Shown in pieces: positions 1 to 64,000 of a DNA stretch of 64,000 nucleotides (positions are counted from its first letter, which is position 1; each line of letters starts with the position of its first letter). The notes below the pieces were generated by a model. It worked only from the letters and a program-made list of their open reading frames with translations, was not told the origin of the DNA and did not search any database. The stretch is from Thermoflavifilum sp. (GTDB lineage Bacteria; Bacteroidota; Bacteroidia; Chitinophagales; Chitinophagaceae): positions 124,001 to 188,000 of the forward strand of contig JAIMAQ010000003.1 in assembly GCA_023511875.1 (NCBI GenBank), written 5' to 3'. Both the position numbers and the translations under genes were made by a program.

Positions 1-1
1 C

Positions 2-547
2 TTTTCGGTGGTGGGTCAAGATCTCAACAAGTTTAAATCGGCTTTTACACTCCTTCTCACTTCTAGAGGCATTCCGCAGATGTATTATGGTGATGAGATA
101 TTGATGAAAGGCATATCGGCGCCAGATGGACTGGTGCGTAAAGATTTTCCAGGAGGATGGCTCAATGATTCCCTAAATAAATTCACCGAAGCGGGAAGAA
201 GCGATACGGAAAATATAGCTTTTCATTTCATTCAAAACCTTGCACATTTCCGACTACATAGCGACGCATTACAACAAGGCAAACTCATGCAATATGTTCC
301 CGAAAATAATGTATATGTGTATTTCAGATATACCAACCAAGAAACAGTAATGATTGCCATCAATGGAAATGATAATGACGTAACAGTTTCTACCAGCCGT
401 TTTGCCGAACGTCTGAAAGAATATACCCAAGCATTAGACGTATTACATCATCAAACCATAAACGATATTTCACATTTTACATTAGCACCTCATGCGCCAT
501 TGGTTTGGCAATTTACACGCGATCAAACATCTTCAAAACAACCATAA
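2..547 (+). CDS. GH13 alpha-amylase family protein (neopullulanase/cyclomaltodextrinase-like), C-terminal part, truncated by window start
   Basis: Reads GQDLNKFKSAFTLLLTSRGIPQMYYGDEILM..., typical GH13 C-terminal catalytic segment and beta domain; adjacent to maltose-metabolism genes. Confidence 0.85.
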   Translation, partial: FSVVGQDLNKFKSAFTLLLTSRGIPQMYYGDEILMKGISAPDGLVRKDFPGGWLNDSLNKFTEAGRSDTENIAFHFIQNLAHFRLHSDALQQGKLMQYVPENNVYVYFRYTNQETVMIAINGNDNDVTVSTSRFAERLKEYTQALDVLHHQTINDISHFTLAPHAPLVWQFTRDQTSSKQP

Positions 548-550
548 CTC

Positions 551-1231
551 ATGCAAACCAACTCAATCCTGGCTTGTATTTTTGATTTAGATGGCGTATT
601 GGTCAACACAGCCCATTATCATTACTTGTCGTGGAAACAGCTTACTTCAACATGGGGCGTACCCTTTACGGAGCAAGATAATGAACAACTAAAAGGCCTT
701 AGTCGGGAAGATTCCTTAGCGAAACTGCTGCTCATCACAGGAAAAACTTTAACAGCTGAAGAGCGTGAGCAAACCTTATTGGAAAAAAATAATTTGTTCA
801 GAAAATATTTAGAACAAATGACACCAGAAGATGTGTTGCCTGGTGTACGATCATTATTATCTGCACTTAAAAAAGCTCAAATTCGTTTGGCTGTAGCGTC
901 GTCCAGCAAGAATGCACAAACTGTTTTACAACAAACCGAATTACTCTCCTGGTTTGATGCGGTAGTAGATGGCAACCAGATCCAATATGCAAAGCCCAAT
1001 CCAGAAGTATTTTTATTGGCAGCAAAAAAGCTCAATGTATTACCCAGTGAGTCAATAGTATTTGAAGACGCACAAGCAGGTATAGAAGCCGCTCTTGCTG
1101 GAGGTTTCTATTGTATAGGAGTGGGCGATGCTCAACTATTGCATCAAGCACATATTACCGTGCCCAATTTAGAAAATATCGTTCCACAGGAGCTTTTCAC
1201 ACAACTGCTTCACATACCCACGAAAGGATAA
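551..1231 (+). CDS. pgmB: beta-phosphoglucomutase (HAD superfamily)
   Basis: FDLDGVLVNTAHYHYLSWKQL motif, SSSKNA, FEDAQAGIEAALAGG; next to a GH65 phosphorylase. Confidence 0.9.
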   Translation: MQTNSILACIFDLDGVLVNTAHYHYLSWKQLTSTWGVPFTEQDNEQLKGLSREDSLAKLLLITGKTLTAEEREQTLLEKNNLFRKYLEQMTPEDVLPGVRSLLSALKKAQIRLAVASSSKNAQTVLQQTELLSWFDAVVDGNQIQYAKPNPEVFLLAAKKLNVLPSESIVFEDAQAGIEAALAGGFYCIGVGDAQLLHQAHITVPNLENIVPQELFTQLLHIPTKG

Positions 1232-1247
1232 AATGATTTGGTTTATG

Positions 1248-3593
1248 GAAACTTTTATTACGGCTGATCCATGGAAGATTATTCAGGAAGAATTTGATCC
1301 CGCTAAACAATTAATTGCAGAAAGCCTATTTAGCATTGGCAATGGCCATATGGGGCAACGTGGAAATTTTGAAGAAAAATATTCTGGCCCTTCTTTGCAG
1401 GGACATTATATTGGTGGAGTATACTACCCCGATCGTACACGCGTGGGTTGGTGGAAAAATGGCTATCCTGAATATTTTGCAAAAGTGTTAAATGCACCCG
1501 CATGGATTCAAATCTTTTTGCAAATCGATGGGGAAGAGGTGGATTTGTTTCGAGTTAAACATATCCATGCTTTTCGGAGAGAACTCAATATGCAAGAAGG
1601 GTATTTGAAACGTACTTGCATTATTGAATGCATAAATGGAAAACAATTACATATTGCGAGTACGCGATTCTGTAGCATGACTAAGCACGAAGCAGGTTTA
1701 ATCCGCTATGAAATTACACCATTGAATTTTTCAGGAACCATTGATTTGCAATTTCCTGTAGATGCCAATGTACAGAACGCCGATGCCAATTATCAAGAAA
1801 AATTTTGGGAGCATATACACAGCGAAGCCATCATACCTTGTACTCCTCAACAGCCGAGCTATGCATGGGTAGTGGCCCGAACAAAGAAATCGCATTTCAC
1901 AGTGAGTACCGCAATTCATCCACGTATCTGGCACAATCAAAATCTCTTGCCTATAGCTTTTCGGAAAAAAGTGCGTGAAAAATATGCCTCTTTGGAAACA
2001 ACACTTGAAGTGCAACAAAATGAAACTTATGTGATGGAGAAATATGCAGCCATATTATCGTCGCTCAACCATGATCCTGCACATATAGAAGCACACACTC
2101 ATGAGCAATTGCACCAATATGTGGAAATAGGATTCGATGCTTTGCTTCAAGAACAAAAAACCTACTGGACTAATAAATGGAAGATGATGGATGTGCAAAT
2201 CGAAGGAGACGTTAAAGCTCAGCAAGGCATTCGGTTTAATATCTTCCAACTTCACCAAACTTATACAGGTGATGATGAGCGACTCAATATTGGCCCAAAG
2301 GGATTTACAGGCGAAAAATATGGAGGCGCCACGTATTGGGATACTGAAGCTTATTGCTTACCCTTTTACCTGGCTACTGCCGATGAACATGTTGCCCGTA
2401 ACTTGTTGTTGTATCGATATCGACATTTACCTAAAGCCATTGAAAATGCAACCAAGCTGGGGTTTGGCCATGGTGCTGCACTCTATCCCATGGTAACGAT
2501 GAATGGTGAAGAATGTCATAATGAATGGGAAATCACTTTTGAAGAAATTCATCGGAATGGAGCTATTGCTTATGCCATCTGGAATTATGTAAATTATACA
2601 GGTGATCGCGATTATCTGGTTAGCTATGGACTCGAAGTACTTATTGCCATTGCACGCTTTTGGGCACAGCGAGTAAATTGGAGTGAGCCCAAACAAAAAT
2701 ATGTGATCTTAGGCGTAACAGGGCCTAATGAATATGAGAATAACGTCAACAACAACTGGTACACCAATTTCATAGCCTGCTGGTGTTTGGAATATGCTCA
2801 GAGTGCTATTTCTTTTGTAAAACAAAAAGCACCCCACAAGCTAGCGGAATTGTTTGCGCGTATACAGTTTCAAGAAGAAACAGAAGTTCCTCAATGGGAG
2901 CATATTCGCACCCATATGTATTTTCCCGAAGAACCTTCACTGGGTATTTTCTTACAACAAGAGGGTTATTTAGACAAAGAACAAAAACTAGTGAGCGACT
3001 TATCGGCCGATGATTTGCCGCTATACAAGCATTGGAGCTGGGATCGCATTTTGCGTTCTTGCTTCATCAAGCAAGCCGATGTATTGCAAGGATTGTATTT
3101 TTTTGAAGATCGTTTTTCTACAGAACAAATCCGGAAAAATTTTGCATTTTATGAGCCTCGCACTGTGCATGAATCTTCACTTTCTCCTTGTATACACAGC
3201 ATCTTGGCGGCTAAAATAGGCGACGAGCAAAAAGCATATGAACTATACTTGCGCACCGCCCGACTCGATCTCGATGATTACAACAAAGATACCTCCGATG
3301 GTTGCCATATCACCAGCATGGCAGGCACCTGGCTAAGCATTGTGCAAGGCTTTGCTGGTATGCGCGTAAGAAGTGATGCACTGCATTTTCAACCCTTTAT
3401 CCCGCGCCAATGGCAAGCATATGAATTTCGCATTCAGTTTCGGGGAAATTGGCTCAAGATCAGGGTTACACAAGCAGAAATTCACATCGAAAATCATGGA
3501 AATAAACCAATAGAAGTGTTTATATTTGGTCAACCACACCAGTTAGACGAGCAACACCAGCTGCGTGTGGCCAGGCCAAACCTTCTACCATGA
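1248..3593 (+). CDS. glycoside hydrolase family 65 protein, probable maltose phosphorylase
   Basis: ESLFSIGNGHMGQRGNFEEKYSG...GGVYYPDRTRVGWWKNGYPEYFAKVLNAP is characteristic of GH65; an internal ATG at 1248 is a plausible start. Confidence 0.9.
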   Translation, partial: ETFITADPWKIIQEEFDPAKQLIAESLFSIGNGHMGQRGNFEEKYSGPSLQGHYIGGVYYPDRTRVGWWKNGYPEYFAKVLNAPAWIQIFLQIDGEEVDLFRVKHIHAFRRELNMQEGYLKRTCIIECINGKQLHIASTRFCSMTKHEAGLIRYEITPLNFSGTIDLQFPVDANVQNADANYQEKFWEHIHSEAIIPCTPQQPSYAWVVARTKKSHFTVSTAIHPRIWHNQNLLPIAFRKKVREKYASLETTLEVQQNETYVMEKYAAILSSLNHDPAHIEAHTHEQLHQYVEIGFDALLQEQKTYWTNKWKMMDVQIEGDVKAQQGIRFNIFQLHQTYTGDDERLNIGPKGFTGEKYGGATYWDTEAYCLPFYLATADEHVARNLLLYRYRHLPKAIENATKLGFGHGAALYPMVTMNGEECHNEWEITFEEIHRNGAIAYAIWNYVNYTGDRDYLVSYGLEVLIAIARFWAQRVNWSEPKQKYVILGVTGPNEYENNVNNNWYTNFIACWCLEYAQSAISFVKQKAPHKLAELFARIQFQEETEVPQWEHIRTHMYFPEEPSLGIFLQQEGYLDKEQKLVSDLSADDLPLYKHWSWDRILRSCFIKQADVLQGLYFFEDRFSTEQIRKNFAFYEPRTVHESSLSPCIHSILAAKIGDEQKAYELYLRTARLDLDDYNKDTSDGCHITSMAGTWLSIVQGFAGMRVRSDALHFQPFIPRQWQAYEFRIQFRGNWLKIRVTQAEIHIENHGNKPIEVFIFGQPHQLDEQHQLRVARPNLLP

Positions 3594-5539
3594 CAGCTAA
3601 ACCCAGCTCCGATACACATCGTCCAGAAATAGTAGCCGCTTCACGGATTAGTGATTTTGATGTCTCGCTATTCCAAGCCGGCAAACACTATAGAATGTAT
3701 GAAAAGCTAGGCTGCCACCCAGGCGTACACGAGGGCAGAGCAGGAGCTTTCTTTGCTGTATGGGCACCTTACGCCGAACAAGTATCGGTCGTAGGTAGTT
3801 TCAACGATTGGCAACCACACACCCATCCTCTTCATCCACGATGGGATCATTCAGGTATTTGGGAAGGTTTTATTCCTCACGTGAAGGTGGGTGATATGTA
3901 TAAGTTTTTTATTCGCTCACGCGATGGAGAAATCTTTTACAAAGGAGATCCTTATGCTTTTCATTGGGAAAAACGCCCCCATACGGCTTCCATCGTTTGG
4001 TCGCTCGATTATGCTTGGCAAGATGATGAGTGGATGAATAAGCGACATGCATACAACAACTTGCATTGCCCTTTTACTGTTTATGAAGTACATTTAGGAT
4101 CTTGGCGCAGGCCCGATCCGTATAATCACGAAGTATTTTACAACTATCGAGAGATTGCCGATCAGCTTGTACCTTATGTACGCGACATGGGATTTACTCA
4201 TGTAGAGCTCATGCCTGTGATGGAGCATCCTTTCGATGGATCCTGGGGTTATCAGATCACGGGCTACTTTGCACCCACTTCGCGGTACGGCACTCCACAA
4301 GATTTTATGTACTTGATCGATCGTTTTCATCAAGCAGAGATTGGCGTGATTCTCGATTGGGTGCCTTCGCATTTTCCAGCCGATGCCCATGGGCTATTTC
4401 GCTTCGATGGCTCTCATGTATATGAATATGCCGACATGCGAAAGGGCTTTCAAAAAGATTGGAATAGCTATATTTTCAATTATGCCCGCAACGAAGTGCG
4501 TTGCTTTTTGTTGAGCAATGCATTATTTTGGCTCGATAAATATCATATCGATGGGTTGCGCGTAGATGCCGTAGCTTCTATGATTTACCTCGATTATTCT
4601 AAAAAGGAAGGCGAGTGGGTGCCCAATGAGCATGGAGGTCGAGAAAACCTGGAAGCTATTTCATTGCTGCAAGAGCTCAATACATTGGTATATGGCCAAT
4701 ATCCAGGCACACAAACTATTGCAGAAGAATCTACCGCGTTTTACGGCGTGTCTAAACCCGTTTATCTGGGCGGACTGGGTTTTGGAATGAAATGGATGAT
4801 GGGCTGGATGAATGATACTTTGGAATATTTTAAAAGAGATCCTTATTTCCGACAATTCCATCATGACCAGCTCACATTTAGCTTAGTATATGCTTTTAGC
4901 GAAAACTTCATGCTTCCCCTTTCACACGATGAAGTGGTGCATGGCAAGTCGCCCATGATTTATAAAATGCCGGGCGACGATTGGCAAAAGTTTGCCAACC
5001 TGCGTTTGCTCTATGCCTATATGTTCACGCATCCAGGAGCAAAATTATTATTCATGGGAAACGAAATCGCCCAAACTAGCGAGTGGAATTTTAAAGGGCA
5101 GCTTGATTGGCATCTGTTACAATATTCGCTACATCAAGGCATACAGAAACTGGTGAAACAACTTAATACATTATATCGCCAATATACAGCTCTCCATGAA
5201 ACCCAGTTTATGCCTATAGGCTTTGAATGGATTGATATTGGTGATCGGCAACATAGTATTTTCATTTATTCCCGTCATGAAACTGATGGTTATCGCAAGC
5301 TGCTCATTGCCCTCAATATGACGCCAGTGCCTCGCCTCAATTATGAGATTGGCATGGCTGAAGAAGGAGCTTGGCAAGAACTACTTAATACAGATGATCC
5401 AGCGTTTGGAGGAAGTGGAGTAATGAATCCTGGAGTACATGTTACCCATAAACAGCCGTGTAAAGGGAAGCCCTACCAGCTCATTATTGACTTGCCCCCA
5501 TTGGGCGCCGTGATCATGGAACGAACGATAAACCAATAA
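3590..5539 (+). CDS. glgB: 1,4-alpha-glucan branching enzyme (GH13)
   Basis: CBM48-like N-terminus (FFAVWAPYAEQVSVVGSFNDW), DGLRVDAVASMIYLDY, LPLSHDEVVHGK; 4-bp ATGA overlap with the upstream gene. Confidence 0.95.
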   Translation: MTAKPSSDTHRPEIVAASRISDFDVSLFQAGKHYRMYEKLGCHPGVHEGRAGAFFAVWAPYAEQVSVVGSFNDWQPHTHPLHPRWDHSGIWEGFIPHVKVGDMYKFFIRSRDGEIFYKGDPYAFHWEKRPHTASIVWSLDYAWQDDEWMNKRHAYNNLHCPFTVYEVHLGSWRRPDPYNHEVFYNYREIADQLVPYVRDMGFTHVELMPVMEHPFDGSWGYQITGYFAPTSRYGTPQDFMYLIDRFHQAEIGVILDWVPSHFPADAHGLFRFDGSHVYEYADMRKGFQKDWNSYIFNYARNEVRCFLLSNALFWLDKYHIDGLRVDAVASMIYLDYSKKEGEWVPNEHGGRENLEAISLLQELNTLVYGQYPGTQTIAEESTAFYGVSKPVYLGGLGFGMKWMMGWMNDTLEYFKRDPYFRQFHHDQLTFSLVYAFSENFMLPLSHDEVVHGKSPMIYKMPGDDWQKFANLRLLYAYMFTHPGAKLLFMGNEIAQTSEWNFKGQLDWHLLQYSLHQGIQKLVKQLNTLYRQYTALHETQFMPIGFEWIDIGDRQHSIFIYSRHETDGYRKLLIALNMTPVPRLNYEIGMAEEGAWQELLNTDDPAFGGSGVMNPGVHVTHKQPCKGKPYQLIIDLPPLGAVIMERTINQ

Positions 5540-5545
5540 TTCGTT

Positions 5546-6295
5546 ATGCTAAAAGAAGAGCGACAGGCTTTTATTCTCAAACAGATTAACCTGCACAATA
5601 AAGTCCTCTCCTCACAATTGGCAGCTAGTTTAGGCGTTTCAGAAGATACTATACTCCGCGACCTGAAAGAGCTGGCCAGTAAAGGAAGCATCATCAAGGT
5701 GCATGGAGGTGCAGTAAGCCCCTCATTTTATCAACCACTGAATCACCACGTGCCGGCCTACGCCACAGAAGCAAAAAAACAAATTGCCCAAAAAGTTATT
5801 CAGTTGATGAAAAAAGACATGGTGATATTAACGGGTGGGGGCACCACAGTAATCGAATTGGCCAAAGCCATACCCGATAGTCTACGTGCTACTTTTTTCA
5901 CCATTAGCCCCCTAGTGGCCATCGAATTGGTAGCACATCCTAATCTTACCGTTATCACCATTGGTGGCGAGCTTTCTAAAGGTTCTTATGTACACATTGG
6001 TGCGAGTGTTATTAATCAGTTGCACGATATTCGTGCCGATCTATGCTTATTGGGAACCAATGGCCTATCCCCACAAGAAGGCATTACCGATTCTGATTGG
6101 GAAATTGTGCAAGTGAAAAAAGCCATGATACAAGCCAGCGAGAAGACCGCTATTCTTTGTATCTCCGAAAAACTCGACTCACATCAAAAATTTACCGTAT
6201 GCTCGCTCGACGATATTCATTATTTGATCACCGAATTGTCGCCCAATTCCTCGCTGTTAAAAGCATATCACCAGAAAAATTTATGCATCTTATAA
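5546..6295 (+). CDS. DeoR/GlpR family transcriptional regulator
   Basis: N-terminal HTH (LAASLGVSEDTILRDLKELASKGSIIKVHGGAV) followed by sugar-phosphate sensor domain. Confidence 0.9.
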   Translation: MLKEERQAFILKQINLHNKVLSSQLAASLGVSEDTILRDLKELASKGSIIKVHGGAVSPSFYQPLNHHVPAYATEAKKQIAQKVIQLMKKDMVILTGGGTTVIELAKAIPDSLRATFFTISPLVAIELVAHPNLTVITIGGELSKGSYVHIGASVINQLHDIRADLCLLGTNGLSPQEGITDSDWEIVQVKKAMIQASEKTAILCISEKLDSHQKFTVCSLDDIHYLITELSPNSSLLKAYHQKNLCIL

Positions 6296-6308
6296 AAATT
6301 GCTTCTTT

Positions 6309-7037
6309 TTATTGTGGATATCCATTGGTGTAATAATCGAGCGTGATGCGTGTTTTACTGGTAGCTAATGTATCATATTTTCTTCCCCGCACATACCAGG
6401 TATAATTCCGCGTTTGAGTAAGCGAAAGGCTAGCCTTAGCAACAAGTGTTATGTTGGTACCCGTTTCTCTTACCAGGTAATTACCTGCATATGGAAGCTT
6501 AATATAGTCTTTCACCCCTTTGTAAGGTATGGCTGAAAACACTACTGTACTATCGGGTAAAGAAAGAATATCAATAGTTTGCTCGGGCATAATCAGGTTC
6601 ACACATTGCACCATCACATAACCACTATCTGCCGCCTGGCTTCGGTTTTGAACGACAACAAATGGATCTTTGCTGAGGTCGCCACTCCAGAGGATGCCAT
6701 ATCGTTTACCTGCTTCTAAATTTAAGCTGGTTTGTGCAATGGGGGTAAACGTGGCATCACTACCAGCAGTAATGGCAATAGTAGCTTGCCCGGGTTGAAC
6801 GGCTGCATATTCTACTGTACCTGGAAAAATACCTGCATAAGCCAATGCAGAGCCGGTGATCTTTTGGCCATTCAGTAAAAATTGATAAGTAACTGTTGTG
6901 TTGGGCTCACCATTGACAAACTTGACCAAGGCGTTGCTGGTAGCAGGCATTACAGGTCCAGTGATTTGATTTTTTTGACAAGCGGGTAAGCAGCATATAG
7001 CTACAAGCGATATATAAAACAAGAACTTCGACTTCAT
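6309..7037 (-). CDS. DUF4397-like lipoprotein
   Basis: Lipobox CCLPACQKN; FVNGEPNTTVTYQFLLNGQKI resembles DUF4397; downstream of SusD on same strand. Confidence 0.6.
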   Translation of the reverse strand: MKSKFLFYISLVAICCLPACQKNQITGPVMPATSNALVKFVNGEPNTTVTYQFLLNGQKITGSALAYAGIFPGTVEYAAVQPGQATIAITAGSDATFTPIAQTSLNLEAGKRYGILWSGDLSKDPFVVVQNRSQAADSGYVMVQCVNLIMPEQTIDILSLPDSTVVFSAIPYKGVKDYIKLPYAGNYLVRETGTNITLVAKASLSLTQTRNYTWYVRGRKYDTLATSKTRITLDYYTNGYPQ

Positions 7038-7099
7038 GGTATGTTTCGTTTTTTTGTAAACAACATAAGCATAATCAATGAAGAAAAAATAAAATTGAT

Positions 7100-8662
7100 T
7101 TAGGGTTGACTAAACCAGCATTCTAAGGTGTGGTAATCGGGTTGATCAGCACCAATCTTTTTTAAGGCATTCAAATTCCACACATATTCCGAATTATACC
7201 TTGGCCTCACGCGATAAGCAGGCTTACCATTATTGTCGACATACATCTGGCTAGGCGAAGGCAAGGTGAAGCCCACAAATACTTGTTGCCCAGTTCGTGG
7301 ATCGATATCGGTGTAATGATATTTTCTAAGATCATTCCATACTTCTACAAAGCCAAATCCCCACAAAGCGATAAATTTCTGACACATGATCATCGAAAGC
7401 GTAAGCTGATTGGGATCAGTGGGCACAACCTGTGTATTGCTCAGATAATTCACTACAGACGTATCAGTAAGCTTTAATCCGCAATATTGTATATGCGCTT
7501 TAATACCATTTTGATAAGCATTCCAGGCTGTGGCCATATCGCCTTTTTTATAGGCAGCTTCTGCTTTACAAAATTGCAATTCAGCATAAGTCATGATGGG
7601 GAAAGGCCCTTCACTAAATACATATTTACCCGGATCTCCATGCTTAGGCGACCGATTTAAACCATATGGATTCAACAATGCGCGGCTGCTCACTGCTCTA
7701 CCGGTATCGCCCGATACCGCATCTGCACCTCGATATACGCCAGCAGCATCGGTAACCAACATCACGGGCATGCGCGGATCAGTCTCCCCGAACACCGTTC
7801 CGTTCATGAGGTTTACGATAAATTGTGATTGCCGATATATACTAAAATTATTTCGTGTAGGACTCAGAAAATTCGCATCAGCTGAAGAATTCCCATTAAA
7901 AGGCACTGAAAAATTATCGGCATTGCTGGTAAACGATTGATTGACCCAAGCAATTACTGAATCGGGTTGATAATATTGTGAACTTTTATTCGACAATGTT
8001 TGCATAGCTCTTGCCTTCAAGCCATAGACAAACTTGATCCATTTGGTGCGATCGCCTTTATAAACCAAATCACCACGAGCCAAATTGGTTTGCGAAACTC
8101 CTCCATCGGTACGGTTCAGATAGGCCAATGCCGAATCACACAGAGCAAATACAGTTTGATAAGCATATTCTTGATCATCATAATTATATTCCGATTTATT
8201 GGGATCTTCAATAAAAGCGTCTTTGATGATAATCGGTCCATGATAATCTGTAGCCGTAAGCCAGCCCCAGGCGCGTAATGCATATCCTACACCCACATAA
8301 TCCCATTGCCGAGCATTCATGCCATTTTCAATCATTCTACTCAAATTCATACCCATATCGAAATACACCATACGCCAAATTTGTCCCATAGCATCGCTAG
8401 CTGGATAGTATCCATACAAATCGGCATTTGAGCTCCCTGCATAATAATGAAAGAAATTATTGTAGCAACCTAAATAGCGGCCATCAAAACCAACATCCAC
8501 GGCCATCTTTGACAGAATAGGAGAAAGCCATAAAGCCGCTTCCACATTATCGGGATTGCTGGGGTCGCTGTTAATATCGAGATATTTTTTACAGCTGCTG
8601 AAAGAACTAATCAACAGGCCAGCAATCACTATGTGAAGAACAGAAGTGCGTATACGGTTCAT
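7100..8662 (-). CDS. SusD/RagB-like nutrient-binding outer membrane lipoprotein
   Basis: SSCKKYLDINSDPSNPDNV..., typical SusD-like N-terminus; directly downstream of SusC. Confidence 0.93.
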   Translation of the reverse strand: MNRIRTSVLHIVIAGLLISSFSSCKKYLDINSDPSNPDNVEAALWLSPILSKMAVDVGFDGRYLGCYNNFFHYYAGSSNADLYGYYPASDAMGQIWRMVYFDMGMNLSRMIENGMNARQWDYVGVGYALRAWGWLTATDYHGPIIIKDAFIEDPNKSEYNYDDQEYAYQTVFALCDSALAYLNRTDGGVSQTNLARGDLVYKGDRTKWIKFVYGLKARAMQTLSNKSSQYYQPDSVIAWVNQSFTSNADNFSVPFNGNSSADANFLSPTRNNFSIYRQSQFIVNLMNGTVFGETDPRMPVMLVTDAAGVYRGADAVSGDTGRAVSSRALLNPYGLNRSPKHGDPGKYVFSEGPFPIMTYAELQFCKAEAAYKKGDMATAWNAYQNGIKAHIQYCGLKLTDTSVVNYLSNTQVVPTDPNQLTLSMIMCQKFIALWGFGFVEVWNDLRKYHYTDIDPRTGQQVFVGFTLPSPSQMYVDNNGKPAYRVRPRYNSEYVWNLNALKKIGADQPDYHTLECWFSQP

Positions 8663-8698
8663 AATAGTATGCATTTTAAGAGATCAAATATTGAACAT

Positions 8699-11600
8699 TT
8701 AAAAACGGGCATTCAAGGTGAAATTGAACACACGTGGTTTACCCACCACATTATAATCGATGCCAGCTCCACCCGAGCCCAATGTGGCTGGTGTGGTACC
8801 GTTTACGTCGGGATCCTGCCCGCTATAATTGGTGAACATAAACAAATTAGACGACGAAATGCTTACACTCAACGACTGAATGGTTTGTTGACGACCCAGC
8901 CATTTGCGCGGTAATTCATACATCAGATATACATCACGCAGACGAACCCAATTGATATTTTTTTCTACATAATCCGATTCCACACTTACATTGGAGAAAT
9001 AATTGGAGTTGTACATAGGAGTAATCTCAATAGTGTTAGGTGTAGGCTTAGCAGAGTTTTCTAAGCCATCTTTTAGTACGCCTTTTACTACCACTGGAGT
9101 TTCCCGATTTAAGGTAGCTGTGCTCAAGCCCAGTCGATACAATTGTAAAGCAGTAGCATTGAATACATCTCCACCTCTACGAAAATCAAACAAGAAAGAA
9201 AGGGTAAAACCTTTCCAAGAAAAGCTATTGTTTACACCACCAGTGAATTTAGGATTGCGGTCGCCAATGACTTGAAAGCTATTATCTTTTAATGGATACC
9301 CATTCAAGGGATTCACGAGGATATCGCCATTGTTGTTACGCATCCAGGTTGCACCCGTGAAAGTGGTTAATGGCCCACCCACCTTCATGCCATTGCGTAG
9401 GTTGCCATATAGCCAAGTATCTGAATTATAAAATTCTGTAACTCCTGAAGGTAGACTAAGCAATTTGCTGCGGTTGAAAGCATAATTCACCGTGATATCC
9501 CAACGTAAGGCAGCCGTTTGTATGGGAGTACCTGTAATTGTAATTTCTAAACCATGATTGGTTAAGCTTCCCCCGTTGATGGTATACAACACAAAGCCCG
9601 GTGCATAAGATTTGCGCACGAGAGGCACAATCTGGTGAATAGATTTGGTTTTGTAATATTCTCCATCAAAAATTAATCTGCTGTTGTAAAATTCCAGATG
9701 GGCACCGTATGAATAAGAAGTTGTTTGCTCTGGGCGTAAATAAGGATTAGGCCCGTTAAAATTGAAAGCAAAGCCACCGCCAGTGGTAGATTGCGGCAAC
9801 AAACCTGGATAAATTTGATAAGGTGGAGCATCTTTACCCACCTGAGCTACTGAAGCCCGCAATTTACCAAAGTTCATCACCTGTTTTAGCCCCGCCAATG
9901 CCGGAATTTCCGTAAAAGCAAAACTCATATTGGCCGAAGGATAAAAGAAATGATTCCGTCCAATAGGTAGGGTAGAAGTCCAGTCGTTTCGACCTGTGAG
10001 TTGTAGATTGAAAATTTCTTTATACCCAATATTGAATTCACCAAAAACGCCGATCAATCGCTTTCTTACTAAACTGGTGAGATTGCTAATGGTAAGCTTG
10101 TCGGCAATGTTGAGCGATACAAAATCATTCACCAAAAAATTTTGTCCGCTTTGTGCTTCCGTATGTGTACGGTTGTTATACACGGCATTACCCACCAATA
10201 GTGAGGTGTGCCAGGAACCAAAATCATGCGTTGCCCGAGCGATGAGCTGGGTATAAATATTTTGGGTGATGGAAGTATATTGATCAATACGTCCATTAAA
10301 CTGATAGGCAAATGTGGAATTCGCATTATAGTAAATCATCCCATTGGTGGTGTAGGCATCATTACCCAAGCGAGCACTGAGCGAAAGCCAGCGAAGAGGG
10401 TCATAGGTAATTCCAAAATTTCCAATGAAACGGCGTGTTTTATCATAAAAATGATTCTTGTTGACCGAAAAGAATGGATTGTCGTATTCTTGATCTGGTG
10501 TATGATTGGGATAAACTAATTTTTTAGAACCATCGGGATTGAGGTAATCGCGTACATCCATATAAGGAGGCCAAAGATATAAGCCCAATAAAAAGCTAGT
10601 AGGCCCTTTCTCTGCCTTAGTATTATCGGCTTGGATATAAGAAACAGATGCATCAGTTGATAGCTTGCTGGAAATACGAGCATTTACGCGTAAGGTCACG
10701 TTAGTGCGTTTGTAATCTGTATTGGGCACTACACCTTGATCATCTAAATAACTCGTCGATAAGCGATAAGTCACTTGATTGTTTCCACCAGAAAAAGAAA
10801 GATTATGGGTTTGCCGAATACCCGTGCGGAAAAAATGATGGATATTATCGTAAAACTTTGTGCCAGCTGGTATACGCGGTCCAAAATAACTGATAGAGCT
10901 GGGGTCAAAGACACCATTAAAGCCTCGATCATACACCCTTTGCACTTCTGGAAAGCGATAAAGCTTGGTAGTAGTAAGGGTACCGTTATAATCTACCGTT
11001 GGCTTGCCCGCTTTGCCCGACTTAGTAGTAATCACAATTGCACCGCTAGTGGCTTCAATACCATACAAAGCTGTAGCCTCAGGCCCTTTCAAGATGGTAA
11101 TACTTTCAATATCATTTGGATTTAGATCGGCTATGCGGTTGGTAAAATCAAAACGGCGGTTGGCGTAGTCTACTGCACTTTGGTTAATGGAAGTGAGCGA
11201 TGCTGTACTAAAGGTAGAATTATCAACGGGCACACCATCTACGATAAACAAGGGCGAATTACTTAATCCAATCGAATTAATGCCGCGCAGTTGAATAGCA
11301 TCCGATGCTCCAGGAAGACCACTGGTGCTATTAACCGTTAAACCCGCTACACGCCCCTGCAGGGCCGATACGAAATCGGTGCGATGGGTATTTTCGATAT
11401 CGGCACCGCTAATTTTTTGGACGGCGTAACCCAGCTTACGTTCCTGTTGCTGCTGCCCTAAGGCGGTCACCACCACCTCATTGAGTTGCGAACGTGTAGG
11501 CTGCAAAACCACTTGAAAGCTAGACCTATCTCCAACTCGTACTTCCTGCGGAGCATAGCCAATGAAGCTAAATTGCAGGCTTTCATCAGGTGTGGCTTGC

Positions 11601-11800
11601 AAAACAAACCTACCATTGGCATCGGTAGTGGTTCCTCGGTTGGTGCCTTTTACTTTAACCGTAACACCCACCAAGGGATTTCCATCGGCCGCCACCACAC
11701 GGCCAGAAATGCTTTTTTCTTGGGCAAAAGCTGCTGGGAGCAAACAGCAAATCAATACCCAAGATAGCATCAAACGGCGAAGGGGTAAGGATACATGCAT
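8699..11800 (-). CDS. SusC/RagA family TonB-linked outer membrane receptor
   Basis: Carboxypeptidase-regulatory-like N-terminal domain (ISGRVVAADGNPLVGVTVKVKGTNRGTTTDANGRF), plug domain (LRGINSIGLSNSPLFIVDGVPVDN). Confidence 0.97.
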   Translation of the reverse strand: MHVSLPLRRLMLSWVLICCLLPAAFAQEKSISGRVVAADGNPLVGVTVKVKGTNRGTTTDANGRFVLQATPDESLQFSFIGYAPQEVRVGDRSSFQVVLQPTRSQLNEVVVTALGQQQQERKLGYAVQKISGADIENTHRTDFVSALQGRVAGLTVNSTSGLPGASDAIQLRGINSIGLSNSPLFIVDGVPVDNSTFSTASLTSINQSAVDYANRRFDFTNRIADLNPNDIESITILKGPEATALYGIEATSGAIVITTKSGKAGKPTVDYNGTLTTTKLYRFPEVQRVYDRGFNGVFDPSSISYFGPRIPAGTKFYDNIHHFFRTGIRQTHNLSFSGGNNQVTYRLSTSYLDDQGVVPNTDYKRTNVTLRVNARISSKLSTDASVSYIQADNTKAEKGPTSFLLGLYLWPPYMDVRDYLNPDGSKKLVYPNHTPDQEYDNPFFSVNKNHFYDKTRRFIGNFGITYDPLRWLSLSARLGNDAYTTNGMIYYNANSTFAYQFNGRIDQYTSITQNIYTQLIARATHDFGSWHTSLLVGNAVYNNRTHTEAQSGQNFLVNDFVSLNIADKLTISNLTSLVRKRLIGVFGEFNIGYKEIFNLQLTGRNDWTSTLPIGRNHFFYPSANMSFAFTEIPALAGLKQVMNFGKLRASVAQVGKDAPPYQIYPGLLPQSTTGGGFAFNFNGPNPYLRPEQTTSYSYGAHLEFYNSRLIFDGEYYKTKSIHQIVPLVRKSYAPGFVLYTINGGSLTNHGLEITITGTPIQTAALRWDITVNYAFNRSKLLSLPSGVTEFYNSDTWLYGNLRNGMKVGGPLTTFTGATWMRNNNGDILVNPLNGYPLKDNSFQVIGDRNPKFTGGVNNSFSWKGFTLSFLFDFRRGGDVFNATALQLYRLGLSTATLNRETPVVVKGVLKDGLENSAKPTPNTIEITPMYNSNYFSNVSVESDYVEKNINWVRLRDVYLMYELPRKWLGRQQTIQSLSVSISSSNLFMFTNYSGQDPDVNGTTPATLGSGGAGIDYNVVGKPRVFNFTLNARF

Positions 11801-11852
11801 ACGCTAAAGGTTTGAACATAAGTAAATTGCGTCTTTTTGCAAAATCTCGTTC

Positions 11853-11883
11853 TAAAAATACGCACTTATTCAGATATAAACAA
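11853..11883 (-). promoter_or_regulatory. Putative Bacteroidota-type promoter for susC (TTG / 20 nt / TATTTTTA)
   Basis: Minus strand reads TTG-N20-TATTTTTA, close to the -33 TTG / -7 TAnnTTTG consensus, about 50 nt upstream of the SusC ATG. Confidence 0.4.
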
Positions 11884-12052
11884 TAGCTTAACAAAAAAAT
11901 TTTTTAAACCCAAGCAACCTTTTCTTGTCTACACATGTCATATAAATTAAATTCTTGACAGCAATAGCCATTGGTTAATGATTCATGAATAAAATCAAAA
12001 AGGCATGCAATTTGTTTCACATATCATGTTTCACCTTAAAAACTTCACCACT

Positions 12053-12958
12053 ATGAAAAACAACAAATTTTCTTTAACGGCCCTACTGCTAGCTGTAGCC
12101 GCAGTATTGGGCGGTGCACTGGTTTCCTGCCAGAAGTCTACCAGTTTGAATACCATTCCACCTGGCAAAAATCAATTAGAGGTGCGTTTTACCGACGACG
12201 CTGGATTTTTTGACAGTATAGTCGTAGACGTACAAATGGTTGCGGTGCGAATCGATACCTCTCAAAGCAACGAAGATCGCGACGATCACCATCCAGAAGG
12301 AGAAGAATGGGGTGAGCTTTTTCATGAACACGAAGAGGGCTGGGAAGAACCTGAAGAGCACGCTATTTGGGATACCCTCAACATTCAAGCCGGGCAATAT
12401 GATTTGACGCAGCTGAGCAATGGCGCCGATACTTTGCTTTCCAGTGATTTTATTCCCAAAGGCAAAATCATAGCTATTCGAATTACACTAGGCGATAATA
12501 ATTATTTGGTAAAAAATGGCGTCAAATATCCCTTGAATCTATTTGAAGGATATCACAACGTGTATATCCGAATCTATGGCGATCAGATTACCCAGGTGCA
12601 CCCTGGTTCCTACAGGCTATGGATCGATTTCGATGCTGGACGTTCGGTAATCAAAGTGAGAGATGGCAGCTTTTATTTAAAGCCATTCATCCGCGCATTT
12701 GTAGTATCGAACATGGGTATTGTGCAAGGATTTGTATTGCCCATGGATGCGTATCCGGTGATTACCCTGTATAATAACACCGACACCTTGTATGCCTTAC
12801 CTAGAAAAGATGGCTTCTTCAAAATCTGGGGAGTAGATGCGGGTACATATAGCCTATTTGTAAATACCTCTAATGGATACCGCGATACCACTATCAGTAA
12901 TATTCAGGTCACTGCACGCCATGTTACAGATGTGGGTACAATTCATCTTTCTAAATAA
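12053..12958 (+). CDS. DUF4382-like lipoprotein
   Basis: Lipobox GALVSCQKS; LEVRFTDDAGFFDSIVVDVQMVAVRID...YDLTQLSNGADTLL pattern; start set to the internal ATG with signal peptide. Confidence 0.7.
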   Translation: MKNNKFSLTALLLAVAAVLGGALVSCQKSTSLNTIPPGKNQLEVRFTDDAGFFDSIVVDVQMVAVRIDTSQSNEDRDDHHPEGEEWGELFHEHEEGWEEPEEHAIWDTLNIQAGQYDLTQLSNGADTLLSSDFIPKGKIIAIRITLGDNNYLVKNGVKYPLNLFEGYHNVYIRIYGDQITQVHPGSYRLWIDFDAGRSVIKVRDGSFYLKPFIRAFVVSNMGIVQGFVLPMDAYPVITLYNNTDTLYALPRKDGFFKIWGVDAGTYSLFVNTSNGYRDTTISNIQVTARHVTDVGTIHLSK

Positions 12959-13001
12959 TTCCATTTCCTATGCAGGTGTAAACAGGGAATGAAGTAAACA
13001 C

Positions 13002-13037
13002 TGAAAAGCCACCTTAAACAGTTAAGGTGGCTTTTCA
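13002..13037. terminator. Hairpin terminator downstream of DUF4382 gene
   Basis: TGAAAAGCCACCTTAA-ACAG-TTAAGGTGGCTTTTCA: perfect 16-bp stem with 4-nt loop and T-tract. Confidence 0.85.
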
Positions 13038-13077
13038 TATTTTTCTATCCAATCAAACCTTTGCGTAACGTTTTACC

Positions 13078-13108
13078 TTGTGAATCCTGATCATTATACA
13101 TAACTTTA
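13078..13108 (+). promoter_or_regulatory. Putative promoter of GH20 gene
   Basis: TTG-N20-TAACTTTA, close to the TTG/TAnnTTTG consensus, 23 nt upstream of the probable ATG at 13131. Confidence 0.45.
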
Positions 13109-13130
13109 GCCACACAATGCATAGTTGGTT

Positions 13131-15029
13131 ATGAAAAAACATTTATTCCGCATTTCCAGATTCGCTATTTTGCTTTTGTCATTAACGGGAATAACCAATT
13201 GGGTTTGGGGAGCCGATACGCCAGCTATTATCCCTAAGCCTGTTTCTTTAGAATTATTAAAAGGTTCATTTACCCTTAATCCGAAAACGGTTTGTTATCT
13301 TTCTCAAGATTCCTTACTAACCGACTGGAACATTTTTCAAAAAGATATCTTTAAAGCTACAGGATTTACTATCCCTATTAAAGGTTCCTCACGCCCACAT
13401 GAAAAGAATATCATCGTCTTGCACACGCTCACGCAGCTCGATACAGTGCTTGGCAAAGAAGGATATCGGCTATGGGTATCTCCCGAAAAAGTAGAGATAT
13501 GGGCTAATACATCGGCTGGTATTTTTTATGGTTTACAAACCTTATTGCAACTATTGCCCCCTGAAGTCGAAAGCCATGAACACATTACTGGTCAATCGTG
13601 GACAATTCCCTGTGTACGCATTACAGATTATCCACGCTTTCAGTGGCGAGGGTTAATGCTAGATGTGAGTCGTCATTTCTTTACCAAGCAAGAAGTGGAG
13701 GCCTATATCGATGAAATGGCTCGATTCAAGTTTAATGTATTCCATTGGCACTTGAGCGACGATAATGGCTGGCGAATCGAAATCAAAGGGCTAGCCAAGC
13801 TCACCTCTGTAGGTGCATGGCGCGTATCGCGTACGGGCGATTTCGGTACCTTCGAACCTCCACAGCCCGGGGAACCTGCTAATGATGGTGGATATTACAC
13901 CCAAGACGACATCCGTGAAGTGGTTGCCTACGCCGCCCAACGGCATATTACCATTCTTCCCGAAATAGATGTCCCCGCTCATAGCCTGGCCTTAATTGCC
14001 TCCTATCCGAATCTCTCCTGTACTGGATTGCCCTATGCCGTCAATCCAGGCAGCCCCTTTTATCGCTGGCTCGACAATGTATTGTGCACAGGCAACGACT
14101 CTACGTATATCGTATTGGATACCATCTTTGCACAGATCGCTCGATTGTTTCCCGATCCTTATATCCATGTGGGAGGAGACGAAGCCTACAAAGGCTTCTG
14201 GGCACAGGATCCTCGCGATCAAGCGGTGATGAAGGCACATGGCCTCCATACCTTAGAAGAGCTTCAAAGCTATTTCGAAAAACGGGTAGAACAAATCGTC
14301 ACTTCCCATGGAAAAAAAATGATTGGTTGGGATGAAATCTTGGAAGGCGGACTAGCTCCTGAAGCGGCCGTGATGAGCTGGCGAGGTATTCAAGGGGGTA
14401 TAGCAGCCGCCCAGCAACACCATGATGTGGTGATGAGCCCCTGGGGGCATTGCTATTTGGATCTTTACCAGGGTGATCCATTAGTGGAACCCAAGACTTA
14501 TGGCATGTTGCGACTCGATAGCTGTTATCTCTATGATCCTGTACCGCCTGGCGTGGATAGTAGCTATATCTTGGGCATACAGGGTAATCTGTGGACGGAA
14601 CACGTTCCCAACTTACGCCATGCGGAATATATGACCTGGCCACGTGCAATGGCTATCGCCGAAGTGGGATGGACTCCTCTTGCAGAAAAAAATTGGGTGG
14701 ATTTTATCCATAGGGTAGAAGCTTTATTCCCCCGCTTAGACGCTCAACAGGTGAAATATTCCACCAGCATGTATCAACCAATTATCCAAGCAGTACGCGA
14801 TAGCCTAACAGCCGAGCTAGAAGCAAAACTTAGCACACAGGTTCCAGGACTTACGATTTATTATTCATTTGATGGCACAAATCCCGATAACTTTTATCCG
14901 GCTTATCCAGGCCATCCCCTTCCATTTCCTAAAGGGGCTACCGAGCTACGAGTGGTGAGCTATCGGGGAGCTCAACGGATGAGTCCAATCATTGTGATCA
15001 CCAAAGATCAACTACGACAGAGGTTTTAG
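13131..15029 (+). CDS. beta-N-acetylhexosaminidase (GH20)
   Basis: GLMLDVSRHFFTKQEVEAYIDEMARFKFNVFHWHLSDDNGWRIEIK and catalytic HVGGDEAYKGFW. Confidence 0.95.
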   Translation: MKKHLFRISRFAILLLSLTGITNWVWGADTPAIIPKPVSLELLKGSFTLNPKTVCYLSQDSLLTDWNIFQKDIFKATGFTIPIKGSSRPHEKNIIVLHTLTQLDTVLGKEGYRLWVSPEKVEIWANTSAGIFYGLQTLLQLLPPEVESHEHITGQSWTIPCVRITDYPRFQWRGLMLDVSRHFFTKQEVEAYIDEMARFKFNVFHWHLSDDNGWRIEIKGLAKLTSVGAWRVSRTGDFGTFEPPQPGEPANDGGYYTQDDIREVVAYAAQRHITILPEIDVPAHSLALIASYPNLSCTGLPYAVNPGSPFYRWLDNVLCTGNDSTYIVLDTIFAQIARLFPDPYIHVGGDEAYKGFWAQDPRDQAVMKAHGLHTLEELQSYFEKRVEQIVTSHGKKMIGWDEILEGGLAPEAAVMSWRGIQGGIAAAQQHHDVVMSPWGHCYLDLYQGDPLVEPKTYGMLRLDSCYLYDPVPPGVDSSYILGIQGNLWTEHVPNLRHAEYMTWPRAMAIAEVGWTPLAEKNWVDFIHRVEALFPRLDAQQVKYSTSMYQPIIQAVRDSLTAELEAKLSTQVPGLTIYYSFDGTNPDNFYPAYPGHPLPFPKGATELRVVSYRGAQRMSPIIVITKDQLRQRF

Positions 15030-15635
15030 GGCTATCAGTCTAATTACCCGCCCCTTGCCTATATGATACAGGCCCTCCTGGAGCGATACTTCGGGTTCTT
15101 CAAGTAATACTATATCCAATCCCGCAAAATCTTCGAGCAACTCTTCTTGAGAAAACAATAGTTTTTCTTCCTGTGGGCCGCCAACATGAGGATTCTCTTG
15201 TTGATAAGCCCGATGTGCCTTACTAAAACCCTCTAAGATAATTCGCCCGCCTGGCTTTAATAAGCCCATCAATTGCCGGTGATATTGTCTTCGGTGTGAA
15301 GCCGGAAAATGAGCAAATATTAATCCTACTACATCATACGATGCAGGGGTAAAAGAAAGGTGATCGAGATCGCCCACCTGATAGTGAATACTCACCCCTG
15401 CTGCAGCAGCCAATTGTAAAGCTTTATGGCGCCCTTTTGCACTAATATCGAAAGCATCAACCCGCCAACCTTTCTGGGCAGCATATACTCCATTTCGACC
15501 TTCTCCCTCGGCTGGCAACAAGATACGCCCTGGAGAAAGCTGATCAATTTGCTCTTGAAAAAACTTATTGGGTTGCTTGCCATAAACATACTCTGGCTGG
15601 CCATAGCGTTCGTCCCAAAATTGCGCTACACTCAT
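15012..15635 (-). CDS. class I SAM-dependent methyltransferase (TehB-like)
   Basis: QFWDERYGQPEYVYGKQPNKFF...ILLPAEGEGRNGVYAA; tail-to-tail overlap with GH20 by 18 bp. The longer ORF starts at a TTG; ATG at 15635 is more plausible. Confidence 0.85.
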   Translation of the reverse strand: MSVAQFWDERYGQPEYVYGKQPNKFFQEQIDQLSPGRILLPAEGEGRNGVYAAQKGWRVDAFDISAKGRHKALQLAAAAGVSIHYQVGDLDHLSFTPASYDVVGLIFAHFPASHRRQYHRQLMGLLKPGGRIILEGFSKAHRAYQQENPHVGGPQEEKLLFSQEELLEDFAGLDIVLLEEPEVSLQEGLYHIGKGRVIRLIALKPLS

Positions 15636-15691
15636 ACGGGGGGTGTTTAAAAACAGCAAACTTGCAATTTTTCTGGCAATTTTGTATCCAT

Positions 15692-15952
15692 ATGTCGAAA
15701 ACCATACTCACTGTACGCGTACATGCATCAGCACGACAAAAGCGCTATGTTTGGATAGATGAAAAAAAGCTCAAGATGGATATTTGCGCACCTCGCGAAA
15801 AAGGTAAGGCCAATGCAGCTCTGATAGCCGATTTAGCTAATTACTTGCAAATTAGTCGACAAGATATCCAAATACTTAGTGGGCACCATGCTTCTGTGAA
15901 ATTGGTGAGCATAGCCCTCCCTTTAGCAGACATACACAAGCTCATGCCTTAA
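15692..15952 (+). CDS. DUF167 (YggU) family protein
   Basis: ILTVRVHASARQKRYVWID...APREKGKANAALIADLANYLQISRQDIQILSGHHASVKLV. Confidence 0.85.
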   Translation: MSKTILTVRVHASARQKRYVWIDEKKLKMDICAPREKGKANAALIADLANYLQISRQDIQILSGHHASVKLVSIALPLADIHKLMP

Positions 15953-16022
15953 ACCGTTGAATGTAGATTCGTTAAATTTTTGCCACGAAATTAAACTTAC
16001 TGGAAACAGAGTATTTTTCACG

Positions 16023-16030
16023 TAATTTTG
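16023..16030 (+). promoter_or_regulatory. Putative -7 promoter element (TAATTTTG) of ccmE
   Basis: Exact match to TAnnTTTG; it would place the transcription start after the ORF-track ATG at 16033 and favours the ATG at 16063. Confidence 0.45.
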
Positions 16031-16062
16031 CCATGCTTGTTGAACCACCAAATTTCCTACTC

Positions 16063-16482
16063 ATGAAGCGTTTTCATATCATCTTGTTAGTGCTTATTGC
16101 TGCTGCCATTGCTGTGATTGTGAGTCTAGTAGGTGATTTTAGCACATATGAAACCTTTGCCTCTGCTGCTCGTCACCCAAATAAAGAATATCGGGTGATT
16201 GGTGAATTAGATAAAGCCATGCCCCAAGTATATGAACCCCAAAAAGATCCTAACTATTTCAGTTTTTACATGAAAGATAAGGCAGGTAATGTACGAAAAG
16301 TCGTATACCTTGGCAGCAGGCCCACCGATTTTGAACGGTCTGAACAAATTGTGCTCACTGGCCAGATGCGAGACAGCGTGTTTCTATCCACACAAATCTT
16401 AATGAAATGCCCATCTAAGTATAAAAACGACCAAGTGGCCATCAGTCAAATGTCCAGTACTGATTCTCATATAGCTAAGTAG
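16063..16482 (+). CDS. ccmE: cytochrome c maturation protein CcmE (CxxxY variant)
   Basis: N-terminal TM, RVIGELDKAMPQVYEPQKDPNYFSFYMKDKAGNVRKVVY...QIVLTGQMRDSVFLSTQILMKCPSKYKND; immediately upstream of ccmF. Confidence 0.85.
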   Translation: MKRFHIILLVLIAAAIAVIVSLVGDFSTYETFASAARHPNKEYRVIGELDKAMPQVYEPQKDPNYFSFYMKDKAGNVRKVVYLGSRPTDFERSEQIVLTGQMRDSVFLSTQILMKCPSKYKNDQVAISQMSSTDSHIAK

Positions 16483-16501
16483 TATACTCAAATTTTTAGC
16501 C

Positions 16502-18997
16502 TTGACCACCCATTACATTGGCGAACATCTCTTTCCTGGCCAGATAGGCCATCTGGCTGTGATTATAGCCTTTATTTCTGCACTGCTGGCTACCATCAGC
16601 TATGTAAAGGCTAGCCTGTTACAAAAGCAAAATCTTCCCGATGCCACTTCTTGGAAAAAATTGGGTAGAGCCGCTTTTGTGATTCAAGCAGTTGCTATTT
16701 TCAGCATTTTTGGCTTATTGATATGGATCATTAGCCACCATTATTTCGAGTATTACTATGTTTGGGAACATACTTCGCGCGATTTAGCCTTGAAATATCT
16801 CTTAGCCAGCCTGTGGGAAGGGCAGGAGGGCAGTTTTCTGCTTTGGGCTATTTGGCATGCAATCTTGGGATTGATCTTGATCCGCGTAGCCAAACAATGG
16901 GAAAGCCCCGTGATGAGCGTAATTTCTTTTGCTCAATGTTGCATTGCCTCTATGTTGCTAGGCATTTATTTCTTTGGATATCGGGTGGGAAGCAATCCAT
17001 TTATCTTGTTACGCAATGCCGGCGTAATGCCTTTTGAGCCAGGCCCCAACTACCTGTCGATGATCCGCGATGGTGCTGGATTAAATGCGCTCCTGCAAAA
17101 TTATTGGATGGTGATTCATCCCCCCGTCTTGTTTTTAGGCTTTGCCTCAACGATAGTACCTTTTGCCTATGCTATAGGTGGACTTTGGATGAAGCAATAC
17201 AGCGAATGGGTGAAGCCCGCATTGCCTTGGGCGGTATTCTCGGCCATGGTACTAGGAACAGGTATTATGTTGGGCGGAGCTTGGGCTTATGAATCGCTTA
17301 CCTTTGGCGGATATTGGGCATGGGATCCTGTAGAAAATGCATCACTCGTGCCTTGGCTTACCTTAGTGGCCGGTATTCATACTTTATTGGTATATAAACA
17401 TACAGGGCATTCGCTCCGATCTAGCTTTTTCTTTTTGATTATTTCGTTTATCCTGGTGCTGTACAGCACATTCCTCACCCGCAGCGGGATCTTGGGCGAT
17501 AGCTCGGTACACGCATTTACGGATCTGGGTATGAGTGGTCAACTGCTGGTATATTTATTTGTTTTCTTGATTCCTGCTTTGGGACTATTTTTTTACCGAT
17601 ATAAACACATCGCAGCACCATCGCAAGAAGAGCCCTTGCACACGCGTGAATTTTGGATGTTTATAGGCTCACTGCTGCTGTTTATTTCAGCTGTCTTCAT
17701 CTCGTTTACTACTTCTATTCCTGTGTGGAACAAGATTTTTCATACCCACATGGCTGAGCCTGTAGATCGGGAGTTTCACTACAACCGCATTCAAATTTTC
17801 ATTGCTATTCTTCTGGCATTAGGAACAGCTGTTGTGCAGTATTACAAATACAAACAAGAGTCTTGGAGCTATTTGCGAAAAAAAATCGCTATCCCTACAT
17901 TAATCGCTTTTGTGGCTTGTGTGATCTTCGGATGGCTAAGCGAAATTCACTATACCAAATATGGCATAGGTTTCCTCACTGCCATTTACCTGCTTTTCTT
18001 CGTGAGTATTTATGCAGTAGTGGCCAATCTGAGCTATATCGTGCTCATACTGAAAGGTAACTGGAAAAAAGCTGGTGCTTCCATAGCCCATGCTGGGTTT
18101 GCCTTGTTTTTGATTGGGGTGGTATTATCATCGGCCAAGAAGCAGGTAATCTCAATTGATCGCATGGGCATGATGGATGTATTTAATTTTAGTAATAAAA
18201 ATGAAAACCCGCGTGAAAATGTGTTTTTGCCTTTTGGTGTTCCAGTACAAATGGGTGATTACGATGTTACTTATATAGGTGATTCTACTGCTCCAGGAGA
18301 CCCCAAGATTTACTACGCTGTACAGTTTGCCGACAGACGTGATCCATCAAAGCCCTTATTTACCTTATATCCCGATATTTTAAAGAATACCAAAGGCATG
18401 CAAGGGTACTCTGCCAATCCACATACCCAGCATTTCTGGGATAAAGATATCTTTACCTATGTCAACTATGCCAGCAATATAGAACCCGATCAAAGCGATA
18501 CTGCACGTTATTATACCCATGAGTTGCAAGTTGGCGATACTGTTTTTTTGCAAAATGGTTATCTGATATTGAAATCTTTATATCGTAATCCTGTGAAGCC
18601 CGTCTATCATCCTGCACCAGGAGATATAGCTGTGGCGGCTGAATTATCGGTGTTTAGTGGAGGGCACTCTTATCGTGCCGATCCGATTTACTACCTGCGA
18701 GGAAATGAGCAGGGGGCGATAGATGACACTATTTCAAGCTTACAACTGTACTTGCATTTTGCTGGCATTGATCCTCAGGCTAAGAAAATTTTATTAGCCA
18801 TAAAACAAATACCTCCAAAAGATCATTTTATTGTATTAAAAGCTTATGTATTTCCGTTTATCAACATGGTGTGGCTGGGTGTAGCCGTAACGATATTGGG
18901 ATTTTTGATTAGCCTTATTCATCGCATTCGTCAACAAATCGGTTCAAGATCATCCATAAAAAAATCGTCTTATGCTGTTCAAGAAATGGAAACTTAG
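16502..18997 (+). CDS. ccmF: heme lyase / cytochrome c-type biogenesis protein CcmF
   Basis: Multi-TM protein with WWD-like motif (GGYWAWDPVENASLVPWL) and LTRSGILGDSSVHAFTD. Confidence 0.93.
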   Translation: MTTHYIGEHLFPGQIGHLAVIIAFISALLATISYVKASLLQKQNLPDATSWKKLGRAAFVIQAVAIFSIFGLLIWIISHHYFEYYYVWEHTSRDLALKYLLASLWEGQEGSFLLWAIWHAILGLILIRVAKQWESPVMSVISFAQCCIASMLLGIYFFGYRVGSNPFILLRNAGVMPFEPGPNYLSMIRDGAGLNALLQNYWMVIHPPVLFLGFASTIVPFAYAIGGLWMKQYSEWVKPALPWAVFSAMVLGTGIMLGGAWAYESLTFGGYWAWDPVENASLVPWLTLVAGIHTLLVYKHTGHSLRSSFFFLIISFILVLYSTFLTRSGILGDSSVHAFTDLGMSGQLLVYLFVFLIPALGLFFYRYKHIAAPSQEEPLHTREFWMFIGSLLLFISAVFISFTTSIPVWNKIFHTHMAEPVDREFHYNRIQIFIAILLALGTAVVQYYKYKQESWSYLRKKIAIPTLIAFVACVIFGWLSEIHYTKYGIGFLTAIYLLFFVSIYAVVANLSYIVLILKGNWKKAGASIAHAGFALFLIGVVLSSAKKQVISIDRMGMMDVFNFSNKNENPRENVFLPFGVPVQMGDYDVTYIGDSTAPGDPKIYYAVQFADRRDPSKPLFTLYPDILKNTKGMQGYSANPHTQHFWDKDIFTYVNYASNIEPDQSDTARYYTHELQVGDTVFLQNGYLILKSLYRNPVKPVYHPAPGDIAVAAELSVFSGGHSYRADPIYYLRGNEQGAIDDTISSLQLYLHFAGIDPQAKKILLAIKQIPPKDHFIVLKAYVFPFINMVWLGVAVTILGFLISLIHRIRQQIGSRSSIKKSSYAVQEMET

Positions 18998-19433
18998 TAT
19001 CTTTTGGTTAAGCTTACTCAGTGTGGGCTATTTGAGCAGTTGTAGCCAATCGAATACTAGTAAAGAACCATGGACGGCGGCTGAATTGCTCTCGCCCGAT
19101 ACGCTGGCGGCTTGGCTACGCACACCTCAACAAAGTCAACATCCTGTGATCCTTGATGTTGGGCCGGCAGGTGTGATTCCTGGAGCCCAAGAGCTAGGCG
19201 AAGCTCATACCACAGAAGGGATGGCGCATTTAAAAGCCGCATTACAAAAGCTTCCGAAAAATAGCTTAGTAGTCGTTTACTGTGGCTGTTGCCCATTTAG
19301 CAAGTGCCCGAATGTAAGGCCTGCATTTTCACTGGTGAAAAAGATGGGCTTTACGCATGCTCGTTTATTGGATTTGAAAGATAACCTCAAAAAAGATTGG
19401 ATCGACAAGGGTTATCCGATCGAGAATCCTTGA
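18972..19433 (+). CDS. rhodanese-like domain lipoprotein
   Basis: Lipobox YLSSCSQSN; NSLVVVYCGCCPFSKCPNVRPAFSLVKKMGFTHARLLDLKDNLKKDWIDKGYPIE; overlaps the ccmF 3' end. Confidence 0.7.
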   Translation: MLFKKWKLSIFWLSLLSVGYLSSCSQSNTSKEPWTAAELLSPDTLAAWLRTPQQSQHPVILDVGPAGVIPGAQELGEAHTTEGMAHLKAALQKLPKNSLVVVYCGCCPFSKCPNVRPAFSLVKKMGFTHARLLDLKDNLKKDWIDKGYPIENP

Positions 19434-19520
19434 ACAATAATTCAACGAAAGCCTCAAGAAAAATAAAACTTAACTATTTCCTGGTCGCAGATAATCCGTA
19501 ATTTTAGGAGATTAATCTGC

Positions 19521-20165
19521 ATGGCTATGCGCCAGATGTTGTTGATTGCGTGTTTGTTGGGAATAAGCTATGCAGCTTTTGCCCAAAACTACGATAGCCT
19601 AGTGCGCCGGGCCATGGAGAATCCGCATCGAGGGCCGCACGACACTATTTTAGTGGCCGGTATTGTTGTAGGTAAAGACACATTGCCCTATATTGGTTTG
19701 CCAGAAGTGGTGATCTCCGATAAAATGCCTCGCAGACTGCGCCGTCGATTAGAAGAATGGACTCGACTGCGCAATGCCGTTTATGTAACCTATCCCTATG
19801 CCCGAGCAGCTGCACGTATTTTACGCGAGGCTGAAGTACAGTTAGCAGCTATGCCCAACAACAAAGCCCGCAAAGAATATATTCGCAAAAAAGAAGCCGA
19901 ACTGCGTGCCAGCTTTGGCCCACAAATTGAGAATCTTTCTATCTACCAGGGCCGTATCCTGATCAAGCTGATTTATAGAGAAACAGGTACCAGCTGTTAT
20001 GACATCATCAAAGAGCTAAAAGGCGGCTTTTCAGCCCGTTTTTGGCAAACCGTTGCTTTTTTCTTTGGTAGTAATTTAAAAAGTACCTACGACACTCAGG
20101 AAGATCGTGATATCGAGGCCATTGTGCAAGAAATTCAGCACAACCCTTACTATCAATATTACTGA
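19521..20165 (+). CDS. DUF4294 domain-containing protein
   Basis: Signal peptide plus GKDTLPYIGLPEVVI...; resembles DUF4294 proteins of Bacteroidota. Confidence 0.7.
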   Translation: MAMRQMLLIACLLGISYAAFAQNYDSLVRRAMENPHRGPHDTILVAGIVVGKDTLPYIGLPEVVISDKMPRRLRRRLEEWTRLRNAVYVTYPYARAAARILREAEVQLAAMPNNKARKEYIRKKEAELRASFGPQIENLSIYQGRILIKLIYRETGTSCYDIIKELKGGFSARFWQTVAFFFGSNLKSTYDTQEDRDIEAIVQEIQHNPYYQYY

Positions 20166-21187
20166 TTATTTCCTTTACGTTCACTATCCAATTCTTTCTC
20201 CAATTGTGCAACCATTTGAGAAGAGCCAATAAACAGGGGTGTGCGCTGATGAATATGATCAGGTTCGATTTCTAAGATACGACGACTTCCATCGGTAGCC
20301 CTACCACCAGCTACTTCGATGATAAAAGCCATAGGATTACATTCATACATCAAACGTAACTTGCCTTCTGGTTTATCTTTTCGGGCAGGATACAAAAAAA
20401 TACCTCCTTTGATTAAGATGCGATGAATATCGGCCAACATACAGCCTGCATAACGCAAAGCATAAGGCTTTTTTTCTCCATCTTCGCGCATACAATAATC
20501 TACATAACGCTTCACAGGTAAATCTAACTGAAAATAATATCGATGATCGAAAGCGTAAAAATCGCCCGTATCGGGTATACGATAATTGGAGAAACAATGA
20601 TAAAACTCACCTACCGTATCATCGAGCGTAAAACCGTTTACCCCACGACGTGTGGCATAGACCAGCATAGTGGAAGAGCCATAGATAATATAACCAGCAG
20701 CTACTTGGCGAATACCGGGTTGTAAAAAATCGCGCAGCTCACAAGGCTTGCCCAGTTCACTCACCCGCCTATACACCCCGAAAATAGTACCGATGCTGTT
20801 GTTAACATCAATATTCCCAGAACCATCTAAGGGATCCATCATCACTACATATTTCGATTGATTGTTTTGTGGATCATCAAAAACTACCATTTCTTCCATT
20901 TCTTCTGAAACAATGCCTGCACAATGAATGCCTGCTTTGAGCACTTTGATAAATTCATTGTTGGCATATGCATCTAGCTTTTGTACTTCTTCCCCTTGCA
21001 CATTGGTTCGGCCAGCATTTCCTAAAATATCTACTAGCCCAGCACGGCGCACCTCGGCATTGACTCGCTTGGCAGCCAAACCAATACTTCGCAGCAAGCC
21101 CGACAATTCGCCAGTGGCATGAGGAAAAAGCCGCAGTTGCTGGATGGTAAATTCATCTAAAGTGAGAAAATGATGATGTTCACGCAT
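20159..21187 (-). CDS. fbp: class I fructose-1,6-bisphosphatase
   Basis: MMDPLDGSGNIDVNNSIGTIFGVYRR and GGRATDGSRRILEIEPDHIHQRTPLFIGS; start refined to MREHHHFLTLDEF. Confidence 0.95.
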   Translation of the reverse strand: MREHHHFLTLDEFTIQQLRLFPHATGELSGLLRSIGLAAKRVNAEVRRAGLVDILGNAGRTNVQGEEVQKLDAYANNEFIKVLKAGIHCAGIVSEEMEEMVVFDDPQNNQSKYVVMMDPLDGSGNIDVNNSIGTIFGVYRRVSELGKPCELRDFLQPGIRQVAAGYIIYGSSTMLVYATRRGVNGFTLDDTVGEFYHCFSNYRIPDTGDFYAFDHRYYFQLDLPVKRYVDYCMREDGEKKPYALRYAGCMLADIHRILIKGGIFLYPARKDKPEGKLRLMYECNPMAFIIEVAGGRATDGSRRILEIEPDHIHQRTPLFIGSSQMVAQLEKELDSERKGNNQ

Positions 21188-21280
21188 AAGTGTGTATTTG
21201 AAGTAAAGATATAACAGAACAATCTTGCATCTTCCTGTTCTGTTGTATTTTCGCAGACGTTTATTGGAAACGTTGCCAAC

Positions 21281-22609
21281 ATGAAAATTTTTAAATTTGG
21301 TGGCGCTAGCCTTCAAAATTATGCACATATCCAACAGGTGCTGAATATCCTGCAACATACTTCTCACCGCCCACTGGTAGTGGTGGTTTCGGCCATGGGA
21401 AAAACTACCAATGCCTTAGAAAAAGTGATAAACTACGCATACCAACAACAAACCGATCTGGCCCTTCAACAGCTTCAAGATATTTTTCAGCGACATCTGG
21501 AATTGGTGCATGAACTATTTCCAGATGGTCATGATCCGTTGATCAAACAATTACAAAACGACCTGGCAACAGTAGAGCCATTCCTCTATGAAAAAGATAA
21601 ATCGTTTGATTGGTTGTACGACCAAATAGTTGGCTTAGGTGAAATTCTTTCCTCTCATATTGTAAGTGCTTGCTTACATCGAGCAAATCTCAGCCATGCC
21701 TGGATGGATGCGCGCCAATTGATATATACCGACCAGCATTATCGCGAAGCTGAAGTCGACTGGCCTCAAACCGAAAAAGCTATTTTGCAAAATGCTAAAC
21801 GCTTTTTAGACCAACAGGGATGTGTGCTCACACAAGGATTCATAGGCCGCGCTCCCGATGGTTCTACCACTACACTCGGGCGCGAGGGAAGCGATTTTAC
21901 AGCGGCTATTTGGGGAAATGTGCTCAATGCCGAAAGTGTAACCATATGGAAAGATGTACCTGGACTGCAGAATGCCGACCCCAAACAGATTGCCAATACC
22001 CAAACAATTCCTGAGATTTCTTACCGCGAAGTGATTGAAATGGCTTATTATGGCGCTCAGGTCATTCATCCACGTACCATTCAACCCCTGCAACAGAAAA
22101 AGATTCCCTTGTGGGTAAAATGTTTTTTAAATCCAGAACTACCCGGCACCTGCGTCTATGAACATGCAGCTGATGATCATTTGCCACCGATTCTGGTATG
22201 GAAAAAAGATCAGGTATGGGTAGAATTTACTACTCGCGACTTTTCCTTCATTACTGAGCACCGACTGAGTAAGTTATACCAGAGTTTTCACCATTTGCAT
22301 ATCAAAATCAACCTGATGCAAAATGGTGCGATTAGTTTTTATTGTTGTATAGATCATCGTCCAGAAAAATTGAATGCCCTGATCCATGAGCTACAAGAAG
22401 ATTTTGATATTCATTATCGCGAAGGCATGGAATTGCTCACCATTCGCCGCCCAAACAATGGGTGGCCAGAGCAGCTCATCGGCGACTATATCACTTGGGC
22501 TGAGCAACGCAGTCCTCAGACCCTTCATCTGGTGTTACAACATGTGGCACAAACGGCATTACCCGTAGTTCCCGTTCATGAAGTACATAGCCAATGGGGA
22601 AAAAAGTAG
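21281..22609 (+). CDS. aspartate kinase
   Basis: MKIFKFGGASLQNY...VVVSAMGKTTNALEKV, TLGREGSDFTAA, ADPKQIANTQTIPEISYREVIEMAYYGAQVIHPRTI. Confidence 0.95.
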   Translation: MKIFKFGGASLQNYAHIQQVLNILQHTSHRPLVVVVSAMGKTTNALEKVINYAYQQQTDLALQQLQDIFQRHLELVHELFPDGHDPLIKQLQNDLATVEPFLYEKDKSFDWLYDQIVGLGEILSSHIVSACLHRANLSHAWMDARQLIYTDQHYREAEVDWPQTEKAILQNAKRFLDQQGCVLTQGFIGRAPDGSTTTLGREGSDFTAAIWGNVLNAESVTIWKDVPGLQNADPKQIANTQTIPEISYREVIEMAYYGAQVIHPRTIQPLQQKKIPLWVKCFLNPELPGTCVYEHAADDHLPPILVWKKDQVWVEFTTRDFSFITEHRLSKLYQSFHHLHIKINLMQNGAISFYCCIDHRPEKLNALIHELQEDFDIHYREGMELLTIRRPNNGWPEQLIGDYITWAEQRSPQTLHLVLQHVAQTALPVVPVHEVHSQWGKK

Positions 22610-23241
22610 AAGTACACTTACATACGCTTGCTCATTATCTGCCCGATGGTTCATTCCACCGCGTACTGGTGTACTTGGAAAAATACAAGGTGCATCTCAC
22701 AATTACCCTGCCTCGGCAAACGGTGTTAGGCGATTACCGCCATCCCGACGACTACAGTGGCCATCGCATTACCGTGAATGGAAATTTAAATCGGTATGAA
22801 TTTTTACTCACCTTATTGCATGAGCTCGCCCATCTCATGGTATTTGTGCAATATGGCAATCGGGTAGAAATACATGGCCGGGAATGGCAACAAATGTATG
22901 CCCATCTGCTACGTGAGTTTATAGCCATGGGAATTTTCCCAAACGATATCCAGCAAGTTTTACAACAATATGTGCATCGCCCCGCAGCTACTCGCGCAGG
23001 AGAGCGAGCCTTAGCCCGAGTTTTACGTAAATACAGTGTGCGCCCTTCCAACAAAATATTTGTAGAAGAGCTTGAAGAAGGCGCTTATTTCACTACTGAA
23101 GACGGACTTATCTATCAACGTGGCCCAAAGATTCGCACTCGCTATCGTTGTATGCAGCTAAAAACCGGAAGAGAATACCTGTTTCATGGTTTATATGAAG
23201 TTAAAAAATGCCCGCCACCAGGTAATTTGAAGGATAGCTAA
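22594..23241 (+). CDS. SprT-like zinc metalloprotease
   Basis: LLHELAHLMVFVQYGNRVEIHGREWQQMY (HELAH motif); 16-bp overlap with aspartate kinase. Confidence 0.8.
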   Translation: MGKKVEVHLHTLAHYLPDGSFHRVLVYLEKYKVHLTITLPRQTVLGDYRHPDDYSGHRITVNGNLNRYEFLLTLLHELAHLMVFVQYGNRVEIHGREWQQMYAHLLREFIAMGIFPNDIQQVLQQYVHRPAATRAGERALARVLRKYSVRPSNKIFVEELEEGAYFTTEDGLIYQRGPKIRTRYRCMQLKTGREYLFHGLYEVKKCPPPGNLKDS

Positions 23242-23245
23242 AGAT

Positions 23246-23974
23246 TTAAAAATAAAGGTAATAAGGTGCCAGCCATTGGCGAAAAAGCAGACTATAATCT
23301 CCAGTAGCTTCTTGATAAACGATGTGATAGTGGGGTAAAGACACCCGATCGCGAGAAAAAATCAATGCAGCCACATGTGGAGAGCACACAGCTTTGGCCT
23401 GCATGAGGCAAGCACTTATTAGTTGCAAGCCATATATACAAGCTTCTTGCTGTGCTGCTCGCATGCGTTCTATGGGTAATAGAAGAGCAAGCCATCCACA
23501 ATCATTCAAGCATCGATGAGCTAAGCGAAATACATCATCGAGCGTCATTAAGGTTTCATGAAAAGCCCATGTTCTCTCTTTTTGCTGTGCAGGCAATGCT
23601 CTTTGGTAAAAAGGAGGATTGCAAATCACCAAATCATAAGGCGATTCTGCACGCCAGATACAGGCATTGGCGTGTATGGCTTGTAGATACGCACTCCACG
23701 GGCTTTGTCGGAAATTGTCTGCAGCTTGTTGATACGCTGCCTCCGATATATCTATAGCTTGAACCTGAAAAGGAGGCTTCAGCTGTTGGGCCAACATCAA
23801 CGAGAGAAGCCCACTACCCGTACCTACATCCAATATACGCGAAGGCCGAAACCCAACATGCTGGATCAGCTGCACCACATATCCACCAAATACGCAAGCA
23901 TCGGTGGTTACTTTCATGGCACAACGATCCTGCTCAACTGTAAACTGTTTAAAACGAAAACATAATTTTGCCAC
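23246..23974 (-). CDS. tRNA1(Val) (adenine(37)-N6)-methyltransferase-like
   Basis: FRFKQFTVEQDRCAMKVTTDACVFGGYV, DVGTGSGLLSLMLAQ, VICNPPFYQ (NPPF motif of N6-adenine MTases); starts with GTG. Confidence 0.88.
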   Translation of the reverse strand: MAKLCFRFKQFTVEQDRCAMKVTTDACVFGGYVVQLIQHVGFRPSRILDVGTGSGLLSLMLAQQLKPPFQVQAIDISEAAYQQAADNFRQSPWSAYLQAIHANACIWRAESPYDLVICNPPFYQRALPAQQKERTWAFHETLMTLDDVFRLAHRCLNDCGWLALLLPIERMRAAQQEACIYGLQLISACLMQAKAVCSPHVAALIFSRDRVSLPHYHIVYQEATGDYSLLFRQWLAPYYLYF

Positions 23975-23990
23975 CAGGCAAAATTATATC

Positions 23991-25121
23991 TTAGGGATGA
24001 TCATTAAAGATGTCTGGAACAGGTTTCCCACTTACCACAATGTCGGCCCTTAAGCCCTGTCGAGCATATCTGGTTATTGAATGATCGGCCAGATGAATAG
24101 TTTCGGGCACCGGTAGATCCATTTCTACTACGGCACAACTTCCTGGAGGTACATTGATGGTCTGTAAATACTTTTCTGGACTATTGGCCAACCCGCCATC
24201 ACGCCAAGCATGCGTCCATACATTTCCAATTGGGTGAAAGCTACTCGAGAGATTAGGCCCGCCATTTACAAAAAAAATTCGCACCCTTTCCTTCTGCTTG
24301 GCTTGCATGGGGCCATATCTTTCGGCTGTGAGCCCATTAAAAGCTCCGTTAAACACTACATAAGTAGGTATCTCCTGCAACATGCTCTCCATATCAAACA
24401 ATGCTTCTGTGTGGTCATTGACTGGAGGTTTTACATACACTTCATGCTGACCAATATAGAACTCTCGATCTACTGGCGGCAAACCTTCTGGAGGCTCAAC
24501 CACCATCATCCCAAACATACCCGAACTTATATGCATATCTAAGTCGGGCACTGCGCAGTGATAAATAAAAGCTCCGGGATACATGACCTTAAACCGAATA
24601 TGCTTTGTTTGACCTGGCCCAACTGTTAGAGCCACTGCACCGCCTCCTGTCCCATATACAGAATGAAAATCAATATTGTGTGGATATTTATTTTTCTTGG
24701 AACTGGTGAAATGTAAATCGATTGTATCTCCCTGACGCACACGAATCATGGGGCCAGGCACCTGCCCATTAAAAGGCATGAAACGAAATATGACGCCTTT
24801 TTTCAATTCGGCTAATGTTTCTTCAACAGTTAAATGAACTTCGTGTACCTGCGGGGAATTGTATGTAGGTGAAGGAGGCAGCTTTGAAGGGTCGGCAGCC
24901 ACTCTGGGCAAATGAGTGGGATCCTCGACAACCTCACCTCCTGCAACAGCTACTTGAGCCGATGACGAAGCAACAGATGGGGCAGCTTGTTGTGAAGATG
25001 ATCCGGTTTGTTGAGGAGAGGAATGGCAGGCAGCAAGCCCCAATAATCCTCCTCCAATGGTCATTAAGCCAGTGCGTTTTAAAAATTCGCTTCGGCTAAG
25101 CGTTGTCTTAGGCTTTTCCAT
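23991..25121 (-). CDS. nirK: copper-containing nitrite reductase (NirK), predicted lipoprotein
   Basis: PHNIDFHS (type 1/type 2 Cu His and catalytic Asp), YHCAVPDLDMHISSGM (His, Cys, His, Met), SSFHPIG (catalytic His), LADHS (third type 2 His); N-terminus SRSEFLKRTG...LGLAAC. Confidence 0.9.
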   Translation of the reverse strand: MEKPKTTLSRSEFLKRTGLMTIGGGLLGLAACHSSPQQTGSSSQQAAPSVASSSAQVAVAGGEVVEDPTHLPRVAADPSKLPPSPTYNSPQVHEVHLTVEETLAELKKGVIFRFMPFNGQVPGPMIRVRQGDTIDLHFTSSKKNKYPHNIDFHSVYGTGGGAVALTVGPGQTKHIRFKVMYPGAFIYHCAVPDLDMHISSGMFGMMVVEPPEGLPPVDREFYIGQHEVYVKPPVNDHTEALFDMESMLQEIPTYVVFNGAFNGLTAERYGPMQAKQKERVRIFFVNGGPNLSSSFHPIGNVWTHAWRDGGLANSPEKYLQTINVPPGSCAVVEMDLPVPETIHLADHSITRYARQGLRADIVVSGKPVPDIFNDHP

Positions 25122-25190
25122 GGTATCTTATTTTTACGATGAATTGAATGCTCATCATACAAAATTGCTTTCTTGATATTCTTTTTATGA

Positions 25191-25202
25191 TGAGTAAGAT
25201 CA
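25191..25202. promoter_or_regulatory. Proximal, degenerate Crp/Fnr-like site upstream of nirK (TGAT-CTTA-CTCA on minus strand)
   Basis: One mismatch to TGATN4ATCA, embedded in TGATGA-N6-TCATCA; centre is 33 bp from a CAATTTTG -7-like element (25160-25167). Confidence 0.5.
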
Positions 25203-25211
25203 TCAATAAAC

Positions 25212-25227
25212 GGTGATTTTCATCATC
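25212..25227. promoter_or_regulatory. Distal Crp/Fnr-like site upstream of nirK (GGTGATTTTCATCATC)
   Basis: Perfect TGATN4ATCA core; identical 16-mer recurs at 29511-29526. Confidence 0.6.
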
Positions 25228-25266
25228 TCGGTGCAACAAGCCGTTTTTCCTATGTATTTTTGAAAA

Positions 25267-25749
25267 ATGAATCTCATGAGTTGCCCGTTTTGTGCGAAAA
25301 ACGAAGATGATTTTTTTATGAAGACTGCTCATTTCGCAGCTATTTATAACCTTTCTCCAATTGTGCCGGGGCATTCATTAGTCATTCCTATTGCGCATGT
25401 AGAAAGTTTGTTTGCATTATCTGAACCAGATTTTCAGGAAATGATGCTTTTTAGTCGGAAGGTAATGCGTTTCTTATGCGATTATTTTCACACCGATGCT
25501 TTCGATTGGGCTATTCAAGAAAAGCCACCAGCTGGTCAATCCGTTGCACATTTGCACGTACACCTTATTCCCCGATACGAGCACGATTTACCCGAACCAG
25601 GAGCTTGGTATCATCGCATGGTTGAACAAGAAAAACAACAGATCGATACCTTTGCACGCCAACGCTTATCCATTCCTCGTTTGCAAGAAATCACCTATAA
25701 ACTGAAGGAAGCGGCTACAAGCTATTTTTCTCATCACCCCAACATATAA
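25267..25749 (+). CDS. HIT family protein
   Basis: CPFCAKN...SPIVPGHSLVIPIAHVESLFAL...QSVAHLHVHLIPRY (HxHxH). Confidence 0.93.
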   Translation: MNLMSCPFCAKNEDDFFMKTAHFAAIYNLSPIVPGHSLVIPIAHVESLFALSEPDFQEMMLFSRKVMRFLCDYFHTDAFDWAIQEKPPAGQSVAHLHVHLIPRYEHDLPEPGAWYHRMVEQEKQQIDTFARQRLSIPRLQEITYKLKEAATSYFSHHPNI

Positions 25750-25754
25750 ACATC

Positions 25755-27194
25755 ATGAGTTATTCGCTCGATATCACTGGAACTTACACCGATCTGTATG
25801 AACTGATCATGGCGCAAACCTATTTTCTGGAAAACCGCCACCAAACGCCAGCAGTATTCGACTATTTTTTTCGCAAGCTCCCTTATGATGGAGGTTATGT
25901 AATTTTTGCTGGGTTACACGATTGGCTCGATATCTTAGAAACATGGACCTTTTCTGCCGACGACCTGGCCTATCTCCAGGAAAATTTGCCTTTACATCCA
26001 GATTTTATCGACTATCTCAAACAATTTCGCTTTACAGGGAGCATATATGCTTGCCGAGAAGGTGAGGTAGTATTTCCCTATGAGCCAATTGTACGTGTAG
26101 AAGCGCCTATTATAGAAGCACAAATTTTAGAGACTTTATTGCTTAATGTGCTCAACTTCCAGTCGTTAATTGCCACCAAAGCTGCCCGAATTCGTTATGT
26201 AAGTGGCGAGCAAGCCCTCAGCGAGTTTGGCTTTCGTCGAGCACAAGGGCCGGCTGGCATCATGACCGCTCGGGCGGCGGTGATAGGCGGCTTTCAATCG
26301 ACCAGCAATGTTTATGCTGGCAAGCGGTATGGCATTCCCATAGTAGGTACCATGGCGCATTCTTTTGTTCAAAGCTATCCCGATGAGCTATCGGCCTTTC
26401 GCGCTTTTGCCCAGTATTATCCACAAGGATGCATCTTCTTGGTAGATACATACGATACCCTGCATAGCGGTATTCCCAATGCTATTCTGGTGGCCAAAGA
26501 AATGGAGCAAGGGGGTAGAAGAGCATTGGGGATTCGGCTCGATAGTGGCGACCTGGCATATCTATCGCGCCGCGCACGTGCTATGCTCGACGAAGCAGAT
26601 TTGTCGTATATGAAAATAGTGGTCTCTAACCAACTCGATGAATACCTCATCCGCAGTCTACGCGAACAAGGTGCGCCTATTGATATCTTTGGCGTAGGCA
26701 CTAAGCTGTCCGTGGGCGCTCCAGATGCCACTCTCGATGGGGTATATAAACTTTGCCAAATACAAGATAAACCTACCATTAAACTATCGGAAAGCCTAAC
26801 TAAAATGAATTTACCCGGTAAAAAACAAATCTTACGCATGCACAATGGAGAAGGGCTTTTTGCTGGTGCCGATGCAATTGTTTTGACTGAAGAAGCACAA
26901 CAACCCATTGCCGTAATGCATCACCCATTCGAACCGGGTAAATACAAAAAAATTCAATCTTACACACAAGAGCCTTTGTTACATCCCATGTTCGTCAATG
27001 GAAAACGCGTAGCATCTGCTCCTTCATTATTTGAAATTGCTGCTTATGCCCAGAAACGATTGCAACAACTACCTCCTGAATATAAACGATTTGAGTTTCC
27101 TCATGTATATAAAGTTGGAGTTAGTGAAAAATTATTACAGTTGCGCGATCGGCTGCGAGCACAATACCAGGAATCATGGATGAATCATGGATAA
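25755..27194 (+). CDS. pncB: nicotinate phosphoribosyltransferase
   Basis: TDLYELIMAQTYF, SEFGFRRAQGPAGIMTARAAVIGGFQSTSNVYAG, GTMAHSFVQSYPDELSAFRAFA, GIRLDSGDLAYLS. Confidence 0.95.
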   Translation: MSYSLDITGTYTDLYELIMAQTYFLENRHQTPAVFDYFFRKLPYDGGYVIFAGLHDWLDILETWTFSADDLAYLQENLPLHPDFIDYLKQFRFTGSIYACREGEVVFPYEPIVRVEAPIIEAQILETLLLNVLNFQSLIATKAARIRYVSGEQALSEFGFRRAQGPAGIMTARAAVIGGFQSTSNVYAGKRYGIPIVGTMAHSFVQSYPDELSAFRAFAQYYPQGCIFLVDTYDTLHSGIPNAILVAKEMEQGGRRALGIRLDSGDLAYLSRRARAMLDEADLSYMKIVVSNQLDEYLIRSLREQGAPIDIFGVGTKLSVGAPDATLDGVYKLCQIQDKPTIKLSESLTKMNLPGKKQILRMHNGEGLFAGADAIVLTEEAQQPIAVMHHPFEPGKYKKIQSYTQEPLLHPMFVNGKRVASAPSLFEIAAYAQKRLQQLPPEYKRFEFPHVYKVGVSEKLLQLRDRLRAQYQESWMNHG

Positions 27195-27569
27195 GGAAAT
27201 GGTATAATCAGCACCATTCGGTTTATGAGTGAAATCTTTGGGTGATTGTTTAACCACAATAAATAAGCAATATAGATAATGACCACATCTCTTTTAAAAT
27301 GATTTTCACTTTTCCATTTGTTTCGATAAACATGTTAAACTATGCTATCGAATCTGCATGGAAATCACTGATGGATCAAGTTGAAATGATTAAACAATTC
27401 CGACTTTCTTAATTAAGAAAAATTTTATTCATTATTTCACCCTCATATCATACACAAATACCTTTATGCATCATCACTCTCATCAGGGAATACGCTCTCT
27501 AAATTGGTAATGATTGTTACTGGTTTTCATGCCTAAGGCTGGTGTACAAGAGGGTTGAAAATTTATATG

Positions 27570-27577
27570 TAAATTTG
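27570..27577 (+). promoter_or_regulatory. Putative -7 element (TAAATTTG) of pncA
   Basis: Exact TAnnTTTG match; favours ATG at 27603 as start. Confidence 0.4.
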
Positions 27578-27602
27578 AATGGGTTGCAAAATCATATCAT
27601 TT

Positions 27603-28193
27603 ATGAAGTGCTTAATACTGGTTGATATCCAACAAGATTTTCTTCCCGGTGGAGCGCTGGCCGTGCCCAATGGTGATCGCATCATTCCAGCAGTCAATGC
27701 TTTGCAAGCCGATTATGAACTTGTAGTGGCTACGCAAGATTGGCATCCGGCTACACATATGAGCTTTGCGGCAAATCATTCCGGAAAAAAGCCTTTTGAC
27801 GTTATCGAATGGAAAGGCATGTTGCAAACGCTTTGGCCGGTACATTGCGTGCAAAATAGCCCCGGTGCTGAGTTTTCGCCTTTATTGCAAACCGATAGGG
27901 TAGAGGCCATTTTCCGAAAAGGAACAGACCCCCATATTGATAGCTACAGTGGATTTTTTGACAATGGGCACTTGAAATCTACGGGATTAGCTGGTTACCT
28001 GCGTGAAAAAGGGGTAAATGAAGTAGCCATTGTGGGGCTTGCTGGTGATATTTGTGTATTCTACACAGCGATGGATGCTCTTGAACAAGGCTTTGAAACG
28101 TATATCATTCGTGAAGGCGTGCAACCCTTAAGTGAAGCCGATTTTGCAGAACGCATGAAACAATTTCAACAAAAAGGTGGCAAACTCATCTAA
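27603..28193 (+). CDS. pncA: nicotinamidase
   Basis: MKCLILVDIQQDFLPGGALAVPNGDRIIPAVNAL, ATQDWHPATHMSFAANH, VNEVAIVGLAGDICVFYTAMDAL. Confidence 0.92.
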   Translation: MKCLILVDIQQDFLPGGALAVPNGDRIIPAVNALQADYELVVATQDWHPATHMSFAANHSGKKPFDVIEWKGMLQTLWPVHCVQNSPGAEFSPLLQTDRVEAIFRKGTDPHIDSYSGFFDNGHLKSTGLAGYLREKGVNEVAIVGLAGDICVFYTAMDALEQGFETYIIREGVQPLSEADFAERMKQFQQKGGKLI

Positions 28194-29460
28194 ACCTTTT
28201 GAAACGTTCATAAGCAGCTTTTTCCAGCCATTCGCGATGATCTGGATGCGCAATGTCAATCAATGCTTGAGCACGTTGCCTTAAGTTTTTGCCAAATAAA
28301 TCAGCCACTCCATACTCAGTCACTACATAATGTACATGCGCTCGAGTAGTGGTTACACTAGCGCCGGGTTTAAGAAAAGGTACAATTTTGCTGTCGCCAT
28401 TTCGGGTAGTAGAAGCCATAGCAATAATGGGTTTACCACCTTCTGATAAAGCCGCCCCGCGCATAAAATCCATTTGTCCGCCTACACCTGAATATTGATA
28501 TGTACCAATAGAATCAGCACATACCTGACCGGTTAAATCCACTTCAATAGCACTATTGATAGCTACCACCTTTGGGTTTTTGCGAATAATGCTTGTATCA
28601 TTGGTAAATGCGGTTTCTTTCATGGCGATGATGGGATTATCATCAATAAAATCATATACCTTTCGCGAACCCATCACAAAACAAGCCACAATTTTGTTGG
28701 GGATTACTTTTTTATACTTACCCGTAATTACGCCTTTTTCCACAAGCGGTATCAAGCCATCTGAAAACATTTCTGTATGAATGCCTAAATCGCGATGATG
28801 TATCAATTGTTCGAGTACAGCATTGGGAATACCGCCAATGCCCATCTGCAACGTAGATCCATCCTCAATTAATGCGGCAATATGTTGCCCAATCTGGCGT
28901 TCAATATCTGTAATCGGTGAGCTGATGACTTCGTGGATATCCGATTCATGCCATACGGCAAAATCGATATCGTTTATATGAATAGCCCCATCGCCATGTG
29001 TGCGTGGCACACGAGGATTTACCTGTGCAATCACCCATTCTGCTGTCTCCACTGCACTAAGTGTCACATCTATCGAAGGACCGAGCGAACAATATCCATG
29101 TGCATCTGGAGGACTTACTTGAATAAAAGCTACTTGGATAGGTAAAATGTTTCTACGAAACAAAGAAGAAATATCACTTAAAAAAACTGGCACATAATCA
29201 CCAATACCTTCCGATAAAGCCTTGCGCATATTGGCACCAATAAAAAATGAGTTCGGGTAAAATGCATCTGCATATTCAGGTTTGCAATAAGGTAATTCTC
29301 CTTCGGTATGAATATGTACGATTTCTACTTGCCGCAATTCAGGTGCACGTTGCATCAAAGCATCAATGAGCACATGTGGTGTCATGGCCACACTATGAAT
29401 AAATATTCTATCACCTGATTTCACAACAGACACTGCTTCTGTAGCTTCTACCCATTTCAT
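28186..29460 (-). CDS. acetyl-CoA hydrolase/transferase family protein (acetate or 4-hydroxybutyrate CoA-transferase-like)
   Basis: RNILPIQVAFIQVSPPDAHGYCSLGPSIDVT, LQMGIGGIPNAVLEQL, GVGGQMDFMRGAALSEGGKPIIA. Start moved from a TTG at 29484 to ATG at 29460. Confidence 0.9.
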   Translation of the reverse strand: MKWVEATEAVSVVKSGDRIFIHSVAMTPHVLIDALMQRAPELRQVEIVHIHTEGELPYCKPEYADAFYPNSFFIGANMRKALSEGIGDYVPVFLSDISSLFRRNILPIQVAFIQVSPPDAHGYCSLGPSIDVTLSAVETAEWVIAQVNPRVPRTHGDGAIHINDIDFAVWHESDIHEVISSPITDIERQIGQHIAALIEDGSTLQMGIGGIPNAVLEQLIHHRDLGIHTEMFSDGLIPLVEKGVITGKYKKVIPNKIVACFVMGSRKVYDFIDDNPIIAMKETAFTNDTSIIRKNPKVVAINSAIEVDLTGQVCADSIGTYQYSGVGGQMDFMRGAALSEGGKPIIAMASTTRNGDSKIVPFLKPGASVTTTRAHVHYVVTEYGVADLFGKNLRQRAQALIDIAHPDHREWLEKAAYERFKRFR

Positions 29461-29481
29461 AAATACATTATTTTTATCGTG

Positions 29482-29489
29482 CAAAATTA
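29482..29489 (-). promoter_or_regulatory. Putative -7 element (TAATTTTG) of the CoA-transferase promoter
   Basis: Exact TAnnTTTG match; centre is 33 bp from the Crp/Fnr-like site centre at 29518.5. Confidence 0.55.
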
Positions 29490-29510
29490 GTGTATACCAA
29501 TTGTGTTTTA

Positions 29511-29526
29511 GGTGATTTTCATCATC
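29511..29526. promoter_or_regulatory. Crp/Fnr-like site (GGTGATTTTCATCATC) in divergent CoA-transferase / PPOX-fold intergenic region
   Basis: Perfect TGATN4ATCA core; identical 16-mer to 25212-25227. Confidence 0.65.
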
Positions 29527-29572
29527 CTTCAGAGTTATCTATTATTTTCTGATAAGCAGAAAAAATATTAAA

Positions 29573-30061
29573 TTGTCCAAAAATTATATCAATATGCTAG
29601 GCTGGTTAACTCCATCTCAGATTGACGCTTGTTTAGAAAGAAATGCCATAGGACGTATCGGATATCTTGCCGAAAATAATCGAGTTTTTATTATTCCCGT
29701 TACTTATCTATTCGATGGAGCTTCTATCATTGCACATTCAAGAGAAGGAGATAAAATTGATGCATTGCGCAACTCACAAGAAGTATGTTTTCAAGTAGAT
29801 GAAATAGCTGATCATCAAAACTGGCAAAGCATACTGGTTTGGGGCACATATGAAGAAATCACTCAACAAAAAGAGCGGTATTATGCTTTAGACAGATTGA
29901 TTCGTAAAATCAACATGTTAAACATTCATCAATCAGCCACCCAACCTATAGATTTAGATATTCAGGCAGAACAAATATTGGTTGAAGCAGAAAAAAACAT
30001 TGTATATCGCATTCGCATCAAAGAAAAAACGGGCAGATTTCAAAAGCAAGAACACAGATAA
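29573..30061 (+). CDS. pyridoxamine 5'-phosphate oxidase-fold (flavin-binding) family protein
   Basis: LTPSQIDACLERNAIGRIGYLAENNRVFIIPVTYLFDGASIIAHSREGDKIDALRNSQEVCFQVDEI; start is TTG (29573) or ATG at 29594. Confidence 0.82.
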   Translation: MSKNYINMLGWLTPSQIDACLERNAIGRIGYLAENNRVFIIPVTYLFDGASIIAHSREGDKIDALRNSQEVCFQVDEIADHQNWQSILVWGTYEEITQQKERYYALDRLIRKINMLNIHQSATQPIDLDIQAEQILVEAEKNIVYRIRIKEKTGRFQKQEHR

Positions 30062-30079
30062 AGATTAAAAGCATGCTTC

Positions 30080-31861
30080 ATGCAAATTACTCCAAATGCA
30101 CGATTGATACTGGAATCGCGCTACTTGAGAAAAGATGCTGATGGGCATTTATTAGAAACACCCGAACAGCTTTTACAGCGAGTGGCTTTTGCGATTGCAG
30201 AAGCCGAATTGTATTGGGGCCATGCAGATGATGTGCAACGCATGGCTGAAGCCTTTTTCCAACTGATGAATGAAAAATTTTTTCTCCCCAATTCACCCAC
30301 TCTCATGAATGCTGGCACTCCACTTCATCAACTGAGTGCCTGCTATGTACTACCTGTAGAAGATAGCATGGAAAGCATCTTCAACACATTAACGCTTACT
30401 GCATTGATACAGCAGAGTGGGGGAGGCACGGGTTTTAATTTTAGCCATCTTCGCCCTGAAGGAAGTTATGTATCTTCTACAGGTGGAACTGCTTCCGGGC
30501 CAATTGCTTTTATGCAGGTATTCAATGCTGCTACCGAAGGTATTAAACAAGGAGGTAAACGCAGAGGTGCCAATATGGGCATTCTGAATATTCATCATCC
30601 CGATATTCTACATTTTATTACCTCAAAACAAGATCCCCAACAGCTCAACAATTTCAACATTTCTGTAGGCATTACCGATGATTTTTTTCATGCACTCGAT
30701 GCAGGTAGTGATTTTCATTTATCTTATAAAACACCACATCATACCATACAACGAAGCATATCGGCTACTCATCTCTGGAAAATGTTGATTCATCAGAGCT
30801 GGGCAACTGGCGATCCTGGTGCTATTTTTCTCGATACCATTCATCGTTTTAATCCTACTCCTGCCATTGGCCATATCGAAGCCACTAATCCTTGTGGCGA
30901 AGTACCATTATTGCCATATGAATCTTGTAATTTGGGATCTATTAACCTGAGTCGATTACTCGTAAAAGGAACTAATAATAAGCTTCAATTAGATGAGGAA
31001 AAACTACGTAGTGTTGTTCATTTATCGGTAAGGTTTTTAGATAATGTGATTGAATGTAATCATTATTTGCATCCTGCTTTAAAACAAATGGCTAAAGGAA
31101 ATCGCAAGATAGGATTGGGCGTAATGGGATGGGCTGAAATGTTGATCCGCTTGGGCATACCTTATGCTAGCCAGGAAGCCATACATTTGGCCCAAAAGAT
31201 CATGCAATTGATTCGACAAGAAGCTGATCTAGCTTCAGAACAATTAGCTAATCAGCGAGGTGCGTTTCCGTTTATTACCCAAAGTATCTATGCTGGAAGA
31301 TTGCGGCGTCATGCCACAGTAACCAGTATTGCCCCTACGGGTACCATTTCACTCATTGCAGGTACCAGCTCGTCTATCGAACCCCTATTTGCACTCGCAT
31401 ATAAACGCGAGCATATACTTAATAACCAAACACTATATGAAATCAATTCTGCAGTCATAGAAGTTCTTTCACAGCAAACTCATTTTTCCAAAGACATGCT
31501 CGATGAGATCATTGCTACTGGCTCGGTACAGAACATTCGTCAGTTACCAGAAGCCATAAGAAATTTGTTGAAAACATCACTGGAAATAGACTATTGCTAT
31601 CATATTGCTCATCAAATAGCTTTTCAACGATTTACGGATAATGCGGTTTCCAAAACCATTAATATGCCATCATCTGCTACAGAAGCCGATGTTGAGCAAG
31701 CTTATCGAATGGCCTGGCAACAAGGAGCAAAAGGAATTACTGTTTTTCGTTATGGCTCTAAAGCTGAGCAGGTTTTACATGCCGGACTAAAAAAAGAAGA
31801 TGAGATTAGTCGGGTACTTGAATCTGAAGTGCACGACTGTAAAAACAGTTGTCAGCTATAA
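30080..31861 (+). CDS. adenosylcobalamin-dependent (class II) ribonucleoside-diphosphate reductase
   Basis: FLPNSPTLMNAGTPLHQLSACYVLPVEDSMESIF, QQSGGGTGFNFSHLRPEG, NPCGEVPLLPYESCNLGSINL, IAPTGTISLIAGTSSSIEPLFAL, C-terminal CKNSC redox pair. Confidence 0.93.
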   Translation: MQITPNARLILESRYLRKDADGHLLETPEQLLQRVAFAIAEAELYWGHADDVQRMAEAFFQLMNEKFFLPNSPTLMNAGTPLHQLSACYVLPVEDSMESIFNTLTLTALIQQSGGGTGFNFSHLRPEGSYVSSTGGTASGPIAFMQVFNAATEGIKQGGKRRGANMGILNIHHPDILHFITSKQDPQQLNNFNISVGITDDFFHALDAGSDFHLSYKTPHHTIQRSISATHLWKMLIHQSWATGDPGAIFLDTIHRFNPTPAIGHIEATNPCGEVPLLPYESCNLGSINLSRLLVKGTNNKLQLDEEKLRSVVHLSVRFLDNVIECNHYLHPALKQMAKGNRKIGLGVMGWAEMLIRLGIPYASQEAIHLAQKIMQLIRQEADLASEQLANQRGAFPFITQSIYAGRLRRHATVTSIAPTGTISLIAGTSSSIEPLFALAYKREHILNNQTLYEINSAVIEVLSQQTHFSKDMLDEIIATGSVQNIRQLPEAIRNLLKTSLEIDYCYHIAHQIAFQRFTDNAVSKTINMPSSATEADVEQAYRMAWQQGAKGITVFRYGSKAEQVLHAGLKKEDEISRVLESEVHDCKNSCQL

Positions 31862-31863
31862 AG

Positions 31864-32682
31864 TTACCAGTGTGAGATAAACAGGGGCACAGGCAACATA
31901 CGTATTACATGTAAGGCTTCACTCTTATGTAACATTTGTGACAGCAAACTCCTGCCAAATGAACCCATGACCCCAAAAATCTGCTTCTGTTGCTGATAAG
32001 AAGTAGAAAAACTATTTAGCAGTTTTTCATCTGTTTCTTCATAATAGGCTTGTGTATAATGTGTATTCATCCAATCAATTAATAGTTTTTTATCGTGCAT
32101 TTGATCAGCTTCCCTTGCATAAACCGCTTTAATAGGTTTATCATATAGCTGTGGAAATAAATAGGTAAACTGCCGAATAGCAAACACAGAAGAAGGTGTG
32201 CCGTTATAAGCAAAAATAATCTCATCGATATGTGTAAACCCACCAGAGAATAAGATAACAGGGCATTCGCCATACATCAGGATATCTCTGAAAAATCTAT
32301 ATCGCGTAATATCATCAGTAGGTGATTGGAGCGAATGAATATCGAGTAAAAGCACATCCGTATAACGTAAGTGTTTGAAGAAGGCTTCCTGTGCTACAGA
32401 AAGATCTTCAAATGGCTTAATCAGCATATTTCGTTGATGCGCTTCCCTGACTAACACATCAAAGTTTTTTTCGATGATTTCATATTTTTCTTTGTCGGCC
32501 AATTGCCCTGGAATAGTCATAAAAGAAGCATTGTCATACCAAGTAGCTGTTTTACCCATGTCGTCGAAATATACTTCCAAGGTTTTGGTATGGGTAAGCT
32601 CTGCAAGATAGGCAGGTAAGTCGAGCACCGAAGGATTAAAATACATACTATCGGTATATAGCATCATCTTCAACATGGCCAT
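31864..32682 (-). CDS. universal stress protein-like protein
   Basis: CPVILFSGGFTHIDEIIFAYNGTPSSVFAIRQFTYLFP resembles the USP domain; ends with ALHVIRMLPVPLFISHW. Confidence 0.6.
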   Translation of the reverse strand: MAMLKMMLYTDSMYFNPSVLDLPAYLAELTHTKTLEVYFDDMGKTATWYDNASFMTIPGQLADKEKYEIIEKNFDVLVREAHQRNMLIKPFEDLSVAQEAFFKHLRYTDVLLLDIHSLQSPTDDITRYRFFRDILMYGECPVILFSGGFTHIDEIIFAYNGTPSSVFAIRQFTYLFPQLYDKPIKAVYAREADQMHDKKLLIDWMNTHYTQAYYEETDEKLLNSFSTSYQQQKQIFGVMGSFGRSLLSQMLHKSEALHVIRMLPVPLFISHW

Positions 32683-32734
32683 AAGTTTAAATAGATGAAC
32701 AAATAATTTTTTACATCATCAGTTTTCAACAGAT

Positions 32735-33772
32735 TCAAGCTGTAAGAATCACTTTCAAAGCTTTTTCCTGAGCAGCATGTCCAAATATGCGGTATGCATA
32801 TAAAGCATCATTTAGGGCAAAATGATGAGTAATCAGCTGCTGAGGGAGTAATTTACCCGATTGTACCGTTTTGAATAATAATGGTATAGTAATAGTGTCT
32901 ACAAGTCGGGTAGTAATCTTTATATTATGCGACCATAATGTTTCTAAGTGCAGATAAGCCGGTTTTCCGTGCACACCTATATTTGCAATGATACCACCAG
33001 GTGCTACTAGCGATTGGCATAGTTCGAAGGTAGCGGGAATACCCACCGCTTCAATGACCACATCTGCACCTTTGCCTTCAGTTAGTCCTTTAACGATCTC
33101 AATCGGATTAACCTGTTTTGAATCAATACCATAATCGGCACCAAATTGTTTTGCCACTTCGAGTCGGTTTTCATCGGTATCGATTACCATTAGTAAACCC
33201 GGTGAATAAAATTTTGCAGTGAGCAATGCAGCCAACCCAACAGGCCCCGCGCCTACAATCACCACATGATCACCAGGCTTTACTTCTCCATTCAAAACTC
33301 CACATTCATATCCGGTTGGTAAAATATCGCTCAACATCACGAGTGCCTCTTCATCCATATGATGTGGAATAGGATAGAGGCTATTATCGGCAAAAGGAAT
33401 TCGCACATACTCTGCTTGCGTACCATCAATAAGATGTCCTAATATCCATCCACCATTTTCACAATGTGAATACATACCCTTTTTGCAATATGAGCAGCTA
33501 CCACAAGATGTTATACACGAGATCAGCATATGATCACCAGGTTTAAATCGGCGTACAGCCGTACCCACTTCTTCAATGATGCCTACACCTTCATGTCCCA
33601 GAATTCTCCCATCGCTAACCTCAGGAACATCTCCTTTGAGAATGTGTAGATCTGTACCACAAATAGTGGTATGGGTAATTTTAATGATAGCGTCTGTATC
33701 TTCCAGCAACATGGGCTTGGGCTTATCTTCCCATTCAATTTTGCCTGGCCCATGATAAACAATAGCTTTCAT
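32735..33772 (-). CDS. zinc-dependent alcohol dehydrogenase
   Basis: ICGTDLHILKGDVPEV, GHEGVGIIEEVG, CGSCSYCKKGMYSHC, VVIVGAGPVGLAAL. Confidence 0.95.
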   Translation of the reverse strand: MKAIVYHGPGKIEWEDKPKPMLLEDTDAIIKITHTTICGTDLHILKGDVPEVSDGRILGHEGVGIIEEVGTAVRRFKPGDHMLISCITSCGSCSYCKKGMYSHCENGGWILGHLIDGTQAEYVRIPFADNSLYPIPHHMDEEALVMLSDILPTGYECGVLNGEVKPGDHVVIVGAGPVGLAALLTAKFYSPGLLMVIDTDENRLEVAKQFGADYGIDSKQVNPIEIVKGLTEGKGADVVIEAVGIPATFELCQSLVAPGGIIANIGVHGKPAYLHLETLWSHNIKITTRLVDTITIPLLFKTVQSGKLLPQQLITHHFALNDALYAYRIFGHAAQEKALKVILTA

Positions 33773-33815
33773 GATGAAAAGTTTTACATTAAGAAAAAAA
33801 TTTTCTGAAAAAGAG

Positions 33816-33840
33816 GAGAGCTATGCTCATCATAGCTCTC
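33816..33840. terminator. Hairpin terminator downstream of porin-like gene
   Basis: GAGAGCTATG-CTCAT-CATAGCTCTC, perfect 10-bp stem; minus strand continues CTCTTTTTC. Confidence 0.75.
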
Positions 33841-33870
33841 GTGTTTACTCACCAACTGCTATGAAACGTG

Positions 33871-35163
33871 TTAAAATCCAACTGTTCCTTCCAACATGAG
33901 TCCATGAAACTGTCCACCATAGTTGATGTTGTTTGTTGGATAATGGTGATAACGTTGATCTACATATTCAGCTTTGAGTAGCACAGTTGGTGCAATATAC
34001 CAGCCCAAAGCTGCCTGTACCCGATCAATTTGCACTGCTTGTGTAAAACCAGGTAATTCACCTTTTACCCAATCATATCTAACTCCAACATAAACATTTT
34101 GCTTGGGGCCAAAATAATAGAGCAAATCACCCACAAGTTGATCGGCTTTTCTGTTGGATGTTTCCGATCCAGTCCTTCCCTGTGCATGTTCATATGTACC
34201 GAAGAAAACCAGTCCTTTATATTGAATGAAAGGATTGATCATCACACTGGTAACATGATTGCTAAACATTGGATTATATTCTCCCGACCAAGCGTTGTCA
34301 GAAACTGTGGCAGAGGTATTTTCCATTACCAGATAATAGCGCGAACCCCCTCGATCACCATGATACAACAGATTACCTGGTGATTTGCGATTGGTATATA
34401 CCGAACCTGTGAGCCGAAAGCGAAAATCGGGTGTAAGCTGCTTATCAAAACCTAACTTTCCATAAATAGCCGGCCCTCGATTAGATGGATTGGTGACTGT
34501 TGTATTTACTTGGCTTCCAGCCACACCAATCATGCCTATCCATCCATTACTCATCACATAAGCTTCTCCACTGATCGCCGTCATGAAAGCATCCATAATG
34601 TAGTTTCCAACAAATGGATTTTGAATGGCTTGCCCGTTATCGGTACGGCGAAAATGCGCATCACCATAATTGATTTCAAAATCACCTACTCTGAAACGTA
34701 CATAATTCATCAGTTGATCAATAACCGAGCTATGCAAAAAGCTAAGTTTATCTATTTGTAAATATCCTCCCTTTACCCAAGTTTCATTGTGATGGCGTGC
34801 CGATAAATAAGTGATTACATTCAATTCGATACCATCGGCCAATTGTGCATCCAGATTCAAGTTGGCCGTTGCAAGATTAAATCCATTACCAATATTGATG
34901 AGTTTGTTTTGATCCACACCGTTGACGATATTGGGCGTAGCCTCGTTGGAATGACGCAGGGCCTGAAATTGTTGTGTAAACCCAGCCCCAATCTTGAGTT
35001 GTAAATGGGTGAAGGTGGCCGTATCATTTTTAGGTGGCTCAAACATGTTCAACCCACGTTTGTCGTATGGTCGCATATTGGGCAATACTTTTTGTGCGTA
35101 CGATGCTTGCATAATTTCTGCAAGAAGGATGAGCATCGCAAAACTCTTGATATACTTTTTCAT
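33871..35163 (-). CDS. outer membrane beta-barrel (porin-like) protein
   Basis: Signal peptide MKKYIKSFAMLILLAEIMQASYAQ; alternating aromatic strands; C-terminal Phe (MLEGTVGF). Confidence 0.65.
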   Translation of the reverse strand: MKKYIKSFAMLILLAEIMQASYAQKVLPNMRPYDKRGLNMFEPPKNDTATFTHLQLKIGAGFTQQFQALRHSNEATPNIVNGVDQNKLINIGNGFNLATANLNLDAQLADGIELNVITYLSARHHNETWVKGGYLQIDKLSFLHSSVIDQLMNYVRFRVGDFEINYGDAHFRRTDNGQAIQNPFVGNYIMDAFMTAISGEAYVMSNGWIGMIGVAGSQVNTTVTNPSNRGPAIYGKLGFDKQLTPDFRFRLTGSVYTNRKSPGNLLYHGDRGGSRYYLVMENTSATVSDNAWSGEYNPMFSNHVTSVMINPFIQYKGLVFFGTYEHAQGRTGSETSNRKADQLVGDLLYYFGPKQNVYVGVRYDWVKGELPGFTQAVQIDRVQAALGWYIAPTVLLKAEYVDQRYHHYPTNNINYGGQFHGLMLEGTVGF

Positions 35164-35209
35164 AACATGAAGATTTAATGGTGAAACCATGTGTTTACAT
35201 GTGCATTTA

Positions 35210-35845
35210 TTAGTTATTGAACGATAATCCATCTGTTGAAAACAAATCCACTACAAAATGAATGGTTACCTCTTTACCCGTTTTCATCAATCCCATAAAC
35301 GTTGGAGGTGATACCCGATAGTCGGTCATGTCGATGGGCTTATCTCCACTACACGATAACCTATGGGCATCTACAATCTTACACACTGTATTGACGGTGA
35401 CCAGATGTGTAACTCCAGCAATGGTAAGATTGCCTTTAGCGCTAATCTGGTACGCATTCCCCGTATACTTTACATTCCCTGTGTTGGCTCGAAATTCTAT
35501 TTGCGGATAAGCATCTGCTTTTAAGGCTTTATATGCCTTATTGTCCATTAGTGATCCCTCCGTACTTTTTAAACTACTTACAGGAATGATGAGTGAAAGA
35601 TTGGTGATACCATTAATTTGATGTTGATCATTTTCAGAAAATACTACAGTAAGCTTTACCTCATTTGACTTCATCACCCAGTCGTGTAATGTAGAAGTAC
35701 CCTTAATTTCCACCAAAGAAGTGGGAGAGGCTTTATATAAGCTTTGTGATCTTGCCTTGATGAAAAAGATACCTAGCATAAGTACAACTAATATGATCAT
35801 GGTGAAAATGCCTATCAGCAAGTTTTTTACATATTCTCGTTTCAT
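35210..35845 (-). CDS. YceI family protein
   Basis: IKGTSTLHDWVMKSNEVK...NKAYKALKADAYPQIEFRA...YQISAKGNLTIAGVTHLVTVNT. Confidence 0.9.
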   Translation of the reverse strand: MKREYVKNLLIGIFTMIILVVLMLGIFFIKARSQSLYKASPTSLVEIKGTSTLHDWVMKSNEVKLTVVFSENDQHQINGITNLSLIIPVSSLKSTEGSLMDNKAYKALKADAYPQIEFRANTGNVKYTGNAYQISAKGNLTIAGVTHLVTVNTVCKIVDAHRLSCSGDKPIDMTDYRVSPPTFMGLMKTGKEVTIHFVVDLFSTDGLSFNN

Positions 35846-35938
35846 GATTATTGAATTTTGATGTCATACATTTAAGTTGTCGATACAAAATTCGAAACTG
35901 AAATATGCCCAGGCAATGACTTTAGTTATCTTGAATGA

Positions 35939-35950
35939 TGATTTTCGTCA
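35939..35950. promoter_or_regulatory. Proximal, degenerate Crp/Fnr-like site upstream of yceI (TGAC-GAAA-ATCA on minus strand)
   Basis: One mismatch to TGATN4ATCA; centre 23 bp from the second site. Confidence 0.5.
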
Positions 35951-35959
35951 AGTGTGGGA

Positions 35960-35975
35960 GATGATGTTAATCACC
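35960..35975. promoter_or_regulatory. Distal Crp/Fnr-like site upstream of yceI (GGTGATTAACATCATC on minus strand)
   Basis: Perfect TGATN4ATCA core with the same GG and TC flanks as the 25212 and 29511 sites. Confidence 0.6.
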
Positions 35976-36104
35976 ATTTTGGGGGGTCTTCTTTCTTTGT
36001 CTGGAAAGCCAAGAAAATTCAAGAGTGCAGATATTTTCCAAAAAGGTTTAATTTCGACTGTTTACTTACAGCCTCATCAGATTACGGTGATTATGTCAGC
36101 TGAA

Positions 36105-38270
36105 TTATCTTTTTTTGATAAGCTTGCGTATACGACGAGTGAAACGTTCTAAGCTTTCAATAGGCTGGGGGAAGTGGCCAGCATACATATCATCAACACG
36201 CATAGGCACTTCTCCTTCATGATAAATACGTTGATTGGGATATAGGATGAGAAAATTTTGATGAAGAAAATGTCGATTTAATTTGTCGGCCAAATGATCC
36301 ATGGCGGGTTGATGTGATAACGTTCCCTTTCGACCTGCCACTACCCAGAGCCAATCATCACGGCCAATATCGCGTGCAGCAATTAAGAAATCGTCAACGT
36401 CTTCAAACAACACAAAATTGGGCTTTACAACTGGTTTGCTTTCTTCGAGGAGTTGTAGGATAGGAGTAATACTATCTTTTGGGCAATAAATAAGTGGATT
36501 TGCTCCAATTTCATGGCTAATCCGTTTCAACTTCATTACCCATTGGGTGAATCCAATCTCATATTCTGCATTATGCGGAACTATCACCACAATTTTTTGA
36601 GCTGTATTTAGAGGTAAAGGAAAATTGCAGATGTATACCGATTGCCAAACTTCATTCACTAAACTACCGATAGTGTCGCCCACAATCCATTCCAGCGTAC
36701 GTTTTTTACTACTCCATCCCAATATCAAATCTGTAACCATCAATTCCTTTGTAGCTCGAGCAATTCCGCTTACTGTATTTAAATCAATACGAGTCACCAC
36801 CTGCACTTGATGATTGGTAGCAGCTGCATGCTTTACAGCATCTTCTAACATACGATTGCGCATCAATACTTCTTCGGTTGCCCGATCATTATCTTTCACT
36901 ACCGACAATGCAAATACGGGTTGCTGTTGCGTGGTTGATTTCAACATGAGTGAGAAATCGATGAGCCGTTGAATGGTTTGTGGATTAGAAATCGCCACCA
37001 TAAGTACTTCTCGACTATCTTCAAGCTCAGGTGCTCGTTGTGCTTCAGTTACAGCTAGTTTTTTTCCTGAACGTTCGGTAGCAAATGAAGCTACCATACA
37101 AGTTAAAAGAATCAATATAATGGTTCCATTGAGTATTTGATCGTCTACTAGCCCGATTTTATATCCTGTCAAAATAACGGCTAGGGTAGCAGCTGCATGC
37201 GCACTGGTTAAACCAAATATTACTCCACGTTGATGACGATCATAATGAAATATTTTTTGGGTGAAAAAAGCAGCCAGATATTTGCCTACAAAAGCAGATA
37301 ATGTAAGTAGGATTGCCACCAGCCAAGCTCCCCAACCTTGAAACAAAATTCTCACGTCGACCAACATGCCTACACCAATGAGAAAAAACGGAATAAACAA
37401 AGCATTTCCCACAAATTCTAATCGATTCATCAATGGCGAAGTATGAGGAATAAGCCTATTTAAAGCAAGTCCAGCCATAAAAGCACCAATAATAGCATCT
37501 ATTCCGGCTAGCTCAGCCAAAAAACCCGCTAAAAATACCATCCCTAACACAAACAAGTAATGAGATATCTCATCATCAGGAATGTTGCGAAAAAACCATC
37601 GGCCCACGCGTGGAAAACTGAAAAAAATAACTAAGACAAATAACACAATAGAGATACCCAACTTCATCCAAAAAAAGAGGCCTATACTACCTTCTGTAAA
37701 ACCAGTAATCACTGCCAGAATCAACAACACTAAGGTATCTGTAATGATCGTGGCACCTACGGCAATGGCTACTGCTTCATTGCTGGTTAACCGCAAACGA
37801 CTGGCAATGGGATAAGCTAATAGAGTATGTGTGGAAAACATACTCGATACTAAAATTGAGCTTATCAAATTTAAATGTAACAGATGCGTGCAGACTACTA
37901 AGCCAATCACAAAAGGAAACAAAAAGGTAAAAGCACCAAACAAAATGCTTTTATGTTGATTCTTCTTAAACTCATTTAAATTGAGTTCCAACCCGGCTAA
38001 AAACATAATGTACAATAACCCTACCGTACCAAACAGATTAATGCTATTTCCTTTTTCTAATAAATCCCCTTCTAGAATGCCGAATCCATGATGCCCCAAA
38101 GCAATGCCCGCAAGAATAAGTCCAATGATTCCCGGGATATTGAGCTTCTTCATCAACAAAGGCGCCAATAAAATCACAAAAAGCACAATACAAAACACCA
38201 ACACGGGATCGCGAAAAGGCAACTGAAAGTTTACGGAGATAAAATACATATATGGAAACCGAGAAATCAT
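36105..38270 (-). CDS. Kef-type cation:proton antiporter with C-terminal stress-protein-like domain
   Basis: Multi-TM CPA2 pattern (LNIPGIIGLILAGIALGHHGFGIL, AGIDAIIGAFMAGLALNRLIP) followed by a soluble domain. Confidence 0.9.
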   Translation of the reverse strand: MISRFPYMYFISVNFQLPFRDPVLVFCIVLFVILLAPLLMKKLNIPGIIGLILAGIALGHHGFGILEGDLLEKGNSINLFGTVGLLYIMFLAGLELNLNEFKKNQHKSILFGAFTFLFPFVIGLVVCTHLLHLNLISSILVSSMFSTHTLLAYPIASRLRLTSNEAVAIAVGATIITDTLVLLILAVITGFTEGSIGLFFWMKLGISIVLFVLVIFFSFPRVGRWFFRNIPDDEISHYLFVLGMVFLAGFLAELAGIDAIIGAFMAGLALNRLIPHTSPLMNRLEFVGNALFIPFFLIGVGMLVDVRILFQGWGAWLVAILLTLSAFVGKYLAAFFTQKIFHYDRHQRGVIFGLTSAHAAATLAVILTGYKIGLVDDQILNGTIILILLTCMVASFATERSGKKLAVTEAQRAPELEDSREVLMVAISNPQTIQRLIDFSLMLKSTTQQQPVFALSVVKDNDRATEEVLMRNRMLEDAVKHAAATNHQVQVVTRIDLNTVSGIARATKELMVTDLILGWSSKKRTLEWIVGDTIGSLVNEVWQSVYICNFPLPLNTAQKIVVIVPHNAEYEIGFTQWVMKLKRISHEIGANPLIYCPKDSITPILQLLEESKPVVKPNFVLFEDVDDFLIAARDIGRDDWLWVVAGRKGTLSHQPAMDHLADKLNRHFLHQNFLILYPNQRIYHEGEVPMRVDDMYAGHFPQPIESLERFTRRIRKLIKKR

Positions 38271-38388
38271 ATCTGTCAGGCATGAAATGATTAAGGCTTA
38301 AAAAAGAATATTTTATTTTTGCAAAATAGGAATTTTACTTTATCAAAATTTGTGTAGCAGTGATTTTTCTATGCCGAGGGAAATTGTT

Positions 38389-38396
38389 TATCTTTG
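38389..38396 (+). promoter_or_regulatory. Putative -7 element (TATCTTTG) of clpS
   Basis: Exact TAnnTTTG match 30 nt upstream of the ATG. Confidence 0.4.
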
Positions 38397-38425
38397 CTAA
38401 AAACTAATCTCAGTCTGGTTTTATT

Positions 38426-38722
38426 ATGGGAAACCCAGAAACTTCAACACAACCTTTCTACAATTCCATTGACCAACTTTCTCAGATGTTGGAACTCATC
38501 GTTTGGAATGATGATGTGAATACATTCGACTGGGTGATTGAATCTTTAATGGAAGTGTGCCACCATACACTCGAACAAGCCACCCAGTGTGCTTATCTCA
38601 TACATTTTAAAGGTAAATATGCTGTTAAAAAAGGTTCTTATGAACTGTTGCATCCCATGAAAGAAGCACTCGTAGACCGCGGCATACAAGCCACCCTCAA
38701 TACTTGTGGAGAAGAAGTATAA
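38426..38722 (+). CDS. clpS: ATP-dependent Clp protease adaptor ClpS
   Basis: LELIVWNDDVNTFDWVIESLMEVCHHTLEQATQCAYLIHFKGKYAVKKG. Confidence 0.93.
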   Translation: MGNPETSTQPFYNSIDQLSQMLELIVWNDDVNTFDWVIESLMEVCHHTLEQATQCAYLIHFKGKYAVKKGSYELLHPMKEALVDRGIQATLNTCGEEV

Positions 38723-38731
38723 TAAAATTGA

Positions 38732-39733
38732 ATGAGCGATATGGAATATAGAACATTAGGACAAACCGACATTCAACTTTCAGTAGTTACATTTGGCGCA
38801 TGGGCTATAGGCGGCTGGATGTGGGGAGGTACCGATGTGAAGCAAGCCGAAGAAGCTATTCATGCCGCTTATCACGAAGGAATCACTTCATTCGACACGG
38901 CACCCGTTTATGGGCAAGGGTTGAGTGAAGAAATTTTAGGGAAAGCCCTGAAAGCTTATCCTCGCGATCGTGTGCAAATTCTCACCAAATACGGGATGCG
39001 TTGGGACGTAGAAAAAGGCGAATTTGCTTTTTTAAGTAAAGACAACGCTGGCAAAGAGATCAAGATATACAAATACGCCGGCAAGGAAAGCGTAATGAAA
39101 GAATGTGAAGATAGCTTGCACAGGTTGCAAACCGATTATATCGATTTATATCAAATCCATTGGCCAGACAGTACAACGCCCGTTGAAGAAACCATGGAAG
39201 CCGTGCAACGGTTAATTGAACAAGGTAAAGTGCGAGCAGCAGGCGTTTGCAATTATTCGGTAGAACTGATGCAACGTGCCGATGCCGTCATTCAATTGGC
39301 TTCTAACCAGGTACCTTATAGCATGGTTCGACGCGACATAGAACAAGATATAGTGCCTTATTGCCAGGCACATCACCACAGCATCTTGGCCTATAGCCCA
39401 CTGCAACGTGGATTACTTACTGGCAAATATCAACCCGATCATTCCTTTAAAGAAGGCGATACACGACCCGATACTCCATATTTTAAGCCAGAAAATATCC
39501 GCCGAATAAATGCTTTTTTGGAACGTATCCGGCCTATTGCACAAGATAAAGGGGTTACCCTTTCGCAACTGGTGGTGAGATGGACCGTCCAACAACCCGG
39601 CATTACCGTGGCTTTAGTAGGCGCTCGAAATGCACAACAAGCCAAGGAAAACGCTCGAGCAGGTGAGTTTACACTTAGTTCAGAAGAATTACAAAAAATT
39701 GATCAAGAATTATCACAACTTGTTTTAGCTTAG
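38732..39733 (+). CDS. aldo/keto reductase
   Basis: MEYRTLGQTDIQLSVVTFGAWAIGG, SFDTAPVYGQGLSEEILGKAL, DYIDLYQIHWPD. Confidence 0.95.
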   Translation: MSDMEYRTLGQTDIQLSVVTFGAWAIGGWMWGGTDVKQAEEAIHAAYHEGITSFDTAPVYGQGLSEEILGKALKAYPRDRVQILTKYGMRWDVEKGEFAFLSKDNAGKEIKIYKYAGKESVMKECEDSLHRLQTDYIDLYQIHWPDSTTPVEETMEAVQRLIEQGKVRAAGVCNYSVELMQRADAVIQLASNQVPYSMVRRDIEQDIVPYCQAHHHSILAYSPLQRGLLTGKYQPDHSFKEGDTRPDTPYFKPENIRRINAFLERIRPIAQDKGVTLSQLVVRWTVQQPGITVALVGARNAQQAKENARAGEFTLSSEELQKIDQELSQLVLA

Positions 39734-39758
39734 CACATCATCATTTGATTGAATAACA

Positions 39759-40571
39759 ATGATAGGGAAGATGAAACTTGCTGGCGTAGGACTTTGCATG
39801 GTATTGGCCAGTGAAGCTTTTGCTCAACATGCATTTCTGCAACAACAGCTGAGCTATGCCACCGTGCAAATGGCTTATCGAAACAAAGATTCTTTGTTGA
39901 AAGCTGAATTTGCAGCTAAAGGATTGAAATGGCCACCACACTATGTATACATCCGTTCATTTAAATACGATAGCCAATTAGAAGTATGGGTCAAATCCTC
40001 ACCAGCAGATAGTTTTCAGCTGTTTAAAACATATCGTATTTGTGCGCTTTCCGGCACTATGGGCCCCAAACGCATGCAGGGCGATTACCAGGTGCCCGAG
40101 GGATTTTACTATATCAATCATTTTAATCCTAAAAGTAGCTACCATCTTTCGCTTGGACTGAATTATCCCAATACAGCCGATCTGCTTTCGATACATCACA
40201 ACAATGATCCCGGGGGAGACATCTATATTCACGGTAGCTGTGTGTCGCGTGGCTGCATTCCGCTTACCGATAGCCAAATCGAAGAAGTGTATCTGCTAGC
40301 CGTATACGCACACGATGCTGGTCAAGACTTTATTCCTGTGCATATTTTTCCCATCCGCTTTGGCAATCCCCAGTCAGAGGAGTATTTATCGAAGCTCAAA
40401 GACATCAGTCCATCTGCCCAACAACTCTGGCATACTTTGCGAGAAGCCTATCGTTATTTTAACCACACACACCAACTTCCGGTTGTCATGACCGATGCTT
40501 CTGGTCAATATGTAATGGCCTTTCCTACAAAAAATGAATTAGATCTTAGTCAGTCTTCCACCAATGGATAA
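39759..40571 (+). CDS. L,D-transpeptidase (YkuD) family protein
   Basis: Signal peptide; GDIYIHGSCVSRGCIPLTDSQIEEVYLLA catalytic motif (HGS...SRGCIPL). Confidence 0.9.
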   Translation: MIGKMKLAGVGLCMVLASEAFAQHAFLQQQLSYATVQMAYRNKDSLLKAEFAAKGLKWPPHYVYIRSFKYDSQLEVWVKSSPADSFQLFKTYRICALSGTMGPKRMQGDYQVPEGFYYINHFNPKSSYHLSLGLNYPNTADLLSIHHNNDPGGDIYIHGSCVSRGCIPLTDSQIEEVYLLAVYAHDAGQDFIPVHIFPIRFGNPQSEEYLSKLKDISPSAQQLWHTLREAYRYFNHTHQLPVVMTDASGQYVMAFPTKNELDLSQSSTNG

Positions 40572-40736
40572 TCGGGTATGATAGGGGAATTCTATTCTTT
40601 ATGGAGTATTGAGGGATTAGGAGTATTTTGATATAAAATTATCTATTTAACATAATATAAATTATAGGACAAAAATATAGTTTCTTTTTCAGACTCATCC
40701 AATCTATCTGAGCAACTCTTTACCAATCGATTGCCC

Positions 40737-40744
40737 TATATTTG
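40737..40744 (+). promoter_or_regulatory. Putative -7 element (TATATTTG) of subtilase gene
   Basis: Exact TAnnTTTG match 43 nt upstream of the ATG. Confidence 0.4.
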
Positions 40745-40786
40745 GCGAATATTTCTCAACAATCACCTATTTAATTTCCTAGTATC

Positions 40787-42514
40787 ATGTCTAACCACCT
40801 GCAAAAGCTCATCGTTTTTCTGGCTTGTTGTTCTATTTTTCCTTCAGCACAGGCCCAATCGTTTAACACGCATCCTCCTCATGGCTGGCAATTGATGGAT
40901 TATGCAACAGACAGCGTATATGGTGCATCGGTCAATAAAGCGTATGCCGAGCTACTTAAAGGGAAAAAAAGTCATCCCGTAATCGTGGCCGTGATCGACG
41001 GCGGATTAGACACCTCCCAGCAAGATTTACGCGGACATATCTGGATTAATCCTGGTGAAATACCCAACAATGGTATTGACGACGATCACAATGGATATGT
41101 CGACGATGTGCATGGTTGGAATTTTATTGGAGGAAAAAATGGCAAAAACATCATCAACGAAAGCAGCGAGGCCGACCGAGAATATTACCGACTCCAGCAG
41201 CTCTTTGGCTCAGTAAGCGATAGCCAACAAGTAAAGAAAAAACTTCTCCCTGAATATCGTTATTGGCTAAAGCTTAAAGCCAGAAGAGAAGCCGATTCGG
41301 CCGATAATGCCGAAACCTATCAAAACCTGTCACGCGTGCTTAATATTTTTGATGAGGTAGACAGTGTCTTGCGAAAAGGCCTGGGCCGCGACACGATCAC
41401 CTTCAAAAGCTTAAAGGGATTTGAGCCCGAAGATTCCGCTTCAGCATGGGCATTAAGCATCGCTTACCGCATCTTCGATCGCATTGGAGATGATGAATCG
41501 CTCGAAGCATATATTGCCGAAGGCAAAGAATATTTGAAACAAACCAAACAAAAGCTCGATGATCTGCACAAAGATCCCAACGCACAACGTCGTGAGATTG
41601 TGGGTGATAATCCTTTTGATATTCACGATCGCAACTATGGTAACAACAATATAGCTACTGGTAATCCTATGCATGGTACTCATGTGGCAGGCATTATCGC
41701 TGCTACCCGCGGAAACGACATAGGTATGGACGGCATTGCCGATAACGTGATCATCATGCCAGTACGTGTAGTTCCCGATGGCGATGAACGCGATAAAGAT
41801 GTGGCATTAGGCATTCGCTACGCAGTAGACAACGGAGCACAAATCATCAACATGAGTTTTGGTAAACCCTATTCTCCACAAAAAAAATGGGTCGACAAAG
41901 CCGTGAAATATGCAGAGCGTAAAGGCGTGTTGCTGGTACATGCAGCAGGTAATGAAAGCAGCGATGATGATACAGTTCCCAATTATCCCAATGCCGACTT
42001 TCTAAACAGCCACAAGCGTGCCTGGAATTTCATCAACGTAGGGGCCAGCACGGCAGGGCCCGATAGCTTGATTGTGGCCAGTTTCTCCAATTACGGCAAA
42101 CGCGAAGTAGATTTATTTGCTCCAGGCGACGAAATTTATTCTACCGTTACCCACAACCAATACGCATCTTATAGCGGAACCAGCATGGCTTCTCCCATGG
42201 TAGCTGGAGTAGCTGCGCTCATCTTAGAATACTATCCCCGACTCACTGCTCGCCAGCTGAAATACGTGATCGAGCACTCGGTAACTACCTTACCCGGCGA
42301 CAGCGTATATATTCCTGGAACCGACAAAAAAACTTTATTTGCCAACCTCTCGCGAACAGGTGGATTATTAAACGCTTATCAAGCGCTTAAATTGGCTGCT
42401 ACACTACATGGAAAAAGACATATTTCTCGCAAACAAGAAAAACGCCTTCAGCAAATTGTAGCCATGATCAAAGCTCAGCAAGGCCAGTCGCCCGACGACG
42501 ATGAAGATGATTGA
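40787..42514 (+). CDS. S8 family serine peptidase (subtilisin-like)
   Basis: Asp (VAVIDGGLDTSQQDL), His (MHGTHVAGIIAATRG), Ser (YSGTSMASPMVAGVAALI) catalytic motifs. Confidence 0.95.
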   Translation: MSNHLQKLIVFLACCSIFPSAQAQSFNTHPPHGWQLMDYATDSVYGASVNKAYAELLKGKKSHPVIVAVIDGGLDTSQQDLRGHIWINPGEIPNNGIDDDHNGYVDDVHGWNFIGGKNGKNIINESSEADREYYRLQQLFGSVSDSQQVKKKLLPEYRYWLKLKARREADSADNAETYQNLSRVLNIFDEVDSVLRKGLGRDTITFKSLKGFEPEDSASAWALSIAYRIFDRIGDDESLEAYIAEGKEYLKQTKQKLDDLHKDPNAQRREIVGDNPFDIHDRNYGNNNIATGNPMHGTHVAGIIAATRGNDIGMDGIADNVIIMPVRVVPDGDERDKDVALGIRYAVDNGAQIINMSFGKPYSPQKKWVDKAVKYAERKGVLLVHAAGNESSDDDTVPNYPNADFLNSHKRAWNFINVGASTAGPDSLIVASFSNYGKREVDLFAPGDEIYSTVTHNQYASYSGTSMASPMVAGVAALILEYYPRLTARQLKYVIEHSVTTLPGDSVYIPGTDKKTLFANLSRTGGLLNAYQALKLAATLHGKRHISRKQEKRLQQIVAMIKAQQGQSPDDDEDD

Positions 42515-42557
42515 TCTTCTGAGTGAAGTATAGCCGATTTTCAGGATTTTTCAGCTA

Positions 42558-44165
42558 TTGTGCTTTATTTTGCAAACCCTTATGCAACAACGCTCGTTTA
42601 CCTCGTTGGGCTTGCTCATTGCCCTCACTACACTTCTGCTATTTGCCCGCCTCGGTGCAGAAACGGTATTTCAGGTAGCTGAGGCCCGCAATGCAGCCTG
42701 CGCTCGTGAAATGATGATGCGCCACGATTGGATTGTTCCCACCTTCAATAGCAACCTACGCACCGACAAGCCCATACTGGAATACTTTTTCATGATCTTG
42801 GCCTATAGGATGTTTGGAGTTAGTGAAGGAGCAGCTCGCTTTTTCTCGGCCGTTGCAGGACTCATCTTGGTGCTCTGGACATATGTGTTTGCCTCCCGTC
42901 ATTTAGGCCGGCAAGCAGCCATCTGGAGCACCCTTGCCTTATGTTGTTCTTTACATTTTATTATCCAATCTCGTCTGGCAACGCCCGACCCATATCTGAT
43001 GCTGTTTCATGCGGGAGCTCTCTATGCATTTTTCGAAGGCTGGATACAAAGAAAAGCCTGGGCCTGGTGGCTTATGTATGCTATGCTGGCTCTGGCTGTG
43101 CTCGCCAAAGGCCCTGTGGGCTTATTCCTGCCTGCTCTCACCATATTGCTTTTTCTCATTACCCGCCGACAACTGCGCTGGCCCGTGATCCGCATCATGA
43201 AGCCTTGGAGTGGCCTACTCCTCTTCTTGCTCATTGCCCTACCCTGGTATGTAGCGGTGGGCATCCGTACGCATGGAGAATGGATTAAAGCGTTTTTCTG
43301 GTATCACAACTTTCATAGATTTAGTAGTGCTTTAGACGCTCATGGTGGGCCATTTATCTTGCCACTGTTGTTTGTCTTGGTGGGCATGCTCCCCTTCTCG
43401 TTATGGGGCTTTCGAGCAATTACCCTGGCCTGGAAAAAAAGACGAGAATCCGACGCTCTGTGGCTCATCCTTTTGTCCTTCGGGGTAATCCTCATTTTTT
43501 ATAGCATCTCACACACAAAACTCATCAACTATACCTCGCCCTCCTATCCATTCTTGGCATTGATGGTGGGTTATTTCTGGCAAGAAGTAGAAAACAAGCA
43601 TGTGATCTTGCATAAATATTGGATCGAATGGGCTGCATTAGGATTGATTGTGCTGGCCTTACCTATTGGTGTATATTTCTGGACTGAATCTACCCCACCC
43701 TTTCAAAACCTAAAGTGGCTCGGACTTTTGTTTATTCCTGAAATCATAGCCACAGCATGGGGAGTGTATTATGCCCGCAAACAAGCTTATGGAGAAATAG
43801 CCAGGCATATCGGTGCAGGATTCACGCTAAGCATCTTGCTCATTATGCTCATTGGCTATCCAGCTCTCGACCAGCAAACCTCAGTAAGAAAACAAGCTCC
43901 ATACATTGCCCAAGCTTCACAGGTAATAGGTTATCAACACATCAATGATGCTTTTGTATTTTATGCCCGCACCCCCATACGCATTGTCGAAAGCCTGGAT
44001 AGCCTAAAAGCTTATTTGCAAAAAGATACAACAGTTTGGGTCATTCGTCGAGCTCGCGATTTCAATCAATTGGATAGCTTACCGCAACTCAAGCTCGTAC
44101 GCAAAGATCGCGATGCGTTTAGTTTTCAATATAGCGCATTATATCAATCGATTCATACGCCATAA
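42558..44165 (+). CDS. glycosyltransferase family 39-like integral membrane protein
   Basis: AEARNAACAREMMMRHDWIVPTFNSNLRTDKPILEYFFMILAYRMFGVSEGAARFFSAVAG is ArnT/PMT-like. Confidence 0.88.
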   Translation: MCFILQTLMQQRSFTSLGLLIALTTLLLFARLGAETVFQVAEARNAACAREMMMRHDWIVPTFNSNLRTDKPILEYFFMILAYRMFGVSEGAARFFSAVAGLILVLWTYVFASRHLGRQAAIWSTLALCCSLHFIIQSRLATPDPYLMLFHAGALYAFFEGWIQRKAWAWWLMYAMLALAVLAKGPVGLFLPALTILLFLITRRQLRWPVIRIMKPWSGLLLFLLIALPWYVAVGIRTHGEWIKAFFWYHNFHRFSSALDAHGGPFILPLLFVLVGMLPFSLWGFRAITLAWKKRRESDALWLILLSFGVILIFYSISHTKLINYTSPSYPFLALMVGYFWQEVENKHVILHKYWIEWAALGLIVLALPIGVYFWTESTPPFQNLKWLGLLFIPEIIATAWGVYYARKQAYGEIARHIGAGFTLSILLIMLIGYPALDQQTSVRKQAPYIAQASQVIGYQHINDAFVFYARTPIRIVESLDSLKAYLQKDTTVWVIRRARDFNQLDSLPQLKLVRKDRDAFSFQYSALYQSIHTP

Positions 44166-44177
44166 ATCCTTTCACTC

Positions 44178-45140
44178 ATGTTACTCTCTGTGGTGATCAC
44201 GGTCATGAATGAAGAAGAAAATATTCCACCGCTCATCAAAAGTCTTCATGAAGCACTTCAAGGATTAAACTACGAAATCATCTTCGTAGACGATGGTTCT
44301 ACCGATGGCACGGTGAAGCAAATTCAGGCACTCTTGGATGAACACATTCGTGTGTTGGTGCTGAAACGTAATTACGGCCAAACAGTGGCCATGGAAGCAG
44401 GTATCCAGCAAGCTACTGGCGACTATATCGTGACAATAGATGGGGATCTGCAAAATGACCCGGCCGATATTCCTCTGCTGTTGCAAATTGCCCAAACAGA
44501 AGGCTGGGAAGTGGTGGCAGGCCGAAGAGCCAATAGGCAAGACAATTGGCTGTTGCGCAAATTACCCAGCAAAATAGCTAATTGGTTCATCCGACAAATG
44601 ACCGGCGTGAGGCTTCACGATTATGGTTGTACCCTTAAGCTTTTTACCCGTGAAATCGCTAAAAACTTAGGCTTGTATGGTGAAATGCATCGTTTCATAC
44701 CCGTGCTGGCCGCCATGCAAGGCGCCCGTATGACCGAAGTAGCCGTAAAACATCACCCGCGTAAACATGGTTATTCCAAATATGGATTAGGCCGTACGTT
44801 TAAAGTGATGAGCGACTTACTATTGGTGGTGTTTTTCCAGAAATATTTCCGAAGCCCTATGCATTTTTTCGGACCTATTGGTATGTTGGTATTTGTAGCT
44901 GGATTGATTATTAACCTATACTTATTTATCCTAAAAATAAGTGGAGAAAAAATTGGCGAAAGGCCTTTACTCATTTTGGGCGTTATTCTTTTACTCAGTG
45001 GACTGCTGATTATCATATTCGGATTTTTAATGGAAGTCATGATGCGCATTTATTATGGAGCTCATCCTGAACGCAAATACCAAATCAGGCAAATCATTAC
45101 GGCTACAAGTAAATCATCTTCATCATTTGGTTCAGTATGA
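44178..45140 (+). CDS. glycosyltransferase family 2 (DPMS/GtrB-like) with C-terminal TM helices
   Basis: LLSVVITVMNEEENIPPLIKSLHEAL...FVDDGSTDGTVKQIQ...IDGDLQNDPADIPLLLQ; two C-terminal TMs. Confidence 0.93.
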   Translation: MLLSVVITVMNEEENIPPLIKSLHEALQGLNYEIIFVDDGSTDGTVKQIQALLDEHIRVLVLKRNYGQTVAMEAGIQQATGDYIVTIDGDLQNDPADIPLLLQIAQTEGWEVVAGRRANRQDNWLLRKLPSKIANWFIRQMTGVRLHDYGCTLKLFTREIAKNLGLYGEMHRFIPVLAAMQGARMTEVAVKHHPRKHGYSKYGLGRTFKVMSDLLLVVFFQKYFRSPMHFFGPIGMLVFVAGLIINLYLFILKISGEKIGERPLLILGVILLLSGLLIIIFGFLMEVMMRIYYGAHPERKYQIRQIITATSKSSSSFGSV

Positions 45141-45155
45141 TAAACCACACACCTA

Positions 45156-46064
45156 ATGAGCATATTGAAAACAGTGGGAAAATGGCTATTGAGGTTATCC
45201 ATCACGGGAACAGCACTGTATATTACTTTTCGCAAGGTAAACTGGCAACAAACAAAAGAAGCATGGATACATACTCAACTACTTTGGTTGATACCCGCAT
45301 TCATAGCCTACAACCTTTCACAAGTCTTTAGTGCCTGGCGCTTGTATTTCTTTTATAAAGCGTGTGGAATCCAACTTCGTTTTGTGCAACAGTTAAAACT
45401 CTATTATATCGGCATGTTTTATAACCTCTTTTTACCAGGTGGCATTGGTGGCGACGGTTATAAAATGCATTACTTGTATCGTTATTCTAAAAAACCTCTT
45501 CGATCTATCTTTACGGCCACACTGCTCGATCGCATTCATGGCCTCTGGGCATTGATTATTCTTTTGGCAAGCTTAACTGTTTTTTATCTTTCACTTATAC
45601 CTCACCACTGGTTGGGCTATCTTGGTTGGACAGGAATTGCGTTGATTGCGGGTTTGGGTATATATTTGATGTTGATCCAACAGGTTTTGTTTACCTACAA
45701 GTCAATCATTTGGCAAACATTGTTCATCGCTTTACTTGTGCAAGGATGTCAACTCATTGCTGCTTGGTGCTTGTTAAACGGATTGCATGTACCCGGCACT
45801 AAAGGCCTATATCTCATCGTATTTCTATGTAGCTCAATAGCTGCTGTGATTCCTTTTACCATAGGAGGTGCGGGCGCACGTGAATTGGTGTTTGTGTTAG
45901 CTGCAAAATGGTTTTCCATCCAAACCCACGATGCGGTTGCAATGAGCCTGCTATTTTTTCTACTAACTGCCTGTAGTGCATTCTTGGGAAGTATTTGGCA
46001 TATGCCTGCACCTAACATTCTTTCTAGCCGTAACTCTTCTTGCAGCCACCACGGCACATCGTAA
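45156..46064 (+). CDS. lysylphosphatidylglycerol synthase TM-region (UPF0104/AglD-like) family protein
   Basis: GMFYNLFLPGGIGGDGYKMHYLYRYSKKPLRSIFTATLLDRIHGLWAL, VIPFTIGGAGARELVF. Confidence 0.85.
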   Translation: MSILKTVGKWLLRLSITGTALYITFRKVNWQQTKEAWIHTQLLWLIPAFIAYNLSQVFSAWRLYFFYKACGIQLRFVQQLKLYYIGMFYNLFLPGGIGGDGYKMHYLYRYSKKPLRSIFTATLLDRIHGLWALIILLASLTVFYLSLIPHHWLGYLGWTGIALIAGLGIYLMLIQQVLFTYKSIIWQTLFIALLVQGCQLIAAWCLLNGLHVPGTKGLYLIVFLCSSIAAVIPFTIGGAGARELVFVLAAKWFSIQTHDAVAMSLLFFLLTACSAFLGSIWHMPAPNILSSRNSSCSHHGTS

Positions 46065-46237
46065 ATGAATCTTGAAGATTTAACAATTCTATGTCAATCT
46101 TCTTGATCATTCTGCACTATTTTTGCTGTGCATTTGAACGAAATTCAATTTCATAACCTCCTCTTCAAATCCCCTACCGTCTTTAGAAATGTTTAGTTTA
46201 CATTTTATTGAAAAAAGATTTTAAAATACATCATACT

Positions 46238-46438
46238 ATGGAAAAAGCAAATTTAACACCGAAGGTAGACGTGAATCTACAAGGATTGGTTGTAGAAGAA
46301 AGACTGGCAAAAGAATTGATTCAGGCTACCCGTAAACATCGGGAAACAGTGTTTGGCTATGCCGATTTATGGAAGTGTCAGAAACAATTTAAACCCAGAA
46401 AACCCATCCTCAACAGGATCATGCATACGACTATCTAA
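46238..46438 (+). CDS. small conserved-looking hypothetical protein (66 aa)
   Basis: MEKANLTPKVDVNLQGLVVEERLAKELIQATRKHRETVFGYADLWKCQKQFKPRKPILNRIMHTTI; followed 10 nt later by a strong hairpin. Confidence 0.55.
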   Translation: MEKANLTPKVDVNLQGLVVEERLAKELIQATRKHRETVFGYADLWKCQKQFKPRKPILNRIMHTTI

Positions 46439-46448
46439 TTTCCTACAC

Positions 46449-46485
46449 ACATGTAGAGACGCATGAGGTTTACGTCTCTACATGT
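46449..46485. terminator. Bidirectional hairpin terminator
   Basis: ACATGTAGAGACG-N11-CGTCTCTACATGT, perfect 13-bp stem between convergent genes; overlaps the argE stop region. Confidence 0.8.
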
Positions 46486-47545
46486 TTCTCTTCTCTCGAA
46501 ACACCTCTTCCAACAACTGGATATAAGTTTCTATTCCTTCTTTGATTTCATGCAAGTAAATAAATTCATCGGCACTATGTGAACGTGCCGAGTCGCCCGG
46601 ACCTATTTTTACTGAAGGACCTGGGATGAGTGCTTGATCGGATGTGGTAGGTGAACCGTATAATGGCTTGCCTATACGCTGTGCAGCCCTCACCAAGGGA
46701 TGATCGAGCGGGATAGAAGAACTGCGCATGCGCATGGATCGGGGTTTGACCTCGCAGCTCACATGATGTGAAATGATGTCGAGAATCTCTTCATGGGTAT
46801 ATACATCGGTAACCCGAATATCAACGGTAAAATGGCAACAAGCTGGCACCACATTGTGTTGCTGCCCGGCTTGAATCATAGTGACGTTCATATTCACTTT
46901 GCCGAGCATAGGCGAAACCTTTGGAAAAGAATAGGTCTTAAACCATTCTATATCGGGTATAGCCTTATAAATGGCATTTTCTCCCTCATTGCGCGCAGCA
47001 TGCCCGGCTCGGCCATAGGTAGTGCAGTCAATCACCAGCAAACCCTTTTCGGCTACAGCCATCTGGGTGAGGGTAGGCTCCCCTACAATGGCAAAATCAA
47101 ATGAAGGCAGCTGGGGTAAAATGCTTTCTATGCCATTAAATCCAGAAATTTCCTCTTCAGCCGTAGCCGTGAAAATAAGATTGTAAGGCAAATCGGGTTG
47201 TGCATAAAAATGCAAGAATGCTGCTATGAGTGATACTAAACAACCACCCGCATCGTTGCTGCCTAACCCAAACAACTTATCGCCTTCAATAGCAGGATCA
47301 AACGGATCGCGCGTATACGCTGGATTGGGCTTTACCGTATCATGATGTGAATTGAGCAAGATACCCGGCTTTGTGGGGTCAAATCCAGCATTTATTGCCC
47401 AAACATTATTTAAATGGCGTTGCACGGGAACATGAAATGATTCCAAAAATTGGGCTATTAAAGTGGCCGTACGATCTTCTTCACGACTGAACGATGGTGT
47501 AGCTATGAGTTGACGCAATAATTCTATACATTGATCATATAACAT
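46478..47545 (-). CDS. argE: M20 family N-acyl-ornithine/citrulline deacetylase (ArgE-like)
   Basis: LLNSHHDTVKPNPAYTRDPFDP, GLGSNDAGGCLVSLIA, ATAEEEISGFNG; within arginine operon. Confidence 0.88.
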   Translation of the reverse strand: MLYDQCIELLRQLIATPSFSREEDRTATLIAQFLESFHVPVQRHLNNVWAINAGFDPTKPGILLNSHHDTVKPNPAYTRDPFDPAIEGDKLFGLGSNDAGGCLVSLIAAFLHFYAQPDLPYNLIFTATAEEEISGFNGIESILPQLPSFDFAIVGEPTLTQMAVAEKGLLVIDCTTYGRAGHAARNEGENAIYKAIPDIEWFKTYSFPKVSPMLGKVNMNVTMIQAGQQHNVVPACCHFTVDIRVTDVYTHEEILDIISHHVSCEVKPRSMRMRSSSIPLDHPLVRAAQRIGKPLYGSPTTSDQALIPGPSVKIGPGDSARSHSADEFIYLHEIKEGIETYIQLLEEVFREKRNM

Positions 47546-47577
47546 GGATGCAAGTTTGTGGTAAAACAGCAATAATA

Positions 47578-48390
47578 CTATAGACTAATGATGGTGCCCA
47601 TTGTCCAGCCATTTGTGGCATTCCAAAGAGATGAAAGGCCTGTGGCTGGGCCAATGATCACCTTTTCGACTCCGGCACGGCAGGCCGATAGGGCATTTTC
47701 TATTTTAGGTATAATACCCTCCCGCAAAGCTCCTTCGCGAATGAGCTCCGGCAAATTGCTTGGACGAATCAAGGGAATTACAGAATCGGGATCTTCTGGA
47801 TTACGCAATACGCCTTTCTGATCAAAACAAAAGATCAACTGCACCCGATAAACAGCTGCCAAGGCTACGGCAACAGCAGAGGCGATGGTATCGGCATTGG
47901 TATTAAGCAGATGACCATCTCCATCATGGGTAAGTGGAGCCAGCACGGGCACCTGCTCCATTTGTATCAGTTGCATCAATATGTTTACATCTACATCGTC
48001 GGCCGTGAGATCGCCCACCCAACCATAATCGATGTCTTTTACAGGCCGTTTGGTTGCGCGCATCAGGTTCATATCGGCTCCAGTAAGGCCAGCGGCTCGG
48101 CATCCAAGTGCTTGTAATTGAGCTACCAGTTGTTTGTTTACCAATCCGCCGTACACCATGGTTACCAACTCGAGTGCGGCTTCATCGGTAATCCTACGCC
48201 CTTGAATATACTGGCTTTTGATACCCATCTGCTCGCCGATACGTGTTGCCAGCTTACCCCCACCATGCACCAAAATCTTATAGCCTGCTATGTCGACAAA
48301 ACTTTGGAGAAAAGCTTTCCTTGCAGCAGGATCATCGATCACCTGTCCGCCAATCTTAATCACATACAACCTTGTGTTGGGTGTAGACAT
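47578..48390 (-). CDS. argB: acetylglutamate kinase
   Basis: YVIKIGGQVIDDPAARKAFLQSFVDIAGYKILVHGGGKLATRI; start at ATG 48390, TAATG overlap with the upstream gene. Confidence 0.92.
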   Translation of the reverse strand: MSTPNTRLYVIKIGGQVIDDPAARKAFLQSFVDIAGYKILVHGGGKLATRIGEQMGIKSQYIQGRRITDEAALELVTMVYGGLVNKQLVAQLQALGCRAAGLTGADMNLMRATKRPVKDIDYGWVGDLTADDVDVNILMQLIQMEQVPVLAPLTHDGDGHLLNTNADTIASAVAVALAAVYRVQLIFCFDQKGVLRNPEDPDSVIPLIRPSNLPELIREGALREGIIPKIENALSACRAGVEKVIIGPATGLSSLWNATNGWTMGTIISL

Positions 48391-49349
48391 TATACTAGGT
48401 TGTGTAAAATATTGGCTAACACGGCTTGCGCCGCCCATACCCGATTGGCTGCTTGGGCGGTGACAATGCTATGTGGCCCATCGAGGATTTCATCGCTCAA
48501 CTCCACATTCCTTCTCACGGGTAAGCAATGCATAACTCGAGCGTTTCGAGTGAGCGAAAGTTTATCTTCGGTGAGCATCCACTCTGGATCGTTGCTATAA
48601 ATTTTTCCATAATCTCGATAAGTACTCCAGTTCTTCACGTATACAAAATCGGCATCGCGCAAGGCTTCGTTTTGATCATGAGTAATATATGCTCCGTGGG
48701 TAAATGATTCATCCAATTCATAATCTTCCGGATGAGTGATCACAAAATCGGCTTTACCCCAGGCATTCATCCATTGTGCAAAGCTATTGGCCACACATTG
48801 CGGAAGGGGCTTAACGTGAGGAGCCCAGGTAAGTACTACCTTAGGTCGAGCCTTGCTATTGGGCCAAAACTCATGGATAGTCATCAAATCGGTGAGGCTT
48901 TGTAGCGGATGAAGCGTAGCGCTTTCCAGGCTCACCACGGGTACCCCAGCATATTTTACAAATTGCTGGATATACAACTCGCTATAATCTTCTTCTTTGT
49001 TGACCAACGTAGGAAAAGTGCGTATACACAAGATATCGAAATATTTCCCGAGAATAGGAGCAGCATCTTTTATATGTTCGCTCGTATGACCGCTCATGAT
49101 AGCCCCCTCTTCAAATTCTAATGCCCATCCTTCTTTATCAATATTAAACACCATCACTTCCATACCCAATTGGCGAGCAGCTATTTGCGTGCTCAGCCGG
49201 GTACGTAAGCTAGGATTCAGAAAAATCAAGGCTATACGTTTGTTTTTACCTAAATTCTGATCTTTCAACGGATCTGCCTTATAGTCTAAAGCCTGAGCTA
49301 TTAAGGCATCGATATCTGCTACATCGTGTACAGAAAGAAATTGTTTCAT
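48390..49349 (-). CDS. argF': N-acyl-L-ornithine carbamoyltransferase (ArgF'-type)
   Basis: NPSLRTRLSTQIAARQLGMEV, SATLHPLQSLTDLMTI, MHCLPVRRNVELSDEILDGP. Confidence 0.92.
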   Translation of the reverse strand: MKQFLSVHDVADIDALIAQALDYKADPLKDQNLGKNKRIALIFLNPSLRTRLSTQIAARQLGMEVMVFNIDKEGWALEFEEGAIMSGHTSEHIKDAAPILGKYFDILCIRTFPTLVNKEEDYSELYIQQFVKYAGVPVVSLESATLHPLQSLTDLMTIHEFWPNSKARPKVVLTWAPHVKPLPQCVANSFAQWMNAWGKADFVITHPEDYELDESFTHGAYITHDQNEALRDADFVYVKNWSTYRDYGKIYSNDPEWMLTEDKLSLTRNARVMHCLPVRRNVELSDEILDGPHSIVTAQAANRVWAAQAVLANILHNLV

Positions 49350-49354
49350 GTGCT

Positions 49355-50527
49355 TTAGCTGGTTGATTTTGCAGAAGGCGATGAAATAGAGGTTTGATTA
49401 AGTATTTCTTCTATAGATTGCTCGAGGGCTTGTAGAAAAATATTGATCTCTTGCTCACGCAAGCTGAGCGGAGGCAATAAACGAATGGTATGTGGTTTAG
49501 CCTCGCCGGTGAACACCTGATGTTGCTGCAATAAGTGTTCACGCAAGCTTGCCAGATGTGAGTTAGGATCTAAGCCAATCATCAATCCCCGACCACGTAA
49601 GTTGGAGATTTGTGGGAACTGTTGCAAGGCCGCCATGAGCTTTTGCCCCATTTGTGCAGCATTTGAAATCAGCTGTTCTTTTTCCATCACTTCCAACACA
49701 GCCAATGCTGCAGCACAAGCCAAATAGCCTCCACCAAAAGTAGTGCCTAGCTGGCCTTTTTTCGGGCGAATATCGGGGTGTATCAACACACCTCCTATGG
49801 GGAATCCATTGCCCATGCCCTTAGCCATAGTGATGAGTGGTGGGCGAATGCCTGCATATTGATGAGCAAAGAAACGGCCTGTGCGTCCATAACCCGATTG
49901 CACCTCATCGAGAATCAATAAGGCCCCATGTTGTGCACAGAGCTCGGCTACCTGCTGGAGAAAAGCATCTTCGGGCATTTGGATGCCACCCACACCCTGT
50001 ATGCCCTCGATGATTACCGCGGCTACATCATTGTCCATCACCTGCTGTAAAGCCGAGATATCATTTAAAGGCACAAAGCTCACCACATGCTGCCGATTAA
50101 AAGGCGATTGAAGGGATGGATTGTCGGTAACGGCTACAGCTCCTGAAGTACGCCCGTGAAAAGATTTTTGGAAAGCTACAACGCGCTTACGACCAGTGAG
50201 AAATGAAGCTAACTTCAATGCATTTTCATTGGCTTCTGCACCAGAATTGCACAGAAAAAGCTGATAATCGGCATATCCACTCATTTCACACAGTTTCTCG
50301 GCAAGTGCTTCCTGCAAAGGGTTACGAACACTATTGGAATAAAAAGCCATCTGTCTCAGCTGTTCTTCAATACGCTGAACATAATGCGGATGGCTATGCC
50401 CAATCGATATCACGGCATGGCCGCCATATAAATCGAGATACCTTGTACCGTTTTTATCCCAGAGATAACAACCCTCAGCACGTACCGGTGTAATGGGCAA
50501 AAGACTATATACATCAAACAAAGGCAT
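49355..50527 (-). CDS. argD: acyl-ornithine aminotransferase
   Basis: FLCNSGAEANENALKLASFLTGRKRVVAFQKSFHGRTSGAVAVT, LILDEVQSGYGRTGRFFAHQYAGIRPPLITMAKGMGNGFPIGGVL. Confidence 0.95.
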   Translation of the reverse strand: MPLFDVYSLLPITPVRAEGCYLWDKNGTRYLDLYGGHAVISIGHSHPHYVQRIEEQLRQMAFYSNSVRNPLQEALAEKLCEMSGYADYQLFLCNSGAEANENALKLASFLTGRKRVVAFQKSFHGRTSGAVAVTDNPSLQSPFNRQHVVSFVPLNDISALQQVMDNDVAAVIIEGIQGVGGIQMPEDAFLQQVAELCAQHGALLILDEVQSGYGRTGRFFAHQYAGIRPPLITMAKGMGNGFPIGGVLIHPDIRPKKGQLGTTFGGGYLACAAALAVLEVMEKEQLISNAAQMGQKLMAALQQFPQISNLRGRGLMIGLDPNSHLASLREHLLQQHQVFTGEAKPHTIRLLPPLSLREQEINIFLQALEQSIEEILNQTSISSPSAKSTS

Positions 50528-50546
50528 GATTAAATCAATTTACCTG

Positions 50547-51530
50547 TTAAAACACACTTGCTTTTAGCTTTAACCCAAGCGTTTCTTCCCAACCCATCAT
50601 TAAATTCAAATTTTGAACGGCTTGCCCCGATGCACCTTTCACCAAATTATCTTCTACCGAATGTACCACCAATTGATCGCCAATCTTTTCGGGGTATATT
50701 AACACTTTATTGGTATTGATGACTTGCTTCAGGTCTACCATTTCGCGGGAAACATGAGTAAACGGATGCGTTGCATAATACTGTTCATACAGCTCAAAAA
50801 CTTCATCCTGGCTCAATGGGCAATACAGCTGTGAACTCACAAAAATGCCGCGGGTAAAATCACCACGCCAGGGAATAAAATGAAGGGGTGCATCGTAATG
50901 AGGCTGTAGTGCTGTTAGCGTTTGTCGAATCTCATGCAGATGCTGATGTGAAAGTGTTTTATAGGCATTGATGTTGTGTGCACGCCACGAGAAATGGGTG
51001 CTAGGCTGCAATTTCTGTCCAGCTCCTGTAGATCCCGTGATGGCTGTGCTATGCACCTCATTTAGTAAGCCTGCTTTGGCTAGCGGTAATAAACCCAGCT
51101 GAATAGCCGTAGCAAAACAACCAGGATTAGCGATATCGTGAGCTTGTTGAATTTGCTCGCGTTGCCATTCTGGAAGACCGTATACAAAGCGACGGCCAGC
51201 AAATTCTGCAGTAGACTGCAGACGAAAATCTTGACTCAGGTCAATGATGCGAATATAATCGGGCACAACATGTTCTTCTAAGAATCGACGCGATTCGCCA
51301 TGCCCCATACACAAAAACCACACATCTGTATCTGGGTTCAATTGATCAGTAAACCTGAGCTCCGTATCACCTATTAAGTCTCGATGCACAGCATACACGG
51401 GATCACCAGCATGGCTACGGCTATGCACAAAAGCAATCTCAACCCGAGGATGATACATCAAAATACGCATCAGCTCGCCACCTGTATATCCTGCTCCGCC
51501 TACAATTCCAATCTTTATGCGTTCGTTCAT
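50547..51530 (-). CDS. argC: N-acetyl-gamma-glutamyl-phosphate reductase
   Basis: IGIVGGAGYTGGELMRILMYHPRVEI, ANPGCFATAIQLGLLPL, GSTGAGQKLQPSTHFSWR. Confidence 0.95.
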   Translation of the reverse strand: MNERIKIGIVGGAGYTGGELMRILMYHPRVEIAFVHSRSHAGDPVYAVHRDLIGDTELRFTDQLNPDTDVWFLCMGHGESRRFLEEHVVPDYIRIIDLSQDFRLQSTAEFAGRRFVYGLPEWQREQIQQAHDIANPGCFATAIQLGLLPLAKAGLLNEVHSTAITGSTGAGQKLQPSTHFSWRAHNINAYKTLSHQHLHEIRQTLTALQPHYDAPLHFIPWRGDFTRGIFVSSQLYCPLSQDEVFELYEQYYATHPFTHVSREMVDLKQVINTNKVLIYPEKIGDQLVVHSVEDNLVKGASGQAVQNLNLMMGWEETLGLKLKASVF

Positions 51531-51541
51531 CTGATTTAGGT

Positions 51542-52741
51542 TTACTTGATTTCATCTTTTATGTGATACCAAATGCTAAGGGCATTAGCCATGATTTTAG
51601 AAAAGCCGCGTACATCCTCGCCCGTCCAGGCGTTGTTCATTTCACCATAGGTCCCCGATTTACTTTGCATGAGGTCGTAGGCCGACTGAATGCCGTTGAT
51701 CTGAAAACGGTAAGGAAAAAAAGTGATAAACACTTTACCCGATACCCGTTGTTGAGATGAAGTAAGAAAAGCTTCCATATCGCGCATCACTGGGTCGAGC
51801 AACAGGCCTTCATGCACCCAATTCCCATAGAATATCGAAAGCTGGTCTTTGATCATCAACTGCCATTTGGTGAGTACATGTTTTTCTAAAGCATGATGGG
51901 CTTTCAAGATCACCATAGGCCCTGGAGCTTCAAAGCCCACACGCCCTTTGATACCAATGATCGTATCTCCTACATGAATATCTCGGCCAATGCCAAAACT
52001 TCCGGCTATTTCATTAAGGGCTTGAATGGTGTGGGTGGGATGATCAAACACTTGGTTATTTAGCCCTACAGGTTCGCCTTTTTCGAAAATCAAGGTTAAG
52101 TCTTCGGGCTGTTGCTTGCTTACAGGATGAGGAAATGCCGACTCGGGCAAAAACTGATCAGAAGTCAAGGTCTCTTTTCCGCCCACAGAAGTTCCCCAAA
52201 TACCTTTGTTAATGGAATATACTGATTTTTCTGCCGAGACCTCCACCCCATGTGCTTGCAAATAGGCCACTTCGGCTTCACGACTTAGGCGCTGATCACG
52301 GATAGGTGTGATGATTTCTATGTCGGGAACAAGGATATGAAAAACCATGTCAAACCGCACTTGATCATTACCCGCTCCTGTGCTACCATGTGCAATGGCA
52401 TCGGCCTGTAGTTTACGGGCTTCTTCAGCCAAGATAAGCGCTTGTGTGATTCGCTCTGCACTTACGCTCAGGGGGTAGGTATTATTTTTCAAGACATTGC
52501 CAAAGATCAGGTAACGAAGCACACGATCGTAATAAGATTTTACTGCATTGATGGTAATATGTTGTACAGCACCTAATTGATAAGCACGATGCTCGATGGC
52601 TTTAAGCTCTTCGGGTGTAAAGCCGCCAGTATCAATAGTCACCGTATACACGGCATATCCTTTCTCTTCGGTCAAATATTTTACACAATAAGAAGTATCT
52701 AATCCACCGCTAAATCCTAAAACAACTTTTTTCTGATTCAT
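51542..52741 (-). CDS. argG: argininosuccinate synthase
   Basis: KKVVLGFSGGLDTSYCVKYL, HGSTGAGNDQVRFDM. Confidence 0.95.
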   Translation of the reverse strand: MNQKKVVLGFSGGLDTSYCVKYLTEEKGYAVYTVTIDTGGFTPEELKAIEHRAYQLGAVQHITINAVKSYYDRVLRYLIFGNVLKNNTYPLSVSAERITQALILAEEARKLQADAIAHGSTGAGNDQVRFDMVFHILVPDIEIITPIRDQRLSREAEVAYLQAHGVEVSAEKSVYSINKGIWGTSVGGKETLTSDQFLPESAFPHPVSKQQPEDLTLIFEKGEPVGLNNQVFDHPTHTIQALNEIAGSFGIGRDIHVGDTIIGIKGRVGFEAPGPMVILKAHHALEKHVLTKWQLMIKDQLSIFYGNWVHEGLLLDPVMRDMEAFLTSSQQRVSGKVFITFFPYRFQINGIQSAYDLMQSKSGTYGEMNNAWTGEDVRGFSKIMANALSIWYHIKDEIK

Positions 52742-52753
52742 GGATCGATTTCA

Positions 52754-53530
52754 TTAAAACAAATCAAACAAAAAAAATTTCTTTTTTTCAGGCACTGCAC
52801 CTCCTGAGGGTATTTGCTGTGGGTCTTGGGTTCGATAGGGTTTCAACAACACATATCGTTTGAATCGGAGCCAGCGTTCAAAAAGCTTCCAATTACCTGC
52901 AAAGCTGCGTTTTTTCCGTCCGTTAACCCTTGCAGTTGCAGCTGCAGCTGTAGCAGTAGCTTCCTTTTTTTTCTGAGCGGCTGGATCAAAGAGCATGGCC
53001 GTGCACAAGCAGTTTTTTCGATTCTTGCTCATTAAGATTTCATAGTTCACACAACTCTGGCATCCTTTCCAGAACTCATCATCGTCGGTAAGTTCTGAAT
53101 AGGTAACCGGTACATAACCCAGTTCAGAATTGATTTTCATTACAGCCAGCGTAGTGGTAAGTCCGAATATTTTGGCTTCAGGATATTTTTCTCTAGACAA
53201 TTCAAATATTCTACGCTTGATAGCTTTAGCAGCGCCACTTCCACGGAATGGGGGAGAAACAATCAGGCCGGAGTTGGCCACAAATTTACCATGACTCCAG
53301 GCTTCGATATAACAGAAGCCCACCCATTCTCCATCGGGTGTAACAGCAATTACTGCTTTGCCTTCCTGCATTTTTTGACGGATGTACTCTGGCGAACGGC
53401 GTGCAATACCCGTTCCACGTGCTTTGGCCGAAGCAGCCATTTCTTCGGTGATCTGCTCAGCATAATGGGCATCATCAGCTGTAGCCACCCGTACGATAAA
53501 CGGTTTTTTGTTTTCCAACTTTATCTTCAA
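52754..53530 (-). CDS. GNAT family N-acetyltransferase leading the arginine operon (candidate ArgA-like)
   Basis: FIVRVATADDAHYAEQITEEMAASAKARGTGIARRSPEYIRQKM...GLIVSPPFRGSGAAKAIKRRIFELSREKYP; first gene of argG-C-D-F'-B-E. Confidence 0.8.
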   Translation of the reverse strand: MKIKLENKKPFIVRVATADDAHYAEQITEEMAASAKARGTGIARRSPEYIRQKMQEGKAVIAVTPDGEWVGFCYIEAWSHGKFVANSGLIVSPPFRGSGAAKAIKRRIFELSREKYPEAKIFGLTTTLAVMKINSELGYVPVTYSELTDDDEFWKGCQSCVNYEILMSKNRKNCLCTAMLFDPAAQKKKEATATAAAATARVNGRKKRSFAGNWKLFERWLRFKRYVLLKPYRTQDPQQIPSGGAVPEKKKFFLFDLF

Positions 53531-53597
53531 TTAAAAAGAACCAAAAAATATAAATGTGAAAGGACTTGAGGTGCACCTTCATGATCGTGAAGAATAG

Positions 53598-53626
53598 TTG
53601 ATGCAGCTGGTGCATGCTGACATCAA
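53598..53626 (-). promoter_or_regulatory. Hairpin in the 5' leader of the arginine operon
   Basis: Plus strand TTGATGCAGC-TGGTGCAT-GCTG(A)CATCAA: 10 bp paired with one bulged base. Confidence 0.5.
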
Positions 53627-53783
53627 CAGCGAGGTCGTCGGGGTCTAATGAAGTACGTTGTAGGAAGATATAGCCATCCTTGCTGTGCCCCGAAAGCAAA
53701 TGGTTGGTAAATGTGGTGCTGGTTCAATTTCTATTCAGCATTAAAAGTTGTGAAAAGAAAAATGATTTTCTTGCTATAGCCTG

Positions 53784-53811
53784 CAAAGTTATAGGAAAAT
53801 CAATTGATTTT
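53784..53811 (-). promoter_or_regulatory. Putative arginine operon promoter (-7 TAACTTTG) with overlapping 16-bp palindrome AAAATCAATTGATTTT
   Basis: Exact TAnnTTTG at 53784-53791 (minus strand); perfect palindrome at 53796-53811 lies in the expected promoter spacer. Confidence 0.5.
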
Positions 53812-53865
53812 TTCCAAAAAAATCTGGAGAGCTAGTCATTTTTTTTACGCTTAGGCTATGATCAA

Positions 53866-54876
53866 TTAAGCCGATTGGGTATGCGGCGTGAGTTTTTTTC
53901 TCTTTAAGTCTTGAATAATGGTCACAGCGTGCACCCGCGAGTTTTCAATAAACCACTTATTGGTCTGCAACCCACCACAAACCACACCAGCCAGGTATAC
54001 GTTGGGTACGTTGGTTTCCATTGTAGCCTCGTTGTAAACAGGCGTACGCATTTCATCGTCTTGAATTTGCACGCCCAAATTTTCCAACAATGCGAAGTTG
54101 GGCAGGTAGCCCGTCATGGCTAATACAAAATCATTGGGTAAGGTAATGAGTCCATGAGGCGTTTGCACATCGATTTCTGCTTCGCGGATAGCCACAACAT
54201 ACGATTGAAAATAGGCTTTTATTTCTCCGTTTTTAATGCGGTTTTCAATATCGGGTTTTACCCAATATTTCACTCGATCTGAAATCTGCTCTTCGCGAAT
54301 GATCATAGTGACCTCAGCGGCTCCTTTACGAAAAGTTTCTAATGCCACATCTACAGCAGAATTAGCCGCACCAATCACGGCAATACGTTGGCCAAAATAC
54401 GGATGTGCTTCGCGATAATAATGATGTACTTTGGGTAATTCTTCACCGGGCACGCCCATTTTGTTGGGGATATCATAAAACCCAGTAGCTACAATGATAG
54501 CACGAGCATAAAAAACATTTTTTCGTGAAGTATGCACCACAAATAAGTCGGCATCTTTTTCTACATATTCCACAGCTTCATAAAGGCGAATGCGTAGCTT
54601 CCAACTCATAGCCACACGGCGATAATATTCTAAAGCTTCCGATCGAGTGGGTTTGTAGTTGTGAGAAATAAAGGGCACTCCTCCAATCTCTAATTTTTCC
54701 GAGGTGGAAAAAAAGGTCATGTTCAGCGGATAATTGTATAACGAATTCACCAGACACCCTTTCTCCACAATCAGGTAATGGAGATCATTTTTCACACATT
54801 CAATGCCACAAGCCATGCCTATAGGCCCTCCGCCAATAATCAATACATCAAGTACGTCTGCAGATATGGGTTTCAT
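53866..54876 (-). CDS. ypdA: YpdA family putative bacillithiol disulfide reductase
   Basis: DVLIIGGGPIGMACGIECVKNDLHYLIVEKGCLVNSLYNYPLNMTFFSTSEKLEIGGVPF. Confidence 0.9.
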   Translation of the reverse strand: MKPISADVLDVLIIGGGPIGMACGIECVKNDLHYLIVEKGCLVNSLYNYPLNMTFFSTSEKLEIGGVPFISHNYKPTRSEALEYYRRVAMSWKLRIRLYEAVEYVEKDADLFVVHTSRKNVFYARAIIVATGFYDIPNKMGVPGEELPKVHHYYREAHPYFGQRIAVIGAANSAVDVALETFRKGAAEVTMIIREEQISDRVKYWVKPDIENRIKNGEIKAYFQSYVVAIREAEIDVQTPHGLITLPNDFVLAMTGYLPNFALLENLGVQIQDDEMRTPVYNEATMETNVPNVYLAGVVCGGLQTNKWFIENSRVHAVTIIQDLKRKKLTPHTQSA

Positions 54877-54966
54877 AGCAAAAATGATAAGCAAAGGTAC
54901 AAAATCAGCAGCGGTTACCTGAACCTTGCACGGTGGAAGATATTCATCGGGATGTCAAAAATCCAT

Positions 54967-55470
54967 TTAGCGTTTGATCACAGTGCGCGGCCATTCGATT
55001 ACTTCGGCTCGCTCTATTTTCCCTGGCGATAGATATAGCTTTACTGCCGTGCGTACTTGATGCCAGCCTTGCATACCGGCTGCTCCTGGATTGATGTGTA
55101 GTAATTTTCTTTGATGATCAGGAATAATCTTTAAAATATGCGAGTGTCCACAGATAAAAATATGGGGATGAAGCCGATCCAACTGTGCGCGAATTTCGGG
55201 TGTGTAACGAGGCGGATAACCACCTATATGCACCATCCACACCTGCAACCCAGCACAATGAAAATACTGTGATTCAGGAATGCGTTGCCGAATGTCTTGC
55301 CCATCTATATTCCCATAAACAGCTTTCACGGGTTTATGTTGACTTAACTCCTCCAATATGGCTATATCACCGATATCGCCTGCATGCCAAAGCTCATCTA
55401 CATCTGTAAAATGCTTCCACCAGTCGATCGGTAAGCTTCCGTGTGTATCCGATAAAATACCAATAACCAT
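54967..55470 (-). CDS. metallophosphoesterase (YfcE/MJ0936-like)
   Basis: IGILSDTHGSLP, LWHAGDIGD, VYGNIDG, FICGHSHILKI, HINPGAAG. Confidence 0.93.
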   Translation of the reverse strand: MVIGILSDTHGSLPIDWWKHFTDVDELWHAGDIGDIAILEELSQHKPVKAVYGNIDGQDIRQRIPESQYFHCAGLQVWMVHIGGYPPRYTPEIRAQLDRLHPHIFICGHSHILKIIPDHQRKLLHINPGAAGMQGWHQVRTAVKLYLSPGKIERAEVIEWPRTVIKR

Positions 55471-55471
55471 A

Positions 55472-55867
55472 TCATGATTTTCTCACGGGAAACCACATCG
55501 GTGCATGATCATTCACATCTCCATTGTAGTTGATCAACAGCTCTTCTCCTTTTTTGATTTTTCTTCGCGTTATGATGCGCATGACTTCTTTTTCAAAATC
55601 CATTTCATACACACAATTGGGATCGTATGAATGATTGTACAAGGAGCAATAACCTAGTGCCAAACAAGTACGTGTTGAACGAATGCCCCATAAGAAAATA
55701 TAATTATGCAGGATAGTTTTATCGATATGTCGGGTGTCTTTATTCGAGAATACCAATACGGGCGATACCTCTACTACCGTACGCGGGGGTATATCTTCAC
55801 GGGTAAATACTCCCCTACCCTTGCCCTTGATCTTTTTCACATATAGATAAGGCTTAATCATCAACAT
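55472..55867 (-). CDS. SET domain-containing protein
   Basis: KGRGVFTREDIPPRTVVEVSPVLV...GYCSLYNHSYDPNCVYEMDF...RKIKKGEELLINYNGD. Confidence 0.85.
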   Translation of the reverse strand: MLMIKPYLYVKKIKGKGRGVFTREDIPPRTVVEVSPVLVFSNKDTRHIDKTILHNYIFLWGIRSTRTCLALGYCSLYNHSYDPNCVYEMDFEKEVMRIITRRKIKKGEELLINYNGDVNDHAPMWFPVRKS

Positions 55868-56006
55868 GAGACAATACTTTTGCTGAGCGAAAATACTATA
55901 AATTAAATAGCTGTGAAGATATAGTCTATCTGCTATTTTGTATGAAAAAGAAATTATGGTGTACTTTGTTATCTAATAGCTTTAATCATTTAATAATTGA
56001 TGGCTT

Positions 56007-57401
56007 ATGGAAACATCTGCATCCATTCAAGAACAGATCCAAGAATTGCTTGAAAAGGGTGATACCACAACTTTGCAGCAGTGGCTCAACGATATGAATA
56101 TCTCCGAAGTGGCTTCTTTGATATCGGAAATGCCTGAGGAGGCCACGCAACTGTTTGCCCTGCTTTCTCCCAATAGATCCGTACATGTGTTTCGTATTCT
56201 CGATTTTCCCCTGCAACGCAATATTATTCGTTCCATGCCGCCTACTCTCATCGCAGAGCTGATGAATGCCTTGCCTCCCGACGATCGTGTAGCTTTCTTG
56301 GAAGAAATGCCTGCGCAGGCGGTTAGCGAGCTGTTAAAATTACTCAACGAAGATGAACGTAAGATAACGCTTTCGCTGATGGGATATCCAGAAGATAGCG
56401 TTGGACGAATTATGACGCCCGACTATATCGCGGTGTATCCCGACTGGACCGTACAAGATGTATTGGATTATATTCGACAACACGGAAAAAATAGTGAGAC
56501 TATTGATGTGATTTATGTGATTGATGAAATGGGACATTTGTTGGAAGACATTCGGATCAGAGAATTTCTGTTGGTTTCTTCTGATACGGTGGTACGTGAT
56601 CTGATGGATAATCGCCCTCCTATCGTATTGCATGTAGAGGATAAACAAGAAGAAGCCATTCAAGTGGTCCGAGTCAACAATCGAGTAGCCTTGCCTGTAG
56701 TAGATGCACATCATACATTGCTAGGCATAGTGACCATCGACGATGTGCTCTGGATTGCCGACGAATCTTTTGAAGAAGATATTCAAAAGATTGGCGGTAC
56801 GGAAGCTTTTGATATACCTTATCTGGATGCACCTATTCCACTGTTGGTGCGTAAAAGAGCAGGCTGGCTAATAGCTTTGTTTCTGAGTGAGATGCTCACC
56901 GCTTCAGCTATGCAACATTATCAAGAAACCGGCATCTTTATGCGATTTGCCGATCTGATCTTGTTTATTCCTTTGATTATGTCGAGCGGGGGTAATAGCG
57001 GATCTCAAGCTTCCACCTTGATTATTCGCGCCATGGCAGTAGGTGAAGTAAAGCTACGCGACTGGTGGCGAGTGATGCGACGTGAAATCTTATCCGGCTT
57101 ATCCTTAGGCTTTATACTCGGTACTATCGGCTTCTTTCGCGTCACGCTCTGGCAAAATATGCATATTTATAATTACGGCCCTCATTGGATCTGGATGGCT
57201 ATCACTATCTTTTTTTCTTTAATTGGTGTAGTCTTGTGGGGCAGTTTAATGGGATCCATGTTACCCATTATTTTAAAACGATTGGGTTTCGACCCCGCAG
57301 CTTCTTCAGCACCTTTTGTGGCTACATTAGTAGATGTTACAGGCATTGTCATTTATTGTACAGTAGCGGGTATGATATTGAATTATGCTTCCATATATTG
57401 A
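56007..57401 (+). CDS. mgtE: magnesium transporter MgtE
   Basis: N domain (LPPDDRVAFLEEMPAQAVSELLKLL), CBS domains (EDSVGRIMTPDYIAVYPDWTV), TM (GGNSGSQASTLIIRAMAVGEV). Confidence 0.93.
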   Translation: METSASIQEQIQELLEKGDTTTLQQWLNDMNISEVASLISEMPEEATQLFALLSPNRSVHVFRILDFPLQRNIIRSMPPTLIAELMNALPPDDRVAFLEEMPAQAVSELLKLLNEDERKITLSLMGYPEDSVGRIMTPDYIAVYPDWTVQDVLDYIRQHGKNSETIDVIYVIDEMGHLLEDIRIREFLLVSSDTVVRDLMDNRPPIVLHVEDKQEEAIQVVRVNNRVALPVVDAHHTLLGIVTIDDVLWIADESFEEDIQKIGGTEAFDIPYLDAPIPLLVRKRAGWLIALFLSEMLTASAMQHYQETGIFMRFADLILFIPLIMSSGGNSGSQASTLIIRAMAVGEVKLRDWWRVMRREILSGLSLGFILGTIGFFRVTLWQNMHIYNYGPHWIWMAITIFFSLIGVVLWGSLMGSMLPIILKRLGFDPAASSAPFVATLVDVTGIVIYCTVAGMILNYASIY

Positions 57402-57413
57402 GGAATAAAGTCA

Positions 57414-57947
57414 TCAATCTCCTGGTGGCTTGGGAGGGAGTCCATATCTCGTTTGTTGATAAGAAACCTTTCCATGATCTATACGCACGATAAAAGCTAC
57501 ATCAAAAGCCGTATCGGGAAATGTTGCCAATGTGCTATCGACATGCAACGTGTGCAAAATGCCCGGGATCTCTTGAGGAAGTGCTATCACCAATAGCCGA
57601 CGACCAAAATCATCATGTTGCTCTATGCTCTTCCAGAGCGATTTTCCACTATCATCCCAACGAAAATAAGCAGTATCTACCCTACTTACTGCTCGCAATG
57701 AATCGGCCATATGTTCACAACGTGCAAATGGATTGAAATAAATGCGTTGCACACTTGAATCTCGTAACCAACGCATCAAATCGCCTGCACGTAAACGGCC
57801 ATACCAAGTAAGCGAACCATTAAAGCCAGGATAAGCTTCGCCATGAGGAACGATGTATACGACTGTTCGACTGTTTTCTGACGTACGCTTGCAAGATGCT
57901 ATTACGAACATCATCAAACAGATCATGATCTTTACTTGCTTCGTCAT
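57414..57947 (-). CDS. putative lipoprotein with degenerate histidine-phosphatase-like fold
   Basis: VVYIVPHGEAYPG...LTWYGRLRAGDLMRWLRDSSVQRIYFNPFARCEHMADSLR resembles the phosphoglycerate mutase family pattern with altered motif residues; possible lipobox IASC. Confidence 0.55.
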   Translation of the reverse strand: MTKQVKIMICLMMFVIASCKRTSENSRTVVYIVPHGEAYPGFNGSLTWYGRLRAGDLMRWLRDSSVQRIYFNPFARCEHMADSLRAVSRVDTAYFRWDDSGKSLWKSIEQHDDFGRRLLVIALPQEIPGILHTLHVDSTLATFPDTAFDVAFIVRIDHGKVSYQQTRYGLPPKPPGD

Positions 57948-58112
57948 GCCACAATATTACCATTTCCACTTACAACATCCAATTCACCATACATGTACAT
58001 TTCTCATCTAAACGGAATGATTTCGGGATGAAATATTAAAATTTATTTTTCTACATCTTTTTCAAATATTGCTTACCTCATAGATTGACAAAGTAACGAC
58101 AATCTCCTACAT

Positions 58113-60515
58113 TTGATTTCAAATCGGCCTGCTATGAAAACATATGCGTTTTTGCTACTGCTGATCAGCTTTAGCACCTGCCTATATGCCCAAACACTCG
58201 ACAGCCTTACCATCGAACAAATCATGAGCGATCCCAAATGGATAGGCACCTCGCCCTCCGATCCGTTTTGGAGCGCTGATGGCAAAAAATTGTATTTCAA
58301 TTGGAATCCAGAAAAAGCTATTAGCGATTCGCTATATGCCATTACCCTCACTCAACATCAACCAGTGAAGGTGAGTCCAGCCGAACGTTTGCAGGCTTTG
58401 GCCCAACGCTCAGGAAGCTACGATCATACGTATCGCAACTTGGTGTATAGCCAACTCGGGCAAATCTATTGGTTGCATATTCCTACGGGACGTATTCGGC
58501 AAATTACCCATACTGCAGAAGCCGCCTCACATCCGGTGTTTTCATTTGGAGGTAAACAAATTGTATTTCAACAAGGCGATAATTTATTTGCTTGGGACAC
58601 AGCCTCAGGAACACTCACTCAGCTCACGCTGTTTATACATGCTGAAAAACCCAAGCAAACGGAATCTTCCAGCCCACAAGAAAAATTTCTTGAACGAGAT
58701 GCCCTCGAAAACTCGGTTGTACTGCAACAACGCAAGCAACAGGCTGAAGCCGAGCAAACCGCGCAACAACAGCTCAATACATTTCAGCATTTGCCCGACA
58801 GTATTTTCATTGGCCAGCAGCGCATAGTGAGCTGGACCATTAGTCCAGATGGTCGTTACATCACGTATCAATTGATGAAAGAACCCGCCCATGAACGTCG
58901 AACCATTATTCCCGAATATGTGACTCTATCGGGTTATACAGAAACCATTCCTGGCCGCACCAAGGTGGGAGCTCCACAACCCGAAACGCAGCTCTGGATT
59001 TATGATCGGCAACGCGATACTACCTACCCTGTCGATACCCACGATATTCCCGGCATCCACGATAAGCCTGATTATTTGAAAGATTATCCTTCGGAAGACA
59101 GCGCCTGGACTGTGCATCCTCCATTTCGTAAAGTCGTAATAAATGGCCCACTCTGGAATGAAAACGGCTCACATGCCCTAGTAGTGGTGCGCTCATTAGA
59201 CAACAAAGACCGTTGGATAATGGATTTACATCCCGACAATGGTAAACTCACCCTCATTGATCGGCAAAGAGACGAAGCCTGGATCGATGGACCAGGCATT
59301 GGCTGGAAATATAGCATGGGTAATGTGGGTTGGGTGAACAACCATATTTGCTGGTTTCAATCAGAAGCTACGGGCTATTCACACTTGTATGTATACGACT
59401 TCCACACCCAACAAAAACACGCGCTCACCCAGGGCCATTATGAAGTACAATCAGCCGTGTTGTCGAGAGATAAAAAATCATTTTACATCACCACCAATGC
59501 CATTGAGCCTGTGCAAAAGCAATTTTATCGACTCGACATCGCTACTGGCCAGCAAACCCAACTCACTCATCAACCCGGTGGCAACCTTGTGGTAGTATCG
59601 CCCGATGAAAAGATGCTTGCTATCTTGCATTCTTTTAGCAATCATCCATGGGAGTTATATCTGCAAAAAAATAACCCACAGGCCACACCGGAACAAATTA
59701 CCCATTTAGCAGAGAGTGAACTTTTCCGCTCTTATCCCTGGCGTGCCCCAGAGATTATTACCTTTATCGATAGAGATGGCTATCGGGTGTATGCCCGCTT
59801 GTTCCGCCCGAAACAACCGGCAGCTACGCACCCAGGCGTATTGTTTGTGCACGGTGCAGGCTATCTGCAAGATGCGCATAAATGGTGGAGCGATTATTAT
59901 TTTCGGGAATATATGTTTGAAAACTTGCTTGCCGACCACGGCTATACCGTGATGGACGTGGATTACCGCGGTAGCGCTGGCTATGGCCGTTACTGGCGCA
60001 CGGCTATCTATCGGCATATGGGAGGTAAAGATCTGGACGATGAAATAGATGCAGCCCGATTTATGATCGATAGCCTGGGGGTAGATCCTCAGCATATTGG
60101 CATTTGGGGTGGATCGTATGGAGGATTTATGACACTCATGGCCTTGTTTACTCACCCCGGCGTATTCAAATGTGGGGCGGCCTTGCGCTCTGTAACCGAC
60201 TGGGCTCATTATAATGATCCTTACACTTCCAATATCCTGAATCTGCCGGCTGAAGATAGCCTGGCCTATCTACGAAGTTCACCCATTTATTTTGCCAACG
60301 GCTTGCAAGATCATTTGCTTATGTGTCATGGCATGCAAGATACCAATGTACATTTTCAAGATATCGTGCGCCTTACCGAAAAGCTTATTGAGCTGGGGAA
60401 AAACAACTGGGAGCTGGCCGTTTATCCGTTAGAAAATCATGAATTTAAAGATGCCAGTAGCTGGACGGATGAATATAAACGCATCTTTAAGTTGTTTGAA
60501 ACACAACTGAAATAA
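58113..60515 (+). CDS. S9 family peptidase (DPP-IV/prolyl oligopeptidase-like)
   Basis: Start likely at the internal ATG (MKTYAFLLL); GIWGGSYGGFMTLMALFTHP nucleophile elbow, beta-propeller repeats, C-terminal ENHEF. Confidence 0.95.
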   Translation: MISNRPAMKTYAFLLLLISFSTCLYAQTLDSLTIEQIMSDPKWIGTSPSDPFWSADGKKLYFNWNPEKAISDSLYAITLTQHQPVKVSPAERLQALAQRSGSYDHTYRNLVYSQLGQIYWLHIPTGRIRQITHTAEAASHPVFSFGGKQIVFQQGDNLFAWDTASGTLTQLTLFIHAEKPKQTESSSPQEKFLERDALENSVVLQQRKQQAEAEQTAQQQLNTFQHLPDSIFIGQQRIVSWTISPDGRYITYQLMKEPAHERRTIIPEYVTLSGYTETIPGRTKVGAPQPETQLWIYDRQRDTTYPVDTHDIPGIHDKPDYLKDYPSEDSAWTVHPPFRKVVINGPLWNENGSHALVVVRSLDNKDRWIMDLHPDNGKLTLIDRQRDEAWIDGPGIGWKYSMGNVGWVNNHICWFQSEATGYSHLYVYDFHTQQKHALTQGHYEVQSAVLSRDKKSFYITTNAIEPVQKQFYRLDIATGQQTQLTHQPGGNLVVVSPDEKMLAILHSFSNHPWELYLQKNNPQATPEQITHLAESELFRSYPWRAPEIITFIDRDGYRVYARLFRPKQPAATHPGVLFVHGAGYLQDAHKWWSDYYFREYMFENLLADHGYTVMDVDYRGSAGYGRYWRTAIYRHMGGKDLDDEIDAARFMIDSLGVDPQHIGIWGGSYGGFMTLMALFTHPGVFKCGAALRSVTDWAHYNDPYTSNILNLPAEDSLAYLRSSPIYFANGLQDHLLMCHGMQDTNVHFQDIVRLTEKLIELGKNNWELAVYPLENHEFKDASSWTDEYKRIFKLFETQLK

Positions 60516-60714
60516 GCTATTGATGGCTTGATTGCAGATGCTGCATAAACATTATAGATTTAAATTTAAACATGCCATTAGACTGTATGCTATTGCATAG
60601 ATATAATGGCTTTGTAGATGGTTTTCGCATTTTGAGTAAATAAAAAATGCTTACGCAGATCTCTTGTTGTAACTATTGGATTAGTTTTTTCGTAAAAAAC
60701 ATGATCTCGTTGTG

Positions 60715-61257
60715 TCACCAACCCATACGCTCACGCAGCTTTACGATATGCATGAGGTGATGGCGACCATGCCAGGCATACATACAGGCCACCCATTTTA
60801 AAGAAAAACTTTGCTGATGCTCGGGATGGAAATAGGTTCTTTCCCATTGTTCAGGCAACATAGCTTCCATCAAAGCTACCCATCTGCTATGTAAGGCATG
60901 TAATAAGGCAAGAGAAGCTTCTATGGGCACAAGAGTGCTATCGGGTAGAGCTGCCCAACGGTCTTCAGCAAAAGGTTTAACAACAGGATTGTCTTCAGTT
61001 AATGCCAATTTAAAACGCGCATAAACCTGCATATGTGAATCCGACAAATGATGGATCACCTGTTGCACCGTCCACCCTCCGGGTCGGTAGGGCGTTTGTA
61101 ACTGAGCAGTTTGTAAATGGATAACCGATTTTTCCAGCTCTTGTGGCAATGTGGCAATGGCATTTATCGACCGATGGATATCTTCATCGGTAATGGGGTT
61201 GGGTGCTTGAAAGCGCCCGATAGGATAACGCATTGCCTCGAGTTCAGCATGATGCAT
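60715..61257 (-). CDS. DinB/YfiT-like putative metal-dependent (bacillithiol) transferase
   Basis: RPGGWTVQQVIHHLSDSHMQVYARFKLALTEDNPVVKPFAEDRWAAL...MYAWHGRHHLMHI. Confidence 0.85.
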   Translation of the reverse strand: MHHAELEAMRYPIGRFQAPNPITDEDIHRSINAIATLPQELEKSVIHLQTAQLQTPYRPGGWTVQQVIHHLSDSHMQVYARFKLALTEDNPVVKPFAEDRWAALPDSTLVPIEASLALLHALHSRWVALMEAMLPEQWERTYFHPEHQQSFSLKWVACMYAWHGRHHLMHIVKLRERMGW

Positions 61258-61268
61258 GGTATGGATAT

Positions 61269-62033
61269 TTAATCTTCTCGTAGTTCTTTTCCCGTGAGGT
61301 GTAAAAACACATCTTCTAGATTAGCACGTTTCATTTCTTTATGTCGTTCAAAACCACCGGCCACCAGGTCATCGATAAGATGCTCAGGAGTATCTAACGC
61401 AATAATCCTTCCTAAATCAATGATGGCTACACGATCGCAGAGATATTCGGCTTCGTCCATATAATGAGTGGTGATGACCACAGTAGTTCCTTGGTTGCGG
61501 ATTTGCTTGATCAAATCCCATAAGTTTCTTCTGGCTTGTGGATCCATGCCCGTGCTAGGTTCATCGAGAAAAACTACTTTAGGCTTATTAATTAAGGTAG
61601 TAGCCACAGAAAAACGCTGTTGTTGCCCACCCGAGAGTTCTTTAAATTTTTTTCTAGCCTTGTCTTCCAGTCGAATGCTGCGCAATAGCTCCATAGCATC
61701 TACATGCTGGTTGTATAATCCAGCAAATAATTCGATGAGTTGTTTTAAATTTAAGTTGGGATAATATCCTGCATTTTGCAATTGAACGCCGATGATTTGT
61801 TTAATCTTTTGTGGCTCCTTGTCCAAATCATATCCATTCACCCATACCTTACCCGAAGTTTTAGGCCGCAGAGTTTCAATGATCTCTAAAGTTGTTGATT
61901 TGCCTGCCCCATTGGGCCCTAGCAAACCAAATATTTCTCCTTCTTCCACTTCAAAGCTAATACCTTTTACAGCTTCTAGATCGCCATATTTTTTTACCAA
62001 ATCCTGAACAATGATCATCTTCTTTTTTTCCAT
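61269..62033 (-). CDS. ABC transporter ATP-binding protein
   Basis: GLLGPNGAGKSTTLEII Walker A, LSGGQQQRFSVATTLINKPKVVFLDEPSTGMDP. Confidence 0.95.
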   Translation of the reverse strand: MEKKKMIIVQDLVKKYGDLEAVKGISFEVEEGEIFGLLGPNGAGKSTTLEIIETLRPKTSGKVWVNGYDLDKEPQKIKQIIGVQLQNAGYYPNLNLKQLIELFAGLYNQHVDAMELLRSIRLEDKARKKFKELSGGQQQRFSVATTLINKPKVVFLDEPSTGMDPQARRNLWDLIKQIRNQGTTVVITTHYMDEAEYLCDRVAIIDLGRIIALDTPEHLIDDLVAGGFERHKEMKRANLEDVFLHLTGKELRED

Positions 62034-62091
62034 GAAGCAAACTTAATGAAATCTGTTAATCGATGTTATATGTATATCCACAAAAGATTCG

Positions 62092-63006
62092 TTAATCCTG
62101 ATTTTTCACTAAAGAAAGAGAATAAGTACGATACAATTGTAAAACAAAATCTTTTGTATACTTACCAGTGGGGTCGAGATCAGGGTCTAAAATCGTGATA
62201 TCCATGCCAACGTATTTAGGGTGAGAGAAAAGTTTACTTAACATCTCGTGTAACTCTTCATAAGACAATCCATTGGGCTGTGGAGAATCTACTGCAGGCA
62301 TTATCGTATTATCGAGCACATCTACATCGAAGTGAAGCCAGAACCCATCTAAATGTTTTTGGTCTACCAAAGTCAAAAAATCATCGGTACAACATGCGAT
62401 GGATAGTGCTCGGAGAGTATGTAAATCTACATAACGTATGCGAGAAGATTGAATAGCTTCAACATACCATGAAATATCTGTTCTATTGCCTACACACCAA
62501 ACATGCTGTTCATACACATATGGTTTCATGCTATCGATATCGGTAAGCTTCTGATGTCCATATCCACAAACGATTGCCAGATCCATTCCTGCAGCTCCTG
62601 CCGTTTTCGATAAGGCTGGCCAAATAAAATCTGTGTGGCCATCCAGAAAGAAAAGCCCATATGTTCCTATTGACTTTAGTGCAAGCATACAGCCAATGAG
62701 AATACTACAATCGCCCCCAATCACCATAGGAATGCTATTGCTTTCTATGACTTTCTGGATCGTTGTAGATAATTTTCGAGAATACGCTACAATAGCATTG
62801 GCATTACGTACACCCGATTCAGGATCTATATCTATGGTGTAGGGCAAGGGATCGATACGTATCACCTGCTTAGGAGATAATAGGGTGTACAAGCCATGAG
62901 CTTTTAGCCAATTCGGAAGATGCTTTACGCCTGGTTCTTTCCCTGGTACTGGTTGTTTCAGGCCAAGATTACTAGGGGCTTCAATGATGCACAGTGGTTT
63001 ATTCAT
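62092..63006 (-). CDS. arginase/ureohydrolase superfamily protein with GGDCS motif
   Basis: MVIGGDCSILIG, GLFFLDGHTDFIWP, WLHFDVDVLDNTIMPAVDSPQPNGLSYEEL. Confidence 0.82.
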   Translation of the reverse strand: MNKPLCIIEAPSNLGLKQPVPGKEPGVKHLPNWLKAHGLYTLLSPKQVIRIDPLPYTIDIDPESGVRNANAIVAYSRKLSTTIQKVIESNSIPMVIGGDCSILIGCMLALKSIGTYGLFFLDGHTDFIWPALSKTAGAAGMDLAIVCGYGHQKLTDIDSMKPYVYEQHVWCVGNRTDISWYVEAIQSSRIRYVDLHTLRALSIACCTDDFLTLVDQKHLDGFWLHFDVDVLDNTIMPAVDSPQPNGLSYEELHEMLSKLFSHPKYVGMDITILDPDLDPTGKYTKDFVLQLYRTYSLSLVKNQD

Positions 63007-63733
63007 CGAGATAGGGTTTCCACCAATATTGTAATCCTCCAGTTTCGTGTATACAAATTTGTTGTACGGGCGCTACCGATTTATCCATGGCAATCCATAT
63101 CTTCCACATGACCTCTGCTTTTACCTCCACCAAATAACACATCAAGCTTCCCCATTTTCCTCCCCATATTTTTTCTGTTCCTCTCACCCACAATGTATAC
63201 CACCTGAAATCTCCTGGCAGATAAGAATAAGATTCATGTGCCAAAAATCGTGCAGTATAACCCACTCGTAATGGAAAACCAGAAATTAAGATACCCCATA
63301 AATGCCAATCAAAAACGGGATAAGGGATATCGAAAGAAAAGGGCATAGATACTGGTTGCACCTCCTCGAGCCCTGCTATTCGAAAAATTTTTTTGCCGCG
63401 AATACTACGGTCGGTGTAAATAATGTCAGTATGCGGTTCTTCATCAATGTTGTATATGCGCAAACTTAGGTGCTGTAAGTTATTTCGATATACTTCTTCT
63501 TCCTGAATAGAGGTATGACTTGCATAATGCACCGTTTGAACGCGTTTTAAGATTTCTCTGTCTTTAGCATCTTTATAGAAAGAAACCACGTCGTTCCAAA
63601 TACCACGACGTTCCTCCTTTCCATCTGGAAACACACTGGTCATGATCCAACTATTGGTATAGGCAGGAACAAATTTCCCCGTAACTATACCATCATTTGG
63701 GGATACGATAGGAATAGTATTTATATTGCTCAT
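62999..63733 (-). CDS. hypothetical protein
   Basis: 244-aa ORF overlapping the arginase-family gene by 8 bp and abutting the next ORF; no family recognised confidently. Confidence 0.6.
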   Translation of the reverse strand: MSNINTIPIVSPNDGIVTGKFVPAYTNSWIMTSVFPDGKEERRGIWNDVVSFYKDAKDREILKRVQTVHYASHTSIQEEEVYRNNLQHLSLRIYNIDEEPHTDIIYTDRSIRGKKIFRIAGLEEVQPVSMPFSFDIPYPVFDWHLWGILISGFPLRVGYTARFLAHESYSYLPGDFRWYTLWVRGTEKIWGGKWGSLMCYLVEVKAEVMWKIWIAMDKSVAPVQQICIHETGGLQYWWKPYLDE

Positions 63734-63999
63734 AAAAAAGATAAATTTGACAAACGCAGCCTATTGTATTGTTGAATAAAAATAGGAATTATGTTATACA
63801 ATATATTCACTAAAAGAATCCACCATGCTATCAGAAAATCGTGTTTAAAAAATGCATAACAACAAGTCAAAAAGAAAAACAAGAAACACGACCAGTGATA
63901 CACCTCAAATGTAAGCATATTTCTTTTGTAAGATTGTATACGATCTTTTTTATTCATCAACTCTGCATCATGCATTACTTGGCTGCGTAATCGATTCAC
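63730..63999 (-). CDS. hypothetical membrane protein, truncated by window end
   Basis: Two hydrophobic helices ending in NIIPIFIQQYNRLRLSNL; weak resemblance to CrtO-type acyltransferases. Confidence 0.45.
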   Translation of the reverse strand: MNRLRSQVMHDAELMNKKDRIQSYKRNMLTFEVYHWSCFLFFFLTCCYAFFKHDFLIAWWILLVNILYNIIPIFIQQYNRLRLSNLSFL

Positions 64000-64000
64000 C

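Follow-up and report, generated by a model that had tools for sequence, protein, structure and literature searches.

The window, by which we mean the whole stretch of 64,000 nt that was analysed, comes from a genome that belongs to the same genus as Thermoflavifilum thermophilum (family Chitinophagaceae), and carries on its minus strand an operon whose product is arginine. Its genes are, in order, a GNAT acetyltransferase (52754..53518), argG for argininosuccinate synthase (51542..52741), argC of the N-acetyl-glutamyl-phosphate reductase type (50547..51530), an argD-type aminotransferase (49355..50527), an argF-type transcarbamylase (48390..49349), argB of the amino-acid kinase family (47578..48438) and an argE-type M20 deacylase (46478..47572). 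The first-pass annotation had described a leader of about 250 nt before the GNAT gene. We confirmed the long leader, but the GNAT start had been placed at 53530; since the alignment of relatives begins at TTG 53518 (TTGGAAAAC...), we corrected the start to that position, and the leader is therefore about 260 nt long. Some genomes carry two GNAT genes of the operon's family, of which a single one has an Arg leader (L067/L088, both in one Saprospiraceae MAG, L078/L084 and L012/L024).

The promoter element TAACTTTG that had been recognised upstream is present at 53784..53791 on the minus strand and is identical in all five members of the genus. It is of the TAnnTTTG type, which is the -7 consensus of Bacteroidota promoters (PMC7366714). 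The sequence TTTG at 53815..53818 (minus strand), 23 nt from the -7 element, is a candidate -33 element, and TTTTG is found at 22 nt from the -7 element in relatives.

The leader open reading frame and its arginine codons

Between the promoter and the GNAT gene lies an ORF of 34 codons with a TTG start (53727..53623, minus strand), which encodes MNQHHIYQPFAFGAQQGWLYLPTTYFIRPRRPRC followed by a stop codon and is found in all five members of the genus. Its tail reads I-R-P-R-R-P-R-C-stop, and the putative control codons at 53623..53646 of the minus strand are AGA CCC CGA CGA CCT CGC TGT TGA, that is, four Arg codons in seven and then the stop. This Arg-rich ORF is the main feature of the leader, and it had been overlooked in the first-pass annotation. 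In the four other Thermoflavifilum members the ORF has 34-35 codons, starts with TTGAACCAGC and ends in RPRRPRR or RPRRPRY, and its middle is highly divergent. Substitutions in the ORF body were equal across all three codon positions, and selection at the protein level on the body was looked for among the genus substitutions and not found. Because the three codon positions change equally, it is the length, the frame and the Arg end that have been kept rather than the peptide sequence. An unconserved body with a kept length, frame and end is typical of leader peptides.

A competing ORF in another frame (53699-53475), which overlaps the GNAT start, was rejected, as neither its tail nor its body was conserved on reading the relatives. 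Elsewhere in the genome, the search for a second copy of the Arg-codon tail gave one other match at 3 mismatches, which is the background level. Several smaller features surround the start of the leader ORF. A five-codon ORF, ATG CTG AAT AGA AAT TGA (53741-53724, minus strand), has a stop that overlaps the TTG of the leader ORF (TTGA); it is kept in all five genus members and not outside the genus, and may be just a conserved initiation region. The sequence GAACCA at the start of the leader ORF (53718-53725) has its complement, TGGTTC, shortly before the GNAT start (53538-53544, minus strand), and this complementarity is conserved in the genus, with GGGTTC in L023. The contexts that precede the leader ORF and the GNAT ORF are also alike in relatives (TTTTAATGCTGAACAGAAATTG and TTTTAATGCTAAACAAAGTTG).

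We then compared GNAT-arg operons of Chitinophagales, Sphingobacteriales and Saprospiraceae/Cytophagales MAGs. An ORF with an Arg-rich tail was found at the equivalent place in 5/5 Thermoflavifilum genomes and in about 85 operons, which is most of those sampled. Taking as criterion an ORF that is 15 codons or longer and has at least 3 Arg among its last 9 codons, we counted 54 such leaders among 76 non-redundant ones; dinucleotide shuffles gave a mean of 2.4 and a maximum of 6, and the opposite strand gave 10. Under the same last-9-codon test other amino acids were at or near background, and none stood out like Arg. Tails in relatives include RPRRPRR, RRPRI, RPRRGC, RPRRRPEC, RVRR, RRRR and FRPGC. 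CGA accounts for 51% of tail Arg codons compared to 16.5% in the genes of the window, all six Arg codons are present among the tails, and a leader from another family of the order ends in AGG CGT AGG CGC and a stop. This codon usage indicates that the identity of Arg has been kept, and not one DNA motif. No convincing second Arg leader was seen at carA or argS, the argS loci being covered in part.

The hairpin at the stop codon and a candidate alternative helix

The bulged hairpin that had been listed at 53598-53626 is present at 53597..53627 of the minus strand (GTTGATG-U-CAGC / GCTG-CATCAAC). It starts at the stop codon of the leader ORF, and the UGA lies within its 5' arm. Three other elements of the same list are likewise in place: the TCGGGG/CCCCGA complementarity (53688-53693 / 53638-53643), the small CTTCA/TGAAG hairpin (53577..53592, minus strand), which is not conserved as such in the genus, and the palindrome AGGTGCACCT (53569-53578). 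Part of this palindrome is GGTGCA (53572..53577, minus strand), a candidate region 4 that pairs with TGCACC in the hairpin loop (53609..53614, minus strand), a candidate region 3. The GCACC:GGTGC pairing is kept in all 5 genus members.

A covariation analysis of the leaders of relatives, which the first-pass annotation had proposed, detected covariation in the equivalent hairpin at the stop codon of 23 relatives. There it has the form CTGAyAGG...CCTrTCAG with an inner GCC:GGC helix and compensatory changes; 99.2% of cells were paired, and the covariation score was far above all slid controls. The sliding control preserves relatedness, whereas the shuffle control does not. In 15 of those 23 relatives, the loop segment NACCA has a downstream partner, TGGTN. 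One pair of this loop-downstream helix varies, occurring as A-U, C-G, U-A and G-C; it was formed in 11 and unformed in 4 of the 15, in a test in which the two segments were concatenated and the spacer was left out. As a separate observation, the stop-codon hairpin of L006, L007, L009 and other Chitinophagaceae leaders carries an internal loop that is conserved and asymmetric, with ACGA or CCGA opposite a single C, and an invariant flank CAGTGAA, a conservation beyond the need of a plain attenuator hairpin.

In order to compare the two positions of a ribosome, we folded the RNA outside the ribosome footprint for a ribosome placed on the first Arg codon and for one placed on the stop codon. Three of the four Thermoflavifilum leaders folded gave, at both 37 and 60 C, a predicted stop-codon hairpin for the first position and predicted pairing of the loop with the downstream segment for the second. 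The same helix exchange was predicted in L011, L022 and L052. In the window's own leader the alternative helix has only 6 bp and the predicted at-stop fold is weak. Over 66 leaders with a stalled ribosome, a helix starting near the stop codon had a predicted probability higher than 0.5 in 58. The overall stability of the window's leader was not exceptional (z = -1.29).

The output step and the his leader

We scanned 78 arg leaders for a hairpin followed by a U-run, using a threshold of -8 kcal/mol. Candidates were found in 14 leaders, about half of them of Chitinophaga, compared to 2-4 in shuffles; a universal U-run terminator for arg leaders was rejected on this count. In the Thermoflavifilum arg leaders the scan found none at or below -7 kcal/mol. 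The scan itself works, because it found a textbook terminator in 11/11 his leaders. In most genomes that carry the arg leader, these his leaders open with a His-rich leader peptide. In the his operons of the genus (L115, L111, L112 and L113) a His leader peptide, for example MKRHVHHHVANFSPGTPR and a stop, lies upstream of hisG and is followed by a strong terminator AAGGCUUACC..GGUAAGCCUU-UUUU, an arrangement that was also seen in Chitinophagaceae relatives. The presence of a his leader peptide and terminator in the same genomes therefore shows that leader-peptide control operates in this lineage.

The same arginine leader peptide might act on translation instead, with region 3 or another segment sequestering the GNAT start, and the at-stop fold of the window does pair CCAGCT with AGTTGG at that start. 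However, the predicted folds of the other three genus leaders lack this pairing, and over 66 leaders the predicted accessibility of the GNAT start is 0.486 in one ribosome state and 0.488 in the other. On this unchanged accessibility we rejected start-codon sequestration as a general output, and we consider a translational output for the leader unlikely. The spacer has more C than G in 57/66 leaders compared to 23/48 control upstream regions, a bias that agrees with Rho but is a weak indication of it. On these results premature transcription termination is the likeliest of the candidate outputs.

Interpretation and relation to known systems

Taken as a whole, we have high confidence in reading the leader as a ribosome-sensing arginine attenuator, with termination as its presumed output, and translation of the leader peptide is very probably the cell's gauge of arginine. 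Transcription would start near 53778, and a ribosome would translate the 34-codon ORF, whose last codons are Arg-rich and mostly CGA, a step that the comparison of relatives supports. When charged tRNA-Arg is scarce, the ribosome would stall on the Arg codons with its front just short of the stop, and the stop-codon hairpin (53597-53627) would be free to form, which would be the 'on' state. With plentiful arginine, the ribosome would reach the stop codon and cover the 5' arm of the hairpin, so that the loop and the 3' arm could pair downstream (TGCACC with GGTGCA), giving the 'off' state. Folding and comparison suggest this exchange, and from them we infer its direction. The off state would lower expression, most likely by premature transcription termination, for which Chitinophaga and some others would use a U-run terminator and Thermoflavifilum perhaps Rho. 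The points against attenuation are the missing U-run terminator in Thermoflavifilum, the 6-bp alternative helix and weak at-stop fold of the window's own leader, the TTG start, the pair that is unformed in 4 of 15 relatives, and the ORF body, whose lack of conservation is common in such leaders without speaking for one.

A different sensing step would be nascent-peptide arrest, in which the peptide R-P-R-R-P-R itself, and not its codons through charged tRNA, would detect free arginine from within the exit tunnel, much as the fungal arginine attenuator peptide and SpeFL respond to their own ligands. Pro after Arg occurs in 66/85 tails and could slow peptide bond formation. The residues around Arg vary widely, unlike in sequence-specific arrest peptides, and the opposite polarity would be required unless arrest meant repression. 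We regard such an arrest as improbable. A metabolite-binding riboswitch or other known structured RNA, T-box included, would agree with a covarying stop-codon hairpin that has a conserved internal loop in Chitinophagaceae. However, no Rfam model matched the window or any of 18 related loci, the structure differs strongly among lineages while the Arg-codon tail persists, and the most conserved hairpin lies exactly at the stop codon of the ORF; we consider a known structured RNA very improbable here.

The last reading takes the 16-bp palindrome AAAATCAATTGATTTT (53796..53811) as an operator, with a regulator that binds it, blocks polymerase and leaves the leader passive. The palindrome is present in the promoter spacer as had been annotated, between the -33 and -7 elements, but the operator role that had been attached to it is scarcely credible, since such perfect palindromes are at chance frequency in the window (2 seen compared to 1.16 expected), the one here is absent from the equivalent place in the other four genus members, where the sequence differs, its exact sequence recurs nowhere else in the genome, and ArgR is absent. 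The palindrome is probably incidental.

The search for an ArgR-type regulator, which had also been proposed, found neither the N-terminal nor the C-terminal domain in the genome (PF02863 and PF01316 both absent). The ArgR C-terminal domain was absent from the window's genome, its genus and 39/40 of the relatives searched; the sole marginal match, in the genome of L026 (G009), is at the cut-off, has an in-frame stop and is probably due to chance. No ArgR was found in 15 leader-bearing genomes or in 99/100 genomes of the order, and it was found in 2/3 rumen Bacteroidales genomes without the leader. Positive controls were detected in each of these searches. On these counts the arg leader fits a lineage whose arginine sensing is without ArgR. 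The first-pass annotation was correct in placing a long, hairpin-bearing regulatory leader ahead of the arg operon, in likening it to no ARG box or known riboswitch, and in turning to relatives for information. The ArgR / ARG box system serves the same operon type and the same physiological input, but it is a protein repressor with DNA operators, and ArgR is absent here.

The broad class of the attenuation leader is that of amino-acid leader peptides, and the defining terminator of the classical type was not found in this genus. Like the his, trp, leu and thr attenuators, the arg leader has a short ORF in which the product's codon is frequent and a stop codon beside a hairpin, and the ribosome position is predicted to select between helices. 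It differs in that arginine would be sensed and in that a U-run terminator is missing in the window's genus. Other arginine-sensing leaders are the Arg-specific T-boxes of Clostridia and the fungal arginine attenuator peptide. Five leader peptides had no match in Pfam and NCBIfam, apart from one negligible Pfam match, and the Pfam scan gave none to PF10940 (SpeFL / orf34).

The orf34 of Salmonella speF, which encodes SpeFL, is a 34-codon ORF with consecutive Arg codons, where ribosomes pausing on the Arg codons allow a hairpin to form immediately after the stop and a ribosome sitting on the stop prevents it (PMC6386406). Both leaders have 34 codons with Arg codons, and the hairpin logic proposed for the arg leader is the same, although orf34 controls ornithine decarboxylase, has its Arg codons early and belongs to PF10940, which the arg leader does not match. 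Within the same phylum, leader-peptide candidates upstream of amino-acid operons, with attenuation inferred, and structured 5' elements at hisG and pheA are described in Flavobacterium psychrophilum, and the main text of that paper names no arginine leader (PMC9723704). Leader-peptide attenuation in Bacteroidota is also mentioned in general terms in two papers (PMC9723704, PMC7366714). The open-licence papers searched described no arginine leader peptide in Bacteroidota, nor one that heads an arginine operon.

A more general proposal, which we put forward tentatively as somewhat short of an even chance, is that in Bacteroidota outside Bacteroidales a conserved Arg-codon leader peptide replaces ArgR in the control of arginine synthesis and that often, this genus included, it would use no intrinsic terminator and would exchange the stop-codon hairpin for a pseudoknot-like loop-to-downstream helix, acting via Rho or another step. 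The his leader with a terminator and the arg leader without one, in the same genomes, make the output step a well-posed question. Arginine would join the amino acids whose biosynthetic operon is apparently under bacterial leader-peptide control, none having been described for it in the open-licence literature searched, and leader-peptide control would be extended in a phylum whose translation initiation and promoters are unusual. The leader offers a testable answer to how a large ArgR-less group of bacteria may sense arginine.
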